From contig WPAE01000001.1 in NCBI GenBank assembly GCA_009773205.1, positions 94,775-158,774 of the forward strand: a DNA stretch of 64,000 nucleotides, written 5' to 3'. Numbering within the stretch: position 1 is the first letter of the stretch; each line of letters opens with the position of its first letter. Below are positions 1-64,000 of the stretch, piece by piece. The translations under genes were made by a program, and so were the position numbers. A model generated the notes under the pieces. It had not been told where the DNA came from and ran no database searches. It worked only from the letters and a program-made list of their open reading frames with translations. Origin of the DNA: Ignavibacteria bacterium. GTDB lineage: Bacteria; Bacteroidota; Ignavibacteria; Ignavibacteriales; Melioribacteraceae.

Positions 1-1548
1 AAATCTTGTAGTTGGGTTTTTATCTTCCGGTTTGAATTTACCGCGCATTAACATTGTCATCAAAACTGGAATTAGTGAAATAACTACAATTGCTGAACCT
101 ATCATTGCAAATGATTTTGTGTATGCAAGAGGATGAAACATTTTGCCTTCTTGACCGGTAAGTAAAAATACCGGCAGGAAAGAAGTGAGAATTATCAATT
201 CAGAAAAGAATATTGCTCTGCCAACTTGTTTTGCAGAATCAATAGAAATCTTTTTGTATTCATCCGGTGTTAAATGTTGTTTCTCTTCCAATGCCTTCGC
301 AAGATTACGGTAAGCATTTTCCACCAGCACAATTGAGGAGTCTACTATTACTCCAACAGCAAGAATAATTCCACCAAGAGACATAATATTTGATGAGATT
401 CCAAATAAATACATTAGAATAAATGCAATGAGAATTGAAATAGGAAGCTCGATAAGAATTCTTACAATGCTTCTAAAGTGAAGAAGGAAAATCATAACCA
501 TAATTGAAACGGTGATTGACGCTTCAATTAATGCACGTTCCAAAGTTCCGACAGCTTCTTTAATTAATGTGCTGCGGTCGTAAGAAGTTACAATCTCAAC
601 TCCAGGTGGAAGACCGGGAGATATTTCTTTTATCTTTTCTTTTACTTTGTCAATAACTCTTTGAGCATTCTCACCGGTTCGCATAACTATAATTCCACCA
701 ACAGCTTGACCTTCACCGTTCTTTTCTAAAGCACCACGTCTTATATCGCCGCCTAATGCTACAGTTGCTACATTTTTAATGAGAATTGGAATTCCATTGG
801 TGGAAGTTTTTATCACTGTATTTTCAACATCACCTTTCGATTGTATATAACCTTGACCGCGCACAAAATATTCTGCATCGCTTACTTCCAGAATTTTGCC
901 GCCGACTTCGTTATTGCTTCTTTGAACTGCGTTAACAACATCGGAGATAGTTAAATTGTAAGCGCGAAGATCTGTAGGGTTAACATCAACTTGATATTGT
1001 TTAACAAATCCGCCGATGCTTGCAACTTCTGCAACGCCGTCAACAGAGGAAAGCTTATAACGGATATACCAATCTTGAACTGCACGTAATGCACCGAGAT
1101 CATATCCCTTTCCTTCAACCGTATACCAGTAAACGTGCCCAACTCCGGTTCCATCCGGACCAAGTGAGGGAACAACACCGGAGGGCAGTTGTGCTTGAAC
1201 AGTGTTCATTCTTTCAAGAACTCTAGTTCGTGCAAAATATGTATCAACACCATCTTCGAAGACGACAAATACGAAGGACATGCCGAACATTGAAGTTGCA
1301 CGCACTGCTTTAACGTGAGGTAAACCTTGCAAACCGGAAACAATTGGGTAAGTAACTTGATTTTCGATTATTTGGGGCGAACGTCCCATCCATTCCGTAA
1401 AAATTATAACTTGATTTTCAGAAAGGTCGGGTATTGCGTCAACCGGCAAATTTACAACGCTGTAAATGCCAAAGCCGATTACGATCAGATAAATCAGTAT
1501 TACAATAAATCTGTTATTTGAAGACCAATCAATAATTTTTTCTATCAT
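1..1548 (-). CDS. cusA: CusA/CzcA-type heavy-metal efflux RND permease (3' truncated by window edge)
   Basis: Inner-membrane proton-driven pump subunit of a tripartite metal export system. The 516 visible residues start MIEKIIDW, followed by the first transmembrane helix and the family stretch PVDAIPDLSENQV, then ENQVTYP, LGPDGTGVG, SVGGFVKQYQV and the transmembrane region with NIMSLGGIILAVG. These follow CusA of E. coli residue by residue along the N-terminal half, so HME-RND membership is firm. The metal (Cu/Ag versus Zn/Co/Ni) cannot be read here because the gene runs off the window. The ATG is preceded by CGGAG and directly follows the stop of a small ORF. Upstream on the same strand lie a sensor kinase and a sigma-54 activator, a layout that suggests metal-responsive control (inference). 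Confidence 0.93.
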   Translation of the reverse strand, partial: MIEKIIDWSSNNRFIVILIYLIVIGFGIYSVVNLPVDAIPDLSENQVIIFTEWMGRSPQIIENQVTYPIVSGLQGLPHVKAVRATSMFGMSFVFVVFEDGVDTYFARTRVLERMNTVQAQLPSGVVPSLGPDGTGVGHVYWYTVEGKGYDLGALRAVQDWYIRYKLSSVDGVAEVASIGGFVKQYQVDVNPTDLRAYNLTISDVVNAVQRSNNEVGGKILEVSDAEYFVRGQGYIQSKGDVENTVIKTSTNGIPILIKNVATVALGGDIRRGALEKNGEGQAVGGIIVMRTGENAQRVIDKVKEKIKEISPGLPPGVEIVTSYDRSTLIKEAVGTLERALIEASITVSIMVMIFLLHFRSIVRILIELPISILIAFILMYLFGISSNIMSLGGIILAVGVIVDSSIVLVENAYRNLAKALEEKQHLTPDEYKKISIDSAKQVGRAIFFSELIILTSFLPVFLLTGQEGKMFHPLAYTKSFAMIGSAIVVISLIPVLMTMLMRGKFKPEDKNPTTRF

Positions 1549-1665
1549 TTATTTTCTCCGTAAGGTATGTTCATTCTTCTTATTATCGTGGACTAATGAA
1601 TATAGTTGATAAACCATAAACCCAACCATTACCAAGTAAACCAAACACCAAATAAGCCGTTCCAC
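1549..1665 (-). CDS. Small single-span membrane protein (38 aa) directly upstream of cusA
   Basis: A 38-codon frame starting with GTG reads VERLIWCLVYLVMVGFMVYQ and then a charged tail with two KK/RRK clusters. This is one predicted transmembrane helix with a positive C-terminal tail. Its TAA stop abuts the cusA ATG, and the cusA ribosome binding site CGGAG lies inside its last codons, so translational coupling is likely. The start site is weakly supported because only a GAAAG-like stretch lies upstream. I do not recognise a family. It could be a small pump accessory, or a chance frame. Confidence 0.45.
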   Translation of the reverse strand: MERLIWCLVYLVMVGFMVYQLYSLVHDNKKNEHTLRRK

Positions 1666-1766
1666 GTTATTGTTCTTTCATTTTTATGTTTATAGAAGCC
1701 AACAAGCGTGCCGCCAGAAAAGCTTGTTTATTGCCTATAATTGTGGTGTCGATCTTACAATCATTA

Positions 1767-1795
1767 AAGAATCTTTAAATGAATTAAAGATTCTT
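1767..1795. repeat. Perfect 12-bp inverted repeat between response regulator and cusA
   Basis: AAGAATCTTTAA and its exact reverse complement are separated by 5 nt. The hairpin lies just past the response-regulator stop. Neither side has a clear T-tract, so it may be a weak terminator, an RNA stabiliser or a regulator site in the leader of the cusA unit. Confidence 0.5.
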
Positions 1796-1809
1796 AAAAA
1801 TGTGTTTGT

Positions 1810-3162
1810 TTATTCGGACTTGGCAAGCTTATAGTTCTCGATTTTTGAATAAAGTGTAGGGAGAGAGATTCCAAGCATTTCTGCGGCTTTAGGTTTACTC
1901 CATTTAGCAAATTCCAAAACAGAAATGATATGTTTTTTCTCAAGTTCCGTAAGGGTAAGATTAATTGGAAATGAGGAAGAATCTGAGAATTGATTTTTGA
2001 GAAGTATATGTTCTTTGAGTAGAACATCACCATTAGTTAAAACAACAGCTTGCATAAGTGTATTTTCAAGTTCACGAACATTGCCGGTCCAATCGTGTTG
2101 ATTTAATAAACTCATTACTTCATCTGAAACCTTAAGAACATTTTTATGCAGTTCCCGATTTATTTTTTGTAATAAGTAATTTACAAGGATAGGAATATCA
2201 TCTTTTCTTTGACGGAGCGGTGGCAGCTCTATCTTAACAACGTTCAAACGATAAAAGAGATCTTCGCGAAATTTCTTTTCTTTAACAAGCTGTTCAATGT
2301 TTCTATTTGTTGCGGTAATAATTCTTGCCTTCATCGGAATAACATTTTCACCACCGACACGCTCAAATTCTTTTTCTTGTAATACACGAAGAAGTTTGAC
2401 TTGAAGATGCTGGGACATTTCCGAAATTTCATCAAGAAAGATTGTTCCGCTTCCGGCAAGTTCGAATTTTCCTTTTTTAGTTCTATCGGCTCCGGTGAAC
2501 GCGCCTTTTTCATGCCCAAACAATTCACTTTCAAGAAGGGATTCGGTTATTGCCGTGCAATTAACAGCGACGAAAGGTTCCGACTTCGTAATTCCACTGT
2601 AATGAATTGATTTTGCGACAAGTTCTTTACCGGTTCCACTTTCACCTTGTAATAATACTGTAACACGGTTTGCAGATACTTGACCGATGATTTTATAAAC
2701 TTCTCTCATTGGTTTTGATCTGCCAATTATTCTTTTCTCCGGCTGAAATTCTTCAACTTGATCTTCAATAAGTGAATCAATTCTCTCGCTAAGTGTTTTA
2801 GATTCAAGGGCACGTGCAATTGTAACTTTGAGTCGCTCAATATCGAGAGGTTTTTCAAGGTAATCATAAGCACCATTCTGCATAGCATCAATTGTAGTTT
2901 GAACATCATCATGTGCAGTTATTAAAATAATTTTTGTAAGAGGGTCAATCTCTTTTACTTTCTTAAGAAGTTCGAGACCGGTTAGATTGGGCATTTTAAT
3001 ATCGGAGATGATTAAATCCGGATGCTGATTTTGAATAATGCCAAAACCAATTTTTCCATCTTCAGCAAAAAGGACAGAATAGCCAAGGCGCTTCAAATAA
3101 TTTGAAAGCGTTTGACGAATTGATTCATCATCATCAATTACTAGTATTTTTTCCATAATCAT
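1810..3162 (-). CDS. Sigma-54-dependent response regulator, NtrC/ZraR type
   Basis: 450 aa with three domains. The receiver domain (about 1-120) has the acidic pocket D10-D12, phospho-acceptor Asp54 in SDIKMP, the T82 position and K104. The AAA+ sigma-54 interaction domain (about 145-375) has Walker A GESGTGKE at 173-180 and the sigma-54 contact loop GAFTGA at 220-225. A Fis-type helix-turn-helix closes the protein (AAEMLGISLPTLYSKI). It activates RNA polymerase carrying sigma-54 when phosphorylated. The 5' end overlaps the kinase gene by 29 bp, so the two form a cognate pair; a second ATG two codons in (3156) is also possible. Targets are not shown; candidates are the adjacent efflux unit and any -24/-12 promoter such as the one at 30177. 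Confidence 0.95.
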   Translation of the reverse strand: MIMEKILVIDDDESIRQTLSNYLKRLGYSVLFAEDGKIGFGIIQNQHPDLIISDIKMPNLTGLELLKKVKEIDPLTKIILITAHDDVQTTIDAMQNGAYDYLEKPLDIERLKVTIARALESKTLSERIDSLIEDQVEEFQPEKRIIGRSKPMREVYKIIGQVSANRVTVLLQGESGTGKELVAKSIHYSGITKSEPFVAVNCTAITESLLESELFGHEKGAFTGADRTKKGKFELAGSGTIFLDEISEMSQHLQVKLLRVLQEKEFERVGGENVIPMKARIITATNRNIEQLVKEKKFREDLFYRLNVVKIELPPLRQRKDDIPILVNYLLQKINRELHKNVLKVSDEVMSLLNQHDWTGNVRELENTLMQAVVLTNGDVLLKEHILLKNQFSDSSSFPINLTLTELEKKHIISVLEFAKWSKPKAAEMLGISLPTLYSKIENYKLAKSE

Positions 3163-4894
3163 TCAGTTGTAATTTAATTTCGAAAATTGTTTCTCCGGGA
3201 CGAGATGAAATAAACGAGAATGTTCCGGTATGCTGTTCAATAATTTTTTGTGAAATAGACAATCCAAGTCCGGTGCCAGATACTTTAGTTGTAAAGAAAG
3301 GATCGAAAATATTGTTTGGATCTTCAATGCCACAGCCGTCATCGGTTATGCGAATAATAAGATAACTATCAACTAAGCTAGAAGAAATTGTGATTGTTCC
3401 TTTTTTCTTTATCGCATCAATTGAGTTTTGAATCATATTAAGAAATACTTGTTTTAATTTATCTTCGTCACCGGCAAATTCAATATCAGCTGTGTTATTT
3501 ATAAATGTGATCTGTTTTTGTTTTATATCCAATTCAGCTTGATGAAAAATCTCATCAATAAATTTTCTGAGTTTAAGATTAGAAATTTTGAGCGGTGCGG
3601 TTCGGGATACTTGCAGAACTTCCTTAACAAGTTCAGTAAGACGATTGATTTCTTTACCAATGATTTGGAACGCTTCTTTATCTTCCGGTTGAAGCGGTAG
3701 TGTTTGATTCAAAATATCTACATTCATTTTTATTGATGTGAGCGGTGTTTTGATTTCATGAGCTAGAACAGCAGACATTTTACCAAGAGCGGCAAATTTT
3801 TCCGAACGAATTATTTCCGCTTCCAGTTTTTTCCTTTCGGTTATACTTCTATCCAACGAAGCTGCCATATCATTGAAAGCTTGAGACAGTTCCCCTATCT
3901 CATCACTTGAATTGTATTGAACATTTATTACAAAATTTCCTTTTCCAATTTCCAGAGCTTTTTCTTTCAACATAGTAATTGGCTGTGCTATCATTCTGGA
4001 TATGATGAAGGACATACTTACGCTAACAATTAGCCCAACGAATATGCTTATTAAAAAGAAACGAATCATTTCTTGTATGGAATTGATATTAAAAATAATT
4101 CTTCCAAGTGGAATTTGAACGAGCAGAATAATGATTGGGACTACAACAATTGCGGAAAACACTATTTTTTTGTTCAGACTAAAGCTGTGAACTTTATGAA
4201 TCGCGTATGGGAACATATTGTATTTCCCAATTGCAATTGCTGTGAAGAAAATAAATCCGATTAAAAATGCAAGTGGGCTTATTTCAACAAGGTAATAGAA
4301 CCCGAGAATCCAGGGAAGAAATAATCCAAAGATAAAAGTTGCAATATTAGTTATGATTAGCCCAAATAAATAAAATAGTAACTGATTACGAAGATTAGAG
4401 TCTTGTGCTGATTTGAGTTTTTGAATTATCCATATTGAATTTAGCACGATAAGAAATAAATACCAGAACAGGAATAATGGATATAATGAGGAGAACTCTG
4501 CAGAAAATATTTCCATGTGAGCGTGAGATTCATGTATAAAATTTCCATTCCACAATAGAATTAAAAGAAATGTTGAAGGAATGATTATTAACAATCCGCG
4601 TATTATGCCAATCTCTTTTTGAATAGGATAATTCCAAGAAAAGAAAGTAATTGATACGAGAATCATTAAAAGAAGTGAATGGCAAGAAATGTCAAGAGCC
4701 GTTACATCGTAAGATGGCATCAGAACAAAGTGAACTGTATGAGAGACCAAGTAAGCAATTACTAATACAAGAGTAAGGATGAATAGTTTTGATGTAATCG
4801 CTGTTGATGAACGGGAATAAATGATAAAAATAAGCCCCACCGCAGCAATGAAAGATGCAAGAAGAAATAATATCTGAGTAAAATCAAAGTGCAT
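3134..4894 (-). CDS. Membrane sensor histidine kinase (multi-TM, HAMP, HisKA, HATPase)
   Basis: 586 aa. The first ~290 residues contain about eight hydrophobic helices. A HAMP domain (around IAQPITMLKEKALEIGKGNF) follows, then the dimerisation/phospho-acceptor helix with His in LAHEIKTPLTSIK, and an ATPase domain with N-box MIQNSIDAIKKKG, G1 DDGCGI and G2 GTGLGLSIS. It autophosphorylates and passes phosphate to the overlapping NtrC-type regulator. The N-terminal multi-helix region has no obvious periplasmic sensing loop, so the signal is probably in the membrane or metabolic; the ligand is unknown. Kinase, regulator and efflux pump follow on one strand. Confidence 0.93.
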   Translation of the reverse strand: MHFDFTQILFLLASFIAAVGLIFIIYSRSSTAITSKLFILTLVLVIAYLVSHTVHFVLMPSYDVTALDISCHSLLLMILVSITFFSWNYPIQKEIGIIRGLLIIIPSTFLLILLWNGNFIHESHAHMEIFSAEFSSLYPLFLFWYLFLIVLNSIWIIQKLKSAQDSNLRNQLLFYLFGLIITNIATFIFGLFLPWILGFYYLVEISPLAFLIGFIFFTAIAIGKYNMFPYAIHKVHSFSLNKKIVFSAIVVVPIIILLVQIPLGRIIFNINSIQEMIRFFLISIFVGLIVSVSMSFIISRMIAQPITMLKEKALEIGKGNFVINVQYNSSDEIGELSQAFNDMAASLDRSITERKKLEAEIIRSEKFAALGKMSAVLAHEIKTPLTSIKMNVDILNQTLPLQPEDKEAFQIIGKEINRLTELVKEVLQVSRTAPLKISNLKLRKFIDEIFHQAELDIKQKQITFINNTADIEFAGDEDKLKQVFLNMIQNSIDAIKKKGTITISSSLVDSYLIIRITDDGCGIEDPNNIFDPFFTTKVSGTGLGLSISQKIIEQHTGTFSFISSRPGETIFEIKLQLNDYGKNTSN

Positions 4895-5037
4895 TAATTT
4901 TCTTTTTTGTGTTAGTTGAAAATAAGTGTTGGCAAATAGGAAGTAAAGCGGGACTAGGAAAAATGTCTCGTTTTACCAACCTATAACGCTGTGTATGTAA
5001 TGAATTAATTGATTAATTCATTCATAAATTAGAAAAA

Positions 5038-6081
5038 TCACAAAAGATTAACCGCATCTCTCAGATTCTGCTGTTGAAGGTGACTGTAAATTTGTGTTGT
5101 TGCTAAATCTTCATGGCCAAGTAATTCTTTAATGATATAAAGAGAAACTCCTTTTTGAGCAAGCAAAGAGGCGAATGAATGACGCAAAGTATGGAAATGG
5201 ATTTTATCGTTAAGATTTGACTTGCGAACTATTTTTTTGAATTGTTTACTGATAGATTCTTGATAAAGAATATTATTCCTAATTCTGTAAAAAACTAATT
5301 CATGTGGTTGATGGGTATTAGAATTGGAACGACTCAATAAAATTGATCTTACTTTTTCATTCATTGGAACAATTCTTTCTTTTTTGTTCTTAGTTAGAAA
5401 TTGATCTGTGCATTTTACAGTGATTTGATTCTGAAAAAAGTTTATCCAATCCCAACGCATATTAATTAATTCACCAAGTCGTAATCCAGTATAGAAGCCA
5501 ACCGTAAAAATATCTTTAAGATGTTGATATGAAGTATTTGCTAAAATGATTAGTAATTCCTCTTCCAGGAGAAACACAGGAAAGGACTTTGGAATTTTAG
5601 GAAATTTAACCTTTGTGAATGGATTGATTGGAATGTAATTCCATTCAACGGCTTTATTAAATGCTGCTTTCAGTGTGCGGTAGTAATGATGTGCGCCTCT
5701 TTGAGTCCGATGGAAAGTTGAGTAAATAAATTTATCAATTGTTTTTATTTCAATTTCACTGAGTAGAGGATTTCCACAGAAGGAAGTAAATTGTTTGAAG
5801 GAAAACGCAATTGAATCAAGATACTTTTTTGATTTTGCAGGAAAACAGTAGTCCAAATATTCATCTTTGAATTCTGAAAGAGTGATTGTATTTTTAGCTA
5901 TTGTTATTTGAGAAATTGTAGAATCAACATCCGAAGGGTTTTGATAAGTTCTCTTAAATGTTTTTAAGAATTTTAATGCTTCTTGTTCGCTTGTTTGTTT
6001 AGTGGAACGAGTAGTTCTTTTACCATTTTCGAAAAATACTATTTGGTAATAGGGTGACTTATCATTTTTTGCTAGGAACAT
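5038..6081 (-). CDS. Tyrosine recombinase / phage-type integrase
   Basis: About 347 aa from the ATG at 6081, which has AAGGAG six bases upstream; a TTG two codons earlier is less likely. There is an N-terminal arm-binding/SAM-like core-binding part (to about 165) and a catalytic domain with TGLRLGE (first Arg), HTLRHSFAS (His, Arg), LGHEDLATTQIYSH (His and nucleophile Tyr). All catalytic residues are present, so the enzyme may be active. It sits beside a 3' tRNA fragment and paired short repeats, the usual arrangement of an integrative element. Which side is the element is not settled: the gene points away from the tRNA fragment toward the kinase/efflux genes. Confidence 0.93.
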   Translation of the reverse strand: MFLAKNDKSPYYQIVFFENGKRTTRSTKQTSEQEALKFLKTFKRTYQNPSDVDSTISQITIAKNTITLSEFKDEYLDYCFPAKSKKYLDSIAFSFKQFTSFCGNPLLSEIEIKTIDKFIYSTFHRTQRGAHHYYRTLKAAFNKAVEWNYIPINPFTKVKFPKIPKSFPVFLLEEELLIILANTSYQHLKDIFTVGFYTGLRLGELINMRWDWINFFQNQITVKCTDQFLTKNKKERIVPMNEKVRSILLSRSNSNTHQPHELVFYRIRNNILYQESISKQFKKIVRKSNLNDKIHFHTLRHSFASLLAQKGVSLYIIKELLGHEDLATTQIYSHLQQQNLRDAVNLL

Positions 6082-6097
6082 TTTCAACTCCTTCCCG

Positions 6098-6120
6098 TGT
6101 ATGGAGTTGTATGGAGTTCC
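6098..6120. repeat. Tandem TGTATGGAGTT repeats upstream of the integrase (arm-site-like)
   Basis: Two adjacent copies of TGTATGGAGTT(C) immediately 5' of the integrase gene. A near-identical doublet (TGTATGGACTT/C) occurs at 6289-6312 in the same orientation, on the other side of the tRNA fragment. Paired short repeats on both sides of a core are typical arm-type integrase binding sites; the role is inferred. Confidence 0.55.
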
Positions 6121-6160
6121 AAAAAATCCTTTATTTTTAGAAAGAATTCCCAGATTCCCT

Positions 6161-6206
6161 ATGACTACGGATCAAAAGGTTTAAGGTTCGAATCCTTACG
6201 GGTGTA
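6161..6206 (+). other. 3' half of a tRNA (Arg-ACG-like): probable attachment-site remnant
   Basis: The stretch has an anticodon-loop-like CTACGGA, then a perfect T-arm (TAAGG, loop TTCGAAT, CCTTA), the acceptor 3' strand CGGGTGT and discriminator A. No D-arm or matching acceptor 5' strand (ACACCCG) lies upstream, so this is not a complete gene. A tRNA 3' end beside an integrase is the classic scar of site-specific integration. The inverse of its last bases recurs at 6251-6268 after the terminator. Confidence 0.6.
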
Positions 6207-6211
6207 CTAAG

Positions 6212-6246
6212 AAGCTCGTCCCGACCAGTCGGGATGGGCTTTTTTT
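6212..6246 (+). terminator. Rho-independent terminator after the tRNA fragment
   Basis: Stem of 13 pairs (AAGCTCGTCCCGA with TCGGGATGGGCTT, two G-U pairs and one mismatch), loop CCAG, followed by a run of seven T. It resembles the terminator behind tRNA-Leu at 38063. Confidence 0.8.
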
Positions 6247-6250
6247 ATTT

Positions 6251-6268
6251 AATACACCCGTAGGAATC
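6251..6268. repeat. Inverted copy of the tRNA-fragment 3' end
   Basis: ATACACCCGTAGGAATC is the near-exact reverse complement of the bases at 6190-6206 (GAATCCTTACGGGTGTA). The two flank the terminator, so the region can fold as one long cruciform. It may be the trace of an imprecise recombination. Confidence 0.55.
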
Positions 6269-6288
6269 ATTATGATCTTTCAAAAAAA

Positions 6289-6312
6289 TGTATGGACTTC
6301 TGTATGGACTCC
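6289..6312. repeat. Second TGTATGGACT doublet (arm-site-like)
   Basis: Two copies of TGTATGGACTTC/TCC, differing by one base per unit from the doublet at 6098-6120. Together they bracket the tRNA fragment. Confidence 0.5.
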
Positions 6313-6441
6313 ACAACGCAACACGGCATTATTTTATGAACTAGAAAAAAGAAAGCTCTGGAATTCTGTTCCAAAAATTATTTCGATGTTCAGGAACAAT
6401 TATATACTGTTTATGCTTTTGAGCTTTTTATGTTTTTAATC

Positions 6442-6591
6442 ACTACTAACCGACTAAAAAATAGAACCTGCCGCAGGCATGTTCCATTTTTTTAAATTTG
6501 ATTATGCAACCCCATATATCTGTTAAAATGATTAAGCGATAGCATTAACAAACGATTTATCGTTTTTGAAAAAAATTAGTCGGTTAGTAGT
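6442..6591. mobile_element. 150-bp MITE-like element with perfect 16-bp terminal inverted repeats
   Basis: The left end ACTACTAACCGACTAA and the right end TTAGTCGGTTAGTAGT are exact reverse complements. Inside are a hairpin with A- and T-tracts (6456-6493) and a small palindrome AAACGAT/ATCGTTT (about 6549-6565). There is no coding capacity and no clear target-site duplication. It fits a non-autonomous transposon or a large regulatory cruciform. The rest of the gap from 6313 to 6860 shows no other gene. Confidence 0.55.
6456..6493. terminator. Bidirectional terminator-like hairpin inside the inverted-repeat element
   Basis: AAAAAAT, then GAAC..TGCC, loop, GGCA..GTTC, then ATTTTTTT. It is symmetrical, with a T-tract on either strand. 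Confidence 0.5.
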
Positions 6592-6785
6592 AGTTTTTGA
6601 TATTTAATCAGGTTAAATCTTGCCATTTTACCAATCGTTACATAAGGAAGTTGTTGTATATAAAGAAGTTATGTTTATTATAAAGCCATGTTGGTTTTGT
6701 TAGTTACATAAAACTTAACTCTTCATTGTTGTAAAAACTAGAAAGTAATTCTGCAAAAGAGAATTACTGAAATATTGTATAAAGA

Positions 6786-6980
6786 TTAACCCTCAGCCAA
6801 AATCTTTAAGTCAATAATAATTGGTTCGAGTTCTACCTCACGCTGAATAAGTTCAGGTAATTGAAAAATTCCCTTCCAATCTTTAAGGAAATCTTGTCTT
6901 ATTTTATCTTTCTCCACTGGGTCTATGGTATCTTTGCCATGCTGGAGTTTTTGGGAAAATCTTTGGAATATGAATCGAAG
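6786..6980 (-). pseudogene. C-terminal fragment of an unidentified gene (antisense to the holin 5' part)
   Basis: A minus-strand open frame of 64 codons with no Met, read back from a TAA at 6786. It ends DKIRQDFLKDWKGIFQLPEL and then IQREVELEPIIIDLKILAEG. Its composition is more protein-like than the first 26 residues of the opposing holin frame. The same frame is open in repeat copy 2 (9615-9809) with three visible amino-acid changes. It may be the 3' end of a phage or mobile-element gene. Family not recognised. Confidence 0.3.
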
Positions 6981-7214
6981 TTATTGGATTCTCAATCCCG
7001 GGTTGTTGAAGCGGAAGCGATAGGACAAAGCTGGCTGCAGAGGAATTGGATACCCATTACGATGCTTACTTTTTTAATACTCGTTGTTTGTGATTCTTTT
7101 GATTGGCTTGCATTCCGTTTAAGTAATGAGGCATGGACGTTGTTGCAGATTGGATTGGGTGGATACGTTTTAGGAAGAACTGGGGAAAAAATAGTTGAAA
7201 AAATCAGAAAGTAG
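6861..7214 (+). CDS. 3TM-type phage holin-like protein
   Basis: The frame gives 117 aa from TTG at 6861, but the family-like part begins near the ATG at 6939 (residue 27). From there: a short amphipathic segment, ESKLLDSQSRVVEAEAIGQS, WLQRNWIPITMLTFLILVV (membrane helix), then SNEAWTLLQIGLGGYVLGRT and EKIVEKIRK. The WLQRNW..P and LLKIGLGGYVxGRxxEK patterns are hallmarks of the GTA/3TM holin family (phage or gene-transfer-agent lysis). The N-terminal 26 residues do not look like the family and are antisense to another open frame, so the 5' end may be chimeric. It lies in a duplicated block next to an integration border, with no other phage genes nearby, so it is probably a relic. Confidence 0.6.
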   Translation: MKNSLPIFKEILSYFIFLHWVYGIFAMLEFLGKSLEYESKLLDSQSRVVEAEAIGQSWLQRNWIPITMLTFLILVVCDSFDWLAFRLSNEAWTLLQIGLGGYVLGRTGEKIVEKIRK

Positions 7215-7250
7215 TATGTCGGTTATCCGCCCAACAAGACGGCGGACAAG

Positions 7251-7299
7251 TGTTGTTGGAAGGACAGGAGAAAAAATTGTTGAAAAAATTAGGAAATGA
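7251..7299 (+). pseudogene. Duplicate fragment of the holin 3' end
   Basis: Encodes a second VVGRTGEKIVEKIRK-like tail with a stop, 36 bp after the holin stop. This shows that a third, almost wholly deleted copy of the gene end is present. Confidence 0.6.
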
Positions 7300-7363
7300 T
7301 TAACAGAATATAAAACGTTATTTTTGTGATGTCTGAAAAGGGACTGGGAAAGCCCGGTCGGTA

Positions 7364-7398
7364 AAAGGCACTGATGAAATTCGGTGTCTTTTATTTTT
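7364..7398 (+). terminator. Terminator-like hairpin
   Basis: GGCACTGA pairs with TTCGGTGTC (G-U pairs included) around a GAAA-type loop, followed by TTTTATTTTTT. It lies between the holin relics and the AbiE pair. Confidence 0.55.
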
Positions 7399-7448
7399 TA
7401 TATTTGATCGGTTCTTTACTGCTTGGTAAGGAATTTGCAAAGGTCTAG

Positions 7449-7479
7449 AACGCTGAACCAGAATCAGCGTTTTTCTTTT
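7449..7479 (+). terminator. Rho-independent terminator
   Basis: Perfect 8-bp stem AACGCTGA/TCAGCGTT with a 7-nt loop and T-rich tail TTTTTCTTTT. It is oriented for plus-strand transcription running toward the convergent AbiEii gene, and 29 bp beyond that gene's stop it may also serve the minus strand. Confidence 0.75.
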
Positions 7480-7507
7480 AAAGAATAACACCATATCAAG
7501 TATTTTA

Positions 7508-8587
7508 CTATCCAATATTCATCCAGTCATATCTATCTGTAATTTTTGTAATGAGTGACCAATAATAAAAACTCTCAACGTTTATCTTCTTCAGTGTATT
7601 TAATGGTTTGAATTCTTTAGGTAATTCAAAAGATTTAAGACTTGCTACTCTTTCTGGACCAAACTTAAAATTGTTTATTGAGAAATTCGTCTTTTTGAAG
7701 AGAAGTATTGAAGATAACAATGCAATTTTTGCAGCAGAGACTTTAGCATTTGAGAGATTATAATTTCGGGATAAAAGAAAATTGTTAATACCTTTTATTC
7801 CACTTCTAAGTTCTTCGGTGGCGTTATCTTCGACACTGCCCTTAAGATCGAGCATACATATTTTTGATGCGGCAACAAATGAATCCATTAAAACTTCAGC
7901 GATTGTAAATTTACTGCCACGATAACTATTCTGTTGTGTATAAATGTTTGAATAGGTGCTTAAAATATTTTCTAAATCAATTATTGAATCGAAAAGGATT
8001 GATATATCGAATAATTGTTTAATGATTTCCATCGATTTATCTGTGCCGTAAAGGATGCCAATAGTATTTGGAGCAAATGCGGTAAACTTATCTGCAAGCA
8101 GGTCATTGATATATGGGATTTTTACTTTAACATCTTCATCAACTTCAAATAATACTGAATGAATTATTTTTGTCTTTAGACTTGAATATGGATTCTCTTC
8201 ATTAAGCAAATCGAGAAGTATATATTTTTCTTTTTTATCAAGTTGGGAGTTATAGAAGAATTTAACATGTTGTTTGGGAATGTTTTTATTAATCCTATCA
8301 TCAATTTGATAACGAGTAAAAACAGAATTGGTAATAACAGATTTGTAAGTATTATCATCAAACTTTCCTAATATATCTATATCGATTGATAATCTTTTTA
8401 ATTCAGGTAAAAGAAGTATTAAAGCTGTTCCGCCTTTGAAAATAAAATCCTTTTTTGTCATGGATAATAGACCCAAAAGTTCAAAAGCATAGATAGTTCT
8501 TTCAAGTAAAGCAATATCCACGTCACGATATTTTTCGGCTTTAATTTTTACAAGCCATTCTTTTTGAAAGCATTTTTGAGAAATCAT
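7508..8587 (-). CDS. AbiEii/AbiGii-family nucleotidyltransferase toxin
   Basis: 359 aa. The N-terminal part carries the family signature: FIFKGGTALILLL followed by the catalytic pair in SIDIDILGK (GG..D.D). Members add nucleotides to target tRNA or other acceptors and act as the toxin of type IV toxin-antitoxin/abortive-infection systems. Residues ~150-359 are the helical C-terminal half seen in the family (AFAPNTIGILYGT, KQLFDISILFDSI). It follows the regulator gene by 8 bp, and an operator-like palindrome lies 14 bp upstream of its start, inside the partner gene. Both catalytic Asp residues are present, so it is probably functional. The pair is bracketed by the duplicated holin locus. Confidence 0.88.
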   Translation of the reverse strand: MISQKCFQKEWLVKIKAEKYRDVDIALLERTIYAFELLGLLSMTKKDFIFKGGTALILLLPELKRLSIDIDILGKFDDNTYKSVITNSVFTRYQIDDRINKNIPKQHVKFFYNSQLDKKEKYILLDLLNEENPYSSLKTKIIHSVLFEVDEDVKVKIPYINDLLADKFTAFAPNTIGILYGTDKSMEIIKQLFDISILFDSIIDLENILSTYSNIYTQQNSYRGSKFTIAEVLMDSFVAASKICMLDLKGSVEDNATEELRSGIKGINNFLLSRNYNLSNAKVSAAKIALLSSILLFKKTNFSINNFKFGPERVASLKSFELPKEFKPLNTLKKINVESFYYWSLITKITDRYDWMNIG

Positions 8588-8595
8588 ATTATTTG

Positions 8596-9318
8596 CTACC
8601 GGCAGATAATAAATTTATCTGACATTAATATTTTTTTAATGAAATGTAACTTTACTTCTCTACGGCCACTGTATCTTAAAAGTTGGGCAATATTAATTCT
8701 ATTGCTGCAAATCAGATTATAAAAAAGCCGTTTATATTCAGATTGATCGAATAAACTCAGTTTATCTTTTTCAAGATAAAGATCGATTAATATTTTTTCG
8801 ATGCATGAATAATTATCAATCGTTGGTTCTTCCGATATTGATGGACGCAAGAACACAGAATTCTCTTTTAGTGTGAAGTAATCTTTGATTATTTGTTTAC
8901 CAGGATTGTTATAGACTTTGAGACCTTTTGAGGTAAGAAAGTCGTTCAAAGAAGATAAAGATTCAAATGATGCATAAATAAAAATTATGTCTTTAGTAAA
9001 GAGATGGTGAAAGTAATTTTGAATTTGTGAAATTGACCAACAATTAAATTCGAGAAATGGAAATTCTTTTTTTAAGGAAAAAATCAAATCCTTGTGAATC
9101 TGAGTAACTTGTTGAGATGTTTTCGAAATATTTGAATACCATCCTCGACCAGCATCGAAGATTAGATTTTCTTTTTTAAGTTGAGAAAGATACTGATTAA
9201 TGCTTGAGGGAAGGATCGAAGATCCATGTTTTGTTAAATACTCTTTAAGATGTGAAGTGCTGAAATAAGAGTAGTTCTTAGCATAATTCAATATTTCTGA
9301 TTTAATGTTTGTTATCAT
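8596..9318 (-). CDS. AbiEi-type antitoxin/transcriptional regulator
   Basis: 240 aa. A winged-helix N-terminus (SHLKEYL..SSINQYLSQLKKENLI) is followed by GRGWYSNI, matching the DNA-binding start of AbiEi-like antitoxins. The rest has the SIxxxQNYFHHLFTKDIIFIYAS pattern and ends MSDKFIICR. AbiEi proteins repress their own operon by binding inverted repeats; exactly such a palindrome is found 12 bp upstream of the start. Its last codons themselves encode a second copy of that palindrome, in front of the toxin gene. Antitoxin-first order and the 8-bp gap are typical of AbiE. Confidence 0.82.
   Translation of the reverse strand: MITNIKSEILNYAKNYSYFSTSHLKEYLTKHGSSILPSSINQYLSQLKKENLIFDAGRGWYSNISKTSQQVTQIHKDLIFSLKKEFPFLEFNCWSISQIQNYFHHLFTKDIIFIYASFESLSSLNDFLTSKGLKVYNNPGKQIIKDYFTLKENSVFLRPSISEEPTIDNYSCIEKILIDLYLEKDKLSLFDQSEYKRLFYNLICSNRINIAQLLRYSGRREVKLHFIKKILMSDKFIICR
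8601..8623. promoter_or_regulatory. Second AbiE operator-like palindrome, inside the antitoxin 3' end
   Basis: GGCAGATAA/TTATCTGAC arms with a 5-nt spacer, 14-36 bp upstream of the toxin start. It shares the arms and the following TTAATAT with the site at 9330-9352. Confidence 0.6.
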
Positions 9319-9329
9319 TATACACTTAT

Positions 9330-9352
9330 GGCAGATAATGCATTTATCTGCC
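9330..9352. promoter_or_regulatory. AbiE operator: perfect 9-bp inverted repeat
   Basis: GGCAGATAA and TTATCTGCC are exact complements with spacer TGCAT, ending 12 bp upstream of the antitoxin ATG. By analogy with AbiEi autorepression this is the operator. Confidence 0.7.
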
Positions 9353-9448
9353 GTTAATATATATGTATTTTTCTAATCGAACAAGTAGTAATATTTTTCA
9401 AAATCATTGACTGAAAAAGCAGAATAATTGGCTATTAGTTTAACGTTT

Positions 9449-10040
9449 GCCATTTCAGCAATCGTTACATAAGGAAGTTGTTGTATATAAAGGAGTTAGG
9501 TGTTTTATAAAACCATATTGGTTTTGTTAGTTACATAAAACTTAACACTTCATTACACTAAAAAATTAGAAAGTAATTACAGCAAAAGAAATTTACTGAA
9601 ATATTGTATTAAGATTAACCCTCAGCCAAAATCTTTAAGTCAATAATAATTGGTTCGAGTTCTACCTCACGCTGAATAAGTTCAAGTAATTGAAAAATTC
9701 TCTTCCAATCTTTAAGGAAATCTTGTCTTATTTTATCTTTCGCCACTGGGTCTATGGTATCTTTGCCATGCTGGAGTTTTTGGGAAAAGCTTTGGAATAT
9801 GAATCGAAGTTATTGGATTCTCAATCCCGGGTTGTTGAAGCGGAAGCGATAGGCAAAGCTGGCTGCAGAGGAATTGGAGAGCAATAACTATGCTAACTCT
9901 TTTGATTCTGCGGTTTGTGATTCTTTTGGATTTCTGAAATTTAGATTGAGTAATGAGGCGTGGCTGCTGCTTCAGATTGGATTGGGCGGTTATGTTGCGG
10001 AAGAACTGTAGAAAAGATTGTTGAGAAGATTAGGAAGTAA
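9449..10040. repeat. Direct repeat, copy 2 (degraded holin locus)
   Basis: Matches 6622-7214 along its whole length. The stretch between 9353 and 9690 holds only the upstream half of this repeat and no intact gene. Confidence 0.9.
9690..10040 (+). pseudogene. Frameshifted copy of the 3TM holin-like gene
   Basis: Same frame as copy 1 up to EAEAIG. One A is then missing (GATAGGCAAAGC against GATAGGACAAAGC), which sends the frame to a stop after GEQ at 9887. Further lesions follow, including a lost GGA in the GYV-GRT part, but the remnants of WLLLQIGLGGYV and the EKIVEKIRK end are still legible up to 10040. Confidence 0.8.
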
Positions 10041-10053
10041 AATAATGAACAGA

Positions 10054-10341
10054 TTAGACAGCGCCCTTTTTTCTTAGCATTGCAATATATTCTTCTTTTG
10101 ACATAGGACAATCAAAAAAATCCTCGGCGAGTTTGGTATCGTCAAATTTTAACTGACTTTTTATTTTTGACATCAAGGCAGCACCATACTCAGGAGTTCC
10201 ATGACTAAAATAAGTATTGATATTTTGTTTTTTACCATCAACAACAAGCACTAAACATTTATGATGATCCTTCTCTGGATTCGACGAAAAACCTTTTTTC
10301 ATGAGTGTGCTATATAAATCTTTAGTTTTTCGGGGCTTCAT
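10054..10341 (-). CDS. HicA-like small protein (putative toxin)
   Basis: 95 aa. It has a KTKDLYSTLMKKGF start, the DHHK motif with strand CLVLVVDGKKQNINTYFSHG, and the helix LMSKIKSQLKF; the pattern Lx.KGF..(x)HHK..G....T..SHG is reminiscent of the HicA dsRBD-like mRNA-interferase fold. The C-terminus (FFDCPMSKEEYIAML) is an extension seen in HicA relatives. It overlaps the upstream 336-aa gene by 20 bp, so the two are co-translated. Assignment to HicA is by pattern only, and no toxin activity can be claimed. Confidence 0.5.
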   Translation of the reverse strand: MKPRKTKDLYSTLMKKGFSSNPEKDHHKCLVLVVDGKKQNINTYFSHGTPEYGAALMSKIKSQLKFDDTKLAEDFFDCPMSKEEYIAMLRKKGAV

Positions 10342-11332
10342 AGTAATGCGATTTGATCAAGATATTAAGTTTATTCTTTAATTCAATTGCTTTTTCAGAA
10401 AGATTCTCTTCAATCTCCTCAACGTAATTTTTATAAAGTGAATAGAAAGAGAAACAAAACGCTTGTTCAGTTTCCTCGCGAGTGTTACCCCATACCGTAA
10501 TATCCAAGTCATGATTTGTAATAAAATATGAATCGTCTTCGAAATTCACATCACACACTAATGCAGATTGTAATATAAAAATATGATTATCAAATCGGAT
10601 AGTATCTGGTTTGAAAGGATATGTTTCGTGGTGCAAAACTTCTATATCGTAGACTTTTTTAATTGATGATTTTTTTAATTCGATTTGAGAACCAAATGAT
10701 GACACTCTAAAATAACCTTTAATTAACTGTTCTTCCGATTTTGGTTTTTCTAATTTTACAATAGGAATAATTTGTTTCTTCCTTAATTCATCAGGCGGAA
10801 CAATGCGCTTAATTATTTTATCATTTTTGTCCAATAAATGGACATGATAAGATTTATCATCGGAAATGGTATCGATAAATGGTTTGTAGACTCTACTTCT
10901 AAATTCTTCTGGGTATTTGGAAACGATTTCATTTACTTGTTGCTGATCAAGATAGTTAATGTACACTACATCGTTTTTGAAGTTATCAAATGTAGTTTTC
11001 TTGAATTCAAGGACCTCATTTTTAAAAAATGGATCTTGTTGTTCTAATAAATTGGGGGCGAGTGCAGGTTGAAAACTACCCATCTTTGCATCAACAATAA
11101 GAAGTTGAAAATTATCTAGGAATTCTTCAAGGAACTTAGGTTTACCAACAAGGTATTCTTTGTATATAGGGTTGTTTACTAATTTGTATTCGGAAAATTG
11201 ATGAAAAGACTTTTTAATATCGCTTAGAACTTTTATTAAAGTATCAACGGTAACAACTTTTTCAATCGTTCCGATGGATTCAATCTTTAGATTTATAGAA
11301 ATATCTTTGAGAAGCAAAAGCGATTTTTTCAT
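10322..11332 (-). CDS. Hypothetical protein, possible antitoxin partner (336 aa)
   Basis: Not recognised with confidence. No membrane segment or signal peptide. The last 80 residues (HDLDITVWGNTREETEQAF and a helical tail) recall the HicB pattern, in which a partially degraded RNase H fold is followed by a helix, and the gene overlaps a HicA-like frame. The first 250 residues are of mixed alpha/beta character with FLxNFQLLIVDAKMG. It sits directly downstream of the type III restriction gene on the same strand (62-bp gap) and may be part of that unit. Confidence 0.6.
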   Translation of the reverse strand: MKKSLLLLKDISINLKIESIGTIEKVVTVDTLIKVLSDIKKSFHQFSEYKLVNNPIYKEYLVGKPKFLEEFLDNFQLLIVDAKMGSFQPALAPNLLEQQDPFFKNEVLEFKKTTFDNFKNDVVYINYLDQQQVNEIVSKYPEEFRSRVYKPFIDTISDDKSYHVHLLDKNDKIIKRIVPPDELRKKQIIPIVKLEKPKSEEQLIKGYFRVSSFGSQIELKKSSIKKVYDIEVLHHETYPFKPDTIRFDNHIFILQSALVCDVNFEDDSYFITNHDLDITVWGNTREETEQAFCFSFYSLYKNYVEEIEENLSEKAIELKNKLNILIKSHYYEAPKN

Positions 11333-11394
11333 AAAATTAATTTAATTACTTGTGGAAAGTAAGTCAAAGCCACATTAACATAATTATTTTGATT

Positions 11395-14214
11395 TTAGAA
11401 TGTTTTTTGTAAAAAGTGAAAAAAACTCATATTCACCATAACAGAATTATGGGGAATGAGGATATACTTCCAGGGTTTGCCGGAGTTTTGCGCATTGTAT
11501 TCCGATGCGTATCTGCAATAATCTTTTGCAGCTGTTGCTTTGTATTGTACTTCCAAATCATCAATATCACTTTCTCTTTTTATTTCTATCATAAAAACTG
11601 TTTCGTTGGTCTCTGCAATAAAATCTGGTATGTATTTATTTGACTTCTGCCTATCCCAATAAATCCAAAATTGATTAACAGTTGGACGTAACCACTTCTT
11701 TACTTCGGAATCTTGCTCGAGTATTATCGAGAAATCTTTCTCCGCTTTGGAATCAAATTTATAGAGTGTGTGACATGCTTTCTTGAATCCGGTGAATACT
11801 TTTGTTGGAATTGCAGATGTTGGAACTATTGTTTCTTTGTAATCACGAATTGAATCTTGTGTAAACTTGGTATAGTTATGCTCTTCAATCCTTGTGAATG
11901 CTTTTACATCAATAATTGGTTTTTCAAATTCAGGAGTTTCATAATAGAAATGTTCCATCAATTGTTTGAAGATGAAATTTCCGATTTCCCGTTTGTTGTA
12001 TTGGACTACATTTCTCAAACCGTCTTCATCAAGATATGTTTTGAATTTTTCTACAGCTTGTGCTGCTAATTTGAATAAGATTTCGGATTGTGAATCATAA
12101 TCAATTTCAGTATAATTAATCAATTCATTTACTAATAGGTTTTCCGGAGTATCCAAAATTATTTTACCGCCACCTCTAACAATATCCGTATCGTTTTCTT
12201 GTTCACGTAATTTCTTGATGAGAATTTCTTCCGATACCGGCTGATAGTTCAACGCAATTGTATCAAGATCGAATTCTCTAAATCCAGTTTTAATTTCAGT
12301 GCTTGGCTGAATTGTGATGCGCGGGATCTCAATTATATTTTCAGTAAACTCTTGAACAACTGCTTCATATCTTTGTTCAGCTTCTTTGATAAGATCGGTT
12401 GCAAACATATTCTGCTGAGGATCGGAATAGATTTTTTCTTTTACCATTTCCAAAGCAATCTTTTGAATGTCTTCTCTTTTAAGATCACTAACATTCTTTA
12501 CATCTTTTTCCTTATTGAGTTCAGGAAGAACTTCATTGATTATTCGAGTAACCTCCAGCGTAATAGTCGCTTTATGTTTCTGTTCCGGTTCTATGATTGT
12601 TTCAATCTGCTTTTTCTGTTCTTCATATTTCTGCTGACTTGTTGAAATAGAAACAACAACTTCTTTGGATTGATTTAGCTCTTGTTCATCAATTACAATT
12701 ATGTTCTGCTGTTTGATAATTGAATCCGGTTTGTTGGCTTCATCAATTATTTCTTGGAATTTATCGTGTGCAACAATTGTGAGTTTATCAACTTTATCAA
12801 CGCCGGTTCTGTGGCCATAAGGCAATCTTAAACCTCTTCCAATTGTTTGTTCCCGGAGAGTTGTGGAAGCTGCTGTTCTTAAAGGAATAATTGTATAAAG
12901 ATTTGTTACGTCCCAACCTTCTTTAAGCATGTTAACATGAATTACAATTTCGATTTTGTTATCGAAGCTTTCGAGCGAAAGAAGTTTTGCAACATTCTCG
13001 TCTTTTTCTTCTCCGGATTGGTTGGAATGAATCTCCATCACTTTATCAGCATAGTATCCATTGAAGAATGATTGAGAGATTATTAAATCTTTCAGCCGAC
13101 CGGCGTGATCGGTATCTTTTGAGACTACGAGCACGAAAGGTTTTACAAGACGAACTTTAGCATCTAAAGAATATTTATACATTTCTACTTTTGTTGCTTC
13201 GTGAATTCGAATGCCGTCTTCCAATTTAATACGGTCCAATTCTTCCAAAGAATATTGCGAAGGATCGAAATCTCGTCTTGTTGCTACTGCTGGTTCTTTT
13301 ACAAATCCGTCTTGAATTGCTTTTGCAAGCGAGTATTCAAAAACAACATTCTTGAATTTGGTAGTTCTTCCCCCTTTTTCGACTTGCGGTGTTGCGGTTA
13401 CTTCAAGTCCAAGAATAGGATTGAGTTCGTTAAGAACTTCCATACCGCGATCTGCACGGTAATGATGAGATTCGTCCATCAGGAGAACCAGATCATCGAG
13501 ATTGGATAAGTAATTGAAATATGACTCGCCAAGGTATTCCGATAATCTTTTTATTTTAGGAATATTTCCGCCGCGGGTCTCTGCATTGATCTTTGAGATG
13601 TTGAAAACATTTATATGAACTTCCGATTCGAACAGTTTTGTTTGAGACATTTGTTCGTAAGTATCACCGGTGATGATACGCGGCTGGTTTGTTACAAACT
13701 CTCCAATTCCTTGAAATACATATTTAGGATTATCTATTCGGCTATCTTGAAAATCGGAAATTAGTTTATTGTAAACAGTAAGGTTTGGAGCCAACACGAA
13801 AAAGTTTTTGATTCCTTTTTCCAGATATAAGTATGCAATGAACGCACCCATTAAGCGTGTTTTACCAACACCGGTTGCAAGTGAAAAACAAACCGATGGA
13901 AATGTTCTTTCAAAGTCTGTGCAGGTTGGGTAAGTGGATTTTACTTTTTCTAGTTCTGAGTTTAGGAATTGTTGGCGTAGAGATTCTTCATCCACTACTT
14001 CGACTCCGCTCAGTATGACGGGTTCAGAATGACCAGGCTCCGTATAATTTGTTTGAGATTCTTCATCCGCCGTAGGCGGATTCAGAATGACACGTTCGGG
14101 ATTGAATTTCTTCAATGTCAATTTATCTGCGAGATTAGCGAGAATGGTTAAGCTGTCTTCTTGTGGAGGACGAAGACTTAATCTATTACGGATGAGATTT
14201 ACATTGCGGTTCAT
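11395..14214 (-). CDS. Type III restriction enzyme, Res subunit (DEAD-like helicase/nuclease)
   Basis: 939 aa. Helicase domain with Walker A ATGVGKTRLMGAF, DESHHYRADRG (DExH) and the TATP motif III (VTATPQVE), followed by motifs V/VI (MLKEGWDVTNLYTIIPLR, EQTIGRGLRLPYG). The C-terminal PD-(D/E)xK endonuclease is visible as YIPDFIAET...FMIEIKRE. With Mod it forms the type III complex that cleaves unmodified DNA after translocation. An ~45-residue stretch (about 40-85, from RVILNPPTADEE to VVDEES) reads as the translation of two palindromic repeats and is not a Res domain. The start has GGAATAATTA upstream. The gene lies after Mod and a GIY-YIG gene on the same strand. The reading frame is intact. 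Confidence 0.93.
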   Translation of the reverse strand: MNRNVNLIRNRLSLRPPQEDSLTILANLADKLTLKKFNPERVILNPPTADEESQTNYTEPGHSEPVILSGVEVVDEESLRQQFLNSELEKVKSTYPTCTDFERTFPSVCFSLATGVGKTRLMGAFIAYLYLEKGIKNFFVLAPNLTVYNKLISDFQDSRIDNPKYVFQGIGEFVTNQPRIITGDTYEQMSQTKLFESEVHINVFNISKINAETRGGNIPKIKRLSEYLGESYFNYLSNLDDLVLLMDESHHYRADRGMEVLNELNPILGLEVTATPQVEKGGRTTKFKNVVFEYSLAKAIQDGFVKEPAVATRRDFDPSQYSLEELDRIKLEDGIRIHEATKVEMYKYSLDAKVRLVKPFVLVVSKDTDHAGRLKDLIISQSFFNGYYADKVMEIHSNQSGEEKDENVAKLLSLESFDNKIEIVIHVNMLKEGWDVTNLYTIIPLRTAASTTLREQTIGRGLRLPYGHRTGVDKVDKLTIVAHDKFQEIIDEANKPDSIIKQQNIIVIDEQELNQSKEVVVSISTSQQKYEEQKKQIETIIEPEQKHKATITLEVTRIINEVLPELNKEKDVKNVSDLKREDIQKIALEMVKEKIYSDPQQNMFATDLIKEAEQRYEAVVQEFTENIIEIPRITIQPSTEIKTGFREFDLDTIALNYQPVSEEILIKKLREQENDTDIVRGGGKIILDTPENLLVNELINYTEIDYDSQSEILFKLAAQAVEKFKTYLDEDGLRNVVQYNKREIGNFIFKQLMEHFYYETPEFEKPIIDVKAFTRIEEHNYTKFTQDSIRDYKETIVPTSAIPTKVFTGFKKACHTLYKFDSKAEKDFSIILEQDSEVKKWLRPTVNQFWIYWDRQKSNKYIPDFIAETNETVFMIEIKRESDIDDLEVQYKATAAKDYCRYASEYNAQNSGKPWKYILIPHNSVMVNMSFFHFLQKTF
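13980..14037. repeat. Palindromic repeat inserted in frame in res (second unit)
   Basis: Same family as the array at 14257-14893: GATTCTTCATC ... GTATGAC..TTCAGAATGACC. On the minus strand it encodes GHSEPVILSGVEVVDEES. Confidence 0.8.
14055..14093. repeat. Palindromic repeat inserted in frame in res (first unit)
   Basis: GAGATTCTTCATCCGCC..GGCGGATTCAGAATGACAC, one base different from the first unit of the intergenic copies at 14261 and 14705. It encodes RVILNPPTADEES in the Res frame. Confidence 0.85.
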
Positions 14215-14256
14215 TAATTATTCCTTTTTATCAGTAACACTATATCACAAATTTTA

Positions 14257-14353
14257 TTTTGAGATTCTTCATCTGCCGTAGGCGGATTCAGAATGACACG
14301 CGGCTGTTTCTTTTGTTTTAGATTCTTCAGTAGCTTCGCTCCTTCAGAATGAC
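14257..14353. repeat. 97-bp direct repeat left of the GIY-YIG gene
   Basis: Contains two palindromic units (GATTCTTCATCTGCCGTAGG.. and GATTCTTCAGTAGCTTCGC..) separated by a short spacer. It is identical to 14701-14797 except for one base (CCTTCAGAATGAC against CCTTTAGAATGAC). Confidence 0.92.
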
Positions 14354-14368
14354 GGTGATATTTTTTTG

Positions 14369-14689
14369 TCATTCTGAGACCCGAAGGGGCGAAGAATCTT
14401 TTTCCCATTCTTCGCTAAGATCATTCCATACGGGATTTGCAATTTCAATTAATTGTATTTTTTTGATTCGGAGCCAGCCCTGAATTTGTTTTTCTCTTGC
14501 AATGGCAGAATTAATGTCATTTGACGTTTCATAAAAAACTAATTTGTTGATATTATATTTTTTTGTGAATCCATCTATCAGTTTGCTTTTATGTTCATAT
14601 AATCTTCTTTCAAGATTATTTGTTACGCCAGTATAAAGCACAGTATTATTTTTATTTGTCATTATATAAACATAGTATTGATTACTCAT
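14369..14689 (-). CDS. GIY-YIG nuclease domain protein (UPF0213/YhbQ-like), flanked by direct repeats
   Basis: About 106 aa from the ATG at 14689 (MSNQYYVYIM). A longer start at 14716 would be translated from repeat DNA and is less likely. The GIY-YIG core is clear: YVYIMTNKNNTVLYTGVT (Y-V-Y and Y-T-G), NLERRLYEHK with the catalytic Arg, then FYETSNDINSAIAREKQIQGW. Such single-domain proteins cleave branched or damaged DNA or act in mobile introns; this one's role is unknown. Its last residues (DSSPLRVSE) are translated from a palindromic repeat that has fused to the gene's 3' end. It lies between Mod and Res on the same strand. Confidence 0.88.
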   Translation of the reverse strand: MSNQYYVYIMTNKNNTVLYTGVTNNLERRLYEHKSKLIDGFTKKYNINKLVFYETSNDINSAIAREKQIQGWLRIKKIQLIEIANPVWNDLSEEWEKDSSPLRVSE

Positions 14690-14700
14690 CGTCTTCGCTC

Positions 14701-14797
14701 TTTTGAGATTCTTCATCTGCCGTAGGCGGATTCAGAATGACACGCGGCTGTTTCTTTTGTTTTAGATTCTTCAGTAGCTTCGCTCCTTTAGAATGAC
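14701..14797. repeat. 97-bp direct repeat right of the GIY-YIG gene
   Basis: Second copy of 14257-14353, with one base difference. Confidence 0.92.
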
Positions 14798-14808
14798 ATT
14801 CACAGTTT

Positions 14809-14893
14809 GTCATTCTGAGTGAAACGAAGAATCTGCTTTTGGGATGCTTCACTTCGTTCAGCATGACAAGATGCGATGCTCCTTCAGAATGAC
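14809..14893. repeat. Further palindromic repeat units (array)
   Basis: Three more units in a row: GTCATTCTGAGTGAAACGAAG.. (14809-14833), GATGCTTCACTTCGTTCAGCATGAC-type (14843-14867) and GATGCGATGCTCC.. (14870-14893). The last ends four bases before the Mod stop. A related unit sits at 14368-14398. Confidence 0.85.
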
Positions 14894-14897
14894 ATCG

Positions 14898-16676
14898 TTA
14901 CTTTGAAAAAAGTGTAGGTGAATCATTCTCTTTCTTCTTTTTTATTTTATCCTTTTTATCATTAAATCCTTTAGGAATAAATTCTGGCGCATTTGGATTA
15001 ACGGGCATGTTGATAATATTTAACGAATAATCATCTTTACCAAACTCACATCTACCAAGTAGCATTTTAGGAATTTTCTTTATCGTAATGTTTGAGAAGC
15101 GATCTTCACAAGCTTTGGAAAATGATTTGCAGCAGATGAGTAAGCTTTCTCCGCTCTGCATTTCTTCGTGAATTCTATCGAGTGTTTCTACTGTAATAAA
15201 TTGTGTTGTCGTATAAATAAAATCTTTTTCTGTGGATTGACCTTGTTTCCAATAAATTTGTTCATCGGGCTGGTAACGGAAGCCTTCATGTTTAGCCATT
15301 GCAGAGGCAAGCATGTTTCCATTGTATTCCGGATTGATTACCCAGTTGTTGTATTTATCTTGCTTTAATAAACTTGGAGCGAGATAATAATATTTGAAGC
15401 CGCCGCCGCCTTTCCATTGCACCATCTTACTGATTCCCGTTTTGTCAGTTCCATTTACGACTGATATAAGACGTGGTTGAGCTAGTGTATGACAGTGTTC
15501 ACCTTTTTCAACAAGTATCCACTTGCGGTTCATCTTGTGTGAAACTGCACCAGTAGTTCCGGATCCAGCGAAAGAATCTAAAATCCAATCTCCATTTTTA
15601 GTAGTCATTTCAATTATTCGATGAAGCAATCGTTCTGGTTTTTTATTTTTGGGGAAATCTACACCACCTTCTTTAGCAATTCCTTGCCAAGCAAGATCAT
15701 CCCAAAAATTAGTTAGTGGTTCGATAAGAACTACACCGTCTGAATTATAAGCAGTGCCATCAGCAACTTTATCTTTTAAGAATAAGATTCGATCACCGGA
15801 AAGAAAATACATATCACTATGTTCTTCTCTCTCGAGTCGGAATATTTTAGTAGGTTCATTAACAGACAAATCGATAAGCTCTCTTGCTGCTTTGCTAACG
15901 CCAGAATAATTGGGCTGAGCAAAACGTATTATTTCCTCAGGGTGAGACATTGCATAATCTACATATTCAACGTCAAATTTTCTTTTACCAATTGCTTTTT
16001 TGCATTCTCGCATTGAATTATATCCAAGCGTCTTTGCAATATGATCACTTAATGACTCGAATTTCCAATTTGAATAATTATCCTTAGGATTAATCAATCT
16101 TGTAGAGTAAGCCCAATCATAATCTTTGCGAGCTACATAAATTGGATTGTATTTCCAGGCCGACTTATTTTTCGAATATATGTGGAGAAAATCAACAACA
16201 TTTACTGGACCAGGATTTATTGCTTTATGACCAGTGGCGGCACTCCTTCTAATGGATACTGTCCCAATCCGATTTCTTCTTCCAAATATTTCATCAAGTA
16301 TTATTTGAAGATAACTTCCTTCAGTGTCATCTATCTCTGCAAAAAACACTCCATCAGCCGAAAGTAAATTGTGCAAATACTTTACTCGGCGATACATTAA
16401 ATCCAACCATAAACTATGTTCCATACTATCATCATATTCAGGAAATGCTTGATCTGAATTGAAAGGCGGGTCGATGTAAATACATTTTATTTTTCCGGCA
16501 AAATCTTGTTCAAGAGCTTTAAGAGCAAGAAGGTTATCACCGTAAATAAGCATGTTCTCGGTGTTCTTATTGCCGTAGGATTTCTCCGGGTCTTCAATTA
16601 AAATGCGCGGTTCAAGTTTTGGCTGGTCATTTTTCCCTATCCACGTCAATTCTAATTTTTGTTTTCCATTATTCAT
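14898..16676 (-). CDS. Type III DNA methyltransferase (Mod), adenine-N6
   Basis: 592 aa, beta-class arrangement: motif IV IYIDPPFNSDQAF near residue 87-99 comes before motif I in the middle (DSFAGSGTTGAVSHKMNR). Short motifs such as ENMLIYGDNLLALKAL and FFAEIDDTE are as in Mod proteins. The variable region around residues 150-340 is the target-recognition domain, so the sequence recognised cannot be read. It modifies DNA alone and cuts with Res. The start is at an ATG after AAGGAA. Upstream (about 16,735) a short copy of the KPKLELTW coding stretch precedes the true start, a small local duplication split by a GC-rich palindrome. Confidence 0.93.
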   Translation of the reverse strand: MNNGKQKLELTWIGKNDQPKLEPRILIEDPEKSYGNKNTENMLIYGDNLLALKALEQDFAGKIKCIYIDPPFNSDQAFPEYDDSMEHSLWLDLMYRRVKYLHNLLSADGVFFAEIDDTEGSYLQIILDEIFGRRNRIGTVSIRRSAATGHKAINPGPVNVVDFLHIYSKNKSAWKYNPIYVARKDYDWAYSTRLINPKDNYSNWKFESLSDHIAKTLGYNSMRECKKAIGKRKFDVEYVDYAMSHPEEIIRFAQPNYSGVSKAARELIDLSVNEPTKIFRLEREEHSDMYFLSGDRILFLKDKVADGTAYNSDGVVLIEPLTNFWDDLAWQGIAKEGGVDFPKNKKPERLLHRIIEMTTKNGDWILDSFAGSGTTGAVSHKMNRKWILVEKGEHCHTLAQPRLISVVNGTDKTGISKMVQWKGGGGFKYYYLAPSLLKQDKYNNWVINPEYNGNMLASAMAKHEGFRYQPDEQIYWKQGQSTEKDFIYTTTQFITVETLDRIHEEMQSGESLLICCKSFSKACEDRFSNITIKKIPKMLLGRCEFGKDDYSLNIINMPVNPNAPEFIPKGFNDKKDKIKKKKENDSPTLFSK

Positions 16677-16791
16677 GCATGCAATTCCTTAATATTTTTG
16701 CCAACTTGCCTGCCAAAGCAAAGCGGCGGCGGGTCCAGGTTAATTCTAATTTTGGTTTGTGGTTCAAAAATTTCTCCAATACATAATCTTA

Positions 16792-18390
16792 TTAATTATT
16801 TAATGTATATGCGTTTACCCAACACTTATTTAATGCTTCAAAAATAACTGACATTTCTTCTTCAAATTGCTGCTGAGTTAGATTTTCACTCATCCATTTA
16901 GCTTTTAAAACCTTTTTAGATAATGTGCATTTAGATGTCGACGCTTTCGGATAATATTCCTCTAAAGTATTGAATGGTAATTGAAAAACTTGACCATTTT
17001 CATTGAGGAATTTATTGAGTTTAATAAATTCATTATAGCGAGGTAACTTTGTATTATCTGGTTTGTCTAATAACAAAATCAATTTAGATTTATAGATTGG
17101 TGTATTTTTTAATGGATCAAATACTTTGTTAATAGCTTCCATCGACTGTCTTTGAGCTTCATCATCACCATGGGCTGCCACTATATGTATAGTTGGTTTA
17201 TTAGGATAAAATTTCTTTACAATGTTGTTAATGAATATTTCTTCACTTCTGCCTTCAACAATCAAAAAATTAGAAGGGAATAACAAATCAGCCGGGCTAC
17301 CTCCAAGCAAATCATAAACTATCGACTGGCGATCAGTTCTACTAACGCAAGTAATTTCAGTTTTCCTATTATCTTTATCTACTTTATATATATTTTGGTG
17401 AGTGTGATCATCGGCTATAAAAACGGAGGAATGAGTTGTGATAAATACTTGGTCAACAGAATTTGTTAACTCAATAAGAGAATTCTTTAGCTGTCTTTGA
17501 CCAGTAGGATGTAAATGTAATTCTGCTTCATCAATAAAAAAAACAAAGGCTCTGCCTAATGCTTCATTTCTTCTAAAATCTGCGTGTGTCTTAATGATGG
17601 CAAGCATTAATGCTCTTTGCATACCATCACCTTTCTCCTCAGCTGTAGTTTTTACACCATCGTCAAGATTTGTTTTATAATTTTTTAGAAATTCATCTAT
17701 TTCAGGCTGCCTCACATCAAATTCTACTTTTGTGCAATCGGAGAATTGCTGTTGTAAATAGACTGCTACTTTTGCGCTTAGATCATCAAGCGTCTTCTTA
17801 ACTTTTGAATTTTCTGATTGGAATAATATTTCGAACTGATCTTTAAATTTTCTATAGTCTTCATCTTTTTCTAAGACGTTAGCAATAACACTACTCAACA
17901 TCTGACCTATTGGTGTTGTATTTTTATACGATGTTACTTCTTTGAGACTTTTTGTAGCCTCTATAAACTCAAATCGCGGAATACAATTATTAAAGGCACT
18001 ATCGGCACCAGTAGGCTGTTTTTGATATTCTTTTTCAATAGGGTTATAAATAAATCTTTGATTTGGTTTATCAGAAGATCTTTTTATTTGCATAGAATCT
18101 GAATCAGCAAGAATATTTTTTAACTTAACTTGATTATCCTCATTAGAGATGTATTGAAGATTTTGTTGAACATCGCTAAAAGTTATTATTACTTCAATAT
18201 CTTCACCGTTAGCATCACAATGTCGGATTAAATCAATATCACCTTTCCCATTATAAAACCATTCGATTGCATTAAAGAAATTTGTCTTACCATGATTATT
18301 CTGACCAATCAATACGTTAAAACTATTTGGATTTATTCTGGTCTCTTTAATGGATCTAAAATTTTTAATAAATATTTCACTTATCCTCAT
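16792..18390 (-). CDS. OLD-family-like ATPase with TOPRIM domain
   Basis: 532 aa. SMC/ABC-type ATPase N-terminus: MRISEIFIKNFRSIKETRIN, Walker A IGQNNHGKTNF, ABC signature region GDGMQRALMLAIIKTH, Walker B FVFFIDEAELHLHP with the conserved THSSVFI switch. A C-terminal TOPRIM-like part begins FLIVEGRSEEIFINNIVKKF and continues with VAAHGDDEAQRQSMEAINKV and LLLDKPDN. OLD proteins (P2 Old, and Gabija GajA) are nucleases that act in phage defence. No UvrD-like GajB partner lies next to it, so it looks like a stand-alone OLD or an accessory of the type III system. It has an 11-bp gap from RhuM upstream. Confidence 0.88.
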   Translation of the reverse strand: MRISEIFIKNFRSIKETRINPNSFNVLIGQNNHGKTNFFNAIEWFYNGKGDIDLIRHCDANGEDIEVIITFSDVQQNLQYISNEDNQVKLKNILADSDSMQIKRSSDKPNQRFIYNPIEKEYQKQPTGADSAFNNCIPRFEFIEATKSLKEVTSYKNTTPIGQMLSSVIANVLEKDEDYRKFKDQFEILFQSENSKVKKTLDDLSAKVAVYLQQQFSDCTKVEFDVRQPEIDEFLKNYKTNLDDGVKTTAEEKGDGMQRALMLAIIKTHADFRRNEALGRAFVFFIDEAELHLHPTGQRQLKNSLIELTNSVDQVFITTHSSVFIADDHTHQNIYKVDKDNRKTEITCVSRTDRQSIVYDLLGGSPADLLFPSNFLIVEGRSEEIFINNIVKKFYPNKPTIHIVAAHGDDEAQRQSMEAINKVFDPLKNTPIYKSKLILLLDKPDNTKLPRYNEFIKLNKFLNENGQVFQLPFNTLEEYYPKASTSKCTLSKKVLKAKWMSENLTQQQFEEEMSVIFEALNKCWVNAYTLNN

Positions 18391-18400
18391 TATTATAATC

Positions 18401-19468
18401 CTATTTTTTGCCCTTTTTATTTTTCTTCACTTCTTTCAGCAATTTCTTCTCATTACCTTTAAGCCGTCTCTCAACTTCTTTAACTTCTTCGTCAAAATCA
18501 CTTTCGTAGTTGTGATCTTGTATAACTCTAAATTTATCAAATTCACCCTCAGCAAGTTTAATAGCAACATCATGGCTCATTTTTCCGGCATCTTTCAATA
18601 TATCATATTCGTTAAACTGTAAAAAAGCATCCACCTTATTAACCCAATCGGTCATCTTCATTGGTATTTGTCGCGCCGCTTGGTTTTCGGCATAATCCAG
18701 ATACATAGAGACAATGCGTTCAAGTTCTTTTATTTCTTTTTCTGTTAAATAATTCTTTGCTACTCCAACATCACTTTTAGCAATTTTACCTTTGGGAGAA
18801 TTTTTCCAGGTAAGTAACCCCATTTGTGGTTTAGATGAATCTGCTCTTTCAGCAATAAGTTGAGCGGCAGTTTTTCCAGTTACCGCCCAATGAAGTTTGT
18901 TTTGAACCGTCTTATAAAATTTCCGGGTGATATCAGCATCATGGTTATAATCAATGCTACACTGCTGGTAAATATCAGTTATCTTTTGATAAAATCTTCG
19001 TTCGCTTGCACGTATTTCGCGTATGCGTTCTAGGAGTTCATCAAAATAATCTTTACCGAATCGTTTTCCTTGTTTTAAGCGTTCATCATCGAGGACAAAA
19101 CCTTTAATCATAAATTCGCGGAGAGTTTTGGTAGCCCAAATTCTAAACTGAGTTGCTTGGAAACTATTAACACGGTAGCCGACAGCAATAATTGCGTCTA
19201 AATTATAAAACTGCACAGAATAAGTTTTTCCATCTGCGGCAGTATGTGCAATTTTTGCACTAACTGAATTCTCATCCAATTCCTTATTAGCAAAGATGTT
19301 TTTTAGATGTTTGGTAATTACCGATCGATCAACTTGGAATAATTCAGCAAGTTTTTTCTGGTTTAACCAAAAGGTTTCATTGTTAAATAGAACTTCAACC
19401 TTTACGTCTCCGGATTCAGCAGTGTAAAGGATAATATCGCTGCTAAGACTTTCTTTATCGTTATTCAT
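18401..19468 (-). CDS. RhuM family protein
   Basis: About 355 aa from ATG 19468 (MNNDKESLSSDIILYTAESG). The family fingerprint is clear: FWLNQKKLAELFQVDRSVITKHLKNIF (helix-turn-helix), FYNLDAIIAVGYRVNSFQATQFRIWATKTLREF, and KGFVLDDERLKQGKRFGKDYFDELLERIREIRASERR. RhuM proteins occur in pathogenicity and defence islands and are often attached to type I/III restriction loci; the molecular function is unproven. C-terminal region rich in KK/KE. It forms a tight unit with the ATPase gene downstream. Confidence 0.9.
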   Translation of the reverse strand: MNNDKESLSSDIILYTAESGDVKVEVLFNNETFWLNQKKLAELFQVDRSVITKHLKNIFANKELDENSVSAKIAHTAADGKTYSVQFYNLDAIIAVGYRVNSFQATQFRIWATKTLREFMIKGFVLDDERLKQGKRFGKDYFDELLERIREIRASERRFYQKITDIYQQCSIDYNHDADITRKFYKTVQNKLHWAVTGKTAAQLIAERADSSKPQMGLLTWKNSPKGKIAKSDVGVAKNYLTEKEIKELERIVSMYLDYAENQAARQIPMKMTDWVNKVDAFLQFNEYDILKDAGKMSHDVAIKLAEGEFDKFRVIQDHNYESDFDEEVKEVERRLKGNEKKLLKEVKKNKKGKK

Positions 19469-19557
19469 ATTGCACCATGCAAAAAGGTTAAGAGAAAACA
19501 CGAATAAGTCAAGACAAAAATAAAAAGGATCAACATGTTGACATCCCTATTCATGGT

Positions 19558-20655
19558 CTAATTGAAAAGATCAATATGAATTTTTATGTCATTCAATCTG
19601 GAATGTGGAATGATATCATCATGCTGTAACCTACCAACAACAATTGCAGGGTGGATGCGCTGTTTATTTGCAAAATCCAGTATAGAAGTTTCGCTGTAAG
19701 GTTTATGCTGAAGTAACTGTTGGTATTGATTATCAGAGATAAGAAATTTACTTGCAAACCTATCTGCTTCAGCTTCTTTTTCTTTATCAATTTTATGCCC
19801 AGCAACTTCTTCTAAGAAAACATCTTTTTTACCATGCAGCAGAACGTGACCAGCTTCATGAAAAAAAGTAAACCAAAAATGGTCATTTGTTTTATATCTG
19901 CCGGACAACTGAATTAGAGGAATAGTTGTATTAAAAATCCATCTTGTTGCGCCGCTAATTGTTGCCTTGGGAATATTTGGTGTATAGACAACAGCGACAC
20001 CGGTTTCGGAACATAGTTTTTGAAGTTGATCTTTGAAGTCAGCCGGATGATGAAATGAAAGTTCTTTGATTTTATCCAGACTTTTTCTGAATAAATCTTT
20101 ATTGAACTCTTTCAATTGTAGTTTCTTAGCATCAATTTCACCTTTTCTTAACCAAACTGAAATAGCTTCCGGTTCACTTGTATGCACCAAGGATATTTTG
20201 AAAGCAACCTTAGCTGCTTTACTAATATAAAGTGTGTTCCATTGCTGGGGAGAGGCAATACCAAAATAGTTTAACATAGATTTTGAAAGCTCGATAGGAT
20301 TTCTTGTTTCAGAAATCCAACCAAGTTTCATCATATTTGCTGTGGGAAAATGTTTGGTCCAATCTTTACAATCTTCAAGGTATTCATCAAATTCAATTTC
20401 GGCAAGTTCCTTTTGATATTGTCTATCACGTTCAATCCAAAAGTCTGCGGGTATTCCTAAAACTTTTTCCAAGGCGATAGCTGTTGAAGTTGTGATTGGT
20501 TCTTTGCCTTTGATAATCTGATTAACATTTTTAATGTTCTTGCCAAGACGCTCAGCAAGTTCATACTGGTTCATACCAATGGTATCAATAGTTTCTTGAA
20601 TTGTATCACCAGGAGGCGAGAGCAATTCTCTTTTAAGTTTATATTCACTAGTCAT
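19558..20655 (-). CDS. HigA-type antitoxin with XRE HTH and ImmA/IrrE metallopeptidase domain
   Basis: About 365 aa from ATG 20655, preceded by GAGG. The XRE helix-turn-helix (residues ~15-65: MNQYELAERLGKNIKNVNQIIKG) is followed by a COG3093-type C-terminus with zinc peptidase motif HEAGHVLLHG and the downstream E in EAEADRFASKFLIS. HigA-like proteins with an added peptidase domain are a known group. The gene follows the HigB toxin with a 17-bp gap. It represses its operon in relatives, and a strong palindrome lies just upstream of higB. Confidence 0.88.
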   Translation of the reverse strand: MTSEYKLKRELLSPPGDTIQETIDTIGMNQYELAERLGKNIKNVNQIIKGKEPITTSTAIALEKVLGIPADFWIERDRQYQKELAEIEFDEYLEDCKDWTKHFPTANMMKLGWISETRNPIELSKSMLNYFGIASPQQWNTLYISKAAKVAFKISLVHTSEPEAISVWLRKGEIDAKKLQLKEFNKDLFRKSLDKIKELSFHHPADFKDQLQKLCSETGVAVVYTPNIPKATISGATRWIFNTTIPLIQLSGRYKTNDHFWFTFFHEAGHVLLHGKKDVFLEEVAGHKIDKEKEAEADRFASKFLISDNQYQQLLQHKPYSETSILDFANKQRIHPAIVVGRLQHDDIIPHSRLNDIKIHIDLFN

Positions 20656-20672
20656 GTTATACCTCAAAATTT

Positions 20673-21005
20673 TTAATGATAATCAACCACTTCCAGAATT
20701 CGAATTTGCGTAACAGAATTCCAATCTAACCCACCATCAGCTTTAACCGGAATTAGATCGTGAGCGGGTTCGAAGATAATTCTCCAATTGCCGGAAATAT
20801 CAACTGCAAGCTCGCCGGTACGTTCTCCTTTTAGTTCGTGGCAATTAGCTGCGGGTAAAGTTTGCATAACCGAAAGAGTGGCAGCGGCAAGTAAGTCTTT
20901 CATTCTTTGATTTACTTTCTTAGCCATAACACCATAGGTTTTTGATATTTCCTTTGGGTCAGTCAAGCTCTTTTCCAGTTTTCTTGTTTTGTATGAAATC
21001 TGCAT
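20673..21005 (-). CDS. HigB/RelE-family toxin
   Basis: About 110 aa from ATG 21005 (MQISYKTRKLEKSLTDP). It contains ANCHELKGERTGELAVDISGNWRIIFEP, the compact RelE-fold signature (basic/hydrophobic strands ending IRIILEV-like) of HigB mRNA interferases, which act on ribosome-bound mRNA. Toxin-first order, with the HigA gene 17 bp downstream, is the HigBA type. Catalytic residues are plausible but not tested. Confidence 0.85.
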   Translation of the reverse strand: MQISYKTRKLEKSLTDPKEISKTYGVMAKKVNQRMKDLLAAATLSVMQTLPAANCHELKGERTGELAVDISGNWRIIFEPAHDLIPVKADGGLDWNSVTQIRILEVVDYH

Positions 21006-21021
21006 ATGCAATTTAATAATT

Positions 21022-21040
21022 ATTTACAAATATTGTAAAT
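21022..21040. promoter_or_regulatory. Operator palindrome upstream of higB
   Basis: ATTTACAA and TTGTAAAT are perfect 8-bp complements with a 3-nt spacer, 17 bp upstream of the higB ATG. Position and form fit HigA autorepression. Confidence 0.65.
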
Positions 21041-21145
21041 GTTTTTTAACATTGGTGTATCAAGAACCTTATAAAAATATTGACTTTTATCTGTTGCAAT
21101 TATAGTTTTGAACTATCTTATTGACCAAGTGTTAATGTAGTTACG

Positions 21146-21179
21146 GAGCCGCTCAAGATAATTGGGCGGTTCTTGTTTT
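21146..21179. terminator. Hairpin after the SNF2 helicase gene
   Basis: GAGCCGCTC pairs with GGGCGGTTC (two G-U pairs) with an 9-nt loop; the plus strand continues TTGTTTT. It is close to the stop of the minus-strand helicase, on whose strand the tail is not T-rich. Confidence 0.5.
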
Positions 21180-21190
21180 AAAGATTCTTA

Positions 21191-24091
21191 TTAAACCGGT
21201 GATGAAATCAATGTCCATCTAATTGTAAATAGTTCTTTAGTTTCTATTTTCTGCTGTAATCTTGCTTCGATATCTTCAATTATTTTTTCTTTTCGTTTAT
21301 CAACTTCGTCTTGAGCTAAAAAGAGATTCCGGCGAAGCTCACTTCTCTTTTTTTCCATATCCTTGATTTCTCTTTGTGCAGAAACTTTTTCTTCAAGGTT
21401 AAGAATCTTTCTCGCTTCGGATTTCTTAACACCAATTTCACGATCTAAATCTTTAAGTTCAAGTTCCAAACTACCTTTAAGATCATCAGCCCAACATTCG
21501 AGCTTGGTAATTTCTTCATCAAAGTATTTGGAGTTTCTTTCTTTATTGTGATCGAGAATGATTTCTTTTTCTTTTTTCAAATTATCTTGAAGAATGGTTA
21601 TAGTTTGTAGTGGAATGTTTGGAGATGCTTCATCCCGACTTTGTCGAGATTCAGCATGACCGGAGGTCATTTCACCATCGAGCAAAAATAATTTACTGCA
21701 TTGTTCAAGATCCAAAACAATTCCATCATCAGTGAGAGCGGAAAGAATCACATAGTCTTCTTGTTCGAATGATGAGATTGAATAGTATTGAGCAATTAGC
21801 CACCCGGATTTATTTATGAATTGTTCAATGATAGAAATTATTTTGTCTCTATAGGTAAAGATTACATCGTGGTTGCCCATAGTGCATGATTTACATTCTT
21901 CAATGATTCTCTGCGCTAAAGGATGACCAATTCTATAAATATTTGCATCATCTCCACTCTTAGTAATTTTATAAGGACCATGATGAATAAATTCTTGCGG
22001 GAAAGGATTTGTATGAAGGTAGAAAGAATGTTCTAATGAATCGAAAGTAGCATAATCAGTTAAAAAGTGTTTCGTTAGATTCCAGAGCCATTCTTCATAA
22101 CGATTTAAGTAATCTTTGCTTTGTTCGAAGTTGATTCTCAATTTATCTATTACATCTTGATCAAAGTTTTCGAGAAGTTTTTGCCTGGTGACATTAATTG
22201 TTTCATCAATCTGAGGTTCGAATGATTTTTGTAATTCATCGAAAGCAAGATTTATCTCTTCGGATGTTCTGCACTTCTGATAAATTTCTACAATTCTTTT
22301 CTCAAAATCTATTCCGGATTCTATGGTTCCAAGGACTTCATCGCTTGCACCAAAAACACCGCTGAACAATTGGAATTTTTCATCCAACAATTGATAAACT
22401 CTTTGATCTGCGGCGTTCTTTTTATTTAGGAAATTCACAACTACAACATCGAAAGCTTGACCATAACGATGGCACCTACCAATTCGCTGTTCAATCCTTT
22501 GGGGATTCCATGGGAGATCGTAATTAACAACCAATGAACAAAATTGAAGGTTAACACCCTCAGCAGCAGCTTCCGTTGCAATCATTATTTCCGCTTCATC
22601 TTTGAAATATTCTATGATTGCAGCTCGTTTATCAGCAGTCTTGGAACCGGAAACTTTATCAGTCCCTTGATGTTTCTTTAACCACTTCTGATAAATTTCG
22701 TTGGACAGATGATCGTTATTAGAACCGTTGAATAAAACTATTTTATTTTGAAACGCAGTTCTGTCCAATAAGTCGGAAAGATATTGTTGTGTTCGTGTTG
22801 ATTCAGTAAAAATGATTGCTTTTCGATTTGCACCAAGTCGTTCAATTTCTGTGATTCCTCTATGGAGTGCTAAAAGCAAAACCTCACCTTTGGAATTAAT
22901 TTGAATAGCCCGTGCGAGTTCAAAAAACTCTTTCAGTTTTTGCGATTCTTTCTTTATTTCTTCGATCTGCTCTTTGGAATATGTATCGGATTCATCGTTT
23001 CCATCATCTTCCCATTCGTCTTTAATTTCTTCGTATTCCTCATAATTAGTTTGCAGCTCGTTTTCGAGCGGAGCTTCTTGAACTTGATTTGACTCAATAA
23101 TTACATCAAGCTTTTGAGAAAGTGCTTGGAGAGTTCCGGATATTGCATAAGTTGATGAAGCTAGAAGTTTTCTTAGAACAAGAGTCATCAACTGTCTTTG
23201 ACTTGGAGGAAGTGCAAATAATTTTTCAGATTGTAAATAGTCTGAAACCAAATCATAGAGTTGCTGTTCTTCATCAGTCGGGAAGAATTCTTGTGTGATA
23301 GGAATTCTTTTTGTGTAACGAATGTATTCAAGAACTTGTCTTCTGAGAGTTCGAATACAGAGCGGTGCAAGCCGCGCTTTTAATTCATTAAAAATATTCT
23401 CATCAGCCAGCCGTGAATATTGAATGCGAAAACTCTTCAAGTCTCCGAAAGCATATTCATCAACAAAACTCACAAGACCAAAAAGTTCTAATAAAGAATT
23501 CTGTAATGGTGTTGCAGTAAGTAAAATTTTGGGTGCATTAGCAATAGAATTTTTAATAGAGTTTGCTATTTTATTGTTTGGTTTATAAACGTTACGCAAA
23601 CGGTGAGCTTCATCAATTACAACCAAATCCCAATTTATGAGACGAATATATTGTTCTTGTTTACGTGCAAACTGATATGAACAAATAATAATTTCTTTTT
23701 GATCGAAAGGATTTAGAATACCTTTTTTTATTTCATCATTGAAAGATTTCGTTTCAAGAAGGATAGAGTTTAGAAAAAACTTATCGAGTAATTCTTGATT
23801 CCACTGCTTGCGTAGATTAGAGGGAACGATTATTAAAATCTTTCTTTTCCTTTCAGCCCACTTTTGAGAAACGATTAATCCGGCTTCTATTGTTTTGCCT
23901 AGACCGACTTCATCAGCGAGTATTGCTCCGGTAGATAAAGGAGAGCGAAAGGCAAAAAGTGCAGCTTCAACTTGATGCGGGTTAAGATCAACTTGAGCAT
24001 CCATCAAAGAGGTAACTAGTTTTTGAATACTGTCTGAAGGACTATTTTTGGTTAATTCGTAAGCATAATATTTCGCATGAAAAGGAGTCAA
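21191..24091 (-). CDS. Large SNF2/DEAD-type helicase, restriction/defence-associated
   Basis: 966 aa, starting at TTG (TPFHAKYYAYELTKNSPSDS matches the start of relatives). The SNF2 motor has motif I LADEVGLGKTIEAGLIVS, DEAHRLRN, LTATPLQNSL, and motifs V/VI EAAAEGVNLQFCSLVVNYD and PQRIEQRIGRCHRYGQ. The C-terminal third has long charged coiled-coil helices (about 830-945). The family is often found beside type III restriction genes and recalls the DISARM DrmD helicase, but no drmA, drmB or drmC is present. Residues 810-828 (MTSGHAESRQSRDEAS..) are translated from a palindromic repeat and interrupt the usual sequence. The gene heads the minus-strand defence cluster. Confidence 0.88.
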   Translation of the reverse strand: MTPFHAKYYAYELTKNSPSDSIQKLVTSLMDAQVDLNPHQVEAALFAFRSPLSTGAILADEVGLGKTIEAGLIVSQKWAERKRKILIIVPSNLRKQWNQELLDKFFLNSILLETKSFNDEIKKGILNPFDQKEIIICSYQFARKQEQYIRLINWDLVVIDEAHRLRNVYKPNNKIANSIKNSIANAPKILLTATPLQNSLLELFGLVSFVDEYAFGDLKSFRIQYSRLADENIFNELKARLAPLCIRTLRRQVLEYIRYTKRIPITQEFFPTDEEQQLYDLVSDYLQSEKLFALPPSQRQLMTLVLRKLLASSTYAISGTLQALSQKLDVIIESNQVQEAPLENELQTNYEEYEEIKDEWEDDGNDESDTYSKEQIEEIKKESQKLKEFFELARAIQINSKGEVLLLALHRGITEIERLGANRKAIIFTESTRTQQYLSDLLDRTAFQNKIVLFNGSNNDHLSNEIYQKWLKKHQGTDKVSGSKTADKRAAIIEYFKDEAEIMIATEAAAEGVNLQFCSLVVNYDLPWNPQRIEQRIGRCHRYGQAFDVVVVNFLNKKNAADQRVYQLLDEKFQLFSGVFGASDEVLGTIESGIDFEKRIVEIYQKCRTSEEINLAFDELQKSFEPQIDETINVTRQKLLENFDQDVIDKLRINFEQSKDYLNRYEEWLWNLTKHFLTDYATFDSLEHSFYLHTNPFPQEFIHHGPYKITKSGDDANIYRIGHPLAQRIIEECKSCTMGNHDVIFTYRDKIISIIEQFINKSGWLIAQYYSISSFEQEDYVILSALTDDGIVLDLEQCSKLFLLDGEMTSGHAESRQSRDEASPNIPLQTITILQDNLKKEKEIILDHNKERNSKYFDEEITKLECWADDLKGSLELELKDLDREIGVKKSEARKILNLEEKVSAQREIKDMEKKRSELRRNLFLAQDEVDKRKEKIIEDIEARLQQKIETKELFTIRWTLISSPV
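21622..21662. repeat. Palindromic repeat inserted in frame in the SNF2 helicase
   Basis: GAGATGCTTCATCCCGAC..GTCGAGATTCAGCATGACCGG is the same family as the array at 14.2-14.9 kb (GATGCTTC..TTCAGCATGAC). It encodes SGHAESRQSRDEAS with no stop. Confidence 0.85.
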
Positions 24092-24277
24092 TTATTGCCC
24101 ATTAAGATTCAAAGGGATTGTATAAAATAAAGTGCGCCTCTAAAAATATCAATATCCTTTGCGGACTTTGGTTTTTTTTTGTGTTTTAAGCATAATTTTT
24201 AAAAAAAAGTTTTTAATACCGCTCTAAATTTACAAACAATTCAACTACACCTTGATTTATTCTCTCTTGAGATATAT

Positions 24278-24305
24278 TTTATACCATACATTTGTATGGT
24301 ATAAA
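24278..24305. promoter_or_regulatory. LexA operator: perfect 12-bp inverted repeat
   Basis: TTTATACCATAC and GTATGGTATAAA with spacer ATTT, immediately upstream of the TTG start of lexA. It differs from the E. coli (CTGT-N8-ACAG) and Gram-positive (GAAC-N4-GTTC) motifs. The gap between 24092 and this site shows no gene; it is the divergent promoter region of the helicase and lexA. Confidence 0.75.
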
Positions 24306-24308
24306 ATT

Positions 24309-24926
24309 TTGACAAAGAAAAATCTTACAAATACACAAAAAATAATTTTAGAATTTCTTATTGAACGAAAAGAAAAACACCAACTTCCGCCAACTTTAGC
24401 TGATATAGCTTTACATTTTGGATATAAAAACAGGGCTACTGTTCAACAACATTTGCATGCTTTAGAAAAGAAAAATTACATCAAAAGGAATCCTAAAATT
24501 TCGCGAGGCATAGAATTGCTGTTGGAAGACAAGATTTTTGTATCTCGCCCAATAATAGGTGAAGTAGCTGCTGGTAACCCGCTAACAATTTACCCAAGCG
24601 CTATTGATTCGATTGACCTGCCCAAAATTGCAAGATTGCCTAAAGATTCATTCTTGTTAAGAGTTAGAGGCAATAGTTTAGTTGATGTAAACATTATTAA
24701 TGGAGACGTTGTAATTGTTAATCCAAATCTGGAACCAAAAAACGGAAATGTAGTTGCTTCTGTTCTTGAGGATGCTGCTTTAGTTAAAAGGTTTTACAAA
24801 ACAGAAAATGGAATTGAACTGCATTCCGAAAACAAAGAATATGAACCAATTATTATAGACCCTATACGAACAAGTTTTAAAATTGTTGGCGTAGTTGTTG
24901 GTATTTACAGAAGTATGATTCACTAA
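24309..24926 (+). CDS. lexA: LexA SOS repressor
   Basis: About 205 aa if started at TTG 24309; an upstream ATG at 24252 would run through the operator palindrome and is less likely. The winged helix-turn-helix (LTNTQKIILEFLIERKEKHQLPPTLADIALHFGY... VQQHLHALEKKNYI) is followed by the cleavage site AAG (VAAGNPL), the Ser of the catalytic pair in GNSLVD (usually GDSM) and the Lys in ALVKRFY. It is a self-cleaving repressor activated by RecA filaments. The gene leads a run that includes an alkyltransferase and, further on, DinB; the palindrome in its promoter indicates autoregulation. Confidence 0.93.
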   Translation: MTKKNLTNTQKIILEFLIERKEKHQLPPTLADIALHFGYKNRATVQQHLHALEKKNYIKRNPKISRGIELLLEDKIFVSRPIIGEVAAGNPLTIYPSAIDSIDLPKIARLPKDSFLLRVRGNSLVDVNIINGDVVIVNPNLEPKNGNVVASVLEDAALVKRFYKTENGIELHSENKEYEPIIIDPIRTSFKIVGVVVGIYRSMIH

Positions 24927-24948
24927 TTTTCAGTTGAAAGGTGATGAA

Positions 24949-25461
24949 ATGAAACCAAGAACCGAAAGCATAGAATATAAAACTTACTTTAACTCACCAA
25001 TTGGATTGATTGAAATTTTTGGAAGTGATGAATCAATTAAGAGAGTAAGTTTTGTTGAAGAAAAGTTTGATAGTGAATTTCTAACTAATGATTATGTAAA
25101 AAACTGCGCTCTACAACTCGATGAATATTTCTACGGTGGAAGAAAAGAATTTGAGTTAAATCTAAATCCTAATGGCACAGAGTTTCAAAAGAAAGTATGG
25201 AACGAATTGCTAAAAATTCCCTTTGGTTATACAAAGAGTTATTTATTTATTGCAAAAATGTTAGGAGATCAGTTAGCTATCAGAGCCGCAGCTAAGGCAA
25301 ATGGTCAAAATCCCATTTCTATTATTATTCCCTGCCATCGTGTTATTGGAAGTGACGGAAGTCTTACCGGCTATGCAGGCGGCTTGTGGCGGAAAAAATG
25401 GCTGCTCGAACATGAACAAAAATATTGTGGTGGAGAAAAACAGTTGGAATTATTACTTTAA
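24949..25461 (+). CDS. ogt: O6-methylguanine-DNA methyltransferase (Ogt type)
   Basis: About 170 aa from the ATG at 24949 after AAAGGTGATG. The active site IIPCHRVIG with the acceptor cysteine is present, preceded by the Asn of the hinge AAAKANGQNPISI and followed by GSLTGYAGGLWRKKWLLEHE. It removes alkyl groups from guanine O6, transferring them to its own cysteine. It is 23 bp downstream of lexA and likely co-transcribed, so it is probably part of the SOS/repair unit. Confidence 0.95.
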   Translation: MKPRTESIEYKTYFNSPIGLIEIFGSDESIKRVSFVEEKFDSEFLTNDYVKNCALQLDEYFYGGRKEFELNLNPNGTEFQKKVWNELLKIPFGYTKSYLFIAKMLGDQLAIRAAAKANGQNPISIIIPCHRVIGSDGSLTGYAGGLWRKKWLLEHEQKYCGGEKQLELLL

Positions 25462-25479
25462 AATTATTCGAGAACTCAA

Positions 25480-25902
25480 ATGGTATTTCAAAAAGAAATT
25501 ACGGTAAAACAAAAACCTCGCGGATTTCACCTAATTACAAATGAAATTCTTTTACAGCTGACGGAATTGAAAAATATTTCAGCCGGAATTGCAAACATTT
25601 TTATTAAACATACTTCTGCTTCGCTAACAATAAACGAGAATGCAGATCCATCTGTACGCGAGGATATGGAAATATATTTTAATAGAGCTGTACCGGAAAG
25701 TGATGCAAGATTTTACGAGCATACTCTTGAAGGAACCGATGACATGACATCTCATATTAAAGCATCAATTCTTGGCGCTTCTGTTACAATTCCAATTACT
25801 AATGGAAAATTTAATCTTGGCACTTGGCAGGGAATATATTTATGCGAACACCGCAATTATGGTGGTTCAAGAAAAATTGTTGTTACTGTAACTGGTGTGT
25901 AA
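25480..25902 (+). CDS. yjbQ: YjbQ / UPF0047 family protein
   Basis: 140 aa, with the usual length of the family. It has the conserved HTSASLTINENADP, the acidic-loop DMEIYFNRAVPE, YEHTLEGTDDMTSHIKASILG and LGTWQGIYLCEHRNYGGSR. YjbQ proteins have a thiamin-phosphate synthase activity reported in vitro and a metal-binding fold of uncertain physiological role. It starts 18 bp after ogt on the same strand and shares its transcription unit. Confidence 0.95.
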   Translation: MVFQKEITVKQKPRGFHLITNEILLQLTELKNISAGIANIFIKHTSASLTINENADPSVREDMEIYFNRAVPESDARFYEHTLEGTDDMTSHIKASILGASVTIPITNGKFNLGTWQGIYLCEHRNYGGSRKIVVTVTGV

Positions 25903-25971
25903 ACCAAGCTCCGTTAATTATTTTTTCTAATTGTAACTTTTCAATAACTCAAATGTCTATTTGTTAAAGCA

Positions 25972-26475
25972 ATGGAAAAAGTTATTCTGAATACTAAACG
26001 AGAAATACTTCCACTACCGGAGTTATATGAAAGATACTCCATGGATATTTACAGATACTCGCTTAGCATATTAAAGGATTCAGATGACGCTAAAGATGCA
26101 GTTCAAGAAACTTTTGTTAAGTATGTTGAAAACGAAAATACTTTTCGAGGAGACGCAAGTCAGAAGACATGGTTGTTAGTGGTTGCAAGAAACTATTGTT
26201 TTTCAAAGCTCAAAAGAGCTGATAACAATAACTCAACCATTGATGATGATTCGTTTGATTCTATATATGAGTTGAAACTTGATGATATGATTACTTTACA
26301 AGATGCTCTAAAAAGCTTAACTCCACAGCAAAGTGAATTATTGTTCTTAAAGGAATATGCAAACTATTCCTATTTGGAAATAGCAGAAATTACTAACAAT
26401 ACTTTGGAAAATGTTAAGATAAAATTATTTAGAACTCGTCAGAAACTAAGAAAAATATTGGAAGGAAGTTTGTGA
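25972..26475 (+). CDS. ECF-type RNA polymerase sigma factor
   Basis: 167 aa. Region 2 (LYERYSMDIYRYSLSILKDSDDAKDAVQETFVKYVE) and region 4 (LTPQQSELLFLKEYANYSYLEIAEITNNTLENVKIKLFRTRQKLRKIL) are complete, with a short linker as in group 4/ECF factors. It binds core polymerase when released from its anti-sigma. The following gene overlaps by one base (TGATG) and encodes a membrane-anchored regulator, so this is a sigma/anti-sigma pair. Targets are unknown. Confidence 0.95.
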   Translation: MEKVILNTKREILPLPELYERYSMDIYRYSLSILKDSDDAKDAVQETFVKYVENENTFRGDASQKTWLLVVARNYCFSKLKRADNNNSTIDDDSFDSIYELKLDDMITLQDALKSLTPQQSELLFLKEYANYSYLEIAEITNNTLENVKIKLFRTRQKLRKILEGSL

Positions 26476-27074
26476 TGGAAAGTTTAGAAATAAAAATAAG
26501 TCAACTTGTTGATAACGAACTTGATGAGACAGAACAGATAGCTGTATTTAGTGTTTTAGCTAATGATTCCAAAGCACGCAAGGCTTATTCTGATCTACTT
26601 AAAATAAAAAGAGAGGTAACAAATCATCATGCGGAAGTAAGAACTGATCTGTTTCCACTAAGGACTTTACAGCCGGTTCAAGGTTTTGTTAGAACAAACG
26701 TTTTTAAGATTGGTTTTGCTTTTAGCTCCGTTGCTGCGATTGTTCTTTTAATGATGCTATGGTTTGGACAAAATAAATATAATCTTGCGGAAGAGAAGTT
26801 CAATTCGTTATTGGAAAAATATAATTCTATAAAATATCTACAGATTCAACAAGATAAAGTAGAAATGAAAAGCTCAGAATCGTCAAGAGAATTTACAGCT
26901 GCAAATAAAAAAGCAATTCATACTAAAGAAAGAAAGTCGAATAAAAGTGTAGCTGCGGAAGTACCGGCAACAAAAACTTTCGAACAATATAAGAAGAATA
27001 CAGAAATATCTTTAGCTAACCGTGTTGTTATTAACAAAGATGATTTTATCGGAGGGCAAATTGTATCGAATTAA
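26475..27074 (+). CDS. Membrane-anchored anti-sigma factor-like protein
   Basis: About 200 aa. The N-terminal cytoplasmic part (SQLVDNELDETEQIAVFSVLANDSKARKAYSDLLKIKR) has the short helical architecture of RseA-like anti-sigma domains, without the CxxC zinc motif of ZAS factors. One transmembrane helix (IGFAFSSVAAIVLLMMLW) leads to a periplasmic/coil region. ATG at 26475 overlaps the sigma stop. A 14-bp overlap with the next gene keeps translation linked. Confidence 0.85.
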   Translation: MESLEIKISQLVDNELDETEQIAVFSVLANDSKARKAYSDLLKIKREVTNHHAEVRTDLFPLRTLQPVQGFVRTNVFKIGFAFSSVAAIVLLMMLWFGQNKYNLAEEKFNSLLEKYNSIKYLQIQQDKVEMKSSESSREFTAANKKAIHTKERKSNKSVAAEVPATKTFEQYKKNTEISLANRVVINKDDFIGGQIVSN

Positions 27075-28299
27075 TCTCATATTATTTATCACCATTATTG
27101 AATTGTCCGTTTTTGTTCAAGCCTTCCAGGCACAACAAAACGAAACATTTCTTGCTGAATTTACAATGAGTTCTAAAGATGCTGTTAAGTCTTCCAAAAT
27201 TACTTATGTAATTAAACCTAACGATCGTTTCGATGGATACTTCATCATTCCGAAACATTTCAAATCAATTTTTGGAAATGCTGGCAGAGGCGGTTATGAT
27301 TATTTGAATTATGAGGAAAATGGCAGCAATCCGGAGTTCTTAATTCCTCGTTGGATCGAAAATGATTCACCTTTGCTTGGTGATTTAGAAGGATTTATTA
27401 AAGGCTCAGATTCAAAGACTGTGCTTTCCTTTCAGATTAAGCCAGTTTATTCAAGTAACGAGAACAGCAATAAAAAGGTGTTTCTGGCAAAGTTTGCCGC
27501 AATTAGCCAAAATGAAAAACAAGAAAATGCAAGCATTGAAATAGACTCCAAAACTAAAGTGTTTTATAAAGCTCTTAAACAAGATGAGAATGGAAAGGTA
27601 AATTTAGATTTTCTGCAAACTGCTTTACCAGAATATAAGTTTGGCTTAGTTATTAAAACATTGCAAAAAGAACAGCAAGCTTTGAATGTAAATCAAGCGT
27701 TGTTCTCAGTGATAAAAAACTCTATTCGAGAATCAAATATTAATAAAATAGATTTTGCTTTTTCCGCAGAGATAGGCATTTATCCACCAAAAGAACTTAG
27801 ATCCTTTCAGAACGTGAACAACCTAAGAAATTACGAACTATTTAATCTAACTGAAGTTTACAACATTGTTTCTAATAATTCAGACTCGCTTAAAGTTAAC
27901 ACGCCAATCTATCTAGCTGAGTTTAAGTTCCCATTTTCGCTTTATAATGAGAGTAAGATGAAACGTTATAATAGTTATGAAACTAGTACAAACATTTTTG
28001 CTTCAAACTACAAAGTGATACTCATTCCGATTAACTACACGAAAAATAAATTGACAGCAGATGTAATTGTTGATTACGCTAAATTGAATCTTAACGACGA
28101 GATCCCCCGCTGGAGTTCTTTTAAGAAAAGGTTAGTGTTCGATCATAATCGTTGCTTAATAGAAATGCCGCAAGAAAACTGGAGTGCCGTTTTTACAAAG
28201 GAAAAAGACAAATATGAAATTTACGGTTACTCAGATTATGAGAAGTATGTTTCAGAGCTATTATTCATTAGCCTAAGGCAATCTCAAAAGGAAAATTGA
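27061..28299 (+). CDS. Secreted protein of unknown function in the ECF sigma operon
   Basis: About 412 aa, starting at TTG 27061 because GGAGGG lies five bases upstream; the frame extends further back to 27022 but without a site. The start LYRINLILFITIIELSVFVQAFQA is a signal peptide, so the protein is exported. It has no recognised domain. Composition is even, with repeats of KNxxNKIDFAFSAE. As it follows an anti-sigma gene it may act in the envelope-stress signal, for example as a periplasmic partner (inference). Confidence 0.75.
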   Translation: MYRINLILFITIIELSVFVQAFQAQQNETFLAEFTMSSKDAVKSSKITYVIKPNDRFDGYFIIPKHFKSIFGNAGRGGYDYLNYEENGSNPEFLIPRWIENDSPLLGDLEGFIKGSDSKTVLSFQIKPVYSSNENSNKKVFLAKFAAISQNEKQENASIEIDSKTKVFYKALKQDENGKVNLDFLQTALPEYKFGLVIKTLQKEQQALNVNQALFSVIKNSIRESNINKIDFAFSAEIGIYPPKELRSFQNVNNLRNYELFNLTEVYNIVSNNSDSLKVNTPIYLAEFKFPFSLYNESKMKRYNSYETSTNIFASNYKVILIPINYTKNKLTADVIVDYAKLNLNDEIPRWSSFKKRLVFDHNRCLIEMPQENWSAVFTKEKDKYEIYGYSDYEKYVSELLFISLRQSQKEN

Positions 28300-28300
28300 A

Positions 28301-28849
28301 ATGAAAAAAATATTAATGATATTGTTTTTGTTTAGCACAGTAACATTTTCTCAAGTCGATAAAGGAAGAATAAGATTAGAGTTTAATGGAGAAAAATTTG
28401 ATTTGCCTATAAATTCGATTGTGCTTCGTAAAGAGAATGAAATTGTTATCAGCGCTCGTGCTGAAAAAAACGATTCGACTGGACAGCAGTTAATTTCTAT
28501 GGAGCTTCCTTTTAAGGAGTTAGACAAAGCTAATTTGGGTGTTGGGATTAAAGAATCCGAATTACGTTTTCAAATATTAAGTCGTACTAAGGCATATAAA
28601 ATTGAAAGGCGCTTTAATTTTAATTACGGGCCTAAAGATGTTGCAGTTGAATTTTATTATGGAAAAGAAAGAGTTAATTGGCAATATCCAAGTATGCAAC
28701 TTAAAATTGAAGCAACAAAAATTGATTATAACGGCAAAGAGCTGAAAATTGTAGGTGGTTTTTCTGGTAAGTACAAGTCTAACATGCCTTCGGAATCAAG
28801 CAAAACAATTGTTGAAATTAAGGATGGTTATTTCGAGATTATACTTTGA
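28301..28849 (+). CDS. Secreted hypothetical protein (182 aa)
   Basis: ATG two bases past the previous stop. A short signal peptide (MKKILMILFLFSTVTFSQ) and a mostly beta-strand body with IRLEFNGEKFDLPINSIVLRK near the start. Family not recognised. Transcribed with the ECF operon and followed by dinB. Confidence 0.8.
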   Translation: MKKILMILFLFSTVTFSQVDKGRIRLEFNGEKFDLPINSIVLRKENEIVISARAEKNDSTGQQLISMELPFKELDKANLGVGIKESELRFQILSRTKAYKIERRFNFNYGPKDVAVEFYYGKERVNWQYPSMQLKIEATKIDYNGKELKIVGGFSGKYKSNMPSESSKTIVEIKDGYFEIIL

Positions 28850-28861
28850 TGAGTTCGTAGA

Positions 28862-30001
28862 ATGAAAACAATATTTCACTTAGACCTGGATGCTTTCTTT
28901 GTTTCTGTAGAAAGATTATTTGATCCTTCGCTTATAGGAAAGCCGGTAATCTTAGGCGGCGATCCTAAAAAGGGAAGAGGCATTGTTACAACTTGTTCTT
29001 ACGAAGCTCGTGCTTATGGTCTTTATTCTTCTATGCCAATTAAAACTGCTTACAGACTTTGTCCTAATGGAATTTATGTTCGCGGGAGACACAAGGAGTA
29101 TTCTAAATATTCTAAAGCTGTAAGAGAAATTTTAGAAGCTTACGCTCCGGTTATTCAACAATGTTCGATTGATGAGTTCTCAATGGATTTTACCGGCTGC
29201 GAAAGAATCTACGGTTCGCTTTTCATGTTTGCTTCTAAAATTCAAAAAGAGATTATTGATAAACTTGGGCTGCCTTGTTCTATTGGAATCGGCTCGAACA
29301 AAACAATAGCAAAAATTGCTTCCGATTTTAATAAGCCATGCGGAGTTACTTACGTAATACCTGGTATGGAAAAAGATTTTTTAGCTCCAATGCCTGTAGA
29401 AACAATTCCAGGTATTGGTAAGGTTGCTAAGAAGATGTTAAACTCTAAAGGATTTTACAAATTAGAACAAATTTCTAGTCTTTCTCCAGAAACTTTACGA
29501 AGAATATTCGGAAAATATGGAGATTATCTTTGGAGGAAATCTCACGGTTTAGGTTCAGATGAATTCCATTTCGATTATCTTAGAAAAAGCATTTCCCACG
29601 AAACTACTTTTCATCATGAAGGAGCAGACACAGAATATTTTGAAAGAATTCTTTTTGAATTAGCGCAGGATGTTTGCCAGCAGCTTAGAAACAAAAATTG
29701 GCTTGCTTCAACTGTAACTGTTAAAATTCGTAATACTCGTTTTTGCACAATAACCCGAGATAAGAAAATTACGCCTACAGATGATGATCAGTTAGTTTTT
29801 CAGACTGTCATTAATCTTTTTAGAAAGTCTTACATTCCCGAAACAGAATTGCGTTTACTTGGTGTAAAGCTAAGTAAATTCAATTATCTAACAGAACAAG
29901 AGGATTTGTTCGATAACTTTCCACGTAAAGAAATGTTTAAAGCTGTTAAGCGTATTAGAGACAAATTCGGTTATAAATCCATTAGAGTGGGTTTTTGCTG
30001 A
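28862..30001 (+). CDS. dinB: DNA polymerase IV (DinB, Y-family)
   Basis: 379 aa, standard for DinB. Catalytic residues are visible: DLDAFFVSVE (first metal-binding Asp), SYEARAYGL.SMP, and the second acidic pair in SIDEFSMD (residues ~104-107). Helix-hairpin-helix (VETIPGIGKVAKKML) and little-finger domain follow. Translesion synthesis in the SOS response. It ends without a beta-clamp-motif that I can identify with certainty. It follows the ECF/secreted protein genes, 13 bp after the last stop. LexA control is expected but no operator copy was seen upstream. Confidence 0.95.
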   Translation: MKTIFHLDLDAFFVSVERLFDPSLIGKPVILGGDPKKGRGIVTTCSYEARAYGLYSSMPIKTAYRLCPNGIYVRGRHKEYSKYSKAVREILEAYAPVIQQCSIDEFSMDFTGCERIYGSLFMFASKIQKEIIDKLGLPCSIGIGSNKTIAKIASDFNKPCGVTYVIPGMEKDFLAPMPVETIPGIGKVAKKMLNSKGFYKLEQISSLSPETLRRIFGKYGDYLWRKSHGLGSDEFHFDYLRKSISHETTFHHEGADTEYFERILFELAQDVCQQLRNKNWLASTVTVKIRNTRFCTITRDKKITPTDDDQLVFQTVINLFRKSYIPETELRLLGVKLSKFNYLTEQEDLFDNFPRKEMFKAVKRIRDKFGYKSIRVGFC

Positions 30002-30176
30002 AATTTTAGACAAGCAAGTCTTTATTTTATCCATCGCAATTTCTATTTTTGAGCCCGTCTTTAGCAGCAGATTCTTAAAAATAAGATTTGAACACCGCTA
30101 AATCCCAATTTTATAAGAATTTTTTTGATTTCTGTATAAAAAATTGCTAAAAAACAAGATAATTTAATCTTCTAAG

Positions 30177-30192
30177 TGGCAAGATTCTTGCA
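30177..30192 (+). promoter_or_regulatory. Sigma-54 (-24/-12) promoter upstream of PFOR
   Basis: TGGCAAGATTCTTGCA has the invariant GG and GC with exactly 10 bases between them, 55 bp upstream of the PFOR ATG. It matches the consensus TGGCAc-N5-TTGCa at nine or more positions. The rest of the 245-bp gap is AT-rich and holds nothing else. Confidence 0.8.
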
Positions 30193-30246
30193 CAGAAACA
30201 GTTTTTAGTAAACGATTAATTTTACATTATAAATAAAGAGGAATAA

Positions 30247-33200
30247 ATGGAGAGAAGAAAAATAACAATTGATGGCAATGAAGCCGCCGCTCACGTTGCA
30301 TACCGCGTAAGCGAAGTAATTGCTATCTATCCGATTACGCCATCTTCAACGATGGGTGAACTATCGGATGCTTGGGCTGCAAAGCAGCTTAAAAATATTT
30401 GGGGAACAGTTCCCACAGTCTCAGAACTTCAAAGTGAAGGCGGCGCTGCCGGCGCAGTTCATGGCGCATTACAAACAGGCGCTTTAACTACAACATTTAC
30501 TGCATCTCAAGGTTTGTTCTTGATGATACCAAACATGTACAAAATTGCAGGCGAATTGACTCCGGCAGTTTTCCATGTAAGCGCTCGTTCAATCGCTGCT
30601 GCTGCTCTTTCTATTTTTGGAGATCATAGCGATGTTATGTCAACCCGTCAAACCGGATTTGGACTTATCTGTTCCAATTCCGTACAAGAAATTATGGATA
30701 CTGCTGCAATAGTTCACCGTGCATCTTTAGAATCAAGAGTTCCATTTATTCACTTCTTTGATGGTTTTAGAACATCTGCAGAAGTAATGAAGATTGAAGA
30801 ATTGAGTGATGATGATATCCGTGAAATGATTGATTACGAGAAAGTAAAAGATTTTAAGAAGCGAGCATTGAACCCGGAAAACCCTTTCATACGCGGTACA
30901 GCTCAGAATCCCGATGTTTACTTCCAAGGAAGAGAAACTGTTAATAAGTTTTACAATGCCTGTCCAGAAATTGTACAAAGCGCAATGGATAAATTTGCAA
31001 CAATTACGGGCCGTCAATATCGCTTGTTTGATTATTATGGCGCACCAGATGCTACAAGAGTTGTTGTTATGATGGGTTCTGGCGCGGAAACAGCACAAGA
31101 AACAATAGATTATCTAACCAAGGAAACCGGCGAGAAAATAGGTTTGGTTAAAGTAAGATTATACAGACCATTCTCTGCTAAACACTTGCTCGAGGCTCTT
31201 CCAAAAACGGTTGAAAAGATTTCTGTTCTTGATAGAACAAAAGAACCAGGCGCGCTTGGCGAGCCTTTATATCTTGATATCGTTACTGCTATTTCAGAAG
31301 CTTTTGCAAACGGTACTGCTCCATTTGTTAAGATGCCAAAGATTGTAGGCGGGCGTTACGGTTTATCATCAAAAGAATTTACTCCTGCAATGGTTAAAGC
31401 TGTTTATGATAACTTGAATTTAGATTCTCCAAAGAATCACTTTACTGTTGGTATTATTGATGACGTTACATTCTCGAATCTTGATTACGATTCTACGTTT
31501 ATGACAGAAGGTGATGAAGTTGTTAGATGCTTGTTTTATGGTTTAGGCGCTGATGGTACTGTTGGCGCAAACAAAAACTCGATCAAAATTATTGGCGAAG
31601 AAACTCCAAACTTTGCTCAAGGATATTTTGTTTACGATTCTAAAAAATCTGGTTCTACAACTGTATCTCACTTAAGATTTGGACCAAATCCAATTCACTC
31701 ATCATATTTAGTACAAACCGCAAGTTTTGTTGGCTGCCATACTTTTGGCTTGTTAGAAAAATTTGATGTTCTTGATAAAATTGTTAATGGCGGTACTTTC
31801 TTGTTAAACTCTCCTTTCAGCAAAGATGAAACTTGGGATAAACTTCCGCAAAGAGTGCAGCAGCAAATAATTGATAAGAAATTGAAGTTTTACGTAATTG
31901 ATGGTTACACAGTAGCGAATAAAACCGGAATGGGTGGGCGTGTAAATACAATTATGCAGACATGCTTCTTTGCAATTTCCGGCATACTTCCAAAAGACGA
32001 AGCGATTGAACAAATTAAAAACTCCATTACAAAAACTTATGGCTCTAAGGGTGAAGAAATTGTTAGTAAAAACTTTGAAGCTGTAGATCAAACCCTTGAA
32101 AACTTATTCCCAATTAATTACTCTTCGCTAAAAGTAGGCACAATCCAAATTCCTTCAATCGTTTCTGATAAAGCTCCTGATTACGTAAAGAACGTATTAA
32201 GTAAAATGATGGAAGGCAAAGGAGATTTTGTTAAAGTTAGCGAAATGCCGGTTGATGGTACATTTCCATCTGCTACAACTCAATGGGAAAAGAGAAATAT
32301 CGCTCTCGAAGTTCCGGCTTGGGATCCAGATGTATGTATTCAATGCGGTAAATGCGCTATGGTTTGCCCTCACGCTTCAATTCGTATTAAAGCGTATGAT
32401 AAATCTCTGCTTGCAGATGCGCCGGCTGCCTTCAAGCATATGGATTCTAAAGGTAAAGAGTTCCCAGATAACTCTGCTTATTCAATTCAAGTTGCAGTAG
32501 AAGATTGTACTGGCTGCGAACTTTGCGTTGAAGTATGCCCAGCTAAGAATAAGAAAGAAACACGCCTCAAAGCACTCAATATGGTTCCGCAAATTCCTAT
32601 ACGAGAACAAGAAAGAGCAAATTGGGATTTCTTCTTAACAATTCCGGAAATGGATAGAAGATTAATCAATACAAGTGTAATAAAAGCGCAGCAGTTGCAG
32701 CAGCCATTATTCGAATTTTCTGGCGCATGTTCTGGCTGTGGTGAAACTCCTTATGTAAAATTAGTATCTCAATTATTTGGAGATAGATTATTAGTAGCTA
32801 ACGCAACAGGCTGCTCATCAATTTATGGTGGAAACCTGCCAACAACTCCTTGGGCAAAAAATAGCGATGGACGCGGGCCGGCTTGGTCAAATTCTCTGTT
32901 TGAAGATAACGCAGAATTTGGTTTTGGTATGCGTTTATCAATTGATAAACAATGTCAGTTTGCTAAAGAACTTACTCTAAAATTACAAGATAAGATTGGT
33001 CAAGAATTAGTTGATGCAATTTTGAATGCAAACCAGAAAGATGAAGCTGGCATTTTCGAACAAAGAGAAAGAGTAGCTGAATTAAAGAAGAAACTTGAAT
33101 CCTGCAAAACTGCCGATGCAGAAAAACTGATGGAAGTTGCAGATTATTTGGTAAAAAAATCAGTATGGATTATGGGCGGAGATGGCTGGGCTTACGATAT

Positions 33201-33831
33201 TGGTTTCGGCGGTTTAGATCACGTAATTGCTTCCGGCAAAAACGTAAACATTTTAGTTATGGATACTGAAGTTTATTCCAACACAGGCGGTCAAATGTCT
33301 AAGGCAACATCTTTTGGCGCCGTAGCAAAATTTGCTGCCGCCGGAAAGCCAACAGCAAAGAAAGATTTGGCTATGATGGCTATGAGTTACGGAAATGTTT
33401 ACGTTGCAAAAATTGCTATGGGCGCAAACGATGTGCAAACTTTGCGCGCTATCTTAGAAGCAGAAGCTTATGATGGACCATCTGTAATAATTGCTTACAG
33501 TCATTGTATTGCACACGGTATCAATATTGCAAAAGGTATGGATCATCAGAAAGCCGCTGTTGATTCTGGGCATTGGCCTTTATTCAGATATAATCCGGAT
33601 AACTTTGCAAAAGGCGAAAATCCGCTTAAGTTAGACTCTAAAGCTCCGAAAATTAAATTAGAAGATTATATCTACACCGAGACACGTTATAATATGCTTA
33701 CAAAATCTCATCCAAAAGAAGCAAAAGAGTTGCTTGCATTAGGACAAGCTGAAGTACTAAAGAAATGGAAGTTTTATGAGCAGATGGCAGGGATGAAATT
33801 TGGCAACAACGATGTAGAAGTTAAGAACTAA
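30247..33831 (+). CDS. nifJ: Pyruvate:ferredoxin (flavodoxin) oxidoreductase, single-chain
   Basis: 1194 aa, the normal size of the fused enzyme. Domain I begins ANEAAAHVAYRVSEVIAIYPITPSSTMGEL; the gamma domain follows. Two 4Fe-4S motifs occur at CIQCGKCAMVCPHASI and CTGCELCVEVCPA, then the CSGCGETPY cluster and TPP-binding domain GGDGWAYDIGFGGLDHV with MDTEVYSNTGGQMSKATSFGAVA. It converts pyruvate and CoA to acetyl-CoA, CO2 and reduced ferredoxin, feeding anaerobic electron flow (for example the [FeFe] hydrogenase implied by hydF). A -24/-12 promoter lies upstream and a strong terminator follows. Paired with the DHODH-like gene downstream. Confidence 0.97.
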   Translation: MERRKITIDGNEAAAHVAYRVSEVIAIYPITPSSTMGELSDAWAAKQLKNIWGTVPTVSELQSEGGAAGAVHGALQTGALTTTFTASQGLFLMIPNMYKIAGELTPAVFHVSARSIAAAALSIFGDHSDVMSTRQTGFGLICSNSVQEIMDTAAIVHRASLESRVPFIHFFDGFRTSAEVMKIEELSDDDIREMIDYEKVKDFKKRALNPENPFIRGTAQNPDVYFQGRETVNKFYNACPEIVQSAMDKFATITGRQYRLFDYYGAPDATRVVVMMGSGAETAQETIDYLTKETGEKIGLVKVRLYRPFSAKHLLEALPKTVEKISVLDRTKEPGALGEPLYLDIVTAISEAFANGTAPFVKMPKIVGGRYGLSSKEFTPAMVKAVYDNLNLDSPKNHFTVGIIDDVTFSNLDYDSTFMTEGDEVVRCLFYGLGADGTVGANKNSIKIIGEETPNFAQGYFVYDSKKSGSTTVSHLRFGPNPIHSSYLVQTASFVGCHTFGLLEKFDVLDKIVNGGTFLLNSPFSKDETWDKLPQRVQQQIIDKKLKFYVIDGYTVANKTGMGGRVNTIMQTCFFAISGILPKDEAIEQIKNSITKTYGSKGEEIVSKNFEAVDQTLENLFPINYSSLKVGTIQIPSIVSDKAPDYVKNVLSKMMEGKGDFVKVSEMPVDGTFPSATTQWEKRNIALEVPAWDPDVCIQCGKCAMVCPHASIRIKAYDKSLLADAPAAFKHMDSKGKEFPDNSAYSIQVAVEDCTGCELCVEVCPAKNKKETRLKALNMVPQIPIREQERANWDFFLTIPEMDRRLINTSVIKAQQLQQPLFEFSGACSGCGETPYVKLVSQLFGDRLLVANATGCSSIYGGNLPTTPWAKNSDGRGPAWSNSLFEDNAEFGFGMRLSIDKQCQFAKELTLKLQDKIGQELVDAILNANQKDEAGIFEQRERVAELKKKLESCKTADAEKLMEVADYLVKKSVWIMGGDGWAYDIGFGGLDHVIASGKNVNILVMDTEVYSNTGGQMSKATSFGAVAKFAAAGKPTAKKDLAMMAMSYGNVYVAKIAMGANDVQTLRAILEAEAYDGPSVIIAYSHCIAHGINIAKGMDHQKAAVDSGHWPLFRYNPDNFAKGENPLKLDSKAPKIKLEDYIYTETRYNMLTKSHPKEAKELLALGQAEVLKKWKFYEQMAGMKFGNNDVEVKN

Positions 33832-33837
33832 TTTGAA

Positions 33838-33870
33838 ATCCGGCTGCAAGTATAACAGCCGGATATTTTA
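33838..33870 (+). terminator. Terminator after PFOR
   Basis: Perfect 9-bp stem ATCCGGCTG/CAGCCGGAT with a 9-nt loop, then ATTTTATT. Confidence 0.82.
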
Positions 33871-33905
33871 TTGAAAATGAAAATTGAAAATAAATAGGAG
33901 TTAAA

Positions 33906-34904
33906 ATGGATCTATCAACAACATATATGGGATTGAATCTGAAGAATCCAATCGTTCCATCTGCGTCTCCGCTATCGCAAAGTGTTGATACAGTTAAAGC
34001 ATTGGAAGATGCCGGCGCATCTGCAATTGTTTGCTATTCTTTATTTGAGGAACAAATTAATCACGAATCTGGAGAGCTTAATCATTATCTATCATATCAC
34101 GCAGAAAGTTATGCAGAAGCAATAAATTACTTTCCAGAGCCGGAAGAATTTAAACTAACACCTTATCAATATTTAGATCATATAGCTAACTTGAAAAAAT
34201 CTGTTAGCATTCCTGTAATAGGAAGTTTAAACGGCGTTAGTACAGGCGGCTGGGTTAAATATGCGAAGAATATAGAACAAGCCGGCGCAGATGCTCTCGA
34301 ACTGAATGTTTATTACATTCCTGCTAATCCTAATGTTAGCAGCAATGATATTGAAAATATGTATGTAAATGTTGTAAAAGAAATTAAGAACAGTGTTAAG
34401 ATTCCTGTTGCAGTTAAATTAAGTCCTTTCTTTACATCAATGAGTAACATGGCAAAAAAACTTGATGATGCAGGTGCAGATGCTTTAGTTTTATTCAACC
34501 GTTTTTATCAACCAGATTTTGATTTGGAAAAATTAGAAGTTGTGCCAAATTTGGTTCTTAGCACAAATTGGGAAATGAGATTGCCGCTTCGCTGGGTTGC
34601 TATTCTTTATGGTAACGTAAAAGCAAATCTCGCTTTAACAAGCGGAGTGCATTCTCATTTAGATGTAATTAAATCTATGATGGCTGGCGCAGATGTTTCT
34701 ATGATGTGTTCCGAAATCTTAACCGGCGGTGTTAAAAGAGTTAGCGAAATTCTGAAAAGTTTAGAACAATGGATGACTGAAAATGAATATGACTCAATTA
34801 GTTTAATGAAGGGAAGTATGAGTCAGAAAGCTGTTGCAGAACCTGCAGCTTTTGAACGCGCTAACTATATGAAAATGCTAAATAGTTATAAGATGCTCTG
34901 GTAA
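33906..34904 (+). CDS. Dihydroorotate-dehydrogenase-like FMN protein (PFOR-linked)
   Basis: 332 aa, TIM-barrel DHODH-like protein: [65 protein letters not shown] and [22 protein letters not shown]. Its sequence is the group commonly found next to PFOR in anaerobes rather than the PyrD of pyrimidine synthesis; the substrate is uncertain. It is placed 75 bp downstream of PFOR with a terminator between, so read-through or its own promoter is used. AGGAG precedes the ATG. Confidence 0.92.
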
Positions 34905-34923
34905 AAATCAGTTACTGAAAATT

Positions 34924-34959
34924 AAGCCGTCCAATTTGCAAGAATTTGACGGCTTTTTT
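34924..34959 (+). terminator. Terminator after the DHODH-like gene
   Basis: AAGCCGTC/GACGGCTT stem followed by seven T-rich bases (TTTTTTATTT). Confidence 0.82.
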
Positions 34960-35013
34960 ATTTGCTACAATGCAACTTTCTTTTTCCTTCCTTATATTGG
35001 TTCAAAAATATTT

Positions 35014-35116
35014 ATGAGCCTACTATAAAAAGGTATTTCGGATGAAAAAATGCTTTGATTATTGCTCAAATTCAAAGTGCAAAAACTCAATTTAAGGCTT
35101 TTTAGAGTAGGCTCAT
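35014..35116. repeat. Inverted-repeat element, 20-bp arms (copy 1)
   Basis: Left arm ATGAGCCTACTATAAAAAGG and right arm (35096-35116, ends GTAGGCTCAT) are near-exact complements around ~60 bp of AT-rich DNA. The right arm recurs exactly, over 21 bases, at 44661-44681. It is a small MITE-like or RNA hairpin repeat. Confidence 0.65.
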
Positions 35117-35138
35117 TTATCAAACTGTTTCTAAACAT

Positions 35139-35876
35139 ATGCAAGAACAATATCACAAATGGTACACACAATATCTCAGCCGAGATTTTGAAATGCTCGT
35201 CTTTGGGCACGCTGGTTTTCCGGTAATTTTATTTCCTACATCCAAAGGAAAATATTTCGAAAACAAAGATCATGGTTTAATCGAATCTGTATCTCATCTG
35301 CTCGATGATGGAAAAATTAAAATTTACTGCCCCGATGGAATTGATGCAATGAGCTGGTACAACTACATTATTCATCCGGCAGACAGAGTTAAAACCCATT
35401 TAGCATACGAGCGTGTTATTCTTTATGATGTTATAGAGTTTGCAAAGTTTGAAACTAACGCTGATAAAGTTTGCGCAGCCGGATGTAGTTTTGGCGCTTA
35501 CCATGCTGCTAATCTTGCTTTTCGCCATCCTGATAAAATTAAGTATTTGTTTTCTATGGGTGGTGCTTTCGATATAAAAGATTTTATTTACGGATATTAT
35601 GATGACGACTGCTATTTTAATAATCCGCCAGATTATTTACCTAACTTGAATGATGAGTGGTATCTAAATCACATTAAACAAATGAAAATAATTCTCGGCA
35701 CCGGAGAATTGGATATTTGTCTTGATGAAAACCGAAGGCTAAGTGCAATTTTATCTTCTAAAGGAATTGACCACTTGCTTGATATAAGACCCGAAACTGG
35801 GCACGATTGGAATTGGTGGAAAGAAATGTTTTTGGAATACTTATCAAAATTTATGCGCAAGCCAAACGAATTATAA
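35139..35876 (+). CDS. Alpha/beta-hydrolase, putative esterase
   Basis: 245 aa. Nucleophile elbow GCSFGAYHAANLAFRHP (G-C-S-F-G), catalytic acid probably in GELDICLDENRRL, His in GHDWNWW. Belongs to the short esterase family that starts MQEQYHKWYTQYLSRDFEMLVFGHAGFPVILFPTSKGKYFE, with an oxyanion-type region at PTSKG. No signal peptide, so cytoplasmic. Substrate unknown. Begins 23 bp after the inverted-repeat element. Confidence 0.85.
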   Translation: MQEQYHKWYTQYLSRDFEMLVFGHAGFPVILFPTSKGKYFENKDHGLIESVSHLLDDGKIKIYCPDGIDAMSWYNYIIHPADRVKTHLAYERVILYDVIEFAKFETNADKVCAAGCSFGAYHAANLAFRHPDKIKYLFSMGGAFDIKDFIYGYYDDDCYFNNPPDYLPNLNDEWYLNHIKQMKIILGTGELDICLDENRRLSAILSSKGIDHLLDIRPETGHDWNWWKEMFLEYLSKFMRKPNEL

Positions 35877-36057
35877 GTGAATTTGGATTTTCTTTAGTCT
35901 TCGTAATATCAGTGTACTTTGAAAATTATGATTTCTGTACAAATTAGCCTATTTTTCCAATGTAAATTAGTAGCGTAGTTGCTGAAGTTGGTTTCTATTC
36001 TTGGTTGTTACCTTTCATGTCGTACCACGCATTTTTTTAAGTTAATAAAGGATTCAA

Positions 36058-37899
36058 ATGAACAGAAACAATTTTGAAAGTTTAGGTCTTTCAAATGATA
36101 TGTTGAAATCTATCAAACAGAAAGGTTTTGAGGAGCCAACTGAAATTCAAAGTAAAATTATTCCGTTAATTTTAGAAAATAAAGCAGATCTTGTAGGACA
36201 AGCACAAACCGGAACTGGAAAGACAGCCGCTTTTGCGCTTCCTATTTTGGAAATGCTTCAACCAAATGCTAAAAAGCTGCAAGCATTAATACTTGTTCCA
36301 ACCCGAGAATTAGCTATACAAGTTTCCGATGAAATTAATTCGCTGCGAGGCAGTAAAAATGTTCATGTAGCTCCTATTTATGGAGGGCAGTCTTACGAAA
36401 CACAATTTAGGAGACTTAACAAAGGGGTTGACATTATTGTTGGTACGCCGGGAAGAATTATTGATCATCTTAATAGAAAAAGTTTAATTGTAGATTCTGT
36501 TTCGTTTGTAGTTTTAGATGAAGCCGATGAAATGCTTAATATGGGATTTATAGATGACATCGAAGATATTTTAAGCCGTACAAACGAGCACAGAAGAACT
36601 CTTCTATTTTCTGCTACAATGCCACCGCGTATTATGGAATTGGCTAAACGTTATATGGGAAAGCATGAAATTGTTCGTACTAAAAAGTCCGGGCAAACTA
36701 CAGACTTAACCGAACAAAAATATTTTGAAGTAAAGGAAGCTGATAAGTTTGATTCACTTTGTAGAATTATTGATACAACAGTTGAGTTTTATGGATTAGT
36801 ATTTTGCAGAACAAAAACAGACGTAGATAGTGTAACTTCGAGATTACTTGATAGAGGTTATGATGCAGAAGGATTGCATGGAGATATTTCGCAAAATATT
36901 AGAGAGAAAATTTTAGGTAAATTCCGTAAGAAACAAGTAAACATTTTAGCCGCAACAGATGTAGCTGCACGCGGGCTAGATATTGACGAATTAACCCATG
37001 TAATAAATTATTCTTTGCCGCACGATCCAGAATCATATTTGCATAGAATTGGGAGAACCGGGCGCGCCGGTAGAGAGGGCACTGCTATTACTTTTGTAAC
37101 ACCAGAAGAATTTAGAAAACTCAAATTCATAAAAACAATTACACAAACCGAAATTCGTAAAGAAAGAGTTCCTCAAATTAAAGAGGTTATTGATTTCAAA
37201 AAAACCAAAATTCTTAATGAAGTAAATAGTTTGATAGAATATGGTACAGGCGCTAATTACATCAAACTTGCAGAAGAATTATTACTGCACAACCGTGTGG
37301 AAGAAGTAGTAGCTGCACTTCTTAAATACAATTTCCAAAACGAACTTGAAGAAAGCAGTTATGCCAGAATTCAAGATTTGTTTGACCGCTCCAAAGAAAT
37401 TTCTTATGATGAAAGAAAAGGAAAAGGGGATAGAAGAGATAGAAAGCGTGAAGGAAGAGGAGAAAGATCTGAAAAAGGTCAGCGCTTCGAAAGGTTTGGC
37501 AGCTTTGATAGAAAAGATAAAGGTGATAGAGCAATAAGATCTGATAGATATGAAAAATCTGACCGCTTTGACAGAAAAGAGCGCAAAGATAGAAACGACC
37601 GCGATGGTGATAGAAGAGATTGGAAAGAGCGTGGAGGAAGAAGTTCCGGTTTTGAAGAAAAAGGTAAAGCCAGAATGTTTCTCGCTTTAGGTAGAAAAGA
37701 TGAGCTTGATGAAAAAGGTCTGCTAAAAATGCTTAAGAAAAAAACCGGTTTAGACCAAGAGAAATTTACCGGTGTAAGGTTATCTGATGCATTCTCTTTT
37801 TTCAATGTTTCTAATAAAGATGCCGAAATTGTTTTAAGCAGTCTTAACAAAGATAAAAGTAAACGTCCGCTAGTAGAAAAAGCAAAATCTGTTAAGTAA
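36058..37899 (+). CDS. deaD: DEAD-box RNA helicase (DeaD/CsdA-like) with DbpA-type RNA-binding domain
   Basis: 613 aa. Helicase core: Q-motif, AQTGTGKTA (Walker A), PTRELAIQ, TPGRI, DEAD (VLDEADEMLNMGF), SAT, ARGLDI, HRIGRTGRAG. Residues ~455-540 are an Arg/Asp/Lys repeat region (RKDRNDRDGDRRDWKERGGR) and the last ~75 (ARMFLALGRKDELDEKGLLKMLKKKTGL) fold as a DbpA-like RNA-binding domain. It unwinds structured RNA in ribosome assembly and cold adaptation. AAAGGATTC precedes the ATG. The region upstream (35877-36057) has no second gene. Confidence 0.95.
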   Translation: MNRNNFESLGLSNDMLKSIKQKGFEEPTEIQSKIIPLILENKADLVGQAQTGTGKTAAFALPILEMLQPNAKKLQALILVPTRELAIQVSDEINSLRGSKNVHVAPIYGGQSYETQFRRLNKGVDIIVGTPGRIIDHLNRKSLIVDSVSFVVLDEADEMLNMGFIDDIEDILSRTNEHRRTLLFSATMPPRIMELAKRYMGKHEIVRTKKSGQTTDLTEQKYFEVKEADKFDSLCRIIDTTVEFYGLVFCRTKTDVDSVTSRLLDRGYDAEGLHGDISQNIREKILGKFRKKQVNILAATDVAARGLDIDELTHVINYSLPHDPESYLHRIGRTGRAGREGTAITFVTPEEFRKLKFIKTITQTEIRKERVPQIKEVIDFKKTKILNEVNSLIEYGTGANYIKLAEELLLHNRVEEVVAALLKYNFQNELEESSYARIQDLFDRSKEISYDERKGKGDRRDRKREGRGERSEKGQRFERFGSFDRKDKGDRAIRSDRYEKSDRFDRKERKDRNDRDGDRRDWKERGGRSSGFEEKGKARMFLALGRKDELDEKGLLKMLKKKTGLDQEKFTGVRLSDAFSFFNVSNKDAEIVLSSLNKDKSKRPLVEKAKSVK

Positions 37900-37973
37900 A
37901 TATCTTCTTCGTAGCTTCTTTTCTTGCGAATGTTTGCGATTAAAATTAATTTAGCAATGTTAATTTAATGGAT

Positions 37974-38059
37974 GCCGAAGTGGCGGAATTGGTAGACGCG
38001 CTGGACTCAAAATCCAGTGAGGCTCAAACCTCGTGCCGGTTCGAGTCCGGCCTTCGGTA
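37974..38059 (+). tRNA. tRNA-Leu (anticodon CAA)
   Basis: 86 nt with a long variable arm: acceptor GCCGAAG/CTTCGGT, anticodon stem CTGGA/TCCAG with loop CTCAAAA, T-loop GGTTCGAGTCC. The 3' CCA is not encoded (ACAAAA). A terminator follows directly. Confidence 0.97.
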
Positions 38060-38062
38060 CAA

Positions 38063-38097
38063 AAGCCCGATTTCAATTTGAAATTGGGCTTTTTCTC
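38063..38097 (+). terminator. Terminator after tRNA-Leu
   Basis: Long stem AAGCCCGATTTCAA/TTGAAATTGGGCTT followed by TTTTCT. Confidence 0.85.
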
Positions 38098-38102
38098 TTA
38101 TG

Positions 38103-38185
38103 GGCACCTCTAAAAACTTTGGATTAAAAAAATTCACGCAAAGCACGCAAAGAGCGACAAGAAAATAGTAGTTTTTAGAAGTGCC
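38103..38185. repeat. Inverted-repeat element containing CGCAAAG repeats
   Basis: Ends GGCACCTCTAAAAACT and AGTTTTTAGAAGTGCC are complementary at 15 of 16 positions. The centre carries CACGCAAAGCACGCAAAGAG, a short repeat widely scattered in Bacteroidota-type genomes. No coding capacity; the gap to 38306 is otherwise empty. Confidence 0.6.
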
Positions 38186-38305
38186 TTATGATAACAGTAT
38201 ATGTGATAAAAAGCAGAGTTAGCCCTCTTTGAAAAATGGATAGTGTTTTTTAATATGTTTTCGATTATCTTTTTGAAGGTATTTTAAACAAAACAAAGTA
38301 AAAAT

Positions 38306-38593
38306 ATGAGTAAAGAGTTTTCTGATAAGATTGCGAATTGTTTCAAAAATAAACCTGTAAAGAAGGCGTTTTTATTCGGTTCTGTATCGCGAAACGAAGA
38401 TGATGAAATGAGTGATGTTGATATCTTAGTTGAATTAGATTATTCTCAACCAATTGGTCTTGGTTTTGTAAGAATGAAACTAGAATTAGAAGATTTACTA
38501 AAAAGAAAAGTCGATCTTCTTACAAGTAATAGTGTCTCAAAGTATATCAAACCAATGATTGATTCAGAAAAAATATTGATCTATGAGAAATAG
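38306..38593 (+). CDS. MntA-type minimal nucleotidyltransferase (antitoxin)
   Basis: 95 aa. The nucleotidyltransferase motif AFLFGSVSRNEDDEMSDVDILVEL (GS.......SDxD) is intact, as in MntA, which AMPylates and neutralises HepT. Its stop lies 8 bp inside the next frame, so the pair is co-translated. The toxin partner is broken (next entry), leaving the antitoxin alone. Confidence 0.9.
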   Translation: MSKEFSDKIANCFKNKPVKKAFLFGSVSRNEDDEMSDVDILVELDYSQPIGLGFVRMKLELEDLLKRKVDLLTSNSVSKYIKPMIDSEKILIYEK

Positions 38594-38927
38594 TCTAGGC
38601 GATAAAGCACGTTTACAACACATTTATGATGCTATTCTCGAAATCGAATTGTATGTTCAAAAATCATCTTATGAAGTATTCCAATCTAATACGATGATGC
38701 AATTTGCTTGCATAAAACAATTAGAAATAATTGGTGAAGCCGCAAATCATCTAACATAACACTTCAAAAAACTCTATTCAGAAATACAATGGCGTGAAAT
38801 AATAGACCTGAGAAATTTATTGATCCACGAGTATTTTGGTGTTGATACTAAAATTGTGTGGGATATAATTACAACAGATATTGTTTCGTTAAAGCTACAA
38901 GTCAAAGAAATAATAGAGCAAATATGA
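38583..38927 (+). pseudogene. HepT-type HEPN toxin with in-frame stop
   Basis: The frame from ATG 38583 reads MRNSLGDKARLQHIYDAILEIEL and continues with KQLEIIGEAANHLT; codon 59 (38757-38759) is TAA. It then goes on in the same frame to HFKKLYSEIQWREIIDLRNLLIHEYFG, holding the HEPN Rx4-6H motif (RNLLIHEYFG), and ends at 38927. Homologues carry a Lys, Glu or Gln at that codon, each one base from TAA. With the stop, the catalytic motif is not made unless it is read through. Confidence 0.88.
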
Positions 38928-39093
38928 AAAAGGGCTAACCAGCCGCTCAACGCAGAAAGAGCTTTTTCTTATGATAACAGAACCCATAACGTAGTAGGAA
39001 CCCTTAAGCTGTTAAGTTTGGATTTAATATGAACAATAATTTGACAGTAGGGTGTTTCTTGAATATATTTCGACCCTAAATTTGAAAATACAC

Positions 39094-39166
<73 letters not shown>

Positions 39167-39181
39167 CAAAGTAAATAAGAT

Positions 39182-39217
39182 AACCCTTTGTAAATAAATA
39201 ATTTGCAAAGGGTTTTT
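39182..39217. terminator. Bidirectional terminator between tRNA-fMet and malQ
   Basis: AACCCTTTG/CAAAGGGTT stem with T-tract TTTTTTT on the plus side. It ends at the malQ stop codon. Confidence 0.8.
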
Positions 39218-40750
39218 TTATTCATCAGCAATTTCAATAATTGCGTTTTCATTTTTCTTTAATGGCGGACGTTCAAACATAATTGTCATTTGTTTATACC
39301 AAGAAGCTAAATCATTTGCAACTTGATCCCAAGTAAATCTCCAAGCCCAGTTGCCTCCAAGTTTACCAGGAAAGTTCATACGGGCTTGGTTACCTAAATT
39401 CAAAATATCTTGCATAGGAATTACGCAAATATTTGCAGGCGATTGATAAGCTGAGCGAATCATTTCGTATGTCATGCTTTCGCCGTAGTAATTAAAATAT
39501 GCTTGTGCCCACTCATAAATGCCCGAGTTCTTTTGCATCTCGCTTTCCAAAAATCCGCGCGTAGTTTCATTATCGTGAGAACCGGTGTGAACGACACAAT
39601 TTTTTATATGATTATGTGGTAAGAACTTTTTATCACCGTCTTCTCCTAAACCGAACTGCAAAATTTTAATTCCAGGAAAGCCAAAATGATCGCGAAGTTC
39701 TTCAACAGAATCTGTAATTACTCCTAAGTCTTCGGCAATAATTGGTAATTCACCAAGTGCTTTCTTTATCGAATTAAAAAATTTATGTCCCGGTGCTTTT
39801 ACCCAACGACCGTCAATTGCAGTTTTTGCATCACCAGGAATTTCCCAGTAAGCATCAAATCCTCTAAAGTGATCTATTCGAACAATATCTACCATTGTGA
39901 GTAAATTACTAATTCTTCTTCTCCACCAAAGGAAATCATCTTTTTCCATTTCTTTCCATTTGTAAAGAGGATTTCCCCAAAGCTGCCCTGTTTCGCTAAA
40001 ATAATCGGGTGGAACTCCGGCAACTAATTCGAGCGTACCATCTTTGCGAACGGTGAACAATTCTTTGTTAGCCCAAAGGTCGGCGCTATCGTAAGCAATG
40101 AAGATTGGTAAATCCCCAATAATTTTTATTTCGCTCTGATGTGCATACTCACGTAGAGCAATCCATTGTTTGTTGAAAGTATGTTGAATGAAAATCTGAT
40201 AATTAATTTCATTTTCTAATTTCTTTTTCCACGATGCTAAATCTTTTCTGAAGGCAATAGTTTCATCCCACTCTGCCCACTGAACACCGCCATGATAAGC
40301 TTTAGCAGACATAAAAAGTGCGTAATCTTCTAACCAAAAATTATTTGCCGTTAGAAAATCTTTACACTCTGTTTCAATGCTTTTAATTTTCTTGAAATTC
40401 TCAAATGCTTTACGAAGCAGCTTAGTTTTGTATTCGATAACCGAACCAAAATCTATTTTGTGTTCATCATACTTTGGCGGGTTTGATAAATCTTTATCTG
40501 AAAGCAAGCCATCTCGCTGTAAAAATTCTGGACTAATTAAAAGCGGGTTGCCTGCAAATGCAGAAAAACATTGATAAGGCGAATCGCCATAACCGGTCGG
40601 TCCCAACGGGAAAACTTGCCAAAGTGTTTGTCCGGCAGCTTTTAAAAAATCTACAAAATGAAATGCGCTTGGTCCTAAATCTCCAATTCCAAATTTGCCT
40701 GGTAGAGAAGTTGGGTGCAACAAAATACCGGCTGAGCGTTCAATGTTCAT
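39218..40750 (-). CDS. malQ: 4-alpha-glucanotransferase (amylomaltase)
   Basis: About 510 aa from ATG 40750 (MNIERSAGILLHPTSLPGKFGIGDLGPSAFHFVDFL), with AAGGAA upstream; a longer frame to 40801 has no such site. It is a GH77 enzyme: the DxxR region VRIDHFRGFDAYWEIPGDA, IIAEDLGVITDSVEEL and HTGSHDNETTRGF give the three catalytic-acid regions. It transfers alpha-1,4-glucans between maltodextrins and releases glucose, in the cytoplasm. The neighbouring genes are unrelated. The 265 bases upstream, up to nrdJ, hold nothing recognised. Confidence 0.95.
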   Translation of the reverse strand: MNIERSAGILLHPTSLPGKFGIGDLGPSAFHFVDFLKAAGQTLWQVFPLGPTGYGDSPYQCFSAFAGNPLLISPEFLQRDGLLSDKDLSNPPKYDEHKIDFGSVIEYKTKLLRKAFENFKKIKSIETECKDFLTANNFWLEDYALFMSAKAYHGGVQWAEWDETIAFRKDLASWKKKLENEINYQIFIQHTFNKQWIALREYAHQSEIKIIGDLPIFIAYDSADLWANKELFTVRKDGTLELVAGVPPDYFSETGQLWGNPLYKWKEMEKDDFLWWRRRISNLLTMVDIVRIDHFRGFDAYWEIPGDAKTAIDGRWVKAPGHKFFNSIKKALGELPIIAEDLGVITDSVEELRDHFGFPGIKILQFGLGEDGDKKFLPHNHIKNCVVHTGSHDNETTRGFLESEMQKNSGIYEWAQAYFNYYGESMTYEMIRSAYQSPANICVIPMQDILNLGNQARMNFPGKLGGNWAWRFTWDQVANDLASWYKQMTIMFERPPLKKNENAIIEIADE

Positions 40751-41015
40751 AAAATTCCTTAATAGATTGTGATTAAAATCGCCTATAAAAAAATAAAACA
40801 AAAAAACAATATTTTCTTAAAAGTATTATTCAATATATTGATTTCAGAATTTGATAAAACAATTGAACAATTATTTGATTAAGCATTCAACTAATTGCTT
40901 GAATTGTAAAAATTCTTTATTGTTGCCCTGCCCTCACAAAGAAGTTTCAACAGAACTTCGATAAGAAATTAACTGTTCATAAATAATTTTTGGCTTATCT
41001 CGAAACGGAGTTTTA

Positions 41016-44000
41016 ATGAAGATTAATCGCCTTTTTACTGTTTCTGGGCATGACCCGCTTGAATCGGTAGAGTTTGTAAAAAGAGTTTCAGAAATTAAAA
41101 ACCCAGACGGTTCCATAGTTTTTAGAATGGAAGATGTTTTGGTTCCAAAGGAATGGTCGCAAGTAGCTACCGACGTTTTAGCACAAAAATATTTTCGTAA
41201 AGCGGGAGTTCCGAAACTTCTTACTAAAGTTGAAGAAGAGGGCGTGCCTAAATGGCTTCAAGCAAGCGAGGCTGATCCAAAGCTCTCCGAATTGGCTGAG
41301 AAAGATCGTTTGTCTTCAGAATCAGATTCGCGTCAAGTTTTTCATCGCTTAGCCGGAACCTGGGCTTATTGGGGATGGAAAGCAGGTTACTTTGATACTG
41401 AAGAAGATGCAAAAGCATTTTATGATGAACATATGTACATGCTTGCAAATCAGTATTGCGCACCAAACTCACCGCAATGGTTTAACACAGGGTTGCATTG
41501 GGCGTATGGAATTAATGGTCCAGCGCAAGGACACTATTATGTAGATTACAAAACCGGCGTATTAACAAAATCTGAAGATGCTTATACACATCCGCAGCCG
41601 CATGCTTGTTTTATACAATCAATTAAAGATGATTTGGTTAATGAAGGCGGCATAATGGACCTTTGGGTTCGCGAAGCACGCTTATTTAAGTATGGTTCTG
41701 GAACAGGAACAAACTTTTCTGATTTACGCGGAATGAATGAACCGCTGAGTGGCGGCGGAAAATCTTCCGGCTTAATGTCTTTCTTAAAAATTGGGGACCG
41801 TTCTGCAGGAGCTATAAAAAGTGGTGGAACAACACGCCGCGCTGCAAAAATGTTATCGCTCGATGTTGATCATCCAGACATTGAAGAATATGTAAATTGG
41901 AAAGTAGTTGAAGAACAAAAAGTTGCAGCGCTTGTTACTGGATCTAAACTTTTAAATTTTCACTTGAACAGCATTATTACTGCCTGCTATGATGAACATC
42001 CTGAAAATGAACGTTTTAACAAGAAGACTAATCATTATTTGAGAAAAGCAATTTTGGAGGCAAGAAAAGTTGCCATTCCAGAAAATTATATAGATAGAGT
42101 AATTAAACTTGCTAAGTTAGGCTTCAAGTCAATTGATGTTCCGGTTTATAATGAGGATTGGAACTCTGAAGCATACGCAACAGTTGCAGGGCAAAACTCC
42201 AATAACTCTATTCGTGTAACAAACGAATTTATGCAAGCTGTTGTAAACGACTTAGATTGGAATTTGTATTGGAGAACCGAACTTAAAAAAGCTAAGAGAG
42301 ATGGAAGGAAGCCTCAAGCCTGCAAAACAATAAAAGCAAAAAATTTATGGGATGATATTGCTTACGCCGCTTGGGCAAGTGCAGATCCTGGTATTCAATA
42401 CGATACGACAATTAATGAATGGCACACTTGCTTAGAAAGTGGGAAAATACGCGCTTCAAATCCTTGCAGCGAGTACATGTTCTTGGATGACACGGCTTGC
42501 AATCTTGCTTCATTAAATCTTGTAAAATTCTATAACGATGAAACAGCGGAATTTGATATAGAAGCTTACCGCCATGCAACTCGTCTTTGGACAGTTGTTT
42601 TAGAGATTAGTGTTTTGATGGCTCAATATCCTTCAAAAGAAATTGCGCGGCTAAGTTATGAGTTTAGAACACTCGGTTTAGGTTACGCAAATCTTGGTTC
42701 ACTTTTGATGAGGCAGGGAATTGCATACGACAGCAAAGAAGCATTTGCTATTTGCGGTGCTCTCACAGCTATTATGCACATGAGAGCTTATGCTGCATCA
42801 GCAGAGATGTCTAAAGAACTTGGGTCTTTTCCCAAATATGAATTAAACAAAGAATCTATGTTGAAGGTAATTCGTAATCATCGCCGTGCTGCACATAATG
42901 TTCCCAAAGAAGAATATGAAGGATTAACTATTTATCCGCTGGGAATTAATCCGGAGTATTGTCCATCAGATTTACTTCAGGCAGCGCGCGAAGATGCAGA
43001 TAATGCTTTAGAACTTGGCGAGCAATATGGATTCCGCAACGCGCAAGTAACTGTAATTGCACCAACCGGAACAATTGGATTGGTAATGGATTGCGATACA
43101 ACCGGAATTGAACCGGATTTTGCTTTGGTAAAATTTAAGAAACTTGCTGGCGGCGGATATTTTAAAATTATCAATCAATCAATTCCGCCTGCTTTAAAAA
43201 AACTTGGCTACAATGATGATCAAATAAAAGAAATTGTTAAGTATGCAAAAGGCGCAGGAACTCTTGTAGGCTGTCCTTACATTAATCACGAATCCTTAAA
43301 GGCAAAAGGATTTACCGAAGATGTTCTCAACAAGCTTGAGCAGATTCTTCCATCTGTATTTGAGTTGAGCTTTGCATTTAACAAATATACTCTTGGCGAA
43401 AAACTCTTAAAGAACCAATTAGGATTTACCGATGAGCAAATAAACGATTTCAATTTTGATTTGCTTACGGCTCTTGGTTTTACGCGTGAGGAAATTGCTT
43501 CTGCAAACGATTACGTAAGCGGAACTATGACTATTGAAGGCTCGCCATTCTTGAAGCATGATGATTATCCCGTATTTGACTGCGCTAACAAATGTGGTAA
43601 AAAGGGAAGCCGCTATATAAAAGCAGAAGCACACATTTTTATGATGGCTGCCGCTCAGCCATTTATCAGCGGTGCAATTTCTAAGACAATTAACCTGCCA
43701 AACAATGCAACAATTGAAGACATAAAATATGCTTACTTTCAATCATGGAAACTTGGAACTAAAGCAAATGCTCTTTACCGCGATGGTTCTAAACTTTCTC
43801 AGCCGCTTAACACAATGACTGAAGAAGAAGTTGAAGACTTGATAGAAAAGAAAGAACAAAATGATATTGTAAAAATTGCTGAAAGAATTATTCACAGATA
43901 CATTGCAAAGAGAAGAAAATTACCGGACCGCCGAACAGGTTATACACAGAAAGTAAAAATTAACGGACAGAGCGTTTACATAAGAACAGGCGATTACGAA

Positions 44001-44570
44001 AACGGGCAGCTTGGAGAAATCTTTATAGATATGCACAAAGAAGGCGCAGCTTTCAGAAGTTTATTAAACTGTTTTGCAATTTCAATTTCACTTGGGTTGC
44101 AGCACGGCGTTCCACTCGAAGAATTTGTTGATGCGTTTGTATTTACACGTTTCGAGCCAAGCGGTGTTGTTAGCGGACACAAGCGAATAAAAATGTCAAC
44201 TTCTGTAATTGATTACATTTTCCGCGAACTTGCAGTTGCTTATCTCAACAGAAATGATTTGGCACATGTTGAAGAAGAAGTGCATATCAAAACAGAGCAT
44301 CGCTTAAACATTGAACCCGAATATATTGGTGAAGAAATAATTAGTGAAAGAGTTTTAGACCGCGATGATTTTGTGCCGTCAGAAAAAATTCAGCTTGATG
44401 TGTCTGCTGAAAAAACAAACGCAGCAATGACTAAACATCAAAAAATTAAAAAAGCAATTGAAGCCGGATATACGGGCGATATTTGTCCCGAATGCCAAAG
44501 TATGACTATGGTACGCAACGGAACTTGCTTAAAGTGCACAACTTGCGGCGCAACTACCGGTTGCAGCTAA
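41016..44570 (+). CDS. nrdJ: Adenosylcobalamin-dependent (class II) ribonucleotide reductase
   Basis: 1184 aa, the long type of class II enzyme. Active-site cysteine region [24 protein letters not shown] and the radical-loop region [13 protein letters not shown] are present; the C-terminal domain ends [27 protein letters not shown], a zinc-ribbon/reducing tail. It makes dNTPs by a B12 radical, with or without O2, which fits an anaerobic or microaerobic lifestyle. No cobalamin riboswitch was found upstream, nor an NrdR box that I can support. It is flanked by an inverted-repeat element on its 3' side. Confidence 0.96.
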
Positions 44571-44572
44571 GA

Positions 44573-44684
44573 AAAATAAATGAGCCGAATCTAACCCGCC
44601 TGCCGTTTTATGGAGGGTTGTGCGGGTAAGTCGAAAACAACGTTTTTTAATAATGATCACGGCTTTTTAGAGTAGGCTCATAAA
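44573..44684. repeat. Inverted-repeat element (copy 2, ATGAGCC...GGCTCAT)
   Basis: ATAAATGAGCC at the left and GGCTCATAAAT at the right. The 21-base right end is identical to 35096-35116 of the other copy. The middle differs and contains ACCCGC/GCGGGT, so the copies share their end rather than their core. Confidence 0.6.
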
Positions 44685-44700
44685 TGTTATTTAACTTGTA

Positions 44701-44730
44701 AAAAGGGCCTTTTAAAAGTCCCTTTTTCTT
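44701..44730 (+). terminator. Terminator after nrdJ
   Basis: AAAAGGG/CCCTTTT outer stem with inner CTTTT/AAAAG, then TTTTTCTTT. Confidence 0.75.
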
Positions 44731-44798
44731 TATATTATATTTTAGTTTCGTTGACTTTAATAACTCAAAGGGATAGATTTTCGTCCTCTTTTTACAAT

Positions 44799-45500
44799 AT
44801 GATAGCAGAGAATCTTAAAAAAGTTGAAGAGAAAATTGCCGAATCTTGCTTAAAAAGCGGCAGAGAACGGACAGAAATTAAGTTAATTGCTGTTAGCAAG
44901 ACTCAGCCAACCGAATTGATAAAAGAGACACTGAATTGCGGTGTAATTCATCTCGGAGAGAACAAAGCTAAAGAGCTTCGAGATAAAGCTGAAATTTTAA
45001 CAGGAGATTTTGTTTGGCATTTTATCGGGCATTTACAAACAAACAAAGTTAAGTATGTAATTAACGAAGCTGAGTTTATTCACTCGGTGGATTCTATTAA
45101 ACTTGCTGAAGAAATAAATAGTAAAGCAGAAAAACTTGGCAAGAAACAAAAAGTTCTTTTAGAAATTAAGACTTCGGATGAAGCTACAAAATTTGGGTTA
45201 GAATCTGAAAAAGAAATATTTGAAACAGCCGAATTTTGCTTTTCTCAAAATAGTTTAGAGCTTTGCGGATTGATGACGATGGCTGCTTACACAGATAATG
45301 AAAAAATTGTCCGCAGATGTTTTTCTCGTTTACGCGGCACAATAGAAAAAATAAATGCACGTGGAATTGCGATTAGCGAGCTTTCGATGGGAATGACAAA
45401 CGATTTTGAATGGGCAATTGAAGAAGGTGCAACCATGATTAGAATTGGAACTGCAATTTTCGGCGACTTGCATAGAGCAGGTACTACAAAATTAAATTAA
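44799..45500 (+). CDS. YggS-family PLP-binding protein
   Basis: About 233 aa from ATG 44799 (MIAENLKKVEEKIAES). PLP-Lys motif LIAVSKTQPTELIKE, WHFIGHLQTNKVKY, and SMGMTNDFEWAIEEGATMIRIGTAIFG (phosphate-binding end) are all typical. YggS/PLPBP regulates PLP and amino-acid homeostasis without a catalytic reaction. It heads the operon YggS-DivIVA-PNP as in many Bacteroidota/Chlorobi. Confidence 0.95.
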   Translation: MIAENLKKVEEKIAESCLKSGRERTEIKLIAVSKTQPTELIKETLNCGVIHLGENKAKELRDKAEILTGDFVWHFIGHLQTNKVKYVINEAEFIHSVDSIKLAEEINSKAEKLGKKQKVLLEIKTSDEATKFGLESEKEIFETAEFCFSQNSLELCGLMTMAAYTDNEKIVRRCFSRLRGTIEKINARGIAISELSMGMTNDFEWAIEEGATMIRIGTAIFGDLHRAGTTKLN

Positions 45501-45510
45501 CGGTAAATAA

Positions 45511-46059
45511 ATGAAGTTCACTCCATTTGGTATCAGAAGTCAAGAATTCAATCGAACCGTTAGAGGTTATGACCGTGATGAGGTTAAGGCTTTTCTCGAA
45601 AAGCTTTCGGATGAATTTGAGCGTATTCAGACTGAGAACGATAAATTTAAAATAGAAGTAGAAAGAATTGAAGAACAGTTAAAAGAGTATAAAAAAATTG
45701 AGAAAAATCTTCAGACAGCAATATTGAGCGCTGCGGAAAATTCTTCTAAAGCTGTTGATTCAACTAAAAAGCAAACAGCTCTTATATTAAAAGAGGCAGA
45801 ACTTAAAGCTGCACAATTAATTGAAAATGCTAAAGAGGCAGCAAACAATACACGCGATTCGGTTTTGAAATTGCGCGAAGAGAAAAAACTGCTTGTGGCT
45901 AGAATTAAAGCAATGATTAACACGCAGGCTTCTTTACTTGAGTTTAATGTTGAAAATATTGAAACAAAATTGAAAAAAAATCAGACAACAAAAGGTACAC
46001 AGCAAACCGATGAGCAATCGGAAATTGACGTTGATGATATATTGGAGAAACTATTATGA
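45511..46059 (+). CDS. DivIVA-domain protein
   Basis: 182 aa. The start MKFTPFGIRSQEFNRTVRGYDRDEVKAFLEKLSDEFE is the DivIVA membrane-binding and curvature-sensing head, followed by ~100 residues of coiled coil and an acidic tail. DivIVA-type proteins mark poles or septa and recruit partners; the partner here is unknown. ATG 11 bp after YggS; its stop overlaps the PNP start by ATGA. Confidence 0.88.
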   Translation: MKFTPFGIRSQEFNRTVRGYDRDEVKAFLEKLSDEFERIQTENDKFKIEVERIEEQLKEYKKIEKNLQTAILSAAENSSKAVDSTKKQTALILKEAELKAAQLIENAKEAANNTRDSVLKLREEKKLLVARIKAMINTQASLLEFNVENIETKLKKNQTTKGTQQTDEQSEIDVDDILEKLL

Positions 46060-46877
46060 GTTCATTACTAAGTATGATTAACGAAACTTTGGAAGCAATT
46101 CGTAAGCAGACAAATCAAGATTACGAAATTGGAATTGTTCTTGGAACAGGTCTTGGCGGATTAGTTCGCGAGATTGAAATTGAACACGAAATTGAATACG
46201 GCGCTCTTCCTCATTTTCCATTATCAACTGTTGAGTCGCATCAAGGGAAATTAATTTTTGGAAAGATTGGCGGTAAAAATGTTGTTGCAATGCAGGGCAG
46301 ATTTCATTACTACGAAGGCTACACAATGCAGCAAATAACTTATCCAATTCGTGTAATGAAATTTCTTGGCGTACAAACTCTAATTGTTTCTAATGCTTGC
46401 GGCGGAATGAACCCGGTTTACAAACGAGGCGATGTTATGATTATGCTCGATCATATTAATCTGCTTGGCGATAACCCGCTTATCGGAAAAAATGAAAATG
46501 AACTTGGACCGAGATTCCCAGATATGAGCGAGCCGTACAATTTGGAATTGATTAAACTTGCCGAAGATGTTGCTCTTGAAAACAAAATAAAAGTTCAGAA
46601 AGGTGTTTACGTTGCTGTGCCGGGGCCGAACTTAGAAACGAAAGCCGAATACCGATTCTTAAGAAACACAGGCGCAGATGTAGTTGGTATGTCAACAGTT
46701 CCCGAAAACATAGTTGCAAATCATATGGGAATGAAAGTTCTTGGATTCAGTATAATTACTGATGAGTGCTTCCCGGATTCTCTAAAAGCAGTTGATGTTC
46801 AAGAAATAATTGCTACTGCTATGGAAGCAGAACCGAAAATGACTTTAATAATGAAAGAAGTAGTTAAAAAATTATGA
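46056..46877 (+). CDS. punA: Purine nucleoside phosphorylase (trimeric class)
   Basis: 273 aa, the typical length. Phosphate-site GTGLGGL, SNACGGMNP, the region GVYVAVPGPNLETKAEYRFLRNTGADVVGMSTVPENIVANHMGMKVLGFSIITDE with the catalytic Glu/Met and the Asn-like base-binding part. It splits (deoxy)guanosine/inosine with phosphate in nucleoside salvage. Starts with ATGA overlap to DivIVA and ends with ATGA overlap to the membrane protein. Confidence 0.95.
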   Translation: MSSLLSMINETLEAIRKQTNQDYEIGIVLGTGLGGLVREIEIEHEIEYGALPHFPLSTVESHQGKLIFGKIGGKNVVAMQGRFHYYEGYTMQQITYPIRVMKFLGVQTLIVSNACGGMNPVYKRGDVMIMLDHINLLGDNPLIGKNENELGPRFPDMSEPYNLELIKLAEDVALENKIKVQKGVYVAVPGPNLETKAEYRFLRNTGADVVGMSTVPENIVANHMGMKVLGFSIITDECFPDSLKAVDVQEIIATAMEAEPKMTLIMKEVVKKL

Positions 46878-47494
46878 TAGAGATTAAAAAATATTACTAT
46901 TTAACACCGGCTTTGCTTGTAGTTATCATCTTCTCATCAAATTTTTTGAGTACTGATTTATTCCAAGCGGGTTACACAAATTTTTCGGTTTGGTTTGTAC
47001 TATCTTTGTTTTCTTTTGCATGCGGATGGCTTATAAACAAAACTTTTGGCTACAACTTCGGCGGTAAGATTCTTTTTTCGGTAATTGTAGCTTCTGCGTT
47101 TGTAAGCGTTTTGTTAGTATCAATTTTCAAAGAATATTTTGGTTTAAGCGATTTGTTAGTTGAGAATATGATTCTCTACATTCTGAGAAACATAACGCTT
47201 GGCTCAATGTCTTTCTTTGGGATGGCAGTATGCGAAGTTATGATTTTGCAAAGAGAATCTGTTCAATCAAAATCGAAACAAGAAGATATTAAGAAGTATG
47301 TTGCCAGCGCTCAGCGTGAAGCGCAGCTTGCAGTTGATGAAGCAAAAGTAAAAGCAGATAAAATGCTTACCGATGTTCAGCAAAGTTTGAATGAAATGAT
47401 AAACCGTAAAGAGCAAGTTGAAAGAAGGCTTAAAGAGTTTATACAAACAGAACGTGAGCTCTTGAAGGCTTACGAAAAGGAAGACGAAGAATAA
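46874..47494 (+). CDS. Membrane protein with C-terminal coiled coil
   Basis: 206 aa. Four or so hydrophobic segments in residues 8-130 (ALLVVIIFSSNFLST, FVLSLFSFACGWLI, FSVIVASAFVSVLLVSIF, LGSMSFFGMAVCEVM), then a ~75-residue charged coiled coil ending in DEE. No family recognised. It resembles a membrane anchor that could work with the DivIVA-like protein encoded two genes upstream (inference). Overlaps punA by ATGA. Confidence 0.85.
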   Translation: MIEIKKYYYLTPALLVVIIFSSNFLSTDLFQAGYTNFSVWFVLSLFSFACGWLINKTFGYNFGGKILFSVIVASAFVSVLLVSIFKEYFGLSDLLVENMILYILRNITLGSMSFFGMAVCEVMILQRESVQSKSKQEDIKKYVASAQREAQLAVDEAKVKADKMLTDVQQSLNEMINRKEQVERRLKEFIQTERELLKAYEKEDEE

Positions 47495-47521
47495 TTTTCG
47501 CTTATAAAATTGTTTACTACT

Positions 47522-48451
47522 ATGAATATGAAAAATATTATATCAAGCAGAGCTGTAAAAAGAAGAGTTTATTGGATAGGTGAAATAAGAAAATTAAGTG
47601 GAAGTTTTGCAGATGACTTTGATCGTTTGGAAAGCGAGTTAGAACATGAAATCAAAGGAGAAGGTATTACTGCTCTTGTTGAACATTTAAGACTTTGCGG
47701 CAACATACCTGAGTCTTACGGGCATGACACTAGCGAAGAAAAATTATATTCTAAATATACAGACGCTTTACTTTCGCTATCATATAATGCGCTTGGTTTA
47801 AAAAGCTTGGTACTTAAGGAAAGAGCAGATGCTGCTGATGTTGAGGTGTTTGCAAAAAATTATAGCTTTGTTGCTGATGCTAAATCATTTCGTTTAAGTA
47901 GGACTGCAAAAAACCAAAAGGATTTTAAAGTACAAGCTATGGCTGGTTGGAAAAGAGGTAAACCTTACGCTATGGTAGTTTGCCCAATTCATCAGTTACC
48001 GAACTCTTCGAGCCAAATTTATAAACAGGCTATTGATGATAATGTGTGTTTATTCACTTACTCTCACCTTGCTCTACTATTGATCTATTCTGTTGTTGAG
48101 AGTAAAACGAAAGCTCAACAACTTTTGCTAAAAATATTTCAAACAATAAAGATTATCCAATCTTCTAGCAAAGATGCGGTAGGTTATTGGTTGGCTGTTA
48201 ACAGAACGATGCTCGAGTTTTCTAAGAAAATTGAAAACCTTTGGCATGAAGAAAAAATAGCTTCTTCTGAATCAATAAATATTGCTAAAGAGGAAGCTCT
48301 TACTTTCTTGGCACAGGAAAGAGAAAAAATAATGAGGATGAGTCATCAAGATGCAATTAAAGAATTGATCAAGGTTCATAAGATTGAAAGTAAGATTAAG
48401 ACTATCAATGCAATTTCAGACAATGGTTTATTCACTATAAAAAGTAATTAA
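47522..48451 (+). CDS. HindIII-type restriction endonuclease
   Basis: About 309 aa from ATG 47522 (MNMKNIISSRAVKR). The stretch FVADAKSFRLSRTAKNQKDFKV is shared with R.HindIII almost letter for letter, including the catalytic D-x-K (DAKS). The surrounding EEKLYSKYTDALLSLSYNALGLKS and QIYKQAIDDNVCLFTYSHLALLL also align. Therefore AAGCTT is the predicted site. Followed by its methylase within 4 bp. Inserted between a membrane protein and ileS. Confidence 0.92.
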   Translation: MNMKNIISSRAVKRRVYWIGEIRKLSGSFADDFDRLESELEHEIKGEGITALVEHLRLCGNIPESYGHDTSEEKLYSKYTDALLSLSYNALGLKSLVLKERADAADVEVFAKNYSFVADAKSFRLSRTAKNQKDFKVQAMAGWKRGKPYAMVVCPIHQLPNSSSQIYKQAIDDNVCLFTYSHLALLLIYSVVESKTKAQQLLLKIFQTIKIIQSSSKDAVGYWLAVNRTMLEFSKKIENLWHEEKIASSESINIAKEEALTFLAQEREKIMRMSHQDAIKELIKVHKIESKIKTINAISDNGLFTIKSN

Positions 48452-48454
48452 CTA

Positions 48455-49264
48455 ATGGGTATTAATAATTATATAAATAGAATCACAGAGGGCAATTGCA
48501 TAGAGTTGATGCAAAACATTGAAAATGATGTTGTTGATTTGACAATAACATCACCGCCATATGATGATTTACGGAATTATAAAGGTTATGTTTTTCCTTT
48601 TGAAGAACTGTCAAAAGAATTATTCCGTGTTACAAAACCTGGTGGAGTTGTTGTTTGGGTTGTAGCTGATGCGACAATAGATGGCTCTGAGACTGGAACA
48701 AGTTTCAAGCAGGCACTTTTTTTTAAGGAAATTGGTTTCAATCTACATGATACTATGATCTTCAGAAAAAAAAATCCAATACCTCAAATTTATAGAAAGA
48801 GATACACTAATGAGTTTGAGTTTATGTTTGTGTTTAGTAAAGGTGCTGTGAAAACGCATAATCCAATCTTAATAGATTGTTTGCATGCTGGTTTAGAATT
48901 GAATGGTACTACTTACAAAAATTATTCAAAAAATGAACAGTATAGAGAAAAATTAGCCAAACCAGTGAAGGATAAAAAAATTAAAGGTAATATTTGGGAG
49001 TATGTGGTTGGTAAAAAGCTAGAAGATCAAGAAGCCAAAGGTCACCCGGCCCCATTTCCTTGCGAGCTTGTTAGAGATCATATTTTTTCTTGGACAAATC
49101 CTGGCGATGTTGTTCTCGACCCAATGTGCGGTAGTGGAACGACTTGCAAGGTGGCTTACGAATTAGACAGAAATTATATTGGAATTGATATAAGTCATGA
49201 ATATTGTGAACTCGCAAGAACGCGTATTAAGCAAATAGAATCAACAATGAAACTAGCCTTGTGA
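48455..49264 (+). CDS. HindIII-type DNA adenine methyltransferase
   Basis: 269 aa. Motif IV TSPPYDDLRNYKGY comes before motif I DPMCGSGTTCKVAYELDRNYIGIDIS (beta class). The HPAPFPCELVRDHIFSWTNPGDVVLDPMCGSGTT block is standard N6-A/N4-C MTase. Paired with an R.HindIII-like gene, so it probably methylates AAGCTT. It starts 3 bases after the restriction gene stop. Confidence 0.92.
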   Translation: MGINNYINRITEGNCIELMQNIENDVVDLTITSPPYDDLRNYKGYVFPFEELSKELFRVTKPGGVVVWVVADATIDGSETGTSFKQALFFKEIGFNLHDTMIFRKKNPIPQIYRKRYTNEFEFMFVFSKGAVKTHNPILIDCLHAGLELNGTTYKNYSKNEQYREKLAKPVKDKKIKGNIWEYVVGKKLEDQEAKGHPAPFPCELVRDHIFSWTNPGDVVLDPMCGSGTTCKVAYELDRNYIGIDISHEYCELARTRIKQIESTMKLAL

Positions 49265-49309
49265 TAATTGTTCACAGAGTAATTTTAAAAATCATTTATA
49301 GAGAAAAAA

Positions 49310-52300
49310 ATGTTCAAGCAGTTTGATGAAAAATTAAGCTATCCGAAGATCGAAGAAGAAATTCTGAAATTCTGGAAAGACAACAACATATTTGAAAAGA
49401 GTATTTCTACAAGAGATGAAAAGAAATCTTTTACATTTTACGAAGGACCGCCAACTGTAAATGGTCGTCCCGGAATACACCATGTAATGGCGCGTGCGTT
49501 AAAAGATTTAGTTTGCCGTTACAAGACTATGACTGGCTATCAAGTTCATCGCAAAGCCGGTTGGGATACACACGGTCTTCCAATTGAAATTGCGCTTGAA
49601 AAGGAACTTGGCTTCAATCAAAAAAGCGATATAGAAAAATATGGCGTAGCTGCTTTCAATAAAAAAGCCAAAGAGTTAGTTTATCATCATATCGAGATGA
49701 AAGAAGGCTGGCAAACTCTTACCGAGAGAATGGGTTACTGGATTAACCTCGATGATGCTTACATTACTTGCACAAACAATTATATTGAATCAATCTGGTG
49801 GTCTTTATCAGAACTTTACAAAAAGGGATTGATTTACAAAGGGTTTAAGATTGTTCCGCAGTGCCCGCATTGCGAAACGCCACTTTCTTCTCACGAGTTA
49901 GCGCTCGGTTACGATGAAGTAAGTGATCCGAATGTTTATGCTAAGTTCAAGTTGAAAGACGAAGAAGCTTTTATTTTAGTTTGGACAACAACTCCTTGGA
50001 CTTTGATTTCAAATGTTGCACTTGCAGTTGGACCGGAAATAGATTATGTAAAAATTAAGATTGAAAAACATGGCGTGATATATCTTGCTAAAGCAAGATT
50101 GCCGGTAATCAAAGAAGATTATGAAATACTTGCGGAATTAAAAGGCGCGGATCTTTTAGGCAAAAGCTACGAACCGCTTTACTCATTTGTGCCGGTTGAT
50201 AAAAAAGCTTGGTATATAATTCCCGCAAATTTTGTAAGCACAGAAGATGGTTCTGGAGTAGTTCACATAGCTCCAGCGTTTGGAGCTGATGATTACGAAG
50301 TTTCCAAAAAATTTGATTTGCCTTTCGTTCAGCCGGTTACTAAAGGCGGAAGATTTACTGAGCAGGTAGCTCCATTTGCCGGAAGATTAGTTAAGACAAT
50401 TCAATTTCAAACACACGAAGAAAAGGGCGCTGATCCGGACATTCTTCGCGATTTGAAAGAGCGAGGTTTAATTTACCGAGCAGGCAACGATTACAAACAC
50501 ACTTATCCGCACTGCTGGCGCTGCGATAACCCTTTGATTTACTATGCGCGCGACAGCTGGTACATTCGCACAACTGAAATTGCTGATAAAATGATTGAAC
50601 TGAACAAAACAATTAACTGGTGCCCGCCGGAAGTTGGCGCCGGACGTTTTGGAAACTGGCTCGAGGAAAATAAAGATTGGTCCCTTTCACGCGATAGATA
50701 TTGGGGAACGCCTCTTCCAATTTGGTTAAACGAAGAAGGCGATATGCACGTTGTTGGTTCTATTGATGATCTTAAAGAAGGATTTATTGAAAGAGAAGGC
50801 GAGCGCATTCTTGTAAAAAATTTATCTGCTGAAGAAATTGATCTTCATAAACCTTTTGTTGATGATATAAAGTTCGAAAAGAATGGGAAGATATTTACAC
50901 GCACACCGGAATTGATTGATGTTTGGTATGATAGCGGCGCGATGCCTTTTGCTCAATGGCATTATCCTTTTGAAAATAAAGAAATATTTGAATCGAATTT
51001 TCCTTCAGATTTTATCTGCGAGGGAATTGATCAAACACGCGGATGGTTTTACACTCTTCATGCAATTTCAACAATGGTTTTCGGTAACGTCGCTTACAAG
51101 AATCTAATAGTTAACGAATTGATTCTCGATAAAAGCGCTCAGAAAATGTCTAAGTCCAAAGGAAATGTTGTAGATCCTTTCTTGATGTTTGATAAATATG
51201 GCGTTGATGCTACACGTTGGTATTTAGTTACTACAAGTGTACAGAGAAAATATTTTGGAACGCTGGTTAACACTTATAATTTCTTTACGCTTTATGCAAA
51301 CATAGATAAGTTCGATTACAGTGAAGCACAAATTCCGTATGAAGAAAGACCGGAAATTGACCGCTGGATAATTTCCAAACTTCACTCGCTTGTAAAAGAA
51401 TACAAAGCGTTTATGGAAAGCTACGATGTTACAAAAGCAGCGCGCCAGGTTTCAAACTTTACAATTGATCAGCTATCCAACTGGTACGTACGCAGATGCA
51501 GAAGAAGATTCTGGAAATCTGAAATAAACAAAAATAAACTTTCGGCTTATCAAACATTGTATGAATGTTTAATAACTGTTTCTAAACTTACAGCTCCTTT
51601 TGCCCCTTTTGTTGCAGAAGAATTGTATTTGAATCTTAACATGGTTACAAATAAAGATGCGTACGAATCTGTTCACTTGGCAGTGATTCCCGAACCAGAT
51701 TATTTTGATGCAGAACTTGAAACTAAGATGGATGTTGCTCAGAAAGTTGTTTATCTAACACGTTCTATCCGTGCTAAGAATAACTTAAAGGTTCGTCAGC
51801 CGTTACTCAAAATGATGGTTGCCGTTGATAACAGCAAGCGCGATGCGCTCAAAAAAATGGAAGAAGTTATTCTCGAAGAAGTGAACATCAAAGAATTAAA
51901 TGTTTTAGAAGATGATTCATCAATTGTTAATAAGTCTGCTAAGGCTAACTTTAAAGTTATTGGCAAAAAATATGGTAAGCTTGTAAAATCTCTTGCAAAT
52001 GCTATTAAGGAATTGGACAAAGCAGCTATTGTTGAATTAATAAAGAACAACGCATACGAACTTGTAGTTGATGGTGAAAAAGTAATAATCTCTAACGAAG
52101 ATGTTGAAATTATAAGCCACGAAATTGAAGGCTGGCTTGTTGAAACCGAAGAAGGTGTAACCGTAGCCGTTGATACTGAACTGAACGATAATTTAATTGC
52201 AGAAGGCTACGCACGAGAGGTTGTAAACAGAGTTCAGAATATGAGAAAAGATGCCGGGTTTGATGTGGTTGATCGAATTAAAGTCTTAGTTGGCGGCGAA

Positions 52301-52453
52301 GAAAAATTAATCTCTTTTGTAAACAAGTTTAATGATTATATTGCAAACGAAGTATTGGCAGACGAAATTTCTCTTGATAAAAAGGATGAATCTTATTCTC
52401 AAAAGTTTATAATTGGTGATTATAATTGCACAATAACAATTCTGAAATCATAG
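49310..52453 (+). CDS. ileS: Isoleucyl-tRNA synthetase
   Basis: 1047 aa. HIGH-type motif GRPGIHHVMARALKDL, KMSKS loop KSAQKMSKSKGNVVDPF, editing domain with TTPWTLISNVALAVG and GVVHIAPAFGADDYEV, anticodon-binding domain from ~640. It is the longer form of the enzyme (IleS type 2). Charges tRNA-Ile with isoleucine. 45 bp after the methylase stop; this is where the restriction genes split the housekeeping operon. Confidence 0.97.
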   Translation: MFKQFDEKLSYPKIEEEILKFWKDNNIFEKSISTRDEKKSFTFYEGPPTVNGRPGIHHVMARALKDLVCRYKTMTGYQVHRKAGWDTHGLPIEIALEKELGFNQKSDIEKYGVAAFNKKAKELVYHHIEMKEGWQTLTERMGYWINLDDAYITCTNNYIESIWWSLSELYKKGLIYKGFKIVPQCPHCETPLSSHELALGYDEVSDPNVYAKFKLKDEEAFILVWTTTPWTLISNVALAVGPEIDYVKIKIEKHGVIYLAKARLPVIKEDYEILAELKGADLLGKSYEPLYSFVPVDKKAWYIIPANFVSTEDGSGVVHIAPAFGADDYEVSKKFDLPFVQPVTKGGRFTEQVAPFAGRLVKTIQFQTHEEKGADPDILRDLKERGLIYRAGNDYKHTYPHCWRCDNPLIYYARDSWYIRTTEIADKMIELNKTINWCPPEVGAGRFGNWLEENKDWSLSRDRYWGTPLPIWLNEEGDMHVVGSIDDLKEGFIEREGERILVKNLSAEEIDLHKPFVDDIKFEKNGKIFTRTPELIDVWYDSGAMPFAQWHYPFENKEIFESNFPSDFICEGIDQTRGWFYTLHAISTMVFGNVAYKNLIVNELILDKSAQKMSKSKGNVVDPFLMFDKYGVDATRWYLVTTSVQRKYFGTLVNTYNFFTLYANIDKFDYSEAQIPYEERPEIDRWIISKLHSLVKEYKAFMESYDVTKAARQVSNFTIDQLSNWYVRRCRRRFWKSEINKNKLSAYQTLYECLITVSKLTAPFAPFVAEELYLNLNMVTNKDAYESVHLAVIPEPDYFDAELETKMDVAQKVVYLTRSIRAKNNLKVRQPLLKMMVAVDNSKRDALKKMEEVILEEVNIKELNVLEDDSSIVNKSAKANFKVIGKKYGKLVKSLANAIKELDKAAIVELIKNNAYELVVDGEKVIISNEDVEIISHEIEGWLVETEEGVTVAVDTELNDNLIAEGYAREVVNRVQNMRKDAGFDVVDRIKVLVGGEEKLISFVNKFNDYIANEVLADEISLDKKDESYSQKFIIGDYNCTITILKS

Positions 52454-52483
52454 GTTTTTTTTAATTGAAGGTCGGAGGCATTA

Positions 52484-53125
52484 ATGGCTAAGAAAGCTGT
52501 TAAAAAAACTACAACAAAAAAATCTGCTGCTAAACCTAAAGCGGTAAAAAAAGCAGTTGTTAAAGCAAAAGCAGCAAGCAAGCCTAAAAAAGTTGTTAAA
52601 ACTAAAGTATCTAAAGCAAAACCGATAGAAAAGAAAAAGACCCCGGTTAAGGCTTTGATAAAAACTTCAAAAAAGAAGCACGTTGAAGTTTTATCGCCAA
52701 CCAAAAAAGTGAAAAAGATTCAAGGGCATTCGCGTAAAGACCTTGAAGATTTGAAGAATGTAATTCTTGAAAAGCGCAATGAGATCATCGAACAGCTCCA
52801 AGCGCTAAAAGACCAGATGATGGACCCTACTACCGGACAATATGTAAATGAAAATTCTCCTTACTCACTTCATATGGCAGAGCAGGGAACAGATGCAATG
52901 GAACGTGAAAAATTATATTTATGGGCGCAGAGAGAAAACAAATTCTTAGGCTATCTCGATGATGCTTTGCAGCGTATCGAAAATGGTACTTATGGCATTT
53001 GTATCGAATGTATAGATGAACCGCAAAATCTCTGCCCAACATGCCCTCTTATTCCAAAAGAAAGATTAATGGCAGTACCACATACTCAACATTGTTTACA
53101 AATAAAACAAAAAATGAAAAAGTAA
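52484..53125 (+). CDS. DksA/TraR-family zinc-finger protein with Lys-rich N-terminus
   Basis: 213 aa. Residues 1-75 are a histone-H1-like Lys/Ala/Val/Thr-rich tract (KKTTTKKSAAKPKAVKKAVV). The remainder is a DksA/TraR domain: coiled coil RKDLEDLKNVILEKRNEIIEQLQALKDQMM, and the finger GTYGICIECIDEPQNLCPTCPLIPKERL. Such proteins bind the secondary channel of RNA polymerase; the H1-like tail is a lineage-specific addition probably for DNA binding. GGAGG precedes the ATG. Confidence 0.92.
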   Translation: MAKKAVKKTTTKKSAAKPKAVKKAVVKAKAASKPKKVVKTKVSKAKPIEKKKTPVKALIKTSKKKHVEVLSPTKKVKKIQGHSRKDLEDLKNVILEKRNEIIEQLQALKDQMMDPTTGQYVNENSPYSLHMAEQGTDAMEREKLYLWAQRENKFLGYLDDALQRIENGTYGICIECIDEPQNLCPTCPLIPKERLMAVPHTQHCLQIKQKMKK

Positions 53126-53135
53126 GGAATTAAGT

Positions 53136-53810
53136 TTGGCAGTTCTCTATATCACTCTTTTTATCGTCGTTTTAGATCAAGTAACAAAATTTTTAGTTAA
53201 GGGAGGAACCATTCCTCTCTTTAACTTACATGTTCAGGGAATGGATTACGGAAGCAGTATTAATGTTATCGGAGATTTTTTCAAACTCACTTTTGTAGAA
53301 AATCCGGGAATGGCATTTGGTATTGATGTAAACGAAACATCTAAACTTTTTCTTTCATTGTTTTCCGTTTTTGCAGGTTTCGGAATTTTATATTACTTGT
53401 ATAAATCAAAAAAACAGAAATTAGTAGTTAGACTTGGATTAGCATTTATACTTGGCGGTGCTGTTGGTAATATGATTGACCGAGTATTCTACGGTGTGTT
53501 CTATGGCTACGCCCCAATATTTTATGGAAGAGTTGTTGATTTTTTCAATTTTGATTTCTTTGATATAACAATTTTTGGAAGAACTTACGATAGATTTCCG
53601 ATTTTCAACATAGCCGATTCGGCAGTAACTGTTGGCGTTGTTCTTCTGCTAATATTTCATAAAAGTCTTGAAGAAAAGAAAGCAGAACAAGTAGGTGAAA
53701 ATTTAGAATCAACTACACTAGATAGCACTTCTGATATGCAAGTAGTTGAAAACAGTGACCAAGATATTGTGAAGATTGATGGCGAAGATTGTAACCGAAA
53801 AGAAAATTAG
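53136..53810 (+). CDS. lspA: Lipoprotein signal peptidase II
   Basis: 224 aa starting at TTG 53136, with AAGGAATT upstream; typical enzymes have ~165 residues, so about 45 C-terminal residues are an extension (VENLESTTLDS...). The catalytic aspartates are in GGAVGNMIDRVFYG and FNIADSAVTVGVVLL, with four membrane helices. It removes signal peptides from prolipoproteins; a prolipoprotein candidate lies at 62300. Ends 32 bases inside rluD. Confidence 0.94.
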   Translation: MAVLYITLFIVVLDQVTKFLVKGGTIPLFNLHVQGMDYGSSINVIGDFFKLTFVENPGMAFGIDVNETSKLFLSLFSVFAGFGILYYLYKSKKQKLVVRLGLAFILGGAVGNMIDRVFYGVFYGYAPIFYGRVVDFFNFDFFDITIFGRTYDRFPIFNIADSAVTVGVVLLLIFHKSLEEKKAEQVGENLESTTLDSTSDMQVVENSDQDIVKIDGEDCNRKEN

Positions 53811-54771
53811 GATTGAAGTACCTGATGGAAAAAAGAAAGAAAGGATTGATATATTTCTTGCCAACTCTGTAGAAAACGCAACCCGCTCTAGAATTCAAAA
53901 ATTAATAAAATTTGGCGGAGTTACAGCTAACGGAACAATTGTTAAAGCTAACTACCAAGTTTGCCCCAAAGATATTATTGATTTAACAATTCCCACAAAC
54001 CCACGGCCAGAGGAAACCGAAGCAGAAGATATTCCGCTTGATATTGTTTACGAAGATGAATTTCTTCTTGTTGTTAACAAACCCGCCGGAATGGTTGCAC
54101 ATCCTTCGCTCGGTAATTACTCCGGAACACTTGTAAATGCACTACTTCATCACACTCAAAAATTAAGTGAATTAAACGGAGATTCTTTTCGTCCGGGAAT
54201 TGTTCATCGCATTGATAAGGAAACTTCCGGCTTGCTTCTAATTGCAAAAGATGAGTGGACACACGCGCAGCTTGCTAAACAATTTTATCATCACACTATT
54301 GAAAGAGAATACTGGGCAATTTGCTGGGGAAAGTTTAAGCAGCAGAAAGGTGAAATTATTGGCAGCATTTCAAGATCAAACAAAGACAGAAAAATATTTA
54401 CTGTTAGCGAAACTGAAGGAAAGCACGCACATACATTTTACGAAGTAATTGAAGAGTTCGATTTTACATCGCTGCTAAAGTTGAAATTAAAAACCGGTAG
54501 GACACACCAAATTCGCGTTCATCTTAATTATGTGCATCATCCAATCTTTGGAGATCCAACTTACGGCGGCAGAAAAATAGTTTACGGGTTTGATTTGCCA
54601 AAAATTAAAGCGCGTGTAGAAAACTTGTTAGAAATAATGAAGAGGCAAGCTTTACACGCTAAAACATTAGGATTTATTCACCCGCACACGAAAGAAAAAG
54701 TTTTTTTCGAATCGGAACTGCCACATGATTTTGTTGAATTGCTTGGTGCAATTTCCTTAAAAACGAGTTAG
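53779..54771 (+). CDS. rluD: Large-subunit pseudouridine synthase, RluD family
   Basis: About 330 aa from ATG 53779. S4 domain ERIDIFLANSVENATRSRIQKLIKFGGVTANGT, then VVNKPAGMVAHPS, catalytic Asp in PGIVHRIDKETSGLLLIAK, RTHQIRVHLNYVHHPIFGDPTYGG. It makes pseudouridine in 23S rRNA (positions 1911/1915/1917 in E. coli terms, if RluD proper). It overlaps lspA by 32 bp and ends the operon. Confidence 0.92.
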   Translation: MAKIVTEKKIRIEVPDGKKKERIDIFLANSVENATRSRIQKLIKFGGVTANGTIVKANYQVCPKDIIDLTIPTNPRPEETEAEDIPLDIVYEDEFLLVVNKPAGMVAHPSLGNYSGTLVNALLHHTQKLSELNGDSFRPGIVHRIDKETSGLLLIAKDEWTHAQLAKQFYHHTIEREYWAICWGKFKQQKGEIIGSISRSNKDRKIFTVSETEGKHAHTFYEVIEEFDFTSLLKLKLKTGRTHQIRVHLNYVHHPIFGDPTYGGRKIVYGFDLPKIKARVENLLEIMKRQALHAKTLGFIHPHTKEKVFFESELPHDFVELLGAISLKTS

Positions 54772-54772
54772 A

Positions 54773-55993
54773 CTATGTAATTTTTTCCCAAGCAGAAATT
54801 GCTTCATCAAAAGGCGTAAGCGCACGAGGAACAGCGCCGTGCATATAAGAAATTGCAACTCCGTAATTTACAATTGGCACACCAACATATTTTGCCTGCT
54901 TAATTCGCTGCTGCATCATTTTGCGTGTAAGCATACAACCGCCGCAGTGAATTATTAATTTATAGTTTGAAAGATTATCAGGGTAATCTTGCCCGTTAAC
55001 CACATCAATTGCTAAATCTTTCTTTGTGTGATTGCGAAGCCAGCGTGGAATTTTAACTCTCCCAATATCATCTTCCTGCGCGTGATGAGAGCATGCCTCT
55101 GCAACTAAAACTTTATCGCCATTTTGCAGTTCTTCCATTCTTCTTAATCCGCGTACATACTCGGGCAAATCTCCTTTGTATCTTGCCATAAGAATTGAAA
55201 AAGTTGTAAGAGGAATATCATCCGGTACATCTGCATCAACACGCATAATTGCCTGGCTGTCTGTTACAACTAATTTTGGTGGACTTGCAAGTTTATTTAG
55301 CGCCGAACGTAGTTCTTTATCTTTTGTAACTAGAACAATTGCATCAACATCAAGAGACTCTCGGATTGTTTGCACTTGCGGCATTATAAGCCTGCCTTTT
55401 GGCGCGCCAAGATCAATTGGCACCACAAGAACTATTACATCATGCTGCTTAACTAAATCTCCAACAAGAGGAATTTCTTCTTCGCTCGGTAGAAGTTTTA
55501 TCATTTTTTCTTTTAGTCCATAAATTCCATCGTTGTTGTAACAAGAAACTGAATGAAACAGCACTCCATGAGAATTAAGTTCTTCAATCAGTTTGTAATT
55601 AACACCAAGTTCAGATTTGTTAATAACCGCAAGAAACGGAATCTCAAGCTTTCTCAAGTGTTTGAAAAGATTATATTCTTGTTCGCTAATCTTTTTTTGC
55701 GAATCAAGAACTACCAAAGCAAAATCTGTTTCCGCTATAACCTTTACAGTTTTGCTAATTCTTTTTTCGCCTAGTTCTCCAACATCATCAATGCCAGCTG
55801 TGTCAATTAATACAACAGGACCAAATGGAAGCAATTCCATTGCTTTGCGAACAGGATCAGTTGTTGTTCCTGGTGATTCACTTACAATAACTAAATCTTG
55901 TCCAATAATTTTATTCATCAAAGAAGATTTGCCAACATTTCTCTGCCCAACAAATGCAATGTGTATTCTTTCGGATTGTGCTGTTTTATTCAA
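54773..55993 (-). CDS. hydF: [FeFe]-hydrogenase maturation GTPase HydF
   Basis: 406 aa, starts TTG inside the aspA end, with AGGA upstream. G1 GQRNVGKSSL, G3 DTAGI, G4 NKSE give the GTPase domain. The C-terminal HCGGCMLTRKMMQQRI holds the 4Fe-4S-binding cysteines and IVNYGVAISYMHG follows. HydF is the scaffold that delivers the 2Fe subcluster to HydA. hydE, hydG and hydA are not in the window. Co-transcribed with aspartate ammonia-lyase (8-bp overlap). Confidence 0.96.
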   Translation of the reverse strand: MNKTAQSERIHIAFVGQRNVGKSSLMNKIIGQDLVIVSESPGTTTDPVRKAMELLPFGPVVLIDTAGIDDVGELGEKRISKTVKVIAETDFALVVLDSQKKISEQEYNLFKHLRKLEIPFLAVINKSELGVNYKLIEELNSHGVLFHSVSCYNNDGIYGLKEKMIKLLPSEEEIPLVGDLVKQHDVIVLVVPIDLGAPKGRLIMPQVQTIRESLDVDAIVLVTKDKELRSALNKLASPPKLVVTDSQAIMRVDADVPDDIPLTTFSILMARYKGDLPEYVRGLRRMEELQNGDKVLVAEACSHHAQEDDIGRVKIPRWLRNHTKKDLAIDVVNGQDYPDNLSNYKLIIHCGGCMLTRKMMQQRIKQAKYVGVPIVNYGVAISYMHGAVPRALTPFDEAISAWEKIT

Positions 55994-57395
55994 TTTTAAT
56001 TCCTAAGTCTTGAGAAATAATATTTACTAATTCAGTTTCATCAACCAATTTGCTGTTCAATAATTCAGCTAAAAATGTATTCTTATTTGTCTCAGCGTTT
56101 TTTACAATAAATTCAATTTTTTCATATCCGTACTTATTGATTAGTGAAGCGGCAATTGCGGTTGAATTCATCAATGTTTTCTTGCAGTGTTCTTTATTGG
56201 CTGTAATGCCAGAAATACACTTTTCTGCAAGATTGATATTTGCGTCTTTTAACATTGTTAAAGATTTTAGAAATAGATGAGCAATCATTGGCATGAAAGC
56301 ATTTAGCTCTAAATTACCTGCCGAGACTAGATTGGAAATAATTACATCGTTTCCTTTTACAAGTTCAGAAATCTGAATCGAATTTTCGAGAATTACTGGA
56401 TTAATTTTACCGGGCATAATGCTGGAACCTGCCTGCATTTGAGGCAAATTAATTTCACCAATTCCGCCAACTGGACCGCTTGCCATAAAGCGCAAATCGT
56501 TACACATTTTTATTACAGTAGTAGCGCCGGCTTTTACAATTCCGTGAACTTCAACAAACACATCAAGATTCTGAGTTGCATCTATTAAATCTTCTGCTTT
56601 AGCAATTGGCAGTTTAGTAATTTTTTTAAGAATGATGTTTACGTTTAATACATAATCTCTTTGCGCTGCAATTGAATTACCAATTGCTGTTCCTCCAAGA
56701 TTCACAGAGCGAAGACGTTCCTCAGCATTGTATAATCTCCATCTATCGCGTGCAAAGGATTGTGCGTAAGCGCCAAATTCTTGCCCTAATGTCACCGGAA
56801 CAGCATCTTGTAATTGTGTTCTACCAATCTTTATTACATTTTTAAACTCGGTTTCTTTTTGCTGCAAAAAATTCTGAAGAACTGCATAAGAATCTTGTAG
56901 TTCTTTTAGAATAAATAATGCTGCTATTCTGAAAGCTGTTGGAAAAGTATCATTTGTTGATTGGCTCATGTTTACATCATCAAGCGGATGAATAAACGAA
57001 TATTCGCCAAATTTTTTCCCATTTCTTTTTAGAGAAACATTTGCTATTACTTCATTAATATTCATATTTAACGAAGTACCAGCACCGCCTTGATAAGGAT
57101 CTACAATAATTTTTGAATAAAGATCATTTTCTTTGCCGCATAGGAAAGAATCAGTCTCCATAATAAGTTCATTTATTGCTTCAATAATAATAGAGTATTT
57201 TTCTTTTGTAAGAATGCCGCACTTGAAATTTGCTTCTGCAGCCGCAAGCTTTACTTGCAGATATCCTTTTATCAACAAAGGGTGGATTCTTTCTCCTGAT
57301 GAAGGAAAATTTTTCAAACTCCTAAGACTGTGAATGCCGTATAATGATTCTCCTGAAATTTCTAATTGTCCAATAGTATCTGTTTCTATTCGCAT
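55986..57395 (-). CDS. aspA: Aspartate ammonia-lyase
   Basis: 469 aa. Fumarase/aspartase superfamily: SQSTNDTFPTAFRIA, TVIKMCNDLRFMASGPVGGIGEINLPQMQAGSSIMPGKINPVILE (signature GSSxMPxKxNP with catalytic Ser). It converts aspartate to fumarate and ammonia. Pairing with hydF is seen in other anaerobes, where HydE/G/F clusters carry an aspartase (the released ammonia may serve maturation; recorded knowledge, not proven here). A strong bidirectional terminator lies upstream. Confidence 0.93.
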   Translation of the reverse strand: MRIETDTIGQLEISGESLYGIHSLRSLKNFPSSGERIHPLLIKGYLQVKLAAAEANFKCGILTKEKYSIIIEAINELIMETDSFLCGKENDLYSKIIVDPYQGGAGTSLNMNINEVIANVSLKRNGKKFGEYSFIHPLDDVNMSQSTNDTFPTAFRIAALFILKELQDSYAVLQNFLQQKETEFKNVIKIGRTQLQDAVPVTLGQEFGAYAQSFARDRWRLYNAEERLRSVNLGGTAIGNSIAAQRDYVLNVNIILKKITKLPIAKAEDLIDATQNLDVFVEVHGIVKAGATTVIKMCNDLRFMASGPVGGIGEINLPQMQAGSSIMPGKINPVILENSIQISELVKGNDVIISNLVSAGNLELNAFMPMIAHLFLKSLTMLKDANINLAEKCISGITANKEHCKKTLMNSTAIAASLINKYGYEKIEFIVKNAETNKNTFLAELLNSKLVDETELVNIISQDLGIKIE

Positions 57396-57454
57396 ATAAT
57401 CCTATGTTTTACAGCGCAAATATATCAAAAAGGGGGAACAACGGAATTGTGTAC

Positions 57455-57495
57455 AAAAAAAGCCCCGATTCGTTTTTACGAATCGGGGCTTTTTT
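57455..57495. terminator. Strong bidirectional terminator
   Basis: 12-bp perfect stem AGCCCCGATTCG/CGAATCGGGGCT with a TTTTTA loop and A- and T-tracts on both sides. It lies 28 bp downstream of the cytochrome stop. Confidence 0.92.
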
Positions 57496-57522
57496 GTCTA
57501 ACTACTAATTACTCACTACTAA

Positions 57523-59688
57523 TTACTTCATTAACAACATCTTGTTTGTCTGAGTAAACTTTCCTGCTTCTAATCTATAGAGATAAATGCCGGATGCCAA
57601 ATTATTAGCATTGAATTGGAAATTATACTGCCCAGCATTTAAGAAATTATTTACTAAAGTTGCAACTTCCTTACCAAGAATATCATAAACAACTAATCTT
57701 ACATTTCCAGCTTTTGGAATAGAGAATTTAATAGTTGTTGATGGGTTGAATGGGTTCGGATAGTTTTGCTGTAAAGCATATAATGCAGGAATTTCTTCAC
57801 TATCTTGATTAATACCAACAGGAATGTTCAATACAGTCATAGCGCCTTTTAATGCAGTAATAATATACTTAGGATTGTGAATACCACCGCTGCCATCGTA
57901 ATGTGCAGAAATCGCATTCCAATAAGCTCCAAGCTGGTCTTGTGTCCAAGTTGTTCTTGGAACAGGGAAAGGTAAAAACTTTCCAGTTGCATCATATTGT
58001 CCTAATTCAGCGCTGAATGTTGACCCTGGAATTTGACCTAACTTAGTCATAATCTTATTGACCATTCCAAAAACTTCCTCTTGTAATCCTTCAACAATAC
58101 CATCATTATCATGATCACCTTTACCACCGGTAAAGAACTTGGCATCGTCAAATTTAGAGCCGAATGTTTCACCGTGGCATTGAGAACAAGCCTCCATATT
58201 ATCTTCAGCTTTAACTCTTCTTCGGTTAGGACCAATAACATAATTTCCATTTGCATCTTTTTTAAATTTGCTCATGCTGAATGAATGCCCACCCCATTGG
58301 TTTACTGAAGTGCCCACAACAGCATTAGAGGTGTACATATGACACTTAATACAAGAATTTTGTGTTGGGTCTAAGTGGTTAGTCTTAAGTAATTTTACAC
58401 CGCCAAGTTCTAACATATTTCTTGAAAGTAAAAGATCTCCCTGAGGTCCATAGTGCGGTCCAAATCTTACAGAAATTGTGGCAGCTAGTCTTGCGGCATT
58501 AGCTTCCGATCTTGATTGATGGCAGTTAATACAGAACGCACCTTTCCCAGCGCCTTCAACTTTTGCATAAACACCAACTTTAAGGTCTGCAGTATTAGGA
58601 ACGTAAGTATCGGCAGTAATCTTTCTTAATTGATTAACATTTGTTGCATCATGCGGGTTGTGGCATCCAGAGCAAGTAATTGCTGAAAAAGAAACATCAA
58701 AATATGGGTCTGTGCTTGGAATACCTTTTGCATACTGAGCAAAACCAGCACCAGTATGGCAGCGTACACAAGACTCGCGCCCTGGTCCTGTTGGGTACGA
58801 TGTTGCTCCAGAGTGAATGGAAGCATCCCATTGTTCAGGGAATATATGTTTTGTACCAGAATCATGGCAAGTTGCGCATGGTGCAGCATCGTAAGTAGCA
58901 TCAATTCTTTCATCTGTAACTGCGCCTAAGTGTGCACTTGCTGGTCCGTGGCATGCTTCGCATTGAACGTTTGACCTCATCATTGCATCTGGAAAATCTC
59001 TGTAAGCTTTTGTTGCATTACCAGCAGCTAAAACAGCAGGAAATGTAAATGTGAAATCGTCAAAGCCGTCATTCTTTGCTAAAGTGCTTGCATCAAAACC
59101 AGTTGTATGGCAAGGAACGCAGGTGCTTCTGTATGCTGCAGAGCCAAGCCCGTCTAAATTTCTATCATGAGCAATTGCATGTTTAGTTTTTTCGAATGAA
59201 TTAACAATTGTAGCATGACAAGTTTTACAATTTAGTTTTGTATCTACTCCATTTACTACAGTGTTTTTATATCCCAAATATTTTGCTGCGTTAAATGTTA
59301 CTTTAGTTGTAAAAGAGCCATCAGTAACAGTTAATTCATAAGCGCCGGCTCTATCAGGTGTAAAAGTTACTACCTGAGTAGAATCGTTTTTAATATCTCG
59401 TCTAGTTCCTACTGCTGCTGTAGAACCAGATGGCCTTCTTGTGATTGTATAGGTAACTGCAGTACCAAACTTTTTGCCAACTAATGAAGCTTGGAAATAC
59501 ATTCTTGAACCGATACCTACGTTCTTCAAGCCGCTCGCAGCCTGAGTATAAATATCTGTATTGGATTTTACAGAATCTCTCGGTGAAACACCAATTGGAG
59601 TTACACTAAATCTTACAGCAGATTGTGCAAACGCAACTGAAGAGAGAAGTACAACAGCTAAGACTAAAGAAGTAATTCTAAGTCTCAT
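57523..59688 (-). CDS. Secreted nonaheme c-type cytochrome with type IX secretion sorting domain
   Basis: 721 aa. Signal peptide (MRLRITSLVLAVVLLSSVAFAQ), an Ig-like/PKD-type beta domain (~40-155), then nine CxxCH heme motifs: CKTCH, CVPCH, CEACH, CATCH, CVRCH, CSGCH, CINCH, CIKCH, CSQCH. The C-terminal ~85 residues are a T9SS type A sorting domain (ALQQNYPNPFNPSTTIKFSI ... YLYRLEAGKFTQTNKMLL). Homologues of the heme part are decaheme/octaheme-like. The tail implies it is exported across the outer membrane and fixed on the surface, where it could transfer electrons to external acceptors (inference). CGGAGGA precedes the ATG. Confidence 0.93.
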   Translation of the reverse strand: MRLRITSLVLAVVLLSSVAFAQSAVRFSVTPIGVSPRDSVKSNTDIYTQAASGLKNVGIGSRMYFQASLVGKKFGTAVTYTITRRPSGSTAAVGTRRDIKNDSTQVVTFTPDRAGAYELTVTDGSFTTKVTFNAAKYLGYKNTVVNGVDTKLNCKTCHATIVNSFEKTKHAIAHDRNLDGLGSAAYRSTCVPCHTTGFDASTLAKNDGFDDFTFTFPAVLAAGNATKAYRDFPDAMMRSNVQCEACHGPASAHLGAVTDERIDATYDAAPCATCHDSGTKHIFPEQWDASIHSGATSYPTGPGRESCVRCHTGAGFAQYAKGIPSTDPYFDVSFSAITCSGCHNPHDATNVNQLRKITADTYVPNTADLKVGVYAKVEGAGKGAFCINCHQSRSEANAARLAATISVRFGPHYGPQGDLLLSRNMLELGGVKLLKTNHLDPTQNSCIKCHMYTSNAVVGTSVNQWGGHSFSMSKFKKDANGNYVIGPNRRRVKAEDNMEACSQCHGETFGSKFDDAKFFTGGKGDHDNDGIVEGLQEEVFGMVNKIMTKLGQIPGSTFSAELGQYDATGKFLPFPVPRTTWTQDQLGAYWNAISAHYDGSGGIHNPKYIITALKGAMTVLNIPVGINQDSEEIPALYALQQNYPNPFNPSTTIKFSIPKAGNVRLVVYDILGKEVATLVNNFLNAGQYNFQFNANNLASGIYLYRLEAGKFTQTNKMLLMK

Positions 59689-59919
59689 AAAGAATCCTCC
59701 GGTAATTTGATATTTAGTTCGTGAAAAATTTCTAATTTAATTAAAAAAGACATCGGACAACTTTATTCTTTTTTCCGATTGTAAAATAAAAAGTTTATTA
59801 AAGATGTCAAAGTCTTTATAAAAAAATTCTTCAAAATTATTGTCGAATGATAAAATAAGATGTTTAGTTGAAATACCGCCCAGCGAATGCTATTTTTACT
59901 TTAATTTTTAGGGATTTTT

Positions 59920-61329
59920 ATGCTGATTTATAATACACTAAGCCGTCTCAAAGAAGAATTCAGACCGCTAAATCCTCCTTTTGTAACTATGTATATGTGT
60001 GGACCAACTGTATATGATTACTTTCATATTGGAAATTCTCGCTCGTTTATAATGTCGGATATCGTGAGAAACTACTTAGTCTATAAAGGGTTCAAGGTAA
60101 AGTTTGTAATGAACTTGACTGATATTGAAGATAAGATCATAAAAAAATCAATAGAAAAAAATATACCTGCAGAAGAAGTTTCTCAATTCTATACCGATGC
60201 TTTTTTCGAAGACATTAATAAACTTAAAGTTAAGAAAGCAGATATTTACCCTAAAGCTACTGCTCACATCCAAGAAATGATTGAGCTAATACTTCTTCTT
60301 GAAAAGAAGGGAATTGCTTACAACGTAAACGGTGATGTTTATTACGATGTAAAAAATTTTGATAGTTATGGTAAGTTAAGTGGAAAGAAAATTGATGAAC
60401 TTGAATCTGGTGCTCGCGTTGATGTGGATGAGAGAAAAAATAACTCGCTGGATTTTTCGCTTTGGAAAAAAGCAAAACAGAGTGAGCCAAGCTGGGATAG
60501 TCCTTGGGGAAAAGGAAGACCCGGCTGGCACATAGAATGCTCTGCGATGAGTACAAAGCATCTTGGTGAAACGATTGATATTCATGCTGGTGGCAACGAC
60601 CTAATTTTTCCGCATCACGAAAATGAAATTGCACAGAGCGAAGGTGCAAACGAAAAAGAATTTGTTAAGTACTGGATGCACTTCGGTTTTCTGAATATCC
60701 AAAATGAAAAGATGTCTAAATCTTTAGGAAATTTCTTTACTGCGCGCGATGTTCTTGCAAGACATTCTGTTGAGGCGATAAGATTATTTTTCTGCCAAAC
60801 TCACTATGGCGGTCCTTTGAACTTTAGCGATGAACTTTTGACTGCAGCACAAAAAGGTGTGGATAAAATTATCAATCTTGCTGAAAGACTTGATAATGAT
60901 ATTAATAAAGCAGAAGTGAATGGTTCTACTCCGATTTTCGTTTTCAATAAATTCTACTCTGATTTTGAAACTGTTATGGACGATGATTTTAACACTCCGC
61001 AAGCTGCTGCTGTAATATTTGATTTTGTAAGAGCCGCAAACAAAATAATTGATGAAAACCCTAATTCATGCAAAACTTTTCTAATTAACCTTAAAGAGTT
61101 TCTGAAGAAAACTGCTGACGAAGTTCTTGGAGTCATTCATTTGGAAGACTTAAACAAAAGAGTATCTCCATCTTTAGAAACGGAGTTGATTAATCTAATT
61201 CTTAATCTAAGAGAAGACTTGAAGAAAGAAAAAAACTACAAACTTGCAGATGAAGTTAGAAATAAATTGAATGAGCTTGGCCTGATAGTTCATGATAGTA
61301 AAACTGGCGCTGTTGTAAAAAGAAAATAA
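59920..61329 (+). CDS. cysS: Cysteinyl-tRNA synthetase
   Basis: 469 aa. Zinc/HIGH region MYMCGPTVYDYFHIGNSRSF, GWHIECSAMSTKHLG, DIHAGGNDLIFPHHENEIAQSE, KMSKS as NEKMSKSLGNFF, and a DALR-type C-terminus. Catalyses Cys-tRNA formation in the cytoplasm. The 230 bases upstream are the divergent control region with the cytochrome gene; no recognised motif. Confidence 0.97.
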   Translation: MLIYNTLSRLKEEFRPLNPPFVTMYMCGPTVYDYFHIGNSRSFIMSDIVRNYLVYKGFKVKFVMNLTDIEDKIIKKSIEKNIPAEEVSQFYTDAFFEDINKLKVKKADIYPKATAHIQEMIELILLLEKKGIAYNVNGDVYYDVKNFDSYGKLSGKKIDELESGARVDVDERKNNSLDFSLWKKAKQSEPSWDSPWGKGRPGWHIECSAMSTKHLGETIDIHAGGNDLIFPHHENEIAQSEGANEKEFVKYWMHFGFLNIQNEKMSKSLGNFFTARDVLARHSVEAIRLFFCQTHYGGPLNFSDELLTAAQKGVDKIINLAERLDNDINKAEVNGSTPIFVFNKFYSDFETVMDDDFNTPQAAAVIFDFVRAANKIIDENPNSCKTFLINLKEFLKKTADEVLGVIHLEDLNKRVSPSLETELINLILNLREDLKKEKNYKLADEVRNKLNELGLIVHDSKTGAVVKRK

Positions 61330-61388
61330 TTCACTGTTTTATAGAAGAAAAAATCTAAATTAGATTATACTTTTATTTGGATTATAAA

Positions 61389-62162
61389 ATGAAAAAGTTA
61401 CTCCATTTTTTGTTTAGTTGTATTCTGATCGTTTCAATATCATTTGCACAAGGTACTAGCGGCACCAGTGCAAAATATGAGTACCGGTATTTAATTGATA
61501 TGCCAACTACCGGGGTAATGAACAAAGGTTTTGCAGGAATTTCTATGGAAGCAATGCCGTTTGGAGTATTCATAACTAAAATTGAACTTGGCGTTTTTGA
61601 TGGAGTTAGTTTTGGATTATCGTATGGCGGAGGAAATGTAATTGGCTCGGGTAAAATTTCTTGGAACAAACTACCAGGTATAAATTTCAGAGTTAGAATT
61701 ATTGAAGAAAGCTTAGCGTTTCCTAATATTACAGCAGGGTTTGAATCTCAAGGGAAAGGACTTTTTGATAAAACACTTAATCGTTATCATATAAAATCGC
61801 CTGGGTTTTTTATTGCAGCTTCAAAAAACTTTGACTTGCTTGGTTACTTTAGCATTCACGGGGCTATCAACTATTCTTTGGAAAGAGATGATAATGACAA
61901 GGACCTAAATTTGGCTTTTGGGTTTGAAAAAACTATCGGAGAAATTTTTTCGATGCTTGCTGAGTATGACATTGCTTTTAATGATAATACTTTAACTGCA
62001 ATTGGCGAAGGTTACGGATATTTGAACTTTGGATTAAGATGCGCAATTGGAGATGGACTTACAATCGGGCTAAATTTAAGAGATTTGCTACAAAACAAAA
62101 AGATTAATCATAATATTGCAGACAGAGGCTTATTTGTTGAATTGATAAAAGGCATTTTCTAA
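61389..62162 (+). CDS. Outer-membrane beta-barrel protein, YjbH-like
   Basis: About 257 aa from ATG 61389 (MKKLLHFLFSCILIVSISFAQ, signal peptide). The rest is Gly/aromatic-rich alternating strands (GVSFGLSYGGGNVIGSG, YGYLNFGLRCAIGDGLTIGLNLRDLL) typical of a small beta-barrel. The family cannot be stated firmly. Same strand as cysS, 59 bp downstream. Confidence 0.75.
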   Translation: MKKLLHFLFSCILIVSISFAQGTSGTSAKYEYRYLIDMPTTGVMNKGFAGISMEAMPFGVFITKIELGVFDGVSFGLSYGGGNVIGSGKISWNKLPGINFRVRIIEESLAFPNITAGFESQGKGLFDKTLNRYHIKSPGFFIAASKNFDLLGYFSIHGAINYSLERDDNDKDLNLAFGFEKTIGEIFSMLAEYDIAFNDNTLTAIGEGYGYLNFGLRCAIGDGLTIGLNLRDLLQNKKINHNIADRGLFVELIKGIF

Positions 62163-62299
62163 AACTGTCCTTATTTTTGAACATTTTAGTTTACACAAAT
62201 AGACAATTTGTAAGTCAAGATTCCTTTTTGCATTTCTTTTATTTCAATTTTTAGGTATAATATTTGTATAGACAACAATAAACTCATAAAAGGGTTGCT

Positions 62300-63262
62300 A
62301 TGAAAACAACATTAAAAATATTGTTATTTATCCCGCTCTTGTGGCTAAGCGGCTGTTATACACAAATAGCGGTTTATGAAAGAGATTATAAAGGCTATGC
62401 CCACCAAGAGGATGGAGAATATGCTGAAGATGACTCTTTAGCTTCCTATCAAGACAATGGATATTATAATGATTACGATTATTACCGCAACAGCGGCTAT
62501 CGTAGATTTCTTTTTGGGTATATTCCTTCTTTGTGGTACGCTGGCTACTTAAGTCCTTGGCATGGTAGATACTTGATGTCGGACTGGTACGGATATAATT
62601 ACTATGGAAATTATGGTTACTTATCTAGCGGTTATTACTACCCTTGGGGATATTACGGACCTCACGTTTATGGCGGCTGGGGCTATCACGGGCATAACTA
62701 TTGGGGAAATTATAAATATCGTTCCGATTATACTTCTTCAAGCACTGCATCTCGAATGAGGGATTATGCATCAGGCGGAAGAAGTAATTATAGCGATGGC
62801 AGAGGAAAAACAAATACAGATAGACCAAATTCTTCCTTTACCAACAGAGATAGAACAGGAAGAGGAAGTGATGTTGATTTAAGCAGAACTCGAGTTGGCA
62901 GAAGTTCAGAAAGCAGCCAAAGCGGCGCACGTGTTTCTAAGCAAGCGCCTAATAGCACAGGAAGAAATTCCGGCGAAGTTAGAACGCCTCGCGAACGCAG
63001 CAGTTCAGGTAGAAGCGATTCTTACTACAGACCTCAAAGCGGTAGTTCTGGCAGAAGCTCAACTCAAAGCAGAGAAAGAACATATCAAGGCGGTTCATCG
63101 TCTAGTCGCGAAGGTTCATCCTCAAGCTATTCTTCACCGTCTAGTTCAGGAGGAGGAAATTCAAGGGGTTCTAGTGGTTCTAGTTCAAGCGGATCTTCCA
63201 GCGGCGGTTCAAGTTCCGGCAGCAGCTCTAGTTCAAGAGATAGCGGCGGAAGAGGCAGATAA
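62300..63262 (+). CDS. Lipoprotein with Tyr/Gly and Ser/Gly/Arg low-complexity regions
   Basis: 320 aa. Lipobox LWLSGC at residues 14-19 after a basic start, so it is lipidated by Lgt and cut by LspA (present at 53136). Residues ~55-145 are rich in Tyr/Gly (YNYYGNYGYLSSGYYYPWGY), the C-terminal half in Ser/Gly/Arg. No catalytic domain is visible; such tracts suggest a surface, matrix-like or aggregating protein. GGTTGCT-type site upstream is weak. Confidence 0.82.
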   Translation: MKTTLKILLFIPLLWLSGCYTQIAVYERDYKGYAHQEDGEYAEDDSLASYQDNGYYNDYDYYRNSGYRRFLFGYIPSLWYAGYLSPWHGRYLMSDWYGYNYYGNYGYLSSGYYYPWGYYGPHVYGGWGYHGHNYWGNYKYRSDYTSSSTASRMRDYASGGRSNYSDGRGKTNTDRPNSSFTNRDRTGRGSDVDLSRTRVGRSSESSQSGARVSKQAPNSTGRNSGEVRTPRERSSSGRSDSYYRPQSGSSGRSSTQSRERTYQGGSSSSREGSSSSYSSPSSSGGGNSRGSSGSSSSGSSSGGSSSGSSSSSRDSGGRGR

Positions 63263-63300
63263 TTATGAAATCATTAATTCCATTAAACAGAGAGGGGAAC

Positions 63301-64000
63301 ATGAAAAAGTTTATTGTAATAATTACTGTTGTTTATTGCTCTATAAGCAACGTGTTTGCACAAAACTTTAACGATGCGCTGCGTCTAACTGAGCCGGGAA
63401 TATCATTAAATGGAAAAGCTCTTGGTATGGGAAACGCATTTATATCTCGGTTCAGCGGTGTTTCTTCAGCTCAATTTAATCCGGCTGCTATTGCTTTTGC
63501 AAAGAAAGCTCAGTTCGATGCAAGCTTGGATTACAATTCATTTTCGAATGATGCAACACTATTTACTTCAACAAGAAATGGGAAGCAATCTTTAACAAAC
63601 TTTAATGAAGTTGGTGTTATTCTTCCTGTTCCTACTGTTCAAGGAAGTATGGCTTTAGCAATAGGTTACAGCCAAAGCAAAAATTTCAACAGAGCATTAA
63701 GATTCTCTGGCTTTAACAGCGGCAATAACTCTATGATTCAAGACCTTACTGATCATAAAGATGAAATGATTTATCAATTGCATTTGAGTAATGTTTTGGA
63801 TGCGAATAATGATTATACATTGATTAATGGCAAACTTAATCAATCCGGTAAGATTTTGAGCGAAGGTGGTATTAATAATTGGTATTTATCCGGCGCAGTT
63901 GAAGTTGAAAAAGATATTTTTGTTGGATCTACATTAAATTTATTAAGTGGGAATTTTATAAGAACTAGAACTTACACGGAAGAAGACACTGAGAATCATT
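63301..64000 (+). CDS. OmpP1/FadL (PorV-like) outer-membrane protein, 3' truncated by window edge
   Basis: 233 visible residues. Signal peptide MKKFIVIITVVYCSISNVFAQ, then the family's N-terminal plug motif LGMGNAFISRFSGVSSAQFNPAAIAFA and the first barrel strands. The FadL/PorV type transports hydrophobic compounds, or serves as the PorV shuttle of type IX secretion; a choice cannot be made from the fragment. Starts 39 bp after the lipoprotein stop. Confidence 0.82.
   Translation, partial: MKKFIVIITVVYCSISNVFAQNFNDALRLTEPGISLNGKALGMGNAFISRFSGVSSAQFNPAAIAFAKKAQFDASLDYNSFSNDATLFTSTRNGKQSLTNFNEVGVILPVPTVQGSMALAIGYSQSKNFNRALRFSGFNSGNNSMIQDLTDHKDEMIYQLHLSNVLDANNDYTLINGKLNQSGKILSEGGINNWYLSGAVEVEKDIFVGSTLNLLSGNFIRTRTYTEEDTENH

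Follow-up and report, generated by a model that had tools for sequence, protein, structure and literature searches.

The nuclease gene and palindromic units of the window

A single-domain GIY-YIG nuclease gene lies on the minus strand at 14369-14689 of the window, the 64,000-nucleotide stretch of DNA that was analysed here. The ORF encodes 106 amino acids from the ATG at 14687-14689 and matches PF01541 with 62.8 bits. A longer version of the ORF (14369-14716, minus) begins at the ATG at 14714-14716, which falls inside repeat DNA, and the ATG at 14687-14689 lies outside the repeat. The gene is flanked by the two 97-bp copies of a direct repeat (14257-14353 and 14701-14797), which differ at a single position (14345, C/T); the identity over 108 bp was 94%. 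A generic unit search found two palindromic units in each copy, all on the minus strand, at 14262-14297 and 14320-14353 in the first copy and at 14706-14741 and 14764-14797 in the second. The unit at 14706-14741 is located just upstream of the gene and in the gene's direction, and a further unit (14368-14399, plus), oriented the opposite way, runs across the gene's 3' end and encodes the last residues of the protein.

The gene lies inside a Mod/Res restriction operon. It is placed between a DNA methylase (Mod-like) ORF (14898-16676, minus; PF01555) and a Res-like (type III) helicase ORF (11395-14214, minus; PF04851/PF00271), and the Mod-Res gap of 683 bp contains the GIY-YIG gene together with seven units. 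The sequence-only reading of the locus had described the two copies with one mismatch around the gene, the two units in each copy, the origin of the last residues in another unit, the upstream start in repeat DNA and the location within a restriction operon, and all of these points were confirmed. Nine units were found within 13981-14867, four of which lie outside what had been described before. Two of these are in frame within the Res ORF, an imperfect one at 13981-14033 and one at 14056-14091 (both minus). The other two are situated beyond the second 97-bp copy, at 14809-14834 (plus) and 14842-14867 (minus), the latter being a variant of the form GTCATGCT...AGCATCC. A tenth unit was located away from the cluster at 21623-21660.

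The generic unit pattern gave 11 matches in the window and 0 in the reversed control; ten of them look real, and the eleventh (15604-15660) is probably a chance match. The strict unit pattern gave 38 matches in the 4.14-Mb genome, again with 0 in the reversed control. Set against these controls, the units of the window are not due to chance. The same genome contains nine PF01541 matches, among which the window gene is the only one that reaches an E-value of 1e-20 with the subfamily alignment and the only one with paired unit halves nearby. Taken alone, this genome showed no gene-unit association among its nine PF01541 matches.

The unit was defined as GTCAT-xyz...z'y'x'-ATC[TC], read in one direction. 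A first, narrower definition (GTCATT..AATC) was widened post hoc after 14 of the 80 loci described below had failed it, because the failing loci showed the identical palindrome with other stem letters. In 296 gene-flanking units, GTC was preceded by T 252 times and by C 32 times, and the tails began with CT in 255 and were CCA in 20. The units of the window and many others have mismatched stems and longer or variable loops. Folded singly as DNA, three window units gave z-scores of -1.55, -0.95 and 0.37, so two of them folded modestly better than shuffled sequences and the third not at all, and one convergent gene-less pair from the genome G136 formed a single long hairpin (z = -7.4). Units were also found inside a kinase-like ORF of the genome G180, where they are placed in variable loops.

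Coupling of the nuclease subfamily with the units

Genome contigs were scanned with the protein, and the best 80 of 175 relatives were analysed, of which 76 were assignable to a phylum name (17 phylum names in all). Repeat-derived sequence is present in the last residues of the query only, and the six peptide patterns used come from elsewhere in the protein. The first definition gave a unit within 300 bp of the gene in 66 of the 80 loci and units on both sides in 53. With the widened definition and loops to 60, the numbers were 79 and 70, and with loops only to 40 there was still a unit within 300 bp in 78 loci. The control ORFs were taken from the same loci (at least 100 codons, more than 1.5 kb from the GIY-YIG gene); 79 of 541 had a unit within 300 bp, and 4 of 541 had units on both sides. 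The density of units was 5.8 per kb within 300 bp of the gene and 0.17 per kb beyond 1 kb, and the 80 loci contained 484 units versus 10 in the reversed control. The sole miss (L102) is a clipped locus with 103 bp of sequence ahead of the gene match, and by eye it carries degenerate units only. Co-occurrence of nuclease and units beyond chance, the lack of which the sequence-only reading had named as one refuting outcome, was found at the level of single loci.

The definition was then fixed and applied to the best 30 loci of the class, including the window's own, where a unit lay within 300 bp in 29 and units on both sides in 25. The plasmid collection held 34 records with a relative, and among ten that were examined a strict unit was present within 300 bp in eight and on both sides in six. 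The two exceptions were a Sphingobium locus, which carries a GTCAC variant of the unit, and a Rhizobium tumorigenes locus with no unit. The eight include Azospirillum lipoferum, in which the GIY-YIG gene is located between sufB and sufC, and Neisseria gonorrhoeae, in which it lies amid 16 units of the dRS3 kind in 6.3 kb. The phage collection gave one weak match to the protein among 50,697 records.

The nearest units were arranged as +gene- at 40 of the 70 both-sided loci; the other arrangements were ++ (12 loci), -- (11) and -+ (7). The commonest layout (unit, gene and inverted unit, with the GTCAT ends outward) is also that of the window, where the gene stands between the units at 14706-14741 and 14368-14399. 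The layout is not uniform, and the 30 of 70 both-sided loci that differ from +gene- count against the mobilising role proposed below. In 63 of 90 loci the gene has a + unit on one side and a - unit on the other, with a further 60 bp of flanking sequence available, and these elements measure 343-682 bp. The convergent layout was found without the gene too; among neighbouring units there were 160 convergent pairs (deduplicated) versus 105 divergent and 100 same-direction ones (not deduplicated), in a biased set of loci.

At the genome level, the class sample comprised 197 genomes, of which 96 carried the gene at E ≤ 1e-20 and 101 did not. In the first test, with two unit patterns, the odds ratio was 4.4 at a threshold of at least five units. 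A third pattern was added because gene-bearing genomes with zero counted units carried GTCATTCCCG-type units; the GTCATTGC type was left out of the class counts. With the three patterns, at least five units were counted in 76 of the 96 genomes with the gene and in 25 of the 101 without it (odds ratio 11.6, p ~1e-14). The median number of counted units was 20.5 with the gene versus 0 without, and the Spearman correlation over the 197 genomes was 0.59. When the gene was permuted within families, the observed overlap of 76 was reached in 0 of 5000 permutations (mean 64.3), and the Mantel-Haenszel odds ratio was 6.4. These results indicated that the co-occurrence at genome level holds within families.

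The class also contains genomes that depart from this rule. Among the 87 genomes with at least 10 counted units, 67 have the gene and 20 have no strict one; a renewed search of 15 of the latter at E ≤ 1e-3 gave weaker matches or fragments in 11 and none in 4. The genome G096, with 129 units, has no gene match even at E ≤ 1e-3. Unit-rich genomes of this kind indicate that units can exist without the gene. On the other side, 15 gene-bearing genomes had fewer than three counted units with the three patterns. Both groups of genomes count against the mobilising role.

A relation of unit number to another enzyme was seen with Y1_Tnp, the Pfam family that covers RAYTs as well as IS200-type transposases, which was present in 158 of the 197 class genomes. 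Taken alone, Y1_Tnp correlated with unit number (0.40), and at least five units were counted in 91 of 158 genomes with it and in 10 of 39 without it (odds ratio 3.9, p = 6e-4). The partial rank correlation with units was 0.17 for Y1 given GIY-YIG and 0.50 for GIY-YIG given Y1, and no significant effect of Y1 on units was detected in the gene-less class genomes (p = 0.48). A RAYT as the mover of the units was rejected, since the effect of Y1_Tnp is gone once GIY-YIG is allowed for.

The weaker GIY-YIG matches in the 15 re-searched unit-bearing genomes served as a further control. They comprised 30 loci, and eight clipped ones were left out. In the 22 unclipped loci, a unit lay within 300 bp in three and units on both sides in none, and two of the three unit-adjacent matches are the halves of one split gene. 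The fragment in one clipped locus (L208 in the genome G120) contains a stop and is flanked by units left and right, and it may represent a subfamily gene in decay. The association with the units is thus specific to this GIY-YIG subfamily, whose genes reach up to 7 copies per genome in the class.

The type of unit also follows the gene. On a quick gene tree of 91 proteins, of which 88 were labelled and in which 52 of 88 inner branches were unresolved, the unit type changed 27 times versus 46.8 times in within-phylum shuffles, and the observed value was reached in 0 of 1000. After the removal of ten near-duplicates (78 rows) there were still 27 changes versus 42.4, with 0 of 2000 within-phylum shuffles reaching it. 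All nine rows of one clade, from five named phyla, carried the GTCATTGC type. These results add to the co-occurrence and establish, by computation, a strong, specific, cross-phylum coupling of a one-domain GIY-YIG subfamily with YGTC-tagged palindromic repeats.

The protein and its insertion sites

The GIY-YIG domain was the only Pfam domain found in the window protein, with no DNA-binding extension. Proteins of the subfamily have about 95 residues, and their genes are annotated merely as 'GIY-YIG nuclease family protein'. Seventeen columns were invariant in 46 sequences, including Tyr8, Tyr19, Arg29, His33, Glu66 and Asn85, which are residues of the kind known to be catalytic in GIY-YIG enzymes. 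Asn85 is part of a conserved C-terminal NPxWxDL stretch. The dN/dS ratio was 0.04-0.53 in 14 of 17 pairs with unsaturated dS; judged from its coding sequence, the protein is conserved and under purifying selection.

A sequence search of the PDB (hmmsearch, E ≤ 0.01) matched 1zg2 and 1ywl only, both of which are UPF0213 proteins. The AlphaFold2 model of the window protein had a mean pLDDT of 89.1, and Foldseek with this model gave 1zg2 as the best match (E = 1.9e-4), followed by Slx1-Slx4 chains (E = 0.008-0.1). The modelled fold is therefore closest to UPF0213 and next to Slx1, a branched-DNA nuclease. Domain, size and fold are alike in these proteins, and the superfamily survey groups UPF0213 with Slx1 (PMC1564403). 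The subfamily has the NPxWxDL stretch with its invariant Asn85, whereas the survey describes the Slx1 group as lacking a C-terminal Asn (PMC1564403). Asn85, which was not aligned to an Asn of 1zg2, may be the equivalent of that residue or a different one, and a placement of the subfamily with Slx1 is provisional to that extent. Slx1-Slx4 processes branched DNA, which makes hairpins or cruciforms plausible substrates for the nuclease described here.

The gene was found at unrelated sites, such as the Mod/Res operon of the window, the sufB-sufC spacer and a GH43-GH127 site. A homologous Mod/Res operon without the insertion exists in G169, a genome from another family of the order. Its Res is 94% identical to that of the window, its Mod and Res ORFs share 4 bp, and its 16 kb are free of units. 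A function of the nuclease in restriction-modification was rejected, as there was no evidence for it and the operon with the 94% identical Res does without the nuclease. The N-terminal linker of the window Res has about 44 extra residues, mostly unit-encoded, which are absent from the homologues in three other genomes (G124, G119 and G029), and the Res of G169 carries a different insert at that site. In A. lipoferum the sufB-sufC spacer with gene and units is 617 bp long. Three relatives with 95-96% identity in the flanks have spacers of 91, 87 and 129 bp; the exact ends of the insertion are not readable in this comparison because the spacer has diverged. In the Shinella relatives without the gene, the spacer was too different for an empty-site comparison.

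Copies of whole elements were seen in one deltaproteobacterial genome, which carries three unit-gene-unit copies that are about 89% identical over roughly 590-630 bp. It also carries a short gene-less piece whose two sides resemble the element ends (73-83% identity over 46-88 bp, and up to 92% over shorter stretches). One of the units flanking the gene in G136 matches exactly the most frequent sequence variant of 28 dispersed units, a variant shared by 10 of them. No target-site duplication above background was found in 160 gene-less convergent pairs, which together with outer inverted repeats in just 10 of 63 gene elements sets the system apart from classical IS and MITE elements. Five syntenic pairs showed expansions and unrelated differences and no clean empty site. 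The sequence-only reading had held that the nuclease mobilises or spreads the repeats. The coupling that this idea calls for is there, and from it we infer that the nuclease cuts the units and mobilises them, with the lack of duplications in the 160 pairs and of a clean empty site in the five standing on the other side.

Comparison with REP systems and the proposed role of the nuclease

A survey of 2013 distinguishes two super-families of REPs by their tag, GTAG or CGTC (Di Nocera, De Gregorio and Rocco, PMC3733652). According to that survey, the CGTC-tagged REPs have an unpaired tag, which is TGTC in many, and AT as the first stem pairs. Their four families have 8-9 bp stems, mostly 4-5 bp loops and mostly CCA tails and span 5 phyla; the repeats occur predominantly as HH dimers, with copies inside genes. 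The super-family includes dRS3 of Neisseria and RPE-4 and RPE-6 of Rickettsia conorii, and its members are present in many Alphaproteobacteria, including A. lipoferum. The CGTC/TGTC-tagged REPs are said there to 'apparently lack a dedicated transposase' (PMC3733652).

The units described here resemble these REPs in several respects. They carry the YGTC tag, as the base counts before GTC show. AT as the first stem pairs belongs to the search pattern GTCAT...ATC itself, and the Sphingobium locus has its GTCAC variant. Inverted dimers are frequent in the biased set of loci, and copies lie within genes. A. lipoferum and Neisseria, both of which appear in the survey, carry the GIY-YIG gene among such units, and the GTCATTCCCGCGAAAGCGGGAATCC-type units of other genomes look near the stem and loop consensus. 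The units of the window and many others do not match that consensus, the tails are mostly CT and not CCA, and the units occur in 17 phylum names with a nuclease gene alongside. We named them YGTC-tagged REP-like units and assigned them to none of the four families, because the tag and the common examples fit and the stem, loop and tail consensus does not. The sequence-only reading, which suggested a possible undescribed mobile system, had not drawn the link to this super-family.

RAYT/REPIN systems are similar in organization, with one small enzyme gene between palindromic repeats of its own type, gene-less inverted doublets scattered in the genome and a repeat type that follows the enzyme. 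The enzyme here is a GIY-YIG protein (PF01541 only) and not an HUH Y1 protein, and the tag is YGTC and not GTAG. The literature on RAYT systems reports cleavage and excision (PMC3116915, PMC3733652). The nuclease and its units would work like such a system without being a member of it, since the enzyme is unrelated. Among the matches listed in open-licence literature, no title or abstract opening linked GIY-YIG genes with REPs, and no paper there came up for the two terms in combination. The available text of a 2025 REP survey contains neither 'giy' nor 'nuclease' (PMC12306157), and the accessible part of a Moraxella pangenome paper has a gene table with a GIY-YIG endonuclease and RayT, unlinked (PMC9465073).

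We propose, with a probability of roughly 0.6, that the GIY-YIG nuclease is the dedicated mobilising enzyme of the CGTC/TGTC-tagged units, as RAYTs are for the GTAG REPs. It is the best candidate for an enzyme that spreads them, because it is almost always found beside repeats that have no known enzyme. The locus in the window would then be a single instance of a tiny selfish module, which consists of a one-domain nuclease gene and palindromic units. The nuclease may recognise either a single unit or the extended hairpin or cruciform structure of two convergent units, and would cut at or next to the tagged unit end. Such cutting would allow unit pairs, as well as its own unit-gene-unit element of 343 bp or more, to be excised or copied elsewhere. 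Convergent pairs that lack the gene would be the non-autonomous counterparts of this element, much as REPINs are of RAYTs.

The co-occurrence and the covariation of unit type would equally fit the target specificity of a homing-like passenger, a nuclease that cuts existing REP pairs so that break repair copies its gene in, with the REPs being spread by other means. GIY-YIG homing endonucleases of the I-TevI type belong to the same catalytic superfamily, homing is an established role of theirs, and they likewise are selfish nuclease genes beside a presumed target. The gene described here sits between units that also pair without it, and units persist in gene-less genomes such as G096. The window protein differs from these endonucleases in having no Pfam DNA-binding domain beside GIY-YIG. 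The sites of the gene are unrelated to one another, and no Rfam family, introns included, matched the region 11000-17000 around the window gene or any of eight further loci of the gene. A passenger is also at odds with the presence of the gene in most of the unit-rich class genomes (67 of 87), and the 2013 survey found no other enzyme for the CGTC REPs (PMC3733652). We consider this explanation rather unlikely. It is less probable still, and in our judgement clearly unlikely, that units and gene are cargo inside MITEs or insertion sequences, moved by ordinary transposases through outer inverted repeats. Such repeats exceeded the 99% level of shuffled sequences in 5 of 5 pairs of the genome G049, 3 of 7 pairs of the window's own genome, 7 of 86 pairs in gene loci and 10 of 63 gene elements; the three deltaproteobacterial copies have outer arms in common, and a subset of the G136 pairs has weak flanks in common. 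Because these repeats suggest other transposons, the copies that have them may have travelled as cargo in MITEs. Nothing above that level was detected in any of the 15 G136 pairs, in 11 of the 12 other class pairs or in 53 of the 63 gene elements. In the 320 outer ends of the 160 gene-less convergent pairs, T preceded GTC in 89% and no base further out exceeded 40%. Transport as cargo would also leave the pairing of subfamily and units in 79 of 80 loci and 17 named phyla unexplained.

The nuclease could also be a structure-selective repair enzyme of the host that trims REP cruciforms and is kept by regulation or selection, as the modelled Slx1-like fold and the purifying selection on the protein would allow. 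A scattered occurrence (96 of 197 class genomes), the multiple copies in single genomes, the unrelated operons and the unit-gene-unit layout speak more for a mobile element than for a housekeeping gene, and we regard such a host function as very unlikely. A passive hot spot, where units and a dispensable gene both gather in tolerant intergenic DNA, is improbable in the extreme. Units do cluster in repeat-rich places, as between 13981 and 14867 of the window, but other ORFs of the same loci hardly ever have units on both sides, the weaker GIY-YIG matches are mostly without nearby units, and the unit type covaries with the gene.

The mobilising role can be extended to a broader reading, which as a whole we hold to be about an even bet. 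The stand-alone GIY-YIG protein of about 95 residues would be the missing enzyme of the CGTC/TGTC-tagged REPs in at least 17 named phyla, and together with two units it would rank among the smallest self-mobile elements, at 343 bp or more. It would act by structure-selective cleavage and not by the chemistry of DDE, HUH, serine or tyrosine recombinases, and it would be the source of dRS3 and of some Rickettsia palindromic elements.

The CGTC-tagged REPs are widespread, with dRS3, RPE-4, RPE-6 and families in many Alphaproteobacteria among them, and the question of their enzyme now has a concrete candidate. If the nuclease moves the units, it would represent a way of moving DNA that has no relation to the transposase folds known so far. 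One enzyme would then account for repeats that now go under several names, and the small genes labelled just 'GIY-YIG nuclease family protein' would be given a role. The same activity would also explain the short unit-encoded peptide inserts in bacterial proteins.

Decayed and weak GIY-YIG matches

In G120, a genome of the host's class, a decayed GIY-YIG fragment containing a stop was flanked on both sides by unit pairs (locus L208, G120:C442, 973-1515). The units counted in this genome numbered 30, whereas searches at E <= 1e-20 and then at E <= 1e-3 found no intact strict GIY-YIG gene there. In G165, a tandem run of five weak GIY-YIG matches with a spacing of 450 bp was located at G165:C1:120132-122174, and three of the five carried an internal stop. 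This tandem is an array of a GIY-YIG subfamily other than the unit-associated one.

Units around genes in other organisms

A GIY-YIG gene of Neisseria gonorrhoeae (L124) was surrounded by 16 dRS3-type units within 6.3 kb. At the cyanobacterial loci L108 and L119, blocks of a unit plus its spacer were expanded in tandem, and this expansion differed between two Okeania genomes. A unit pair of G180 (L195) was found in a putative sufB-sufC spacer, apparently the same spacer that bears the gene in Azospirillum lipoferum (L126).

Sites occupied by units in the host and its class

Within the genome of the host, a MITE-like element whose ends lie near GGGCATCTCTAAWAAC encloses several of the dispersed units and unit pairs (L010-L039). 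Another unit (window 21623-21660) fell within the ORF of the SNF2-family helicase on the minus strand (21191-24091); it preserves the reading frame and encodes the peptide GHAESRQSRDEAS. The Res linker of G169 (L261, G169:C26, near 7086-7163) carried an insert different from the unit-bearing one of the window; since units are present in the one and a different insert in the other, this linker seems to be a repeated landing site.
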